DNA of 32,256 nucleotides from Candidatus Gastranaerophilales bacterium (GTDB taxonomy: Bacteria; Cyanobacteriota; Vampirovibrionia; Gastranaerophilales; Gastranaerophilaceae). The notes beneath the pieces are model-generated. The model had not been told where the DNA came from. It ran no database searches and was given only the letters and a program-made list of their open reading frames with translations. The stretch covers positions 1 to 32,256 of the forward strand of contig CALUSW010000017.1 of the NCBI GenBank assembly GCA_944323535.1, given 5' to 3'. Shown here piece by piece: positions 1 to 32,256 of this stretch. Position numbers and translations under genes: made by a program. The stretch's first letter is position 1. The number at the start of each line of letters is the position of its first letter.

Positions 1-687
1 GCAGGATGTATTGATTCAAAAGAGCAGACTGTCAGAAACGAAACATGTATAAAATGTTTTAAATGCCTCGGTAAATGTTATAAAAACGCAATAAAATACG
101 GAATAAAACCTAAAGAAGAAATCAAGTTTAATATAAAACGAAGAGAATTAATCATCTCTGCATCAGCACTTATTGTATTTGCGGGAACAATAAAATACGG
201 ACTGGCAAAAGCAGGCAAAGCCGTTAAAAAATTCAAAGACATAATATTGCCGCCGGGTGCTTTTAATCCTCAAAGAATGTTTAACAAATGCTTAAACTGC
301 AATCTTTGTATTGAAGCATGCCCGAATAAAATTCTTACAAAAGCAAATGACAATTTCGGCGCCGTTCATATTAACTATGAACAGGGCGAAAAATATTGCA
401 AATATGACTGCAATGAATGTTCAAAAGTATGTCCTTCAGGCGCAATAAAAAGAATTCCGCTTGAAGAAAAACAACATACAAGAATTGCAATGGCAGTAAT
501 AAATCAAGATAAATGCACAGGCTGCGGAATATGTAATATTGAATGTCCGGCAAAAGCAATTTACAGAGACGAAAACGGAAAATCAATAATAAATGCTTCA
601 AAATGTATAGGCTGCGGCGCCTGCAAAAAAAGCTGTAATTTCTCTGCAATAGAAATATTTGCGATAAAAGAACAAAAAGTAATATAA
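1..687 (+). CDS. NapH/NapG-like multi-[4Fe-4S] ferredoxin protein (5' partial)
   Basis: The reading frame is open from base 1, so the gene starts upstream; 228 residues are visible. An internal TTG at 247 is not a credible start because conserved motifs lie before it. A CxxCxxCxxxC cluster sits at visible residues 16-26, preceded by a lone Cys3 that probably ends another cluster. Residues 44-62 then read as a twin-arginine-like stretch (N-I-K-R-R-E-L followed by a hydrophobic segment). Four more [4Fe-4S] motifs follow, starting near C97, C133, C178 and C208. This is the layout of the cytoplasmic tail of NapH joined to a NapG-like Tat-exported ferredoxin. Such proteins pass electrons from the quinone pool to periplasmic reductases. 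tatA and tatC follow directly, which fits a Tat-dependent topology. The partner oxidoreductase is not visible. Family call is confident; substrate and role are inference. Confidence 0.8.
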   Translation, partial: AGCIDSKEQTVRNETCIKCFKCLGKCYKNAIKYGIKPKEEIKFNIKRRELIISASALIVFAGTIKYGLAKAGKAVKKFKDIILPPGAFNPQRMFNKCLNCNLCIEACPNKILTKANDNFGAVHINYEQGEKYCKYDCNECSKVCPSGAIKRIPLEEKQHTRIAMAVINQDKCTGCGICNIECPAKAIYRDENGKSIINASKCIGCGACKKSCNFSAIEIFAIKEQKVI

Positions 688-711
688 TAATATCAAAAGG
701 AGAAATAATAA

Positions 712-927
712 ATGTCACTTGGAATAACAGAAATCACTCTGATACTGGTTGTAATATTATTATTGTTCGGCGGAAAAAGAATTCCCGAACTTGCAAGAGC
801 GCTCGGTAAAGCCTCTTATGAATATAAAAAAGCAAAAGAAATTATTAAAAAAGAAGCTGACGAAATAAAAGGCGCAATAGAAGATGCAGGTGAAAAGCCG
901 GAAGAATATAAACCGGCTGATGTATAA
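712..927 (+). CDS. tatA: Sec-independent protein translocase subunit TatA/E
   Basis: This is a 71-residue protein with the classic TatA plan: a short N-terminal membrane helix (about residues 5-19), the hinge F-G-G-K-R-I-P-E-L at 19-27, an amphipathic helix rich in Lys and Ala (28-50) and an acidic tail. TatA oligomers form the passage for folded proteins carrying twin-arginine signals in the cytoplasmic membrane. A good ribosome-binding site (AAAAGGAGA) lies about 9 bases before the ATG. The gene sits 24 bases after the ferredoxin gene and 5 bases before tatC, so the three are likely co-transcribed. No tatB-like second copy is visible; a minimal TatAC system is likely if none exists elsewhere. 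Confidence 0.93.
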
Positions 928-932
928 GAAAA

Positions 933-1667
933 ATGAATGAAGAAGATAAAAATGAAAGCCTGATTTCGCATTTGGAAGCTTTAAGAGAAACCATCTTAAA
1001 GTGTTTATATGCTATTGCAATAGTTCTTCCATTTACTTTTTTTATTGCACCTAAGGCTTTAAACTTTCTGATTAAAATAATACTGGGTTCAAGCAAAATT
1101 ACTCTGAATTATTTTTCACCGGTCGAAGTTTTTTTAATTCAGATAAAAACAGCAATAGTTATAGATTTTATAATTTGCTTTCCGTATATAGCAAAAAAGA
1201 TATGGGATTTTCTTCTTCCGGCTTTATATGAACATGAAAGAAAGTTTATAAAATCGGTTGTTATAGTTTCAAGTTTATTATTTGCGTCAGGCGCCGCTTT
1301 TTGTATTTTTCTTATTCTGCCGTTAATTATTAACTTCGGTGTAAGCTTTTCTACGGAAAATATACAGGCTGTATTTAATATTTCAAATGTTGTAACACTT
1401 GCTTTATGGATGAGTGTAGCCTTCGGATTAATGTTTCAGGTTCCTTTAATAACAATTGCATTGATAAAATCCGGAATTATTTCTTATGAATCCGTAGCAG
1501 ATAAAAGGTCTTATGTAATTGTAGGATTATTAATAGTTGCAGGAATTTTAACACCGCCTGATGTAATGAGCCAGTTAATGCTTGCCGTACCTACATATTT
1601 ATTATTTGAAGCAGGTCTTTTATTTTCAAAAATCAGTAAAAATCCGGTAATAAAAGTCGATGATTAA
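933..1667 (+). CDS. tatC: Sec-independent protein translocase subunit TatC
   Basis: This 244-residue polytopic membrane protein has the diagnostic TatC features: S-H-L-E-A-L-R at residues 12-18 (the Glu that helps bind the RR motif is E15), the S-P-V-E-V-F segment after the first helix, A-F-G-L-M-F-Q-V-P in the fourth helix region, and L-T-P-P-D-V-M-S-Q near residue 208. Six membrane helices can be traced and the length is normal for the family. TatC is the receptor for twin-arginine signal peptides. It follows tatA by 5 bases with no strong ribosome-binding site of its own, so translation is probably coupled. Confidence 0.95.
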   Translation: MNEEDKNESLISHLEALRETILKCLYAIAIVLPFTFFIAPKALNFLIKIILGSSKITLNYFSPVEVFLIQIKTAIVIDFIICFPYIAKKIWDFLLPALYEHERKFIKSVVIVSSLLFASGAAFCIFLILPLIINFGVSFSTENIQAVFNISNVVTLALWMSVAFGLMFQVPLITIALIKSGIISYESVADKRSYVIVGLLIVAGILTPPDVMSQLMLAVPTYLLFEAGLLFSKISKNPVIKVDD

Positions 1668-1675
1668 AACTCATA

Positions 1676-1704
1676 TTGACTGACAGCAGCTATCAGATTA
1701 TAAG
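1676..1704 (+). promoter_or_regulatory. Sigma70-type promoter upstream of the 1713 gene
   Basis: The -35 box TTGACT (1676-1681) and -10 box TATAAG (1699-1704) are separated by exactly 17 bases. The predicted start of transcription (about 1710-1712) falls at the ATG at 1713, which has no ribosome-binding site, so the mRNA would be leaderless or nearly so. Confidence 0.6.
1680..1696. promoter_or_regulatory. Operator-like near-palindrome inside the promoter spacer
   Basis: CTGACAGCAGCTATCAG is an inverted repeat of eight base pairs around a central A, with one mismatch (C1684 opposite A1692). It lies between the -35 and -10 boxes, the usual place for a repressor site. It has no U-tract after it, so it is not an intrinsic terminator for the tat genes. 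Confidence 0.4.
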
Positions 1705-1712
1705 ATTATTAT

Positions 1713-2210
1713 ATGAGCAATTTATCACTGCCGTCAAAACTACTAAAAGGGATGGAAACAAGTTCATCAATAGGAATGTTTGCAAGAGATACAGGAGGAT
1801 GTCTTATCTCTAAGCTTGCAGTTTCAAGAAGCAGTGATGAAGCAAAAGAAATAGGTTTTGCCGAAACAGCCGAATCTGCTCTTTTCTACTTTACGGCACC
1901 TGCTTTATCTAAAATTTTTTCAAACATATATGCTAACAAATATAATATAAGCAAAGAAAACATCTCACAGCCTTTAAATACGGTAAAAAATGTAACCGGA
2001 GAACAAATAAAAAATATAAAACTTGCAAAATTCGGACAAATTGCGTCAACTTTTAGTATTATATTACCTTTTGTATTTGCAATAGCACCTTTAAGAAATC
2101 TTTTAACCTATGAACAAAGCGGAAAAGATGAATTTGTATCAGTGGTAGGATTAAAAGAAAATAAAAAAGAAAACAATAAAAAAGAATCTGAAAAAAAGCC
2201 GCAAGCCTAA
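1713..2210 (+). CDS. Unrecognised membrane protein, upstream (zero-frame) part of a split gene
   Basis: This gene encodes 165 residues that I do not recognise. The N-terminus is polar, with a Ser-rich start and an acidic stretch near residues 43-55. A likely membrane segment covers about residues 106-130 (I-A-S-T-F-S-I-I-L-P-F-V-F-A-I-A-P), followed by a Lys/Glu-rich tail. The zero frame ends at 2208-2210, only ten bases after the A-AAA-AAG heptamer at 2192-2198. The -1 frame stays open for another 184 codons with no credible start of its own. Three readings are possible: a programmed -1 frameshift giving a protein of about 346 residues, a recent frameshift mutation (seven A where eight would restore the frame), or an assembly error. 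The ATG at 1713 has no ribosome-binding site but has a promoter directly upstream. Confidence 0.7.
   Translation: MSNLSLPSKLLKGMETSSSIGMFARDTGGCLISKLAVSRSSDEAKEIGFAETAESALFYFTAPALSKIFSNIYANKYNISKENISQPLNTVKNVTGEQIKNIKLAKFGQIASTFSIILPFVFAIAPLRNLLTYEQSGKDEFVSVVGLKENKKENNKKESEKKPQA
2192..2198 (+). promoter_or_regulatory. Candidate -1 slippery heptamer A-AAA-AAG
   Basis: In the zero frame the codons read GAA AAA AAG, giving the X-XXY-YYZ form used by dnaX-type -1 frameshifting. A slip here joins the 1713 frame exactly to the open frame that ends at 2752. I see no upstream Shine-Dalgarno-like stimulator at the usual distance. The nearest GC-rich hairpin (2255-2272) is farther downstream than typical, so a programmed event is possible but not shown. 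Confidence 0.35.
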
Positions 2211-2752
2211 TAAAAAAACTCACTGCAGCAGGTCTTGCCGGAATAGGCATAACAGCCGGTATTCTCTCCGGCGCAAAAAATAAAAAAATTTATAATAAAA
2301 TACAACCGGCATTAACAAAGTTTGTAAAAAAACTGGATTTTTCAAAAAACGGAGATTTAAAACTTGCCCACTACGGAGCTTTAATATATCCCGTTAGTAT
2401 TGCAAGTTATTTTTACGCTTCACGCGATAAATATGAAAGACAGGAAAATGCACGCCGTTTCTCAGTTACGGTACCTTTGCTGTTTTTTGGAGAAAGAATA
2501 ATAGAAAAACCAATCTATAAACATTTTGACAGAGTCTTTAATACAAAAGTTCTGGAAAACGGAAGAACAAAAACATATGAAGAAATCTTAAAGCTTCCGG
2601 ACAAAATTCAAAAACAATATCTTAAAAGCAAAAATTTATCCTACGGTCTTACATTTCTAACTAACACAATGGCAATTGCGGCAGCTATAGGAATCTTAAA
2701 CAGAATAGCAACAAAAAAACAATATCAAAGAGAAAATAAAACTCAGGCATAA
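2192..2752 (+). CDS. Unrecognised membrane protein, downstream (-1 frame) part of the split gene
   Basis: The frame is open from 2192 to the stop at 2750-2752 (186 residues) but contains no ATG with a ribosome-binding site near its beginning. The first alternative start in the track of this frame is a TTG at 2477 deep inside the hydrophobic part. Several membrane or hydrophobic stretches occur: L-T-A-A-G-L-A-G-I-G-I-T-A-G near 2219-2260, Y-G-A-L-I-Y-P-V-S-I-A near 2374-2410, and L-T-F-L-T-N-T-M-A-I-A-A-A-I-G near 2650-2695. The first residues continue naturally from the Lys-rich end of the upstream part. I read this as the second half of one protein, not as a separate gene. Function is unknown. 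Confidence 0.55.
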   Translation, partial: KKAASLIKKLTAAGLAGIGITAGILSGAKNKKIYNKIQPALTKFVKKLDFSKNGDLKLAHYGALIYPVSIASYFYASRDKYERQENARRFSVTVPLLFFGERIIEKPIYKHFDRVFNTKVLENGRTKTYEEILKLPDKIQKQYLKSKNLSYGLTFLTNTMAIAAAIGILNRIATKKQYQRENKTQA

Positions 2753-2809
2753 TCTAATATTAACTAAAGTAAAAATCAAGCATTCCTGCATATGCTTTAA
2801 ATAAAAGAT

Positions 2810-2838
2810 AGACAAAACTTACTTTTTAGTTTATAAGT
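2810..2838 (+). promoter_or_regulatory. Sigma70-type promoter for trkA-trkH
   Basis: TAGACA (2810-2815) and TATAAG (2833-2838) are 17 bases apart. Transcription would start near 2845, leaving a short leader that contains the ribosome-binding site AAGGA before the trkA ATG at 2860. Confidence 0.5.
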
Positions 2839-2859
2839 AGAAAAGAAAAAGGATTTTCT

Positions 2860-4200
2860 ATGAAAATTGTAATATATGGTGCAAACGAGATTGCCTGCCT
2901 TATAGCTGCAAGACTATACGAAGACCATGATATAATTGTAATAGACGACGGTTCAAATAATGCTGATAATCTTGATAAATTAGACATTGAATATATACAG
3001 GGGTCCGGGGCTAATATTTCGCTTCTTGAATCAATAGGAATAAAAGATACCGATATTTTTATAGCCTGTACCGACAATGATGAAGCAAATATTGTAGCAT
3101 GTTTAACCGTCACAAATATGACAAGGCTGAAAACCGTTTGTTTTGTCAGTAAGAAAGAAAATGTCGAATCATTATCCCTTGTAAGAGGTTCAAAATATCA
3201 AAAAGAATTAATGATAGATTATGTTCTCTGGCCTGAAGAACTTATGACACAGGAAATTTTCAGAATCATTACAGTCCCGAATGCAATAGATGTCGAAAAT
3301 TTTGCAAACGGGAAAGCAAGACTTCTTGAATATAGGATTATAGAAAGCACGAAATTTATAAATAAAAAAGTAAAAGATTGTAATTTCCCTGAAGAAACCC
3401 TGATTGTCGGAATTACAAGAGATAATACATTATTTATTCCGAACGGAGATACGCAGCTGTTATTGAATGACAAAGTAATTTTTATGGGATCGTCTTATTC
3501 TCTCGATATTCTTGCAAATAAATTCTTTCAGGAAAACTCGGAAATAAGACAGGTAACAATAATCGGCGGCGGCAACGTAGGCTTAATGCTTGCGCAAAAT
3601 CTGGAAAAAGCCAATATAAAAATCAAAATAATAGAATTTGATTACAAAAGATGCATTGAATTGACCGAGAATTTAAGAAATACGCTTGTTATAAACGGGG
3701 ACGGAGCCAATTTTGCACTGCTGGAAGAAGAACGTGTCGGTGAGAGTGATGTTGTAGTAAGTGTAACAAATAATGATGAAAAAAATCTTCTTTGTTCTCT
3801 GCTTGCGAAACAACTCGGTGTACCTAAAGTAATAACAAGAGTTTCTAAAAATGCAAATGCGAATTTATTTGAAAAAGTCGGCATAGATGTTGCCATATCA
3901 CAAAACGGAGCAGCAATCGAAGATATTGAAAATCACCTTATAAAGACCGGCATTGAAATACTTGCAACCGTCGAAAGAGGACAGGGTAAAGTATTGGAAA
4001 TATGTATACCTTCAAATTTTAAGACGGATATGATTATGAATCTTAAACTTCCGTGCAGTGCAATAATTGCAATAATACAAAGAAGAAACAGAGTTATAAT
4101 TCCCAGAGGAACAACACAAATAATGCCTTATGATAACCTTATAGTATTTACAACAAAAGATAATGCTGGCAGTGTTATGAATTATTTTAAAAGGTGCTGA
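2860..4200 (+). CDS. trkA: Trk potassium uptake regulatory subunit TrkA
   Basis: TrkA is the cytoplasmic, nucleotide-binding gating ring of the Trk K+ transporter. The 446 residues show the expected duplicated RCK plan: a Rossmann N-domain at 1-125, a first C-domain at about 140-220, a second Rossmann domain from about 228 with the motif G-G-G-N-V-G near 235, and a second C-domain from about 370. The first Rossmann loop reads G7-A-N-E-I-A12, which departs from the usual GxGxxG, so the first nucleotide site may bind weakly or differently; the second is canonical. The ribosome-binding site AAAAAGGA precedes the ATG. trkH follows at once, so the two make one transcription unit. Confidence 0.93.
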   Translation: MKIVIYGANEIACLIAARLYEDHDIIVIDDGSNNADNLDKLDIEYIQGSGANISLLESIGIKDTDIFIACTDNDEANIVACLTVTNMTRLKTVCFVSKKENVESLSLVRGSKYQKELMIDYVLWPEELMTQEIFRIITVPNAIDVENFANGKARLLEYRIIESTKFINKKVKDCNFPEETLIVGITRDNTLFIPNGDTQLLLNDKVIFMGSSYSLDILANKFFQENSEIRQVTIIGGGNVGLMLAQNLEKANIKIKIIEFDYKRCIELTENLRNTLVINGDGANFALLEEERVGESDVVVSVTNNDEKNLLCSLLAKQLGVPKVITRVSKNANANLFEKVGIDVAISQNGAAIEDIENHLIKTGIEILATVERGQGKVLEICIPSNFKTDMIMNLKLPCSAIIAIIQRRNRVIIPRGTTQIMPYDNLIVFTTKDNAGSVMNYFKRC

Positions 4201-4205
4201 TTAAA

Positions 4206-5702
4206 ATGAATTTTAATTATATATTTAACTCTGTCAGTTTAATATTAAAGTATATTGCTATTGTTTTGCTTGTACCATGTATATGTGCTTTTATATTACA
4301 TGAAAACTATGCTTTAAAACCCTTTATTTATACCGCTTCACTATCATATTTATTAAGTTTTATTCTTAAAGGAAAAGAAAAAAGCGGCGAGGAGCTGAAT
4401 AATATAAACAGAAGTGAAGCTCTTGCAACAGTTTTATTATCCTGGGTTTTATTTTCGCTATTATCTTCGGTAATATTTTTGTATTTCGGATTAAAGCCCA
4501 TAGATGCATTATTTGAAAGTGTTTCAGGCGTTACAACAACAGGAGCAAGTATTCTGTCCGACTTTTCAATATATCCGGAAACAATGCTTTTCTGGCGTTC
4601 TTTCAGTCAATGGCTCGGAGGTATGGGAATACTTGTACTTTTTATAGCAATTCTTCCACAATTCGCAATTGCAGGAAGACAAATGTTTTTTGCGGAATCC
4701 CCGGGAGCAAGTTCTACTGACAGCAAGCTCACCCCGCGGATAAGACAAACCGCCTTTGCTCTCTGGAGTATTTATTTTTCACTTACATTGCTAGAATTTA
4801 TTATATTAACATCTATGGGAATGCCGGTTTTTGATGCCGTATGTCATTCTCTTTCCACACTGGCAGGCGGAGGCTTATCCACACATCCTCTGGGCATAAT
4901 GATACACTCTCAGGCAAAATTTATATGGACCATAGCATTTTTTATGATTTTATCCGGAACAAACTTTGCACTTTTATATAAAGTAATTGTAAAACGGAAA
5001 TTTTCGGCATTATTTAAAGATGAAGAATTCAAAACATATATTGCAATAATAATTTTATTTACATTATTTATTTCGGTAACACTTACAACTCACAATATAT
5101 ATAATTTAAAAGAATCCATAGAAGCAGCATTTTTTCAGGTAGTATCAATTATAACAACAACAGGATTTACCTCTGTTGATTATGCACAATGGAATTTGCG
5201 GGCGCAGCTTTTATTATTTATATTAATGTTCTCTGGTGCTTCAATAGGTTCTGCGGCAGGCGGCGTAAAAATATTAAGACTTATCTTTATTTTCAAATAT
5301 CTCAGAAGACAAATTTCTAAAATTTATCATCCGAACGGAGTTTATCCCATAAAAATAAATAAAGTTATTATAAATGAAGATACCGTAAGACAAATGATAT
5401 CATTTGTTATTTTCTATTATACAATCTTTGCCCTAACAGCAGTCATATTGACATTCATTGAACAAGACGCGGTAATAGGAGTTTCCACTGCCATAACAAC
5501 ATTAGGCAATGTGGGACCTGGGTTCGGCTCTATAGTAGGACCTGTCGGCAATTTTGGTTCAATCAGTGATTTATCAAAATTAATCAGCATTTTAAATATG
5601 CTTATCGGTCGTCTTGAAATCATTCCGTTTTTAGCTTTGCTTCATCCCGATTTCTGGACACTTCGGAAAAGAAACAGCTTGCATAAAATAAAAAATATAT
5701 GA
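4206..5702 (+). CDS. trkH: Trk potassium uptake channel subunit TrkH
   Basis: TrkH is the ion-conducting membrane subunit of the K+ uptake system. All four selectivity-filter repeats can be read: S-G-V-T-T-T-G-A-S, S-T-L-A-G-G-G-L-S-T, I-I-T-T-T-G-F-T-S and T-T-L-G-N-V-G-P-G. They are spread over about ten hydrophobic helices, and the protein is about 498 residues, a normal length. A longer reading begins at GTG 4194 inside trkA. I prefer ATG 4206 because AAAAGG (4189-4194) lies 11 bases upstream, and the protein then starts M-N-F-N-Y. Translation is probably coupled to trkA. Confidence 0.93.
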   Translation: MNFNYIFNSVSLILKYIAIVLLVPCICAFILHENYALKPFIYTASLSYLLSFILKGKEKSGEELNNINRSEALATVLLSWVLFSLLSSVIFLYFGLKPIDALFESVSGVTTTGASILSDFSIYPETMLFWRSFSQWLGGMGILVLFIAILPQFAIAGRQMFFAESPGASSTDSKLTPRIRQTAFALWSIYFSLTLLEFIILTSMGMPVFDAVCHSLSTLAGGGLSTHPLGIMIHSQAKFIWTIAFFMILSGTNFALLYKVIVKRKFSALFKDEEFKTYIAIIILFTLFISVTLTTHNIYNLKESIEAAFFQVVSIITTTGFTSVDYAQWNLRAQLLLFILMFSGASIGSAAGGVKILRLIFIFKYLRRQISKIYHPNGVYPIKINKVIINEDTVRQMISFVIFYYTIFALTAVILTFIEQDAVIGVSTAITTLGNVGPGFGSIVGPVGNFGSISDLSKLISILNMLIGRLEIIPFLALLHPDFWTLRKRNSLHKIKNI

Positions 5703-5708
5703 TACAAT
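5679..5708 (+). promoter_or_regulatory. Possible promoter for the vWA/FHA gene cluster
   Basis: TTGCAT (5679-5684) and TACAAT (5703-5708) are 18 bases apart. The element overlaps the end of trkH and would start transcription about 25 bases before the ATG at 5741. Read-through from trkAH is equally possible. Confidence 0.35.
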
Positions 5709-5740
5709 TTTAACGTAATATTATTAGTTTTGAGAGTAGT

Positions 5741-6409
5741 ATGTTTAGAAGAGCTTTAGTATTAGGTATAATTTTACCGCTGGTAGTTTTTATAGGAAAG
5801 CTGATTATTGTAGGTATCAGTAAAATAGAGTTCGGAGAATTCAAGCCTGTAGTTGCCATATTTTTATTGGACGTATCTGCCTCTAACAGGAATTTATTAT
5901 ATCAACAGCAGCAGACAGTATTAAAAATGGCAAAAAGATTAGATTCAGAGGATCATGCATTAATATATGCAGTAACAGAGGATGCTTATAATATTTATAA
6001 CGGTAACCCGCATAAAACAATAGCAATGCGTAATGCAATGAATAAACGAAGTGAATTTGACAGCAAAGCATACGGTACCGCATATGGTCTTGCTTTGAAA
6101 AAAGCAATAGATGATGCTCTTATATATAAAGCTGACGGGTATGTTCCCGCAATTGTAATTCTTGGTGATTTGGAAAATGAAGGAGATATCACAAAACAAA
6201 TTAACTGGAATACATTACCGAAAAATATTCAAAATACGTTAAAATATGTTCCGGATTTAAGTTTAACTTTTTTGTATGCTCATCCGCAAAAACTTGATGA
6301 TGTAAGGCAGGCTTTAGTTCCTGTTATGAGTGAACAAAAATTAATTGTAGCTTCAGAGGAAAATGTTGAACAATCACTCAGAAAATTTGCACAGGCAATA
6401 GGAAGATAG
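5741..6409 (+). CDS. Membrane-anchored vWA-like domain protein
   Basis: The protein has 222 residues. One N-terminal membrane anchor (about 5-27) is followed by a von Willebrand factor A-like domain. The first metal-binding (MIDAS) loop is clear: L-L-D44-V-S46-A-S48 after the first beta strand. A threonine-containing G-T-A-Y-G-L-A-L loop near residue 108 and a V-I-L-G-D-L-E-N strand end near 140 could supply the remaining ligands, although the last one differs from the usual L-S-D-G. vWA domains mediate metal-dependent protein contacts. The gene is 8 bases from the FHA-like membrane gene and probably acts with it. No specific family is recognised. Confidence 0.7.
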   Translation: MFRRALVLGIILPLVVFIGKLIIVGISKIEFGEFKPVVAIFLLDVSASNRNLLYQQQQTVLKMAKRLDSEDHALIYAVTEDAYNIYNGNPHKTIAMRNAMNKRSEFDSKAYGTAYGLALKKAIDDALIYKADGYVPAIVILGDLENEGDITKQINWNTLPKNIQNTLKYVPDLSLTFLYAHPQKLDDVRQALVPVMSEQKLIVASEENVEQSLRKFAQAIGR

Positions 6410-6417
6410 AGGATAGA

Positions 6418-8085
6418 ATGAAAGTTACCATAACATCTAAGAATAATGAGAAAGTATTTAATGAAGCCAGTGTAATTAATATAGGTACTGCTCCCGGATG
6501 TCATTTTAAACTGGATTTAGACTTTGATTTAATTATCTCTTTGCAAAAAACAGACGGCGGAAAGTGGCAGATAGTTAACAACTTTAAAAGCGACAGAGTA
6601 TTATTTCGCGGTCAGCCTGTCGGTTCTGCCATGCCTATAGGTTCTTTATGTAAATTAATGATTGCCGACTCTGATGAATTTGTAAGTATTAAAATAACAG
6701 CAGCAGGAACAAATCCTAAAGTTGTTCCGGGTTCCTTAGAACTTGCTAACAGAAAAAATGCAGAAAGAATAAAAAAAGCCGAACACCAGAAAACAATAAC
6801 AATGATTGGTGATGAAGAGCTTAATGAACAGGATATTGAAACTTTATACGGAAAAGGCTCTAATGCCCTCACAAAAATAAAAATTGAAAGAAAAAAAGCC
6901 GATATTGAAAGAAGAAGAGCTTTAATTACAAAAGAAATAGCCTATAAATCCAACTATTTAAGAGGCAAACTTTCCCAGAATGAAATAATACTGGGTGTTT
7001 TAAATGCTTTTATATTATTTGTTCCCTTAACAATGGCTTATATCTTAAAAGATATTATAAATTTCGGTCTAACCGGACAAATGCATACAAGAATACTGTT
7101 TCTTGTTTCTATATGTTTTATAATTATAACGCTGCTGCTGAAACAAGGTCAGTTTCTTATACTGCAAAATAAAGGAAAAACTAAACTTTCTCAATCCTCT
7201 TTGTTAATACAAAGATTATGTCTTTTATCCGCATTTGGTATTTTTGCATTAATTCTTGTTTTTGCTGTATCGGAGTTATTTATTCATATATATGCACTGC
7301 CGGTCTTAATACCGCAAATGTTAATTTTATGCAGCTTTCTATGTATCTTCCTCGGTATTTTTGCAGGATTTACAAAAAATATCATTTCAGAAACAGGAGA
7401 GGAGCTTGACGGATACGAAAGCAGAGAAGATTTTCAGGCTGTTGTAAAAGACTATCAGCAATGGATTACATTATTTGTTAATAATATTACCAGAAAGAAA
7501 TTAAAGGATATTAATAATAAGATATTCAACCTGCAAATAAAGGCAGCATGGGAATATTTGCTGGGTATTATTACAGCTCCGTTCCTTGCATACGGTGTAT
7601 CTCAAACATTGGCGGAATGTTTTCCGGAAGCAGCAGGATGGATAAGATTTTCGGCAGGATTTAAATTTTCTCCCATATTTTTAACTCTTGCAACTTTAAT
7701 GATTATATTTGCTTTTCATTGTTTTGCAACTTCTTTTGCCATAACAAAAAGACTTTTTGCATCAAATGTTATAAAGCAGGACGGATTCAGCGACTATAAT
7801 GTACACGGTGTTACTCTTCACGGGGTTGAAAGCAGCAAAAACCTAAAAAAAGAAGCTAAGAAATTCTTTCTTATTGCAGTAACAGTTGTATTTATAGAAA
7901 TTACAATGAACGTTTCTTACTTTGTCGGAGTTATGGGCGGTGATGTAACCGGTATGGTATTGAGCTTTATTGCCGCTATGCTTCCGACTGCAATTTTGAT
8001 TATGGAAACAACAATGCTGGGTATTACTAAATTTGAAATTATCATAAGAGAAGAATTACTGGAAAAAGTAGATAAAGAATATTAA
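6418..8085 (+). CDS. Polytopic membrane protein with FHA-like N-terminal domain
   Basis: This is a 555-residue protein of unknown function. Residues 1-100 look like a forkhead-associated-type beta sandwich (I-N-I-G-T-A-P-G-C-H-F near residue 20, N-F-K near 57, G-S-L-C-K-L near 78), but the usual Ser-Arg...His phosphothreonine signature is missing. Thus it could be a structural FHA-like domain of the YscD kind. A charged helical linker (115-185, rich in Lys, Glu and Arg) leads to eight or nine membrane helices between about 190 and 540. GAGG precedes the ATG. It lies between a vWA gene and a zinc-ribbon gene in one apparent operon. Membrane location is firm; the FHA call is moderate and the role unknown. 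Confidence 0.7.
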   Translation: MKVTITSKNNEKVFNEASVINIGTAPGCHFKLDLDFDLIISLQKTDGGKWQIVNNFKSDRVLFRGQPVGSAMPIGSLCKLMIADSDEFVSIKITAAGTNPKVVPGSLELANRKNAERIKKAEHQKTITMIGDEELNEQDIETLYGKGSNALTKIKIERKKADIERRRALITKEIAYKSNYLRGKLSQNEIILGVLNAFILFVPLTMAYILKDIINFGLTGQMHTRILFLVSICFIIITLLLKQGQFLILQNKGKTKLSQSSLLIQRLCLLSAFGIFALILVFAVSELFIHIYALPVLIPQMLILCSFLCIFLGIFAGFTKNIISETGEELDGYESREDFQAVVKDYQQWITLFVNNITRKKLKDINNKIFNLQIKAAWEYLLGIITAPFLAYGVSQTLAECFPEAAGWIRFSAGFKFSPIFLTLATLMIIFAFHCFATSFAITKRLFASNVIKQDGFSDYNVHGVTLHGVESSKNLKKEAKKFFLIAVTVVFIEITMNVSYFVGVMGGDVTGMVLSFIAAMLPTAILIMETTMLGITKFEIIIREELLEKVDKEY

Positions 8086-8102
8086 TTTGAAGGAATTCAA
8101 TA

Positions 8103-8846
8103 ATGTATAGATGTACAGAATGCAACAAAGAATATACACAATGTCCGGATTTTTGCGAATGCGGAAATGACACATTTGAAGAAATTATTGAAGAAGAAGA
8201 ATTTGATGAACCGGAAGTTGAAGTAAGACGTACAAGCCCTTCAAGGAAAAAACGATTAACCCGTGAAGAATTAGAGGCGCTTGAAGAAGAAGCAGAAGAA
8301 AAAGCCGATAAACAAAAGGCTTTAATTACAATAGGAATTTCTGTTTTACTTTGTATTGTAATCTTGTTTTTACCTCCATATCGAGAGAAGAAAATAGCAA
8401 AAGTTCAAAAAAAGGCAAAAATAGAAAATATAAAACTGCCAAATGTAAAATCATATTGGGATAATACTCTGCCGTCTAATTTCAGATCACAGGATCCAAA
8501 CTTTAATTTACCTATTTTAAACAAAAGTTTCGGAACGATTTCTCCTGTTTTAAGAGAATATCTTGTTAAAATAGGAGGAGAATTTACAAGTGCATGGGAT
8601 TCATCCGGTATAAAAGGCAGAGGTGAATGCAGAATAGTATTTACCATTGATAAAGAAGGCGTTTTAAATGTAAAAAAGATTCTTGTTAAATCAAACAATG
8701 AAGCATTAGATGATTCTGTTCTTATATTGCTGACTAAAATAACAAGCTTTGATGTTCCGCCGGATGACTATAAAGGTGAAAAAATTATTTTGGCATTTAA
8801 TGTTGATTCGGCAAGAGGAAGCAAAGTTTATTATCCTATGAGATAA
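8103..8846 (+). CDS. Zinc-ribbon, single-pass membrane protein with TonB-C-like domain
   Basis: The 247 residues show three parts. An N-terminal zinc-ribbon-like segment carries C4, C7, C14, C18 and C20. A very acidic linker follows (residues 25-75). One membrane helix lies at about 78-95. The C-terminal domain (about 150-245) resembles the TonB C-terminal fold: G-R-G-E-C-R-I-V-F-T-I-D-K-E-G, then a run of V-K-K-I-L-V-K-S and a later F-D-V-P-P. Such domains join energised membrane complexes or bind partners in the envelope. AAGGA precedes the ATG and the spacing to the upstream gene is 17 bases. The end overlaps the convergent aroA by 11 bases. Function is not recognised. Confidence 0.65.
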   Translation: MYRCTECNKEYTQCPDFCECGNDTFEEIIEEEEFDEPEVEVRRTSPSRKKRLTREELEALEEEAEEKADKQKALITIGISVLLCIVILFLPPYREKKIAKVQKKAKIENIKLPNVKSYWDNTLPSNFRSQDPNFNLPILNKSFGTISPVLREYLVKIGGEFTSAWDSSGIKGRGECRIVFTIDKEGVLNVKKILVKSNNEALDDSVLILLTKITSFDVPPDDYKGEKIILAFNVDSARGSKVYYPMR

Positions 8847-10113
8847 GTTTGGAAACTAAACCTAAAAATTCCGGAAAAGAAATATTAACCCATTGAAATT
8901 CATTAATTTTAATGGGTTTCTTGCATATCAGCCCTGCGATATAAGCACTCATTGCAATACGATGATCATGATAGCATTCAATTTCGCAATTGCCTTGAAG
9001 TTCAGACTTACCGTTTATTATAAATCCATCCGGAGTTTCTTGTATATCAGCGCCGAGTTTTGAAAGTTCCGTTTGAACTGCTGTTATTCTGTCCGCTTCT
9101 TTATTTCTTAAATCCTGAGCATTTTTTATTATTGTAGTACCTTCTGCCTGCGAAGCAGCAACCGCTATAACCGGAATTTCATCTATTAATCTCGGGATAA
9201 TACTTCCTTCAATAACTACTGCTTTCAGTTTCGAATATTTCACTCTTATATCGGCAACTTTTTCGTTAGAAACAAGTCTTTCATTAATTATTTCTATATT
9301 ACCGCCCATAGACTTAAATACATCAATAATTCCAGAGCGCGTTTCATTAATACCGACATTTTTTATCATTATATCGGAATCAGGAACAATAAGCGCCGCT
9401 GCCATAAAAAACGCTGCAGATGAAATATCTCCGCATACAGTAATAATATCAACGGGATATAATTGTGATTTTTTTATGGTTATTGTATTACCGTCTGTTT
9501 TAATATCAGCCCCCATATATTCAAACATTAATTCAGTATGATTGCGTGATTTATAAGGTTCTGAAAATATTGTTTCGCCATCGGCATACAAACCTGCAAG
9601 AAGCAAACACGATTTTACCTGGGCAGATGCCAGCGGAGAATTGTAATTTATTCCTTTTAACGGTGAGCCTATAATTTCTAAAGGCAATTTATAATCATTA
9701 TGTTTAATTTTTGCACCCATAAGCTCAAGAGGAGCAATTACTCTTTTCATCGGTCTTTTAGAAAGACTCATATCACCTTTTAATATACTGTTAAAACTCT
9801 GACCCGCAAGAATTCCGGCCATAAGCCTTGTTGTGGTGCCTGAATTTCCGCAGTCAAGAATTTCAGATGGAGCTTTTAATGCTACTGAAGAATCAATAAT
9901 TAATTCTTTATCATTGCAAAAATCAATATTACAGCCTAACTGTTTAATAATATTTAAAGTAGAGATACAATCTGCACCCTTTGAAAAATTTGATACTTTA
10001 ACTTTTCCTTTTGTAAGTGCAGAAAACATAAATGCCCTGTGGGTTATGGATTTATCGGCAGGAATTTCAATTGTACCTTTAAGCGGTTTTGATTTTTCTA
10101 CAGTAATATTCAT
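8836..10113 (-). CDS. aroA: 3-phosphoshikimate 1-carboxyvinyltransferase (EPSP synthase)
   Basis: AroA joins shikimate-3-phosphate and phosphoenolpyruvate to give EPSP in aromatic amino acid synthesis. The 425-residue protein shows P-A-D-K-S-I-T-H-R near residue 18, the PEP-site loop G-N-S-G-T-T-T-R-L-M-A-G near 88, G-D-I-S-S-A-A-F near 225, R-N-K-E-A-D-R-I near 340 and D-H-R-I-A-M-S near 385. The G-N-S-G-T-T-T-R form fits the class II type. It is the last gene of the pyrimidine operon, an unusual companion for pyr genes. The sequence before its ATG has no clear ribosome-binding site, and the stop overlaps the convergent gene ending at 8846. Confidence 0.94.
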   Translation of the reverse strand: MNITVEKSKPLKGTIEIPADKSITHRAFMFSALTKGKVKVSNFSKGADCISTLNIIKQLGCNIDFCNDKELIIDSSVALKAPSEILDCGNSGTTTRLMAGILAGQSFNSILKGDMSLSKRPMKRVIAPLELMGAKIKHNDYKLPLEIIGSPLKGINYNSPLASAQVKSCLLLAGLYADGETIFSEPYKSRNHTELMFEYMGADIKTDGNTITIKKSQLYPVDIITVCGDISSAAFFMAAALIVPDSDIMIKNVGINETRSGIIDVFKSMGGNIEIINERLVSNEKVADIRVKYSKLKAVVIEGSIIPRLIDEIPVIAVAASQAEGTTIIKNAQDLRNKEADRITAVQTELSKLGADIQETPDGFIINGKSELQGNCEIECYHDHRIAMSAYIAGLICKKPIKINEFQWVNISFPEFLGLVSKLIS

Positions 10114-10138
10114 AATCTTATTAGACTATAAACCGATT

Positions 10139-10285
10139 TTAATTGTCAAATTTTTCAGGGTGGTTTGAATTTGATAAAACAATTTCGCGGTATTCGTTTT
10201 TATCGATATCAATACCCATATTTTTTATATCAATTTTAAATTTTTTCTTTTTTATATGTTTTAATTTTTCATTATATTGCTGCAA
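10139..10285 (-). CDS. Possible small ORF (48 aa) between carB and aroA
   Basis: A minus-strand frame runs from TTG at 10285-10283 to TAA at 10141-10139. AAAAGGG lies about 8 bases before the TTG, inside the end of carB, so translation could be coupled. The protein is basic at the start and ends with E-Y-R-E-I-V-L-S-N-S. It fills the whole carB-aroA gap, which otherwise holds nothing I can name. The composition is protein-like, but the genome is AT-rich and short open frames occur by chance. I recognise no family. Confidence 0.3.
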   Translation of the reverse strand: MQQYNEKLKHIKKKKFKIDIKNMGIDIDKNEYREIVLSNSNHPEKFDN

Positions 10286-13200
10286 ATTTGTTTCCCTTTT
10301 CTGTATTTATCAATACTTTCATAAGTAAGGTTATTATCTTTCATATAAGCTTTAAGTGCTTCCAGATATGCTTTAGCCGTATCCAGTACAGTAAAGCAGG
10401 GGGTTGAATACATTTCTGCTATTGTTCTTATTAAAAAACCTCTGTCTTCACTGCCGTATCTTACCGAATTATTATTGGTTGTCGGAGTATTTATTATAAA
10501 ACAAAGTTCTTTATTTTTCATATTTCTCTGCATTTTTTTGATATCAAATTTTTCTATTTCTTTTGATTCAATATTGTGCAATTTTAAATATTTATGCGTA
10601 CCCGTTGTTGCAACAAGTCTGTAGCCTAAATCAACAAGAGTCTGTGCAATCTCAACCGAATCTTTTTTATAATGGTCATTAATTGATATTAATACATTGC
10701 CTCTTTCTGTTGATAACTTATAACCTGCCGCCAGAAATCCTTTTATCAAAGCTCTTTCATAAGAGGTATCAATGCCGAGCACCTCGCCCGTTGATTTCAT
10801 CTCAGGCGCCAAAGCCGGATCTATTCTGTTCAGTTTTTGAAAAGAGAATATCGGAATTTTTGCACATACAAGCTCTGTTGTTTCAACAAGTCCGGGTTTA
10901 TAGCCCTGTTCAATTATGGATTTACCGAATATTGCATCTATTGCTATTTTAACCATGGGAACACCCGTAACTTTGCTTAAAATAGGCACAGTTCTCGAGG
11001 CTCTCGGATTAACTTCAATAATATATGCAACATCATCTTTTAATATAAATTGAATATTCATCAATCCTTTAACTTTTAACGCTCTTGCTATTTTTTCAGT
11101 ATAAATTACCAGATTATCAATAATATGCCGGGGAATAGTTCTTGTCGGATAAAGAGCAATTGAATCACCCGAATGTACACCTGCTCTTTCAACGTGTTCG
11201 GTTATTGCAGGGATTAAAACATTTTCTCCGTCGGAAATTGCATCAAGCTCAAGCTCTGTTCCTTCTATATACTGGTCAATCAAAATAGGATGTTCATCCG
11301 AAAATTTTAAAGCTCCGTCAATATAAGAAATGAGTTCGTCTTTATTATAGACAACCTGCATACCGCGTCCGCCTATAACATACGAAGGACGTACCAGCAG
11401 AGGATAACCCAGTGTTTTAGCCACCTCAAGCGCCTCTGATTGTTTTCTTACAGCAAAACCCTTCGGCTGCGGTATGTTCAACTCTCTTAAAAGCTGTTCA
11501 AAAAGTTTTCGGTCTTCTGCCGTATTTATCGATTCAAGAGAAGTTCCTAATATTTTAATGCCTCTTTTATGAAGCTTCGGCGCAAGATTTATTGCCGTCT
11601 GACCTCCGAATTGGACAAGAACGCCTTCCGGATTTTCTTTTTCGATAATATTCATAATATTTTCGATATGCATAGGTTCAAAGAACAATTTATCCGCAAC
11701 GTCAAAATCGGTTGAAAGTGTTTCAGGGTTTGAGTTAACAATTAATGATTTATAATTATTATTTCTTACCTCCCAGGCTGCATGAACGGAACAATAATCA
11801 AATTCTATACCCTGACCTATCCTGATAGGTCCAGAACCCAATATTAAAATTTTTTTATCATTATTATCGGAATCACTTTCATCAATTTCATTGTATGTTG
11901 AATAATAATACGGAGTATATGCCTTAAATTCCGCAGCACAGGTATCAACTATTTTAAAAGATGCGCTTATTGAATTTTCACGCCGCAGTTTTTCTATATC
12001 ACATAAAGAAATTTGGGTATATCTTGCTATTTCTTCATCTAAAAATCCTTTTTCTTTAGCTTCAAGATATAAATCGATTGTTAACTGTTCATTTTTAAGT
12101 TTATTTTCAAAATCTACAAGACTTTTAATTTTATATATAAACCATTTATCAATTTTTGTTATTTTATTTATTTCATCAACACTTATACCTCTGTTAACAG
12201 CTTCAGCCACTCTGAATATTCTTCTGTCATCCTGGACATGAAGAAGTGCTTTCAGTTCATCTTCGCTGCATTCCATATGACGGCCTCTTAAGAGTCCGGT
12301 ATATTTTGATTCTATTGAAGCAACAGCTTTTTTGAAGGAACTTTCAAAAGTTCTTCCTATTGCCATTACTTCGCCCGTAGCTTTCATTTTAGTACCAAGA
12401 ATTCTGTCGCCGTGTTTAAATTTATCAAACGGCCATTTTGGTATTTTGGTAACAACGTAATCTAGAGCAGGTTCAAATGCCGCAACGGTTTTCTTTGTTA
12501 TGGAGTTTGGAATTTCATGCAGATTATAACCTATTGCAATTTTTGTTGTTATTTTTGCAATGGGATATCCTGTTGCTTTTGAAGCCAGTGCGGATGAGCG
12601 GCTGACACGCGGATTTACTTCTATTACATAATACTGGTTGCTGACCGTATCAAGTGCAAACTGAACATTGCAGCCGCCTTCTATTTTTAAAGCTCTTATA
12701 ATCTTAAGCGCCGCACTTCTTAACATCTGGCATTCTTTGTTTGTAAGAGTCTGTGTAGGCGCTACAACAAAGCTGTCGCCGGTGTGTATTCCGATAGGAT
12801 CAATATTTTCCATATTACAAATAGCAATTGCCGTATTATTTGCATCACGTATTACTTCGTACTCTATTTCTTTATAGCCGGCAATACTTTTCTCAACAAG
12901 CACCTGAGATATAGGGCTTAACGACAGCCCTGTATATACTATTTCTTCATATTCGCTGTAGTTATTGGCAATACCTCCTCCGGTACCGCCGAGGGTATAA
13001 GCAGGTCTTACTATAATAGGAAAACCTATCTTCTGTGCAAATTTCTTAGCTTCATCAAAACTTGATACTATATCGCTTTCCGGAATAGGTTCATCTATTT
13101 CAAGCATTAAATTTTTAAATAATTCTCTGTCTTCCGCTTTTTTTATGGATTCTATTTTTGTGCCTAGAAGTTCAATATTATACTTTTCAAGAGTCCCGCT

Positions 13201-13512
13201 CTCATAAAGCTGTACGGCAAGATTAAGCCCTGTTTGACCTCCGAGTGTTGCTATAACTCCATTCGGGCGTTCTTTTTCAATTATATATATTAAAGATTTA
13301 AGTGTTAAAGGTTCGATATAAACTTTATCCGCGATATTTTCATCCGTCATTATGGTTGCCGGATTTGAATTTACAAGAACAACCTCTATATTTTCTTCTT
13401 TAAGTGCTCTGCATGCCTGAACTCCGGCATAATCAAATTCTGCTGCCTGCCCTATCACAATAGGACCGGAGCCTATTACTAAAACTTTCTTTATATCTGT
13501 ATTTATCGGCAT
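10261..13512 (-). CDS. carB: Carbamoyl-phosphate synthase large subunit
   Basis: CarB uses bicarbonate, two ATP and ammonia from CarA to make carbamoyl phosphate for pyrimidines and arginine. The 1083-residue protein (the E. coli enzyme is 1073) has two homologous ATP-grasp halves, each with a G-G-Q-T-G/A-x-N motif (near residues 93 and 640). Each half also carries an E-V-N-P-R-x-S-R motif, a ligand of the metal-nucleotide site. The C-terminal region, from about 935, is an MGS-like allosteric domain with A-T-T-G-T-H-K-Y. In many enzymes this domain binds UMP and ornithine, which would give feedback control. It starts 15 bases after the pyrF::carA stop, so both subunits come from one transcript. 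Confidence 0.97.
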   Translation of the reverse strand: MPINTDIKKVLVIGSGPIVIGQAAEFDYAGVQACRALKEENIEVVLVNSNPATIMTDENIADKVYIEPLTLKSLIYIIEKERPNGVIATLGGQTGLNLAVQLYESGTLEKYNIELLGTKIESIKKAEDRELFKNLMLEIDEPIPESDIVSSFDEAKKFAQKIGFPIIVRPAYTLGGTGGGIANNYSEYEEIVYTGLSLSPISQVLVEKSIAGYKEIEYEVIRDANNTAIAICNMENIDPIGIHTGDSFVVAPTQTLTNKECQMLRSAALKIIRALKIEGGCNVQFALDTVSNQYYVIEVNPRVSRSSALASKATGYPIAKITTKIAIGYNLHEIPNSITKKTVAAFEPALDYVVTKIPKWPFDKFKHGDRILGTKMKATGEVMAIGRTFESSFKKAVASIESKYTGLLRGRHMECSEDELKALLHVQDDRRIFRVAEAVNRGISVDEINKITKIDKWFIYKIKSLVDFENKLKNEQLTIDLYLEAKEKGFLDEEIARYTQISLCDIEKLRRENSISASFKIVDTCAAEFKAYTPYYYSTYNEIDESDSDNNDKKILILGSGPIRIGQGIEFDYCSVHAAWEVRNNNYKSLIVNSNPETLSTDFDVADKLFFEPMHIENIMNIIEKENPEGVLVQFGGQTAINLAPKLHKRGIKILGTSLESINTAEDRKLFEQLLRELNIPQPKGFAVRKQSEALEVAKTLGYPLLVRPSYVIGGRGMQVVYNKDELISYIDGALKFSDEHPILIDQYIEGTELELDAISDGENVLIPAITEHVERAGVHSGDSIALYPTRTIPRHIIDNLVIYTEKIARALKVKGLMNIQFILKDDVAYIIEVNPRASRTVPILSKVTGVPMVKIAIDAIFGKSIIEQGYKPGLVETTELVCAKIPIFSFQKLNRIDPALAPEMKSTGEVLGIDTSYERALIKGFLAAGYKLSTERGNVLISINDHYKKDSVEIAQTLVDLGYRLVATTGTHKYLKLHNIESKEIEKFDIKKMQRNMKNKELCFIINTPTTNNNSVRYGSEDRGFLIRTIAEMYSTPCFTVLDTAKAYLEALKAYMKDNNLTYESIDKYRKGKQICSNIMKN

Positions 13513-13527
13513 AATTTATATCTCTTT

Positions 13528-15363
13528 CTATATAATTGCTGCTTTTTCAAGTTCAGCTTCTTTTATCCAGTTTATAATAATCCTGTTCGCGTCATAAGGT
13601 CCAGCCGTTAATTCAGGATGAAATTGAACAGTCTTTATTTTATACTTATCACATGATATTCCTTCTATTGTGTTGTCATTCAAATTAAAATATGTTGTTT
13701 CAACAAATGAAGGAAGAGAAGATGTTTCAACCGAATAACTGTGATTTTGGGAAGTAATAAATATCTCATTTGTCTTTAAATCAATAACGGGATGATTTCC
13801 CCCTCTGTGCCCGTATTTAAGTTTAAATGTTTTTCCGCCCAGAGCCAATGATAATATTTGATGACCCAGACAAATCCCGAATATTCTTATTCTGCCCAGC
13901 AGATTTTTTGCCGTTTCAATTGCCTGATGTGCATCTTCAGGATTACCCGGTCCGTTTGATATTAATACAGCATCAAAATCATTATTCAGAATTTCATCAG
14001 CCTTAACATCAGCAGGATATACTGTTATATCACAATTGAGTGCTTTAAAATTATCAAGAATGCTTTTTTTAATACCCATATCAATAACGGCAAGTTTAAT
14101 ACCGCTGCCCGAATATTTTTCTACTCTGTATGTTGTTACATCAAGCGTAATATTGGGGCTTATTTTATATTCTTTAACTTTTGCCTTTATTTCAGGAGTA
14201 ATATCACCCGTTGTAACAGCACAATTCATTGCCCCGCAGTTTCTTATTATCTGGGTAAGATATCTTGTATCAATACCTTTTAATCCTATTATATTATTTT
14301 GTTTTAAATAATCCGAAAGCGATATATAGCTTTTGTAATGTGATTCATGCTCACACATATTTTTTACTATAAATCCTTTTGCGTGTATTTTTCCGCTTTC
14401 AAAATCATCTTTATTTATTCCGTAATTTCCTATTTCGGGATAAGTCATAACTATTGTCTGACCTGCATAAGAAGGATCGGTTAAAATTTCCTGATAGCCG
14501 ACCATTGATGTATTAAATACAATTTCACCGTATGATGTACCTTCAGCGCCTATTGATTCACCTTCAAAAATCATTCCGTTTTCAAGAATCAATTTACCTT
14601 TAGATTTTGCATATGACTTATTCTGGGTTAATATGGCATTTTCTATTTCTTCATAAATCATCTCTATTGCTTTAATTTTATCTTCGGCACTTGTAACGGC
14701 TCTTCCTATTACAAGATAGTCCGCACCTTCTTTTATTGCAATACTTGGAGTTGCAAGACGTTTTTGATCGTTTTTATTTGACCATTCAGGACGTATCCCG
14801 GGGCAGAGTACTTTAAAATTTTTACCGCAGACCTGTTTAATTTTCTTTGCTTCCCAAACGCTTGCAACAACACCGTCCAAACCTGCATTTTTTGCGCTTA
14901 TTGCAAGATGTATTGCATAATCATCCGGCTTATACGGGATTTTAAGTTCATTTCTTAAACAATTTTCACTTATACTTGTAAGAACTGTCACTCCTAAAAT
15001 AACCGGATTTTCAAAGCCGAGTTCGGCAGCAGTTTTTCTTGCGGCGGCTTGAGCCGTTCTCATCATTTCTTCTCCGCCAGTCGTATGGATGTTAAAAAAT
15101 GATGCTCCGTTTCTTATTACATTTTCAGCTGCTTTTGCCACCGTGTTAGGTATATCGTGAAGTTTCACATCAAAAAAGAATTTTATATTCTGTTCCTGCA
15201 TAAATTTAAACACTTCAAGCCCGCAGCCTGTATAAAGCTGTAAACCTACCTTAAAAACACCCACATAATCTTTGAGCTCGGTTATAAGTGATTTTGCCTG
15301 TTCAAGTGTATCGACATCAAGTGCAAGTACTATTTTTTCTTTTATTTCGGGTCTTATTTGCAT
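13528..15363 (-). CDS. pyrF-carA: Fused OMP decarboxylase - carbamoyl-phosphate synthase small subunit (PyrF-CarA)
   Basis: One uninterrupted frame of 611 residues carries two enzymes. Residues 1-243 are an orotidine-5'-phosphate decarboxylase, with L-A-L-D-V-D near residue 13, the catalytic F-D-V-K-L-H-D-I-P-N-T-V near 64 and C-P-G-I-R-P near 190. After a short linker at about 244-256, residues 257-605 are CarA, with N-T-S-M-V-G-Y-Q-E near 284. The class I glutamine amidotransferase contains S-N-G-P-G-N-P-E-D, the nucleophile in F-G-I-C-L-G-H-Q and Q-F-H-P-E. CarA feeds ammonia to CarB and PyrF makes UMP, so the first and last steps of the pathway are joined. The ribosome-binding site AGGATAG overlaps the pyrC stop 4 bases upstream. 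I see no separate start for carA with a good ribosome-binding site. Confidence 0.93.
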   Translation of the reverse strand: MQIRPEIKEKIVLALDVDTLEQAKSLITELKDYVGVFKVGLQLYTGCGLEVFKFMQEQNIKFFFDVKLHDIPNTVAKAAENVIRNGASFFNIHTTGGEEMMRTAQAAARKTAAELGFENPVILGVTVLTSISENCLRNELKIPYKPDDYAIHLAISAKNAGLDGVVASVWEAKKIKQVCGKNFKVLCPGIRPEWSNKNDQKRLATPSIAIKEGADYLVIGRAVTSAEDKIKAIEMIYEEIENAILTQNKSYAKSKGKLILENGMIFEGESIGAEGTSYGEIVFNTSMVGYQEILTDPSYAGQTIVMTYPEIGNYGINKDDFESGKIHAKGFIVKNMCEHESHYKSYISLSDYLKQNNIIGLKGIDTRYLTQIIRNCGAMNCAVTTGDITPEIKAKVKEYKISPNITLDVTTYRVEKYSGSGIKLAVIDMGIKKSILDNFKALNCDITVYPADVKADEILNNDFDAVLISNGPGNPEDAHQAIETAKNLLGRIRIFGICLGHQILSLALGGKTFKLKYGHRGGNHPVIDLKTNEIFITSQNHSYSVETSSLPSFVETTYFNLNDNTIEGISCDKYKIKTVQFHPELTAGPYDANRIIINWIKEAELEKAAII

Positions 15364-15367
15364 TTTT

Positions 15368-16642
15368 CTATCCTATATTATATATTTTACCTTTTATTAT
15401 TGTATGTTTTACTTTCCCTTTTAATTTCTTTTTATCAAAAGGAGAAATTCTGCATTTTGATTTAAATTTTGAAGCATCCATAATCCATTCTTCATTAACA
15501 TCAATAACCGTTAAATTAGCTTCTCTGCCGGTTTTAATACTTCCCTGATTTTTAATATTTAAAATGCAGGCAGGATTATACGTAAATTTTCTTATTGTAT
15601 CAATTAATGAAAGTTTTTTTGTATGAACAAGATTAGTCAATGCAAGAGCCATTGCGGTTTCAAATCCTGCAATACCCATAGGTGCATTTTGAATGGGAAG
15701 CTGTTTTTCATGAACAGTATGAGGCGCATGGTCAGTTGCAATAACGTCTATAGTTCCGTCTTGCAGTCCTTGTATAACAGCATTTAAATCTTCTTTTGTT
15801 CTTAAAGGAGGATTTACTTTATACCTTGCATCATAATCAATAATATCATCTTCCGTAAGACTAAAATAATGAGGAGCGGTTTCCGCCGTAACATTTAATC
15901 CTTCTTTTTTGGCTTCTCTTATAAGTTCAACCGAACGTTTTGAAGATATATGGGCAAAGTGGTATCTGCCGTTTATACTTCTTACAATCTCAAGTTCCCT
16001 TGCAACAGCCAAAGACTCGGTAATATCAGGAATACCTTTCAGTCCGAGCCTTGTGCTTTTAATTCCCTCATTAATTACTCCTTCATGAGCTAATGATGAA
16101 TCTTCGCTGTGCGAAATTATAATAGAATTATGGGAATTTATATACTTTAGAGCTTCTCTTAAAAGGTGCATATTTTCAACCGGTTTTCCGTCATCAGAAA
16201 AGGCAATTGCGCCTCCGTCAAGGAGTTCTGATACATTAACAATTTTTTCCCCCGAAAGACCTTTTGTTAAAGCGCAGACAGGATAAAAACCGATTTCGCT
16301 TACTTCTTTTGCCTTGCTTATTATGTAATTCAAAGTCGCTGCATTATCAACAGCGGGATTTGTGTTTGCCATAGGGCATACAGCCGTATATCCTCCGTTA
16401 ATGGCAGATAATATTCCTGTTTTTATTGTTTCCTTTGAATTGTATCCGGGTTCTCTTAAATGGCAATGTATATCAATAAGCCCGGGAGTTATTATTTTTC
16501 CCGTTAAATCAATTACTTCTTCATCAGCAAAAGGATTAATACTGTCTGATATTTCTTTTATTAAACCGTTTTCAATTCTAATATCCGATTTACCTTGGAA
16601 ATTACTTTCGGGATTTATTATTTCGGCATTTTTAAGAAGCAT
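15368..16642 (-). CDS. pyrC: Dihydroorotase
   Basis: PyrC closes carbamoyl aspartate to dihydroorotate. The 424-residue amidohydrolase has the metal-binding D-I-H-C-H-L-R-E-P-G near residue 57, H-S-E-D near 178, H-F-A-H near 229 and the A-T-D-H-A-P-H signature near 303. The length fits the class I, bacterial PyrC/AllB-like group. Its ribosome-binding site AGGAGGT is nearly perfect and lies inside the last codons of pyrB, with which it overlaps by 11 bases; this suggests strong, coupled translation. Confidence 0.95.
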   Translation of the reverse strand: MLLKNAEIINPESNFQGKSDIRIENGLIKEISDSINPFADEEVIDLTGKIITPGLIDIHCHLREPGYNSKETIKTGILSAINGGYTAVCPMANTNPAVDNAATLNYIISKAKEVSEIGFYPVCALTKGLSGEKIVNVSELLDGGAIAFSDDGKPVENMHLLREALKYINSHNSIIISHSEDSSLAHEGVINEGIKSTRLGLKGIPDITESLAVARELEIVRSINGRYHFAHISSKRSVELIREAKKEGLNVTAETAPHYFSLTEDDIIDYDARYKVNPPLRTKEDLNAVIQGLQDGTIDVIATDHAPHTVHEKQLPIQNAPMGIAGFETAMALALTNLVHTKKLSLIDTIRKFTYNPACILNIKNQGSIKTGREANLTVIDVNEEWIMDASKFKSKCRISPFDKKKLKGKVKHTIIKGKIYNIG

Positions 16643-17546
16643 ATTTACCTCCTAATAACATGTTTAAGACTGCCATTCTGACATATACTCCGTTCTGCGC
16701 CTGTTCTAATATTGTTTTTCCTACAATGTTATCTAAAAGCTCTGATGATACTTCAATATTTCTGTTAGCAGGGCCTGGGTGCATTAATATTACATTATCA
16801 TCTGCATATTGTTTTAACAGTGCTGTATCTATTTCATAAAGTCTTTTATACTCTGACGAATCCGGATAACCCTCTTTTTCGTGGCGTTCATTCTGGACTC
16901 TTAAAACCATAACAACATTTGCGCCTTCTACTGCCTCTTTTACATCTTTATGATAGTTAACTTTAAATTCTTCCAAATTCTCGAATTGAAGATAACTCGG
17001 GGCACAAAGATGAATATCCGCACCGAATTTTGATAAAAGAGCTATGTTTGATTTTGCAACGCGGCTGTGAGACACATCACCTATTATTGTTATTTTTTTA
17101 TTTTCGATGCTTCCCATTTTTTCAAGCATAGTATAAAAATCAAGCAGAGCCTGAGAGGGATGTGCGTGTGTGCCGTCTCCGCCGTTTACAAATTTTATAG
17201 GATATTTTACAAGCCGCATTACGTTATTTATTATACCTGACAGAGAATGCCTTATAACAACGGCATTTACTCCGAGAAAATATAGGTTTTCAATTGTATC
17301 TTTCAAGCTTTCGCCTTTTGAAAGCGATGAATGAGCCGCATCAAAATTTATTACATTCATAAATAGTTTTTTAGCGGCTATTTCAAAACTGCATCTCGTT
17401 CTTGTTGAATTCTCATAGAACATAAGAGCAAGAGTCCTGCCTGTAACATCGCTTGTTTTAGCACCTTCTTTAAATTTTTTTGCAAGATTTATAATATTTA
17501 AAATATCTTCTTTTGAAATATTTTCAATATCGATTAAATGTTCCAT
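16632..17546 (-). CDS. pyrB: Aspartate carbamoyltransferase catalytic subunit
   Basis: PyrB joins carbamoyl phosphate and aspartate. I set the start at ATG 17546, giving 304 residues and the N-terminus M-E-H-L-I-D-I. A longer reading from 17606 lies inside pyrE and adds 20 residues typical of an out-of-frame overlap. The start overlaps the pyrE stop as TAATG. The carbamoyl-phosphate motif F-Y-E-N-S-T-R-T-R near residue 46 is clear, as are H-P-S-Q-A-L-L-D near 127 and H-P-G-P-A-N-R near 260. No regulatory pyrI is present in the operon, so the enzyme is probably an unregulated trimer; the control could sit on CarB or on transcription. Confidence 0.95.
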   Translation of the reverse strand: MEHLIDIENISKEDILNIINLAKKFKEGAKTSDVTGRTLALMFYENSTRTRCSFEIAAKKLFMNVINFDAAHSSLSKGESLKDTIENLYFLGVNAVVIRHSLSGIINNVMRLVKYPIKFVNGGDGTHAHPSQALLDFYTMLEKMGSIENKKITIIGDVSHSRVAKSNIALLSKFGADIHLCAPSYLQFENLEEFKVNYHKDVKEAVEGANVVMVLRVQNERHEKEGYPDSSEYKRLYEIDTALLKQYADDNVILMHPGPANRNIEVSSELLDNIVGKTILEQAQNGVYVRMAVLNMLLGGKYAS

Positions 17547-18121
17547 TATACTTTTGCCTTTTCTTCCCTGCTTCCGGGTTTTACAAGCGGTATTCCTTCT
17601 TTGCACAAAGGGCAGTTATCCGGCTCATATACAACAGGGTCTATTTTAAGCAGAGATTTAATATTATACCCTGTTTTACCCTGTGTTCTGTCAACTATGC
17701 AGCCAACAGCGACAACTTCGGGTTCAAATTCTTTAATTGCCTCCATAGTTTCTTTTATCGTTCTTGCTGTTGTAATAACATCTTCTATTATTACGACTTT
17801 TTCACCTTTTTTAAGCGAATACCCGCGTCTTAATTGCATAATTCCGTCTTTTCTTTCAACAAACAGATTACGTTTTTTTGCATTTTTAGCGGTTTCATAC
17901 CCGATTATTACAGCCCCTATTGCAGGTGCAACAATTGTATCAAATTCAATATCCTGCAATTGTTCTGCCAGTTTTTTACCGAGTTTCTCTGTTATTTCCG
18001 GATACTGGTATAATTTCGCACATTGAAAATATATATTTGAATGCAGTCCCGAAGTAAGACAGAAATGCCCATGCAAAACTCCCTGCGCCTGTTCGAGTAA
18101 ATTTAAAACTTCATTTGTCAT
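17546..18121 (-). CDS. pyrE: Orotate phosphoribosyltransferase
   Basis: PyrE converts orotate and PRPP to OMP, the substrate of the PyrF half of the fused protein. The 191-residue protein has the PRPP-binding motif V-V-I-I-E-D-V-I-T-T-A-R-T near residue 107 and L-T-S-G-L-H-S-N near residue 22. A C-terminal tail with C-P-L-C-K-E-G (near 173) is present, as in several PyrE proteins of about this length. AGGG lies 10 bases before the ATG. It follows pyrD after 4 bases and shares one base with the pyrB start. Confidence 0.94.
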   Translation of the reverse strand: MTNEVLNLLEQAQGVLHGHFCLTSGLHSNIYFQCAKLYQYPEITEKLGKKLAEQLQDIEFDTIVAPAIGAVIIGYETAKNAKKRNLFVERKDGIMQLRRGYSLKKGEKVVIIEDVITTARTIKETMEAIKEFEPEVVAVGCIVDRTQGKTGYNIKSLLKIDPVVYEPDNCPLCKEGIPLVKPGSREEKAKV

Positions 18122-18125
18122 TTTA

Positions 18126-19052
18126 TTATGCCCTCAATTCTTTTTTTAATTCGGTTAAATCATTAAATCCGTTTTTAACTATGTATTCTTCAAGTTCAAA
18201 TACAAGATTTTGCGAGATATCGGGATGGGTAAAATTAGCTGTTCCTATTTGAACGGCTTCAGCGCCGGCCGCAAAAAATTCAAGTATATCTTCAAGTATT
18301 TCTATTCCGCCTATTCCTACTATTGGAATATTTAAGACTTTTGACAATCTGCTTACTGCATTTATTGCAACAGGTTTTATTCCGGCACCTGAGTATCCTC
18401 CCTGCACAATCGTTTTATAAAATTTACCGTTCACAATATTTAATTTTATTGATGTTCCCTTAAGCGTATTTATTGCACTTACGGCATCAGCGCCGGCTTT
18501 TTCGGCGGCAATGCCTATACTTTCTATAGATGTAACATTTGGAGTTAGTTTTACCATTAAAAAACCTTTATATTCATTTCTTACCGCCGAAACAAGCTCA
18601 TATAAAGATTTATCATCGGTTCCGAATTCAAGGCAGCCTGTTTTTACATTCGGACATGATACGTTAAGTTCTATTGCCTTAATGTTATTGCTGCTGCATA
18701 TCTTAGCTAGATTTGTATACTCTTCAACGGTTGAACCCGCAATATTAACTATAAATTCTATGTTATTTGCATTTAAAACCGGAACTTTATCCGATAAAAA
18801 TTTTTCAATTCCGACATTTTCAAGCCCTATGGAATTTATCATGCCTGCTTTTGTTTCGACTATCCTGATATGTTTATTTCCTTCGCGCGGCAATAAAGAA
18901 ATTGCTTTTGTAACTATTGCGCCAAGATTTTCAACATCTATAAAATCATTATATTCATTGGCATAACCAAAAGTTCCTGATGCCGTCATTACAGGATTTT
19001 TCAGTATAAATCCGTTTAAATCGGTTTTTAGAATGCCGTTTATTACTGCCAT
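18126..19052 (-). CDS. pyrD: Dihydroorotate dehydrogenase, class 1B catalytic subunit
   Basis: PyrD oxidises dihydroorotate to orotate with FMN. The 308-residue protein has the class 1 catalytic cysteine loop L-N-V-S-C-P-N-V-K near residue 130, V-K-L-T-P-N-V near 165 and the FMN-phosphate site G-I-G-G-I near 243. The adjacent pyrK, overlapping by 10 bases, makes it a class 1B enzyme that passes electrons to NAD+ through PyrK and does not need quinone. The ribosome-binding site GAGG lies inside the pyrK end, so production of the two subunits is probably coupled. Confidence 0.96.
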   Translation of the reverse strand: MAVINGILKTDLNGFILKNPVMTASGTFGYANEYNDFIDVENLGAIVTKAISLLPREGNKHIRIVETKAGMINSIGLENVGIEKFLSDKVPVLNANNIEFIVNIAGSTVEEYTNLAKICSSNNIKAIELNVSCPNVKTGCLEFGTDDKSLYELVSAVRNEYKGFLMVKLTPNVTSIESIGIAAEKAGADAVSAINTLKGTSIKLNIVNGKFYKTIVQGGYSGAGIKPVAINAVSRLSKVLNIPIVGIGGIEILEDILEFFAAGAEAVQIGTANFTHPDISQNLVFELEEYIVKNGFNDLTELKKELRA

Positions 19053-19804
19053 ACAACCTCGCTTCCCGAAAATACGGGACCGTCTTTACAAACAGCGGCA
19101 TTTACTATATTTCCGTCTTTTCTTACACTTATAACACAGCCTCTGCAAACACCTATAGAACATGCCATAACCTTTTCAACGGCAATTTGTGTTTCAATAT
19201 TATATTTTTCTCCGATTCGGGATAATGTTTTTAAAACAATCTCAGGACCGCAGACATATATAATTTCCGGCTTATAATCTTTTATTATATTTTCAATATC
19301 TGTTATAACGCTTCCTTTTCTTCCGTATGAACCGTCGTCAGTATATGCAATATCAGCTTTTATACACGAAGGTATTTCATTTTTATTTAAGAATCCCGCA
19401 ATAAATAAATTCTCAATATTCTTTTCATTAAGTTTTGATTTTAAAAATGAAATCGGAGCCGCGCCTATACCTGCGCCTATTAAAAGTGATTTTTTATTTT
19501 CAATATTGAACCCGTTTCCGAACACTCCTGTTATATCTATTAAGTCGTCTTTTTTTAAAGATTTAATATATTTTGTACCTTTTCCTCTTTCTTTAAACAG
19601 AATACCGATTTTTCCGCTATTATGTGAAAATACGCTGAAAGGACGTCTGAATGTGAGATTTTCGCAGTATATTGATATAAATTGTCCTGCTTTTATTTCC
19701 TGAGATATTTCACCTTCAATTTCTATCAAATATGAATTTGCCGATACTTTTTCGATTCGCGCAACTTTTGCTTTATGAATCTTTTTGGATTTTTCTTTAA
19801 TCAT
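19043..19804 (-). CDS. pyrK: Dihydroorotate dehydrogenase electron-transfer subunit PyrK
   Basis: PyrK carries FAD and a [2Fe-2S] cluster and links PyrD to NAD+. The 253-residue protein has the FAD-binding R-R-P-F-S-V near residue 55 and the NAD-binding L-L-I-G-A-G-I-G-A-A-P near 107. The C-terminal iron-sulphur motif starts C-S-I-G-V-C-R-G-C near 213 and is completed by a Cys near 237 in A-A-V-C-K-D-G-P-V-F. It is the first structural gene of the pyrimidine operon. GGAAGAG precedes the ATG at 19804. The leader upstream holds a short ORF and a terminator-like hairpin that would control the whole operon. Confidence 0.95.
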   Translation of the reverse strand: MIKEKSKKIHKAKVARIEKVSANSYLIEIEGEISQEIKAGQFISIYCENLTFRRPFSVFSHNSGKIGILFKERGKGTKYIKSLKKDDLIDITGVFGNGFNIENKKSLLIGAGIGAAPISFLKSKLNEKNIENLFIAGFLNKNEIPSCIKADIAYTDDGSYGRKGSVITDIENIIKDYKPEIIYVCGPEIVLKTLSRIGEKYNIETQIAVEKVMACSIGVCRGCVISVRKDGNIVNAAVCKDGPVFSGSEVVWQ

Positions 19805-19832
19805 TACTCTTCCATACCAATAAGTTTTTATT

Positions 19833-19868
19833 AAAAAAAAGAGAAAAACAAAGATGTTTTTCTCTTTT
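19833..19868 (-). terminator. Terminator-like hairpin in the pyr leader (attenuator candidate)
   Basis: On the minus strand AAAAGAGAAAAAC (19868-19856) and GTTTTTCTCTTTT (19849-19837) form a perfect 13-bp stem. Eight T follow the last C (19840-19833), four of them inside the stem. The hairpin lies 28 bases before pyrK and downstream of the promoter, so it can only act as a leader attenuator. It has just three G-C pairs, hence it is weak. Confidence 0.55.
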
Positions 19869-19905
19869 AAAAAATATATTCACTTTTTATCAAATAATCA
19901 CTCAT
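19867..19905 (-). CDS. Possible 12-residue pyr leader peptide
   Basis: ATG at 19905-19903 opens M-S-D-Y-L-I-K-S-E-Y-I-F and stops with TAA at 19869-19867, exactly at the base of the attenuator hairpin. AAGG (19917-19914) lies 8 bases before the ATG. A six-T run (19874-19869) covers the last codons. A ribosome that stays close to the polymerase would cover the left arm of the hairpin and stop it from forming, as in the E. coli pyrBI leader. Real translation is not shown; a short ORF can arise by chance. Confidence 0.45.
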   Translation of the reverse strand: MSDYLIKSEYIF

Positions 19906-19927
19906 GACTTTAACCTTATTTCTAAGT

Positions 19928-19956
19928 ATTATCCGACCAACCAAAACCAAAGTCAA
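19928..19956 (-). promoter_or_regulatory. Sigma70-type promoter of the pyr operon
   Basis: On the minus strand TTGACT (19956-19951) and GATAAT (19933-19928) are separated by 17 bases; each box has five of six consensus bases. The spacer contains repeated TTGGTT units. Transcription would start near 19921, about 16 bases before the leader ATG and about 117 bases before pyrK. Confidence 0.65.
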
Positions 19957-20070
19957 TGAAAAAGGAAACATTATTTACAATATTTGAAAAAATAATCCGG
20001 TGCCGCAGCCTGCCGCCGACTGTCTTAAATTTATTTAGAGGGAAATTAACCTGTTACTTGTAAAATATCT

Positions 20071-20099
20071 TTGAGGAATATAAAATAATGTCGTATAGT
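20071..20099 (+). promoter_or_regulatory. Sigma70-type promoter for the malQ-queD-uppP-punA operon
   Basis: TTGAGG (20071-20076) and TATAGT (20094-20099) are 17 bases apart. Transcription would start near 20106 with a leader of about 18 bases before the ATG at 20124. The spacer and -10 region share AATATAA-N5-TGTCGTAT with the region at 24849-24868. Confidence 0.5.
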
Positions 20100-20123
20100 T
20101 AGTTTTTGAGGATATGTTTAATT

Positions 20124-22040
20124 ATGACCTATTGCGATGAACAAAAAAAATCACCGTTTGCAAGCAAAGAAGCAAAAGATATTATTAAAGAAGCATTAAA
20201 AGTTTTAGGTAAAAAACATCTGGCTTTTATTGCACATGCAAACAGTTTTCCTGCAGAAAGCGGCAAAAATACGGGGTTTGGAACAATTAATTCCAATGCC
20301 GCAAAAAAATTAATAGATTTTCTATCCGGAGTATTTACCGATATTCAGCTTGGACCTGCCGGAAAAACAAAATCCATTGATGCTTCACCCTATACAGGTA
20401 CTATTTTCTCAAATAATCCTTTGTTCATTGACTTAGAGCAGCTTACAACAAATGAGTGGTATAATATCCTTTCAACAGAAACATACAACAGAATAACAGA
20501 AAACAATCCCAATAAAAATATAAATAAAACAGCTTATTCATATATTTTTAAAGAACAGGAAAATGCATTAAAAGAAGCATACGAAAACTTCAAAAAAACT
20601 GATTGCAGCGAACTTAAAGAAAAATTTGAAAATTACAAAAGAGAAAACAATTTCTGGCTTGAAAAAGATTCTTTATATGAAGCATTGACCGTTGAACACA
20701 ATAACGATTACTGGCCGATGTGGAAGTCAGAAACGGATAAATCACTGTTTAATCCTCAAAATGAAGAAGAAAAAGCACAATATACACAAAGAATTAACGA
20801 AATTAAAGAAAAATATGCGGATGTTACAGATTTTTATTCTTTCTGCCAGTTTGTAATATCAATGCAGAATGAAAAATCAAGAGAATACGCGCAGTCTAAA
20901 GGAATAAAGATGATAGCGGACAGACAGGTTGCATTTTCTGACCGCGATAACTGGGCATATCAGTCATATTTCTTAAAAGGCTGGTGCTTGGGATGTCCGC
21001 CTGATTATTTTTCGGAAGATGGTCAGATGTGGGGTTTCCCCGTTATGGATCCTGAAAAATTGTTCAATCCCGACGGTTCTTTAGGTGAAGGCGGAATATT
21101 AATGAAAGAACTTTACAAAAAAATGTTCCGTGAAAACCCGGGAGGAGTAAGAATTGACCATATGGTCGGATTGATTGACCCTTGGGTTTATGTATCAGGA
21201 CGTAAACCAAAAATAGAAGAAGGTGCCGGAAGATTATATTCTTCTCCGGAACATCCGGTTTTATCAAGATATGCAATTGCAACTATGGAAGATTTAAATC
21301 CTGAAGTTGAAGCTGATAAAGAAGAGCGCATATTAAAATTAACGGAAGAACAAATAAGAAAATACGGCGCTCTTGTTGAAAAAATTGTTATAGGGGCAGC
21401 CGAAGAAACAGGTCTGGATAAAGACTCCATTGTCTGCGAAGATTTGGGAACTTTAACTTATCCGGTTGTAAGCGTTATGAAAGAATACAATCTTCAGGGA
21501 ATGAAATTAATCCAGTTTGTAGTACCCGAAAAACCGGAACATCCTTACAGATGTAAAAACATAACCCCGAGAAGCTGGGCAATGGTCGGAACTCACGATA
21601 ATGAGCCTATAGCTATGTGGGCAGACGCTACTGTTAATACTGAAGCCGGTTATTTAAACGGTAAAAATCTGGCGGAAGATTTATGGCCCGATGCTTCTAA
21701 TGAACAAAGAGAAGAAATTGCCGTTAAAATTTCCAAAGATGCTCATTTCTTAACACAGACAAAACTTGTTGAACTTTTTGCCTGTAAAGCAGAAAATATT
21801 CAAATATTCTTTACGGATTTCTTAGGACTTTATGATGTATATAACCGTCCGGGAACTTCGGGTGATAAAAACTGGTCATTAAGAATTCCTGATAATTATG
21901 AAGAAGTATATTCCAATAACTTAAATGAAGGAAAAGCTTTAAATCTTCCTTTAATTCTAAAACTCGCAATTGAAGCAAGAGGACATAAATTTATTTCGGA
22001 TAACTGGGAAATAATACAAAAACTTGAAAGTATAATGTAG
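20124..22040 (+). CDS. malQ: 4-alpha-glucanotransferase (GH77, amylomaltase type)
   Basis: This enzyme moves alpha-1,4-glucan chains between acceptors in glycogen or maltodextrin metabolism. GH77 signatures are present: G-G-V-R-I-D-H-M near residue 344 (the catalytic nucleophile Asp), V-C-E-D-L-G-T-L near 440 (the acid/base Glu) and V-G-T-H-D-N-E near 490 (the third Asp). A frame from TTG 20106 is also open. I prefer ATG 20124, because GAGGA (20108-20112) lies 11 bases upstream and the promoter places the RNA start near 20106. This gives 638 residues. The first 90 residues are less conserved. It leads a four-gene operon with 3-7 base gaps. Confidence 0.88.
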   Translation: MTYCDEQKKSPFASKEAKDIIKEALKVLGKKHLAFIAHANSFPAESGKNTGFGTINSNAAKKLIDFLSGVFTDIQLGPAGKTKSIDASPYTGTIFSNNPLFIDLEQLTTNEWYNILSTETYNRITENNPNKNINKTAYSYIFKEQENALKEAYENFKKTDCSELKEKFENYKRENNFWLEKDSLYEALTVEHNNDYWPMWKSETDKSLFNPQNEEEKAQYTQRINEIKEKYADVTDFYSFCQFVISMQNEKSREYAQSKGIKMIADRQVAFSDRDNWAYQSYFLKGWCLGCPPDYFSEDGQMWGFPVMDPEKLFNPDGSLGEGGILMKELYKKMFRENPGGVRIDHMVGLIDPWVYVSGRKPKIEEGAGRLYSSPEHPVLSRYAIATMEDLNPEVEADKEERILKLTEEQIRKYGALVEKIVIGAAEETGLDKDSIVCEDLGTLTYPVVSVMKEYNLQGMKLIQFVVPEKPEHPYRCKNITPRSWAMVGTHDNEPIAMWADATVNTEAGYLNGKNLAEDLWPDASNEQREEIAVKISKDAHFLTQTKLVELFACKAENIQIFFTDFLGLYDVYNRPGTSGDKNWSLRIPDNYEEVYSNNLNEGKALNLPLILKLAIEARGHKFISDNWEIIQKLESIM

Positions 22041-22047
22041 GGAAATT

Positions 22048-22407
22048 ATGCACGAGCTAAAAGTGGAAAGTTCATTTTCAGCAGCACATCACCTTCTGAA
22101 TTATGACGGAGAATGTGAAAATCAACATGGACATAACTGGAAGGTTGAAGTATATGCAAGAGGAAATAAACTTGATAAATCTAATCTTTTAATAGATTTT
22201 AAAATTCTGAAAAAAGAACTTAATGAAATACTTAAAATACTTGACCATAAAGATATTAATACACTTGATGAATTTCACAATATAAGCCCGAGCAGCGAAA
22301 TTATTTCAAAGTTTATTTATAAGAAGCTAAAAGAAAAAATAAACTGTATAACAAAAGTATCGGTCTGGGAAACAGAGCGCGCCTGCGCAAGCTATTTTGA
22401 GGAGTAA
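22048..22407 (+). CDS. queD: 6-carboxy-5,6,7,8-tetrahydropterin synthase (QueD family)
   Basis: QueD makes 6-carboxytetrahydropterin, an early step of queuosine (7-deazaguanine) synthesis. The 119-residue protein has the zinc ligands H15, H27 and H29 and the catalytic C23 in C-E-N-Q-H-G-H-N-W, the C-x3-H-G-H form of the QueD group. D-H-K near residue 66 and a late W-E-T-E-R-A-C, near 107, fit the pterin-binding end. AGGG precedes the ATG. The other queuosine genes are not in this window. A pyruvoyltetrahydropterin synthase role is less likely given the C-x3-H-G-H motif. Confidence 0.88.
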   Translation: MHELKVESSFSAAHHLLNYDGECENQHGHNWKVEVYARGNKLDKSNLLIDFKILKKELNEILKILDHKDINTLDEFHNISPSSEIISKFIYKKLKEKINCITKVSVWETERACASYFEE

Positions 22408-22410
22408 TAA

Positions 22411-23265
22411 ATGCATATTATTCAGGCAATAATTATGGGAATAGTACAGGGCTTAAGCGAGTTTCTTCCTATTTCAAGCTCTGCACATCTTGTCATAACT
22501 TCAAATATTTATAAAGTTATAAAAGATATTCCGCTGCATGTGGAATCTTCGCAGGAAATATTTCTTGACATAATGCTTCATCTGGGGACTCTTATTGCAG
22601 TATTTATTTATTTCAGGAAAGATTTGACGGATATAATAAAATCGTTTATTAATGCGGTAAAAACAAAAAAATTTTCCGATACCAATGCAAAAATGGCATT
22701 ATATATTTTAACAGGTACGGTTATAACGGTTATTATTGCATTCCCTTTGCATACAATAGCGGAAGATTTAGTATTTTCTCCGGCTATAGTCGGGATTTTA
22801 CTTATATTAACAGGTATTTTGCTTTTTATAAGCGAGGGTTATTCAAAAAAATTACTTGAAAAATCCGATAAAATAGATTTTCGCACATCAATATTAATGG
22901 CAATAGCACAGGGTATTGCGGCACTTCCGGGATTATCGCGCTCAGGGCTTACAATCTCGGCAGGGCTTTTCGGAAAAAAAGACAGAGTAACCGCTGCAAG
23001 ATATTCGTTTTTGCTAAGTATTCCTATCATTCTGGGAGCTTCCATGGTTTATCCGTTAATAAAAATTGATATGACGGAATTTATAAACTTTAACTGGAGT
23101 GCAATTATATCGGGGACTATAGTTTCAGCTGTTTCCGGATATTTATGTATCAAGTATTTTATTAAATTTGTAGGCAAATATTCTCTTGCAATTTTCGGAT
23201 ATTATTGCATAATAGTAGGTATATTTACTTTTGTGTTTTTTAATTTCTTTGCAAACGGAGTCTGA
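22411..23265 (+). CDS. uppP: Undecaprenyl-diphosphatase UppP (BacA)
   Basis: UppP dephosphorylates undecaprenyl diphosphate to recycle the lipid carrier of cell-wall synthesis, and its overproduction gives bacitracin resistance. The 284-residue membrane protein has the two conserved regions of the family: G-L-S-E17-F-L-P-I-S-S-S-A-H26 in the first segment and L-P-G-L-S-R-S-G near residue 172. Seven or eight membrane helices can be traced. GAGGAG precedes the ATG and queD ends 3 bases upstream. Confidence 0.95.
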   Translation: MHIIQAIIMGIVQGLSEFLPISSSAHLVITSNIYKVIKDIPLHVESSQEIFLDIMLHLGTLIAVFIYFRKDLTDIIKSFINAVKTKKFSDTNAKMALYILTGTVITVIIAFPLHTIAEDLVFSPAIVGILLILTGILLFISEGYSKKLLEKSDKIDFRTSILMAIAQGIAALPGLSRSGLTISAGLFGKKDRVTAARYSFLLSIPIILGASMVYPLIKIDMTEFINFNWSAIISGTIVSAVSGYLCIKYFIKFVGKYSLAIFGYYCIIVGIFTFVFFNFFANGV

Positions 23266-23269
23266 CTAA

Positions 23270-24070
23270 ATGAATTTAACTGTTAATTATATTCAGGGAA
23301 AAACAGACGGCTTTAAGCCGGAAATAGGAATCATACTGGGTTCGGGACTGGGTGATTTTGCAGATGATTTTAAATCCGTTATTATTCCTTACAGTGAAAT
23401 TCCGGGCTTTGAAAATTCGCAGGTTCAAGGACATAAAGGACAGCTTGTTTTTGCTAAAATACATGGCAAAAATGTTGTAATGATGCAGGGACGTTACCAT
23501 TTCTATGAAGGCTATTCTATGCAGACAGTAACATATCCCGTAAAAATTATGAAAAAACTCGGGATAAAAACTCTGATAATAACAAATGCCGCAGGTGCCG
23601 TTAATGAAAACTTCACTCCCGGAGATTTAATGTTTATTACAGACCATATTAATTTTATGGGAACTAATCCTTTAATAGGCAAAAATGATGATACATTAGG
23701 AACACGCTTTCCGGATATGAGCGAAATTTATTCTAAAGATTTAATAAAAAAAGCTTCTCAAATTGCGGATAAATTACAAATTCATTATAAAAAAGGAGTT
23801 TATGCAGCAACAACAGGACCGAGTTATGAAACTCCCGCCGAAATAAAAATGTTCAGGCTTCTCGGCGCAAGCGCAGTCGGTATGTCCACAGCACCTGAAG
23901 CTATAGTTGCAAATTACTGCGGTTTAAAAGTTCTTGGAATAAGCTGCCTTACAAACTACGCTGCGGGGGTAACGGAAAATGCATTAAATCATCAGGAAGT
24001 AATAGATACCGCCAATAAAGTAAAAGAAAACTTTAAAACTTTATTATCAGAAATTATAAAACAAATGTAG
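23270..24070 (+). CDS. punA: Purine nucleoside phosphorylase (trimeric, inosine/guanosine type)
   Basis: The enzyme splits inosine and guanosine with phosphate to base and ribose-1-phosphate for purine salvage. Motifs of the trimeric PNP family are present: G24-S-G-L-G-D-F, M-Q-G-R-Y-H-F-Y-E-G-Y near residue 72, T-N-A-A-G-A-V near 105, G-P-S-Y-E-T-P-A-E near 183, V-G-M-S-T-A-P-E near 202 and S-C-L-T-N-Y-A-A-G near 222. Its 266 residues are normal for the family. GGAG precedes the ATG. It closes the operon and ends 9 bases from a convergent gene; I see no terminator between them. Confidence 0.92.
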   Translation: MNLTVNYIQGKTDGFKPEIGIILGSGLGDFADDFKSVIIPYSEIPGFENSQVQGHKGQLVFAKIHGKNVVMMQGRYHFYEGYSMQTVTYPVKIMKKLGIKTLIITNAAGAVNENFTPGDLMFITDHINFMGTNPLIGKNDDTLGTRFPDMSEIYSKDLIKKASQIADKLQIHYKKGVYAATTGPSYETPAEIKMFRLLGASAVGMSTAPEAIVANYCGLKVLGISCLTNYAAGVTENALNHQEVIDTANKVKENFKTLLSEIIKQM

Positions 24071-24079
24071 CTTATTTCA

Positions 24080-24709
24080 TTAAATACTTATGGTAACTCT
24101 TGAGCCTTCTTTATGATAATTCCCGCCGCCGCATATTGTTTCTATTACTTTTAATAAAAATTCTCTCGGCGCCTCCATCTGGTTTATATAAAATTCCTGA
24201 TTACCCAAATGCCTTATTTTTATTATTGCTTTTGCCGTTTTATCAGCAGGAACATATAATGATGAAACCTCCATATCTAAAAGTTTTTGTTCTGTTTCAT
24301 CATTAAAACCATGCACAAGCTCGGGAACGGTTCCTTTAATTGCTATTATCCTGCCTGTAAACAAAGGAGAATCTTTTTCTCTGTGCAATGCTTTTGGTTT
24401 ATCCTTCATATTTGAAGCAAAACTTATTGTATGCCATAGTATATTCATTATCGCTATATGTCTTTGTTTATCATATTCATAATAAATATTTTCAGTAGGA
24501 ATACCTCTTACCGCAAAGGACTGCTTCAAATATTCTGCCGTTAGTGCCATATTTTCAACCATTTTATCAAACAAAACGGCAGTATTTGCATTTGACTGCT
24601 GATACTCAAGAAACTGTTTATACATATGACTGGATACAAGACTCATTCTCTCTTGTATTACAGAAGATTTTCTTACCGTTGTTTCTATATCGTCAAAATT
24701 ACCGCTCAA
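24080..24709 (-). CDS. Unrecognised protein (209 aa)
   Basis: I do not recognise this protein. The N-terminal half (1-110) is probably helical and soluble, with M-S-G-N-F-D-D-I-E at the start and a helix around M-V-E-N-M-A-L-T-A-E-Y-L. The C-terminal half (115-209) appears to be a beta-rich domain: G-R-I-I-A-I-K-G-T-V, V-S-S-L-Y-V-P-A-D-K, A-I-I-K-I-R-H-L-G. It ends with G-G-G-N-Y-H-K-E-G-S-R-V-T-I-S-I. There is no signal peptide or membrane helix. It stands alone on the minus strand and is convergent with punA. GAGCGG lies just before the ATG. Codon use matches the neighbours, so I take it as a native gene. Confidence 0.7.
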   Translation of the reverse strand: MSGNFDDIETTVRKSSVIQERMSLVSSHMYKQFLEYQQSNANTAVLFDKMVENMALTAEYLKQSFAVRGIPTENIYYEYDKQRHIAIMNILWHTISFASNMKDKPKALHREKDSPLFTGRIIAIKGTVPELVHGFNDETEQKLLDMEVSSLYVPADKTAKAIIKIRHLGNQEFYINQMEAPREFLLKVIETICGGGNYHKEGSRVTISI

Positions 24710-24842
24710 AAATATCCTTCGCTTTCTGCTTATATTCTATTAGAAAATAAACCTTTATAAAACTATTTTAATCATTTTTATTACAAAAACGAATACTTAA
24801 TTTACATTATTTATTCAGCATATTTTAATAATCGGAATTTTC

Positions 24843-24871
24843 GTGTAAAATATAATCCGGTGTCGTATTAA
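24843..24871 (+). promoter_or_regulatory. Promoter-like region upstream of the formyltransferase-like gene
   Basis: TATAAT at 24851-24856 is a good -10 box without a clear -35. Alternatively GTGTAA (24843-24848) and TATTAA (24866-24871) sit 17 bases apart, aligned with the malQ promoter: both have AATATAA-N5-TGTCGTAT. The rest of 24710-24842 shows nothing I can name. Confidence 0.35.
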
Positions 24872-24912
24872 AGCAAATTTCGATATTAAAAGCATTATAA
24901 ATATTTTTGAGT

Positions 24913-25863
24913 ATGAAAATAGTAATAGTAGGATACGGAGAAATGTTTCAGGCACTTATATCGGGTGTTCTGAAAACAAATCATGAAATTATAGGAGTAT
25001 TCCGGCAGGAAAATATTAAATATCCCGCATTAAAACGGTTTCTTCACGACTTTATATGTCCTTCGCCTGATTTTAATTTCGTAAGAGCGCTAAAATTAAA
25101 AGATATAAATGCACCGGGAGTTAACTCTCCAAAATTTTTAAATGAAATTTCAAGATTAAAAGCAGACTTGATTATAGTAGGATCCTGGAGCGAAAAATTT
25201 TCCATTCAAACAATAAATGCCCCTAAGATTGCTTGTATTAATGCTCATCCCTCGCTTTTACCGGAATTCAGAGGTCCAAACCCATACATACATGTCATTT
25301 TGCAAGATAGAAAAGAAAGCGGTATAACCTTTCATTTAATGGATGTAAATTATGATACAGGCGCTGTTTTACTTCAAAAACACGTTGTTGTAACTAACAC
25401 CGATACCGGCGGAAGCTTAAAACTTAGATGCTGCGACGCTGCAAAAAAAGGAATTATTGAGCTGTTAAATGATTTTCAAAATAAAATTAATAATCCCGTA
25501 AGCCAGAATGAACAAGCCGCAACTTATCAGCCGCAAATTTCTTTATCAGAATCCATTCTTGATTTTACAAAAGAAACAGCTGTTGAAATTGACAGGCGTA
25601 TAAGAGCGTTAACCCCCTGGATGAAATGTTATATTCCGTATAAAAACGAATTCTTTACATTTAAAGATTACAAAATCTTCGGAAAACCTTCGGATAAACC
25701 TGCCGCAACCATTGTTAAAAAAACAAGAAACTCCGTATTTATTGTTTGCAGAGACGGAAGAGTTATCCATTTTAAAGGATTATCAATAAAACGCCCGCTA
25801 TCAAAATTTTATACGGAATTCTACATTGAATATTTTATGAAAATAAATTCTCAAGCAATCTAA
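24913..25863 (+). CDS. Formyltransferase-family protein (Fmt/ArnA-like)
   Basis: The N-terminal domain has the fold of N10-formyltetrahydrofolate-dependent formyltransferases. The catalytic triad can be placed: N110 and H112 in I-N-A-H-P-S-L-L-P-E-F-R-G-P, and D148 in N-Y-D-T-G-A-V-L, matching N106/H108/D144 of E. coli Fmt. The region after residue 210 has the R-I-R-A-L-T-P-W motif of the family's C-terminal domain. ATG 24913 gives 316 residues; a TTG at 24907 would add two. It could be the methionyl-tRNA formyltransferase, but the start M-K-I-V-I-V-G-Y-G-E-M differs from the usual G-T-P-x-F. Thus a second substrate such as a sugar amine is possible. Family is confident, substrate open. Confidence 0.75.
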   Translation: MKIVIVGYGEMFQALISGVLKTNHEIIGVFRQENIKYPALKRFLHDFICPSPDFNFVRALKLKDINAPGVNSPKFLNEISRLKADLIIVGSWSEKFSIQTINAPKIACINAHPSLLPEFRGPNPYIHVILQDRKESGITFHLMDVNYDTGAVLLQKHVVVTNTDTGGSLKLRCCDAAKKGIIELLNDFQNKINNPVSQNEQAATYQPQISLSESILDFTKETAVEIDRRIRALTPWMKCYIPYKNEFFTFKDYKIFGKPSDKPAATIVKKTRNSVFIVCRDGRVIHFKGLSIKRPLSKFYTEFYIEYFMKINSQAI

Positions 25864-25921
25864 ATTTTTAGTATATAATAAAAAATACGGACAGCGCCAA
25901 ATTATAAACAGGAAATACAAA

Positions 25922-26752
25922 ATGTTAGACTTAAATTCAACTTATGAAGTTATCACCTTTTCAATAGGCGATACTAAAGCAGGCTCTAAAATGGGCAAAC
26001 TTCAGGTAAGAAATATTGAAGATTCAACAATATTAAATTGTATCTTATGGGAAGAAACCTTAAACAGGCTTGATGCAAAACTTTTCAGAACAAACAATAT
26101 AATAAAAATTCTGAATGGAACATACAACGAAAAATACAATAACTGTTTAATTTCCGATATATCACTTGTAAAAGAAGCAAAACTCGGCCTTGATGAACAG
26201 CAAAGAGACAAAGTTTTTAACGATATTTTAAATTATATTAATGAAATAAAAGATAAAAAACTTGCAGAATTTGTATCTTCTCTTGTTTTTGAATATGAAA
26301 ACGAATTTAAAACGGCACCTGCGGCAAAATTAATGCATCATAATTATATAGGCGGATTACTGCAGCACACTTATGAATGTCTTGATATTGCAAAAAATGT
26401 TTTAACAAAATGCAATAATAAAATAAATCCGGATAATGTATATGCCGCATGCATTCTTCATGATTTCGGCAAAATTTTTGAATATAACGTTGATATGGAA
26501 ACGGGACTTATTGAATACAATGAAGAATTCAAAAAAGACTGGAGAACACATTCACAATGGGGATTTTCAGTTTGTATGAATAACGGATTTAAAGATGTTG
26601 CCAAAATGATTGCCGCCCACCACGGAAGAAGTGATTGGGGGGCTTTGATTGATTTAAACGATAAAGATACGGAACCTTTTATGTACATTATTCATCATAT
26701 TGATGACTTATCCGCAAAATTTGGTAAAATATCAATATCAGATATAAGTTAA
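25922..26752 (+). CDS. YhaM-like 3'-5' exoribonuclease (OB fold plus HD domain)
   Basis: The 276-residue protein starts with an OB-fold-like nucleic-acid-binding domain (about 1-90), with G-K-L-Q-V-R-N and I-L-N-C-I-L-W-E. The HD hydrolase domain (about 130-270) begins H-H-N-Y-I-G-G-L-L-Q-H-T, continues with the metal-binding L-H180-D181-F-G-K and ends with A-A-H-H-G-R. This is the order found in YhaM of Firmicutes, a 3'-5' exonuclease on RNA and single-stranded DNA. It lacks the extra C-terminal part of some YhaM proteins and is shorter than the about 310-residue B. subtilis enzyme. AGGAAA precedes the ATG and a TATAAT box at 25874-25879 lies upstream. Confidence 0.8.
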   Translation: MLDLNSTYEVITFSIGDTKAGSKMGKLQVRNIEDSTILNCILWEETLNRLDAKLFRTNNIIKILNGTYNEKYNNCLISDISLVKEAKLGLDEQQRDKVFNDILNYINEIKDKKLAEFVSSLVFEYENEFKTAPAAKLMHHNYIGGLLQHTYECLDIAKNVLTKCNNKINPDNVYAACILHDFGKIFEYNVDMETGLIEYNEEFKKDWRTHSQWGFSVCMNNGFKDVAKMIAAHHGRSDWGALIDLNDKDTEPFMYIIHHIDDLSAKFGKISISDIS

Positions 26753-26762
26753 GGATAACAAA

Positions 26763-27470
26763 ATGAAAAAAATATTCACTCTAATATTTTCGGTAATATT
26801 ACTTTTTTTATTCACTTCATCTGCAAATGCAGAACCTATAATTAATAAAAAAATTAATGCAAATATAAAAACAAAAAGAATTCCTGCCGGAACACTAATA
26901 AAATTAAAACTGCTGGAACCTTTAAGCTCGGCATCAAATACACTTGGCGATCAATTTGACTTAATGGTTGTAGATAACGTAGAAGTTGATAATTATATTG
27001 TTATTCCTCATGGCAGTGTAATACGGGGGTCTTTAGAAGAAGTTGAAGCTTCTAAAATGCTTTATAAAGGAGGATTAATAAGATTATATTTTGACCATAT
27101 AGTAAGCGCAACGGGCAAGCAGGTTCCGTTTTATGCAGGAATTTGCAACAATCCCAATATAACTTATGACGGGGCTTTAAGCTCTAAAACCACATACAAA
27201 ACAGCATTATCCAAAACAGCGCAAACAACAAAAAATATCGTTGTTAAACCAACAACCTGGGCATGGGAAAGAGGAGAAGAACTTTTAAACGGTTCTCCCA
27301 AATATGTTTTTGCACCAATTACAGCCATAGTTGCAACACCTGTTGCAGGTATATATTTTGTCGGAGATGCAATTGCAGATATATTTAAAAAAGGTGAAGA
27401 TATAACCGTAAATCAAGGCGAAATTATTCAAGTGCAGCTGTTAAAACCTTTAGATATGCCGGTATACTAA
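26763..27470 (+). CDS. Secreted beta-rich protein of unknown function
   Basis: The first 23 residues are a Sec signal peptide: M-K-K, a long hydrophobic core and S-A-N-A before the likely cut. The mature protein of about 212 residues is beta-rich: R-I-P-A-G-T-L-I-K-L-K-L-L near residue 39, V-I-P-H-G-S-V-I-R-G near 79, and a repeat of the same style at the end (G-E-I-I-Q-V-Q-L-L-K-P-L). This resembles the antiparallel beta domain of VirB10/TrbI proteins, but no conjugation genes are near, so I claim only a similar fold. AAGGAT precedes the ATG. It sits 10 bases after the YhaM-like gene and 0 bases before the CinA-like gene. Confidence 0.65.
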   Translation: MKKIFTLIFSVILLFLFTSSANAEPIINKKINANIKTKRIPAGTLIKLKLLEPLSSASNTLGDQFDLMVVDNVEVDNYIVIPHGSVIRGSLEEVEASKMLYKGGLIRLYFDHIVSATGKQVPFYAGICNNPNITYDGALSSKTTYKTALSKTAQTTKNIVVKPTTWAWERGEELLNGSPKYVFAPITAIVATPVAGIYFVGDAIADIFKKGEDITVNQGEIIQVQLLKPLDMPVY

Positions 27471-28019
27471 ATGTTAATTAAAAAATTCATTATAAATAGT
27501 ATTTTTCTTATAAAAAATTTATACGGACTAATATTTCTTACAAAAGAGAAAAAAATATCAAAAATTTTATTAGAAAAACATATAAAACTTTCGATAGCGG
27601 AGTCATGCACAGGCGGGCTTGTAAGTTCAAGATTAACGGATGTTTCAGGTTCCAGCGCATATATATTTCAAAATTTAGTAACTTATGCAAATGAAGCAAA
27701 AGAAAGTTTGCTTCGTGTAAATCCTGAAACAATAAAAAAATACGGAGCAGTAAGCCCTGAAACAGCTAAAGAAATGGCAGAAGGTCTTTTAAATAATTAT
27801 AATTGCAATCTTGCTGCCGCAATAACAGGTATTGCAGGACCAACAGGAGGAAGCAGAGAAAAACCCGCAGGACTTATTTATATGGCAGCTGCAAACAAAA
27901 ATAAATGTGAAATCTTAATGTTTCAGGCTCCTTCTCTTTTAGACAGACGAATTATGAAATATGAATTTTCAAATAAACTGCTTGATTTTCTTTATGAATT
28001 TATGCTTCGTAATTATTAA
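27471..28019 (+). CDS. pncC: Nicotinamide-nucleotide amidohydrolase (PncC/CinA C-terminal family)
   Basis: PncC deamidates nicotinamide mononucleotide in NAD recycling. The 182-residue protein carries the family motifs: the catalytic Ser45 in S-I-A-E-S-C-T-G-G, then L-V-T-Y-A-N-E-A-K near residue 70, G-A-V-S-P-E-T-A near 90 and I-T-G-I-A-G-P-T-G-G near 120. Compared with usual PncC proteins there are about 15-20 extra residues at the N-terminus, mostly hydrophobic (I-I-N-S-I-F-L-I-K-N-L). The ATG follows the previous stop directly and has no ribosome-binding site, so coupled translation is likely. The end overlaps convergent lepB by 4 bases. Confidence 0.88.
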   Translation: MLIKKFIINSIFLIKNLYGLIFLTKEKKISKILLEKHIKLSIAESCTGGLVSSRLTDVSGSSAYIFQNLVTYANEAKESLLRVNPETIKKYGAVSPETAKEMAEGLLNNYNCNLAAAITGIAGPTGGSREKPAGLIYMAAANKNKCEILMFQAPSLLDRRIMKYEFSNKLLDFLYEFMLRNY

Positions 28020-28627
28020 TATTTTTTCTTTTCAAAATAATAAAAATGAGTAAAAGGCCAGAATAAAAGTTTTGCTCTTCCAATAAATCTGTCTTTTTTC
28101 AGCACTCCCCAGTATCTTGAATCTGCTGAATGTCCCCTGTTATCTCCCATCATAAAATATTCATCCTCACCAAGTGTCATAGGTCCGCAAAACATATCTT
28201 TTGTACAGACAGGGTAATCATATTTATCCATAAGATAAGGCTCGTTAAGAACTTTATCGTTTATTAAAACATCTGTTGAACCGTCATCATGTCTTACAAT
28301 TTCAAACTTATCACCGGGCAAAGCAATAACTCTTTTTATATATGCAATATCTTTGCAAAAAAAGCCTGTTAATCTTGCAAAAACAGAAAAAGGGTCGTTT
28401 TTTAAGTTTTCCTGAGGCGGATAAAAGACCATAACATCACCTCTTGAAGGAGTTTTAAAAAATCTTGACACTCTTTCAACAAAAACCCTGTCGCCTTCTA
28501 CAAGTGTAGGTTTCATTGAGGCAGAAGGTATCCATCTTATTTCTCCTAAGAAAAATCTTATAATTATTATTGCCACGACTACAAAAACAATCGTATCAAT
28601 AATTTCTTTTAATACCGCTTTATTCAT
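28016..28627 (-). CDS. lepB: Signal peptidase I
   Basis: LepB cleaves signal peptides of exported proteins at the outer face of the membrane. The 203-residue protein has one N-terminal membrane helix (about 10-27), the catalytic serine in P-S-A-S37-M-K-P-T-L and the general base K98 in Y-I-K-R-V-I-A-L-P-G-D. The G-D-N-R-G-H-S-A-D-S-R box is near residue 162. The short, single-anchor form is like that of Gram-positives and cyanobacteria. The start overlaps the polyprenyl synthase stop as TAATG, so the two genes are co-translated. Confidence 0.95.
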   Translation of the reverse strand: MNKAVLKEIIDTIVFVVVAIIIIRFFLGEIRWIPSASMKPTLVEGDRVFVERVSRFFKTPSRGDVMVFYPPQENLKNDPFSVFARLTGFFCKDIAYIKRVIALPGDKFEIVRHDDGSTDVLINDKVLNEPYLMDKYDYPVCTKDMFCGPMTLGEDEYFMMGDNRGHSADSRYWGVLKKDRFIGRAKLLFWPFTHFYYFEKKKY

Positions 28628-29532
28628 TACATGCCTGCCTTATATAAGTTTTCCGTTATTTTTATTATTTCGCGTTTATATTCATTATCTTTTATAAAAT
28701 CTAATGAAGCAATAGCCCTGTCCGCATATTCTTTTATTAAATCAACCGTCTGTTGTATATATTTTTTATCTGACATAAGTATATTTATTATTTGAGTTTT
28801 CGTACAATTTTCAATATCAATACAATCACGGCTCATATATATAACAGGAGCCGTATATATTCCGTTATAAACATCGCTGAATACGGGTTTTGTATTATCG
28901 GTATTTAAAATATTAAGTAAATCATCTTTTATTTGAAATGCAATACCGAAATTTTTGGCAAAGCTGCATATTTTATCTTTTTCTTCAATACCTGAAACAA
29001 TACATAAAGAAACAAGCGGCGCTTTAAAAAGTTCTGCTGTTTTATCCTCTGATTTTTTAATATATTCATCCATATCAGGCAGCCTGCCTATTGTAAAATT
29101 TTGATTAATTTCTCCTCTGCACATAGAATAAAGAGATTTTGAAAATATATCAATTACTTCAGCTTTTTTGCATTTAGCAAGCTCTTGCAATGCAGCAGAC
29201 AAAAGTAAGTCTCCTGCAAGTACGCTTAAACTGTTTCCCAATTTATAATTTAGAGAAACTCTGCCTCTTCTGGTATCTGCATTATCCAATATATCATCAT
29301 GAATAAGTGTTGAATTATGAATTAATTCAACAGCACAGGCAAGATTATAAACCTCTTCATTAACTTCGGTTTCCATTGCTTTTGCGGCAAGAAAAATCAT
29401 AGAAGGTCTTATTCTTTTGGATTTTGCGCTCAAATAATCCAGTACTTCTCCTGATATCTGATTTTTACTATCAGTTAAAATATTTATTATATGAACATTT
29501 AACGTCTCAAGTTCTTTTTGAATTATCTGCAA
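28627..29532 (-). CDS. Polyprenyl diphosphate synthase
   Basis: These enzymes extend allylic diphosphates with isopentenyl diphosphate. The 301-residue protein has the first Asp-rich motif D79-D80-I-L-D83 with the usual downstream R-R-G-R, an S-K-R-I-R-P motif at 38-43 and a second Asp-rich motif D-D-L-L-N near residue 204, where the last Asp is replaced by Asn. The start is TTG 29532, set by the ribosome-binding site AGAGGA 7 bases before it; no nearby ATG is in frame. Chain length cannot be read from sequence by eye; quinone side chain or geranylgeranyl/farnesyl products are possible. It forms an operon with lepB. Confidence 0.88.
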   Translation of the reverse strand: MQIIQKELETLNVHIINILTDSKNQISGEVLDYLSAKSKRIRPSMIFLAAKAMETEVNEEVYNLACAVELIHNSTLIHDDILDNADTRRGRVSLNYKLGNSLSVLAGDLLLSAALQELAKCKKAEVIDIFSKSLYSMCRGEINQNFTIGRLPDMDEYIKKSEDKTAELFKAPLVSLCIVSGIEEKDKICSFAKNFGIAFQIKDDLLNILNTDNTKPVFSDVYNGIYTAPVIYMSRDCIDIENCTKTQIINILMSDKKYIQQTVDLIKEYADRAIASLDFIKDNEYKREIIKITENLYKAGM

Positions 29533-29634
29533 AATAGTTCCTCTTATTTTTCTATTTATTTATTTTATTATAAATATGTTTTTAAGTAACAAATTATTTT
29601 TTGTTTATTTGTTATACCAATAAAGGTAAATAAT

Positions 29635-30003
29635 ATGAACATTTTAAATAACATACAGGATATTAAAACACCAACATCTATTCAGGAAGATAAAAAAAAT
29701 AGTGAAAAACCTAAAACATCTGCAAAGTTTGAATATAAACCCGATATTCTTGATATTTTCAGCGAAAAAGTAGTAAATAAAAAAGATATAAATGATATGG
29801 TGACAGTCCCGAGAACAATATTTAAAGGATATTTATGTTTTACTGCCGGAACTGCTTTAAATTCAATAGCCGCATTAATAAAACAAAATAAATTTTCAAA
29901 AGGATTAAATATTGCAGGTTTATTAATGTCAATTTACGGTACTTTTAATTTTGTAAAACCTTTTTTAATCAGAGAGAAAGATTTGACTAAATCGGAAAAA
30001 TAA
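29635..30003 (+). CDS. Small membrane protein of unknown function
   Basis: The 122-residue protein has a polar, Lys-rich N-terminus (1-60) and two membrane segments: about 68-85 (F-T-A-G-T-A-L-N-S-I-A-A-L) and about 92-110 (L-N-I-A-G-L-L-M-S-I-Y-G-T). It ends with a charged tail. AAAGG lies before the ATG. I recognise no family; the design recalls the split membrane protein at 1713-2752, but I see no convincing sequence match. It is followed 31 bases later by another small membrane protein. Confidence 0.6.
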   Translation: MNILNNIQDIKTPTSIQEDKKNSEKPKTSAKFEYKPDILDIFSEKVVNKKDINDMVTVPRTIFKGYLCFTAGTALNSIAALIKQNKFSKGLNIAGLLMSIYGTFNFVKPFLIREKDLTKSEK

Positions 30004-30034
30004 ATTATCTTTAAAATAAAAAGAGGTTAGTTTT

Positions 30035-30232
30035 ATGTTCAAATTATTTGTTTGGTTACTTGTTTTTGCAGGAATTTATTTTGCATATCAGGCAGGCTGG
30101 TTTAACAGCATAATAAGCTATTTTGAAGAATCGGCACGTCAGGCGCGTCAGGAACGTGTAATTGAAGAAGAAGACGGCAGTATAACAACAATAAAATACA
30201 GAAATGTTATTGATTTACTTACAGGTAAATAA
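30035..30232 (+). CDS. Small single-pass membrane protein (65 aa)
   Basis: One N-terminal membrane helix (about 3-20, L-F-V-W-L-L-V-F-A-G-I-Y-F) is followed by an amphipathic region and a charged, Glu/Arg-rich tail (A-R-Q-A-R-Q-E-R-V-I-E-E-E-D). AAAGAGG lies at a normal distance from the ATG, which supports real translation. It probably shares a transcript with the gene before it. No family is recognised. Confidence 0.6.
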   Translation: MFKLFVWLLVFAGIYFAYQAGWFNSIISYFEESARQARQERVIEEEDGSITTIKYRNVIDLLTGK

Positions 30233-30243
30233 CTACAAAATAC

Positions 30244-30271
30244 TTGAAATTAAAAATTGTGCATGTATAAT
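30244..30271 (+). promoter_or_regulatory. Promoter of the tRNA-Gly gene
   Basis: TTGAAA (30244-30249) and TATAAT (30266-30271) are 16 bases apart. The RNA would start near 30279, ten bases before the mature tRNA. Confidence 0.6.
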
Positions 30272-30288
30272 AAAAACACATAAAGGAT

Positions 30289-30363
30289 GCGAGAGTAATT
30301 CAGTGGTAGAATGCTTCCTTGCCAAGGAAGATGTCGCGAGTTCGAGCCTCGTCTCTCGCTCCA
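30289..30363 (+). tRNA. tRNA-Gly (anticodon GCC)
   Basis: The acceptor stem pairs GCGAGAG (30289-30295) with CTCTCGC (30353-30359). The anticodon stem-loop is CTTCC-TTGCCAA-GGAAG with GCC in the middle. The T-arm is GCGAG-TTCGAGC-CTCGT with the last pair G-T. The discriminator base is T (30360) and CCA is encoded (30361-30363). A strong terminator follows. Confidence 0.96.
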
Positions 30364-30379
30364 TTTAAAAAATAATAGC

Positions 30380-30404
30380 AGCAAGCATTTTAGCTTGCTT
30401 TTTT
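30380..30404 (+). terminator. Intrinsic terminator after tRNA-Gly
   Basis: AGCAAGC (30380-30386) and GCTTGCT (30393-30399) form a 7-bp stem with a 6-base loop, followed by a run of T. Confidence 0.8.
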
Positions 30405-30460
30405 AATGCAGATTTTACTCGTAATTATTTATGTGTGTATTGTATGTGTTAACACAATGA

Positions 30461-30634
30461 ACAATTACAAAATACACCGGTTTAACAGAAGTAGCAGTAA
30501 AAGAGCTTGATAATACAGGCTTAATAGAAAGAAAGAAAGAAAGAAAAATAAACGAATATATTATTATTACTATTATTGCTAAATTTAAAAATAAATATTG
30601 GAGATATAATTTTTCCGTGAATATATTAGTCTAA
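30461..30634 (+). pseudogene. Degraded winged-helix DNA-binding gene fragment
   Basis: A frame of 57 residues after the TGA at 30458-30460 reads T-K-Y-T-G-L-T-E-V-A-V-K-E-L-D-N-T-G-L-I-E-R-K, the pattern of the recognition helix and wing of winged-helix regulators or replication initiators. It has no start codon, its helix spacing looks three or four residues short, and it ends in low-complexity sequence. A tetranucleotide repeat (GAAA, about five copies, 30526-30545) lies inside it. I take it as the remnant of a mobile-element or phage gene. The rest of 30405-30666 shows only the promoter of the next gene. Confidence 0.35.
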
Positions 30635-30651
30635 TCTGTCATTTTTATTTA

Positions 30652-30660
30652 TGTTATAAT
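30652..30660 (+). promoter_or_regulatory. Extended -10 promoter of the 30667 gene
   Basis: TGTTATAAT (30652-30660) has the TGn extension and a perfect -10 box; no -35 is clear. Predicted transcription starts at about 30667, exactly at the ATG, so the mRNA would be leaderless. No ribosome-binding site is present. Confidence 0.45.
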
Positions 30661-30666
30661 CCTCTT

Positions 30667-31464
30667 ATGTTTAATGACATTTTTAATATGTTGGTGAATA
30701 ATAAGGAAGTAATTGGTTTATATCTTCAAATATTAAGTACCTTTATAATTGGAATACTTGCATGGACTGTTGCACGAGACCAATATTGTTTATCTGAAAA
30801 GAAAGCAAGGCAAGATTTATATAAAGATAGATATGACAATGTATATATTGTTATCGAAGATTTATTTTCAAATTGTATAGAGTTAACAAAAGAATATGAC
30901 ATCATAAAAACGATTGAAAGAAATAAGACAAAAGCTTTAAAAGCAATAAAAGAAAAATTTTTATGCATTAGAGAATGTTTTTATAAAAGTATGAATACTA
31001 ATCGTTTTTTGATTAAGAAAAAAGATTACGATGAATTATTATCTTTTTGTCAAAAATTTTTAGGTTATGTTTATGAACATATATATGGATTAAGAGAAAA
31101 AGAAATATGTCAAAACTATTATGTAGCTAATTGCTATAATGAACATTATAAAGTGATTGATAAAATTTTATCTCCATATTTTTACTATGGAAATGAAAGT
31201 AAGTTAAAATTTTTAATATACAAAATCTACAAGTACTTTAAGGAGCATTTTCATTTATTTTTAGCTGATTACTTCCCTACCTTTTGTAAGATTTTTTCAA
31301 GTATAGTCTTAATGTTTATGCTTATATTTGGTTGTTTATTTACCTTAATAGAACTAGCAAAAGAATATTTTAAAGCACCTATAAAGCTTAAAAACTTTAG
31401 ATTAGAATTTAAGCTAAAAATGAAATCTGCTTATCTAAAACGAAATAGGCCATGGCCTTTATAA
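30667..31464 (+). CDS. Two-helix membrane protein of unknown function
   Basis: The 265-residue protein has a membrane helix at about 15-36 (Y-L-Q-I-L-S-T-F-I-I-G-I-L-A-W). A long charged, helical, Lys/Tyr/Cys-rich middle follows (45-200). A second hydrophobic helix lies at about 210-230 (I-V-L-M-F-M-L-I-F-G-C-L-F), and the C-terminus is basic and short. I recognise no family. The codon use is even more AT-rich than the genes before the tRNA, in line with acquired DNA. It lies between the winged-helix remnant and a toxin-antitoxin pair, which suggests a cargo or defence gene, but nothing in the sequence proves it. There are several Asn/Tyr-rich stretches. Confidence 0.55.
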   Translation: MFNDIFNMLVNNKEVIGLYLQILSTFIIGILAWTVARDQYCLSEKKARQDLYKDRYDNVYIVIEDLFSNCIELTKEYDIIKTIERNKTKALKAIKEKFLCIRECFYKSMNTNRFLIKKKDYDELLSFCQKFLGYVYEHIYGLREKEICQNYYVANCYNEHYKVIDKILSPYFYYGNESKLKFLIYKIYKYFKEHFHLFLADYFPTFCKIFSSIVLMFMLIFGCLFTLIELAKEYFKAPIKLKNFRLEFKLKMKSAYLKRNRPWPL

Positions 31465-31535
31465 ATATATTTTTATACAAAATTAAATTAAATATAATTA
31501 TTATATCTAATTCGTAGATAAGACATGAGTACAAC

Positions 31536-31564
31536 TTGAATAAGTAACGTAATCATGTTATAAT
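31536..31564 (+). promoter_or_regulatory. Strong sigma70 promoter of the toxin-antitoxin pair
   Basis: TTGAAT (31536-31541) and TATAAT (31559-31564) are 17 bases apart, with TGT before the -10 box. The predicted start near 31571 would leave a leader of only about three bases, with GGAG (31565-31568) upstream of it. Either the mRNA is nearly leaderless or GGAG serves a transcript from further upstream. Confidence 0.55.
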
Positions 31565-31573
31565 GGAGTTAAA

Positions 31574-31840
31574 ATGAATAATGAACAAAAATTATATATT
31601 GCAGAGTTAACTCCTGAAGCAGAAGAACAACTTTTAGAGTTAGAGCCAAAGTATAGGATGCGAATAGCAGAAGCTATAAAAACATTTGAATACATAGGTG
31701 TGCAGTATAAAAATATAAATAATCTTGGTAAGGGATTATTTGAAATAAAACCAAGTGAAGTGCGTGCATATTTTATGTATGACCCTAATAGAAAAAGAAT
31801 AATTATAGTTGGGTTTATTACATTAAAAAAGACACAATAA
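31574..31840 (+). CDS. RelE/HigB-like toxin of a type II toxin-antitoxin system
   Basis: The 88-residue protein fits the RelE/ParE/HigB fold: an N-terminal E-L-T-P-E-A-E-E-Q-L helix, a second helix, L-G-K-G-L-F-E-I-K, V-R-A-Y-F-M-Y and the terminal strand I-I-I-V-G-F-I-T-L-K-K-T-Q. Such proteins cleave mRNA on the ribosome or inhibit gyrase. The usual tail after K-K-T-Q is missing. Just before the stop, TTA AAA AAG makes a slippery heptamer (31825-31831), and a -1 shift would add 21 residues ending at 31896. Toxin-before-antitoxin order is as in higBA. The active residues cannot be assigned by eye. Confidence 0.65.
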   Translation: MNNEQKLYIAELTPEAEEQLLELEPKYRMRIAEAIKTFEYIGVQYKNINNLGKGLFEIKPSEVRAYFMYDPNRKRIIIVGFITLKKTQ

Positions 31841-31880
31841 GAAACATAGAAAAATATATTAATAATGTGGAGTTAGAACC

Positions 31881-32144
31881 ATGCAAAAAAAACTAAGAAC
31901 AATAGATGAAATATTATACGACAATACATTTTTTACAGAAGAACAAGCAAAACAAGTTGAAGATAATGCTCAAAAAGAAGCTGTAAAAATTTTGCATGGC
32001 GGAAAACGTGATGGCGCAGGCAGAAAAGCTAAAGGTAATAGTCCTTTAAACATAACAATAAAAGTATCAGCAGATGAACAGGACTTTTTAAAGTATGCGC
32101 GTGCGAACGGTTTAAACTTAAAACAATTAATGCAAGGCTGCTAA
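31881..32144 (+). CDS. Putative antitoxin / small DNA-binding protein
   Basis: The 87-residue protein follows the toxin after 40 bases, with GGAG before the ATG. The centre carries H-G-G-K-R-D-G-A-G-R-K, a basic motif common in small proteins of mobile elements. After it comes N-I-T-I-K-V-S-A-D-E-Q-D-F-L, which resembles the ribbon strand and first helix of ribbon-helix-helix (CopG-like) regulators. As antitoxins often repress their own operon, this fits a type II pair. No direct motif proves that it binds the toxin; an unrelated small mobile-element protein remains possible. Confidence 0.5.
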   Translation: MQKKLRTIDEILYDNTFFTEEQAKQVEDNAQKEAVKILHGGKRDGAGRKAKGNSPLNITIKVSADEQDFLKYARANGLNLKQLMQGC

Positions 32145-32179
32145 AAATTAATAGATTTTGTTATAACAATAAAATTCAC

Positions 32180-32214
32180 AAAACGGCTAAAAAATCAGCC
32201 GTTTTTTATTTTAT
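32180..32214. terminator. Bidirectional intrinsic terminator
   Basis: AAAACGGCT (32180-32188) and AGCCGTTTT (32197-32205) form a 9-bp stem with an 8-base loop, followed by T-rich sequence. In the other direction the stem is followed by AATTTTATT. It lies between the antitoxin gene and the convergent partial gene. Confidence 0.75.
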
Positions 32215-32256
32215 CTTATTGATTACAATCACTTCATCTACGCTTACATTTCCATT
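32206..32256 (-). CDS. 3' end of a minus-strand gene (partial)
   Basis: The minus strand is open from the window edge to TAA at 32208-32206, giving 16 residues that end V-D-E-V-I-V-I-N-K-I-K. The stop lies at the terminator stem, as for a real gene end. Too little is visible to name it. Confidence 0.4.
   Translation of the reverse strand, partial: NGNVSVDEVIVINKIK

Follow-up and report, generated by a model that had tools for sequence, protein, structure and literature searches.

The pyr operon and its surroundings

The window considered here, the whole 32,256-nucleotide stretch analyzed from a Candidatus Gastranaerophilales bacterium, carries on its minus strand a pyr operon in which pyrK, pyrD, pyrE, pyrB, pyrC, a pyrF-carA fusion and carB follow one another between positions 19804 and 10261, adjacent genes overlapping or standing only a very short distance apart. 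The operon is complete for de novo UMP synthesis, as the initial annotation had stated, and every function was matched by family models. The first gene, pyrK (19043-19804), specifies the electron transfer subunit of dihydroorotate dehydrogenase; its matches to the NCBIfam PRK00054 family lie below curated cut-offs, and its gene context is clear. It is followed by pyrD (18126-19052), which is class 1B-like with PyrK (NF005574, 349 bits, cut-off 269), and by pyrE (17546-18121; TIGR01367, 200.5 bits, cut-off 150). The pyrB open reading frame (ORF; 16632-17606) starts with GTG, and its match to NF002032 (351 bits, cut-off 263) runs from residue 22; the true start may be an internal ATG near 17543. 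Downstream lie pyrC (15368-16642; TIGR00857, 418 bits, cut-off 279), the pyrF-carA fusion (13528-15363), which matches PRK00230 over residues 7-242 and TIGR01368 over residues 257-602, and carB (10261-13512; TIGR01369, 1482 bits, cut-off 1027). The fusion encodes a single protein of 611 amino acids and is intact in the genus (76-85% identity), being split in G011, while in G044, G045 and G048 pyrF and carA stand as two side-by-side genes. Elsewhere, these genomes encode a further PyrF-like protein, separate from the fusion and sharing about 45% identity.

On the other side of the pyrK upstream region lies a divergent gene (20106-22040, plus strand) that resembles 4-alpha-glucanotransferase, although its score, 165.7 of 477 bits, falls far short of the curated cut-offs. 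At the far end of the window, two small adjoining ORFs (31574-32144, plus strand), the first weakly similar to Pfam Gp49 (23.4 bits, cut-off 23.9), have a possible toxin-antitoxin layout.

Leader anatomy and its conservation

The 150 bases before pyrK hold a promoter, a Shine-Dalgarno-like sequence, a 12-codon ORF and a hairpin with a T-tract, all on the minus strand. The promoter is of sigma-70 type (19928-19956), with TTGACT at 19956-19951, a 17-nt spacer and GATAAT at 19933-19928; it agrees with the consensus at 10 of 12 positions, and its position and spacing are the same in genus relatives, so that the promoter proposed in the initial annotation recurs in the leaders of the genus. An AAGG (19914-19917) stands 8 nt before the ATG of the leader ORF, which reads MSDYLIKSEYIF and extends from the ATG at 19905 to a TAA ending at 19867; the ORF and its ribosome-binding site had likewise been described correctly, and AAGG or AGGG occupies the same position in most relatives. 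The terminator hairpin (19837-19868) is built from a U-free 5' arm, AAAAGAGAAAAACA, a TCTT loop and a U-rich 3' arm, TGTTTTTCTCTTTT. Its perfect stem comprises 14 bp rather than the 13 first given, with the three G-C pairs already noted, and its computed stability is -14.7 kcal/mol (z -6.0), while the leader ORF region folded alone is no more stable than shuffles. The stop codon does sit at the hairpin base, which it overlaps by 2 nt. Behind the stem follows a T-tract (19833-19836; eight T if the end of the 3' arm is counted), noted previously and conserved in the alignment. An ordinary gene-end terminator is ruled out, since the neighboring gene is transcribed divergently and there is no gene upstream of the hairpin that could end at it.

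Matches to promoter and terminator consensus sequences mean nothing by themselves in so AT-rich a region, since their numbers equal those in shuffles (nine promoters against 9.4 expected, one terminator against 1.0), and conservation was tested instead. Upstream regions of pyrK were drawn from same-genus genomes and wider relatives, yielding 73 leaders: 31 from the genus, the window included, where enough upstream contig was available, and 42 from other genera, for which 40 upstream regions were added from 13 further genera of the family. Promoter, ATG, short ORF, stop position, hairpin and T-tract recur in order in the 31 genus leaders. A strict rule (an ATG, an SD-like sequence, at least 8 codons, and a stop ending between -12 and +25 nt from the hairpin start) is satisfied by 60 of the 73 leaders, whereas dinucleotide shuffling of the 80 nt that precede the hairpin leads one to expect 3.6. 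As the genomes compared are related and not independent, this count is not a probability; more weight attaches to the occurrence of the layout across 14 genera of the family. On inspection the other 13 leaders have looser forms of the layout. Some have a GTG start or no SD-like sequence (L028, L031, L127, L128, L143, L155, L157), an ORF running through the terminator (L008, L147, L121) or a marginal 8-codon ORF (L123), and for others the wrong hairpin had been chosen (L118, L152). In families f2, f3 and f4 of the order no such leader precedes pyrK, where upstream sequence is available.

The stop codon usually overlaps the hairpin base by 0-2 nt. In L004, L010 and L031 it lies within the loop, and in L008 and L147 it comes only after the terminator. 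Shifted stops would still bring a ribosome onto the hairpin; the common factor is where the ribosome would end. The median distance from stop to hairpin is 0 nt in the leaders against 14 nt at gene ends of the genus (p 4e-6, one median per genus group), although closeness alone is weak evidence because 31% of gene-end terminators in the genus also lie within 5 nt of a stop codon and 46% within 10. Corresponding figures for E. coli are 22% and 41%, and the two distributions are too alike for this distance to serve as a test of coupling versus runaway transcription. In g34 leaders (for example L130, L137, L139 and L144), AGTATG directly follows the leader stop at the hairpin base, possibly as a second start reading into the terminator.

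The stem itself covaries, compensatory changes having altered both partners in 5 of the 11 consensus pairs, and the 23-sequence consensus contains the terminator helix only, with neither a second conserved helix nor a rival antiterminator. Alignment upholds the leader ORF and the hairpin of the initial annotation and fails to uphold its U-run. The window does have six T over the final leader codons, as described; as a sensor this run was rejected, since a T-run of at least five within the 40 nt before the hairpin occurs in only 3 of 31 genus leaders (the window and two others) and 12 of 71 overall. All 71 have a T-run of this length in the 3' arm plus 6 nt. The segment before the hairpin has a median U content of 0.33, the 5' arm one of 0, and the 3' arm with its 6 nt one of 0.73; the hairpin's own 3' arm and tail form the U-rich stretch that is conserved. 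Any terminator would be expected to have a T tail, and what sets the leaders apart is how their arms are composed: a U-free 5' arm paired with a 3' arm of at least 70% U characterizes 27 of 33 leaders, compared with 3 of 140 background terminators, the latter being terminator-like hairpins from 400 kb of genus DNA (20-kb stretches, genus g1 only). A purine-only 5' arm is likewise the majority form in 11 of 14 genus groups, as against 8 of 80 strong background terminators (p 3e-7). A purine/pyrimidine stem could, of course, be selected for some other reason.

A covariance model of the leader gave a best match with E < 1e-3 in 37 of 41 genus genomes, this match lying upstream of pyrK wherever compared and separated by a clear gap from nearly all further matches, and each genome has a single strong copy. 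The matches at E 1e-4 to 1e-6 outside the genus that were inspected (G071, G218, G244) do not precede pyrK and look like ordinary terminators, so values in this range are no evidence of further copies. A search by geometry alone through about 830 kb of genus DNA found 13 premature-type terminators, two of which have a leader ORF ending at the hairpin: the pyr leader and a minus-strand leader in L064. The latter is a candidate second attenuator, in which 7 nt separate the end of a 19-codon ORF from a strong hairpin; another 36 nt lie between this hairpin and the next gene, which, to judge by eye from its first residues, resembles phosphoenolpyruvate carboxykinase.

Further elements lie around the leader in the window or its relatives. 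A TGTAAA element (19974-19979, minus strand), about 17 nt upstream of the -35 box, keeps a nearly fixed distance in almost all genus leaders (L003-L033) and is possibly an activator or UP-type site. TGTAAA-N-TTGAC is not enriched genome-wide (24 matches against 22 control matches), and TGTAAA was accordingly rejected as a genome-wide promoter element. In f3 relatives lacking the leader (L038, L039, L040, L042 and L045), a AGTAATTTACT-like palindrome overlaps the promoter region before pyrK, possibly an operator replacing attenuation. Several genomes (L004, L005, L006, L017, L025, L026 and others) carry between terminator and pyrK up to three tandem copies of a GC-rich repeat of about 113 bp, with AAATTTTGC / GCAAAATTT at its ends. 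Members of this repeat family are scattered through the genus, with 28 matches in G007 and none found in G000.

A proposed mechanism and its rivals

We propose that the leader is a transcription attenuator worked by the relative timing of ribosome and polymerase, in the manner of pyrBI and pyrE, with low UTP favoring readthrough, and we put the probability of this reading at about 0.72. The transcript would start near 19921, and a ribosome would load on the leader ORF some 15-20 nt downstream and translate about 12 codons. When UTP is plentiful, a fast polymerase would complete the hairpin ahead of the ribosome, and termination would follow about 90 nt into the transcript. When UTP is scarce, polymerase would lose speed in stretches that demand much U, the U-rich 3' arm in particular, while a ribosome at the stop codon would cover most of the 5' arm of the still incomplete hairpin; with the hairpin blocked, polymerase would continue into pyrKDEBC(FcarA)carB.

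Studies in E. coli make these steps plausible. Terminators lying in the first 100 bp of a coding sequence are functional there, while one that follows a gene by a few bp is subject to nearly complete repression (PMC4824070), and in pyrBI the delay is supplied by low UTP (PMC10135430). The early position of the hairpin in the transcript hence suggests termination by default, and a stop codon at the hairpin suggests that a timely ribosome blocks it. The conserved geometry, which places a terminating ribosome on the 5' arm, agrees with the leader-ORF attenuator put forward in the initial annotation, whose interpretation as a pyrL/pyrBI-like UTP attenuator is partly supported. Since the hairpin cannot form before its 3' arm is made, the delay would come most naturally from that U-rich arm. 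A narrower proposal, which we hold only tentatively and at rather less than even odds, is that the terminator is itself the UTP sensor, its U-free 5' arm being quickly transcribed and its nearly pure U/C 3' arm stalling polymerase at low UTP, with the sequence of the leader irrelevant.

The variable read by such a device might instead be the ribosome, with initiation or the general rate of translation, rather than UTP, matching pyrimidine synthesis to translation. The geometry fits this alternative equally well (60 of 73 leaders against 3.6), and the lack of a conserved upstream U-run speaks for it too. A general signal is nevertheless hard to square with a geometry that, across 830 kb, is almost confined to the pyr operon and with one strong covariance-model match per genome, and the enrichment of U-rich 3' arms over background also tells against it; we therefore consider it unlikely. 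Control by a DNA- or RNA-binding regulator, with the hairpin a fixed or minor attenuator, could draw on the TGTAAA element, conserved upstream of the -35 box and not genome-wide, and on the promoter palindromes of the leaderless f3 relatives. Yet PyrR control can be dismissed, no protein exceeding the family cut-off in any of 58 genomes (best 39.7 bits against 138) and the leader yielding no Rfam match at gathering score and no PyrR element at E up to 10, much as the initial annotation had suspected in seeing neither gene nor binding loop. The leader ORF and its stop position would also be left unexplained, and we judge a regulator of this kind quite improbable.

What of the peptide itself? 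If scarcity of a pyrimidine ligand made the nascent chain arrest its ribosome at the stop codon, the terminator could be blocked, a tnaC-like arrangement of opposite sign. In the genus the peptide is loosely conserved (MKHYLIKIEYI-like), with K-I-E-Y frequent near its C-terminus, and two g32 leaders share a KFVYF end. Peptides are unrelated between most genera, however, and divergence by codon position within the genus is flat (0.39/0.40/0.37), with no excess change at third positions, which leads us to reject selection at the level of the peptide; the L004 ORF, moreover, looks frame-shifted by 1 nt against that of L005 and keeps the layout. Together with stops that shift into or through the hairpin, the lack of peptide conservation between genera argues against codon-specific or arrest-peptide sensing and for occlusion by the ribosome, and an arrest peptide seems to us a slim prospect. 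Amino-acid attenuation of the his/trp type would share the short leader ORF before a terminator, but it must contend with leader ORFs in which a run of codons for one amino acid is absent, with the lack of a conserved antiterminator helix and with a target in pyrimidine synthesis, and we give it almost no credence.

Comparison with known attenuators

A survey from 2016 found no reliable data on attenuation in cyanobacteria (PMC4833913), and our literature search returned no paper describing an attenuator for pyr genes in Gastranaerophilales. The closest parallel is E. coli pyrBI with its pyrL leader, where promoter, leader ORF and intrinsic terminator likewise precede a pyrimidine gene; here too the ORF would bring a ribosome onto the terminator, and by analogy readthrough would be expected at low UTP. 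There are also clear differences. Whereas pyrL has 44 codons and runs through its hairpin, the leaders described here have 9-17 codons as a rule and stop at the hairpin base (except in L008 and L147); the U-rich stretch is the 3' arm, and not a segment before a G-C-rich hairpin; and all de novo UMP genes, not pyrBI alone, would come under control. In E. coli rph(orfE)-pyrE the position of the ribosome decides readthrough, and there, as here, an ORF stops shortly before a terminator, but that ORF is a full gene and the stem G-C-rich, in contrast to the dedicated 12-codon leader of the window. The PyrR attenuators of Bacillus and others also have a terminator within the leader that precedes a complete pyr operon; they differ in possessing PyrR, a binding-loop RNA and an antiterminator, for none of which was a counterpart found in our searches.

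By the usual marks of the pyrBI/pyrE class, the leader has a predicted translatable ORF with an SD sequence, a predicted intrinsic terminator and an ORF that reaches it. A U-rich pausing tract before the hairpin is not a general feature, the U-rich tract lying inside the 3' arm, and the response to UTP is predicted by analogy, so the leader is not filed as a proven member of the class. The regulatory codon run and exclusive antiterminator helix that define his/trp leaders are both lacking, as are conserved arrest residues of the tnaC type, for which the partial KIEY of one genus is the nearest approach. The leader is thus probably a variant whose mode of action resembles that of the pyrBI/pyrE class and differs from those of PyrR, his/trp and tnaC systems. 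If so, logic of the pyrBI kind operates at a great distance from Proteobacteria and through a more compact sensor, offering a candidate means of controlling UMP synthesis without PyrR in Gastranaerophilales gut bacteria and predicting that ribosomes in this lineage are able to catch up with RNA polymerase. Should the terminator prove also to be the sensor, a single hairpin would unite stop signal and sensing tract, gated by a leader of a dozen codons, and leader-ORF attenuation would extend beyond its documented groups into a lineage related to cyanobacteria.
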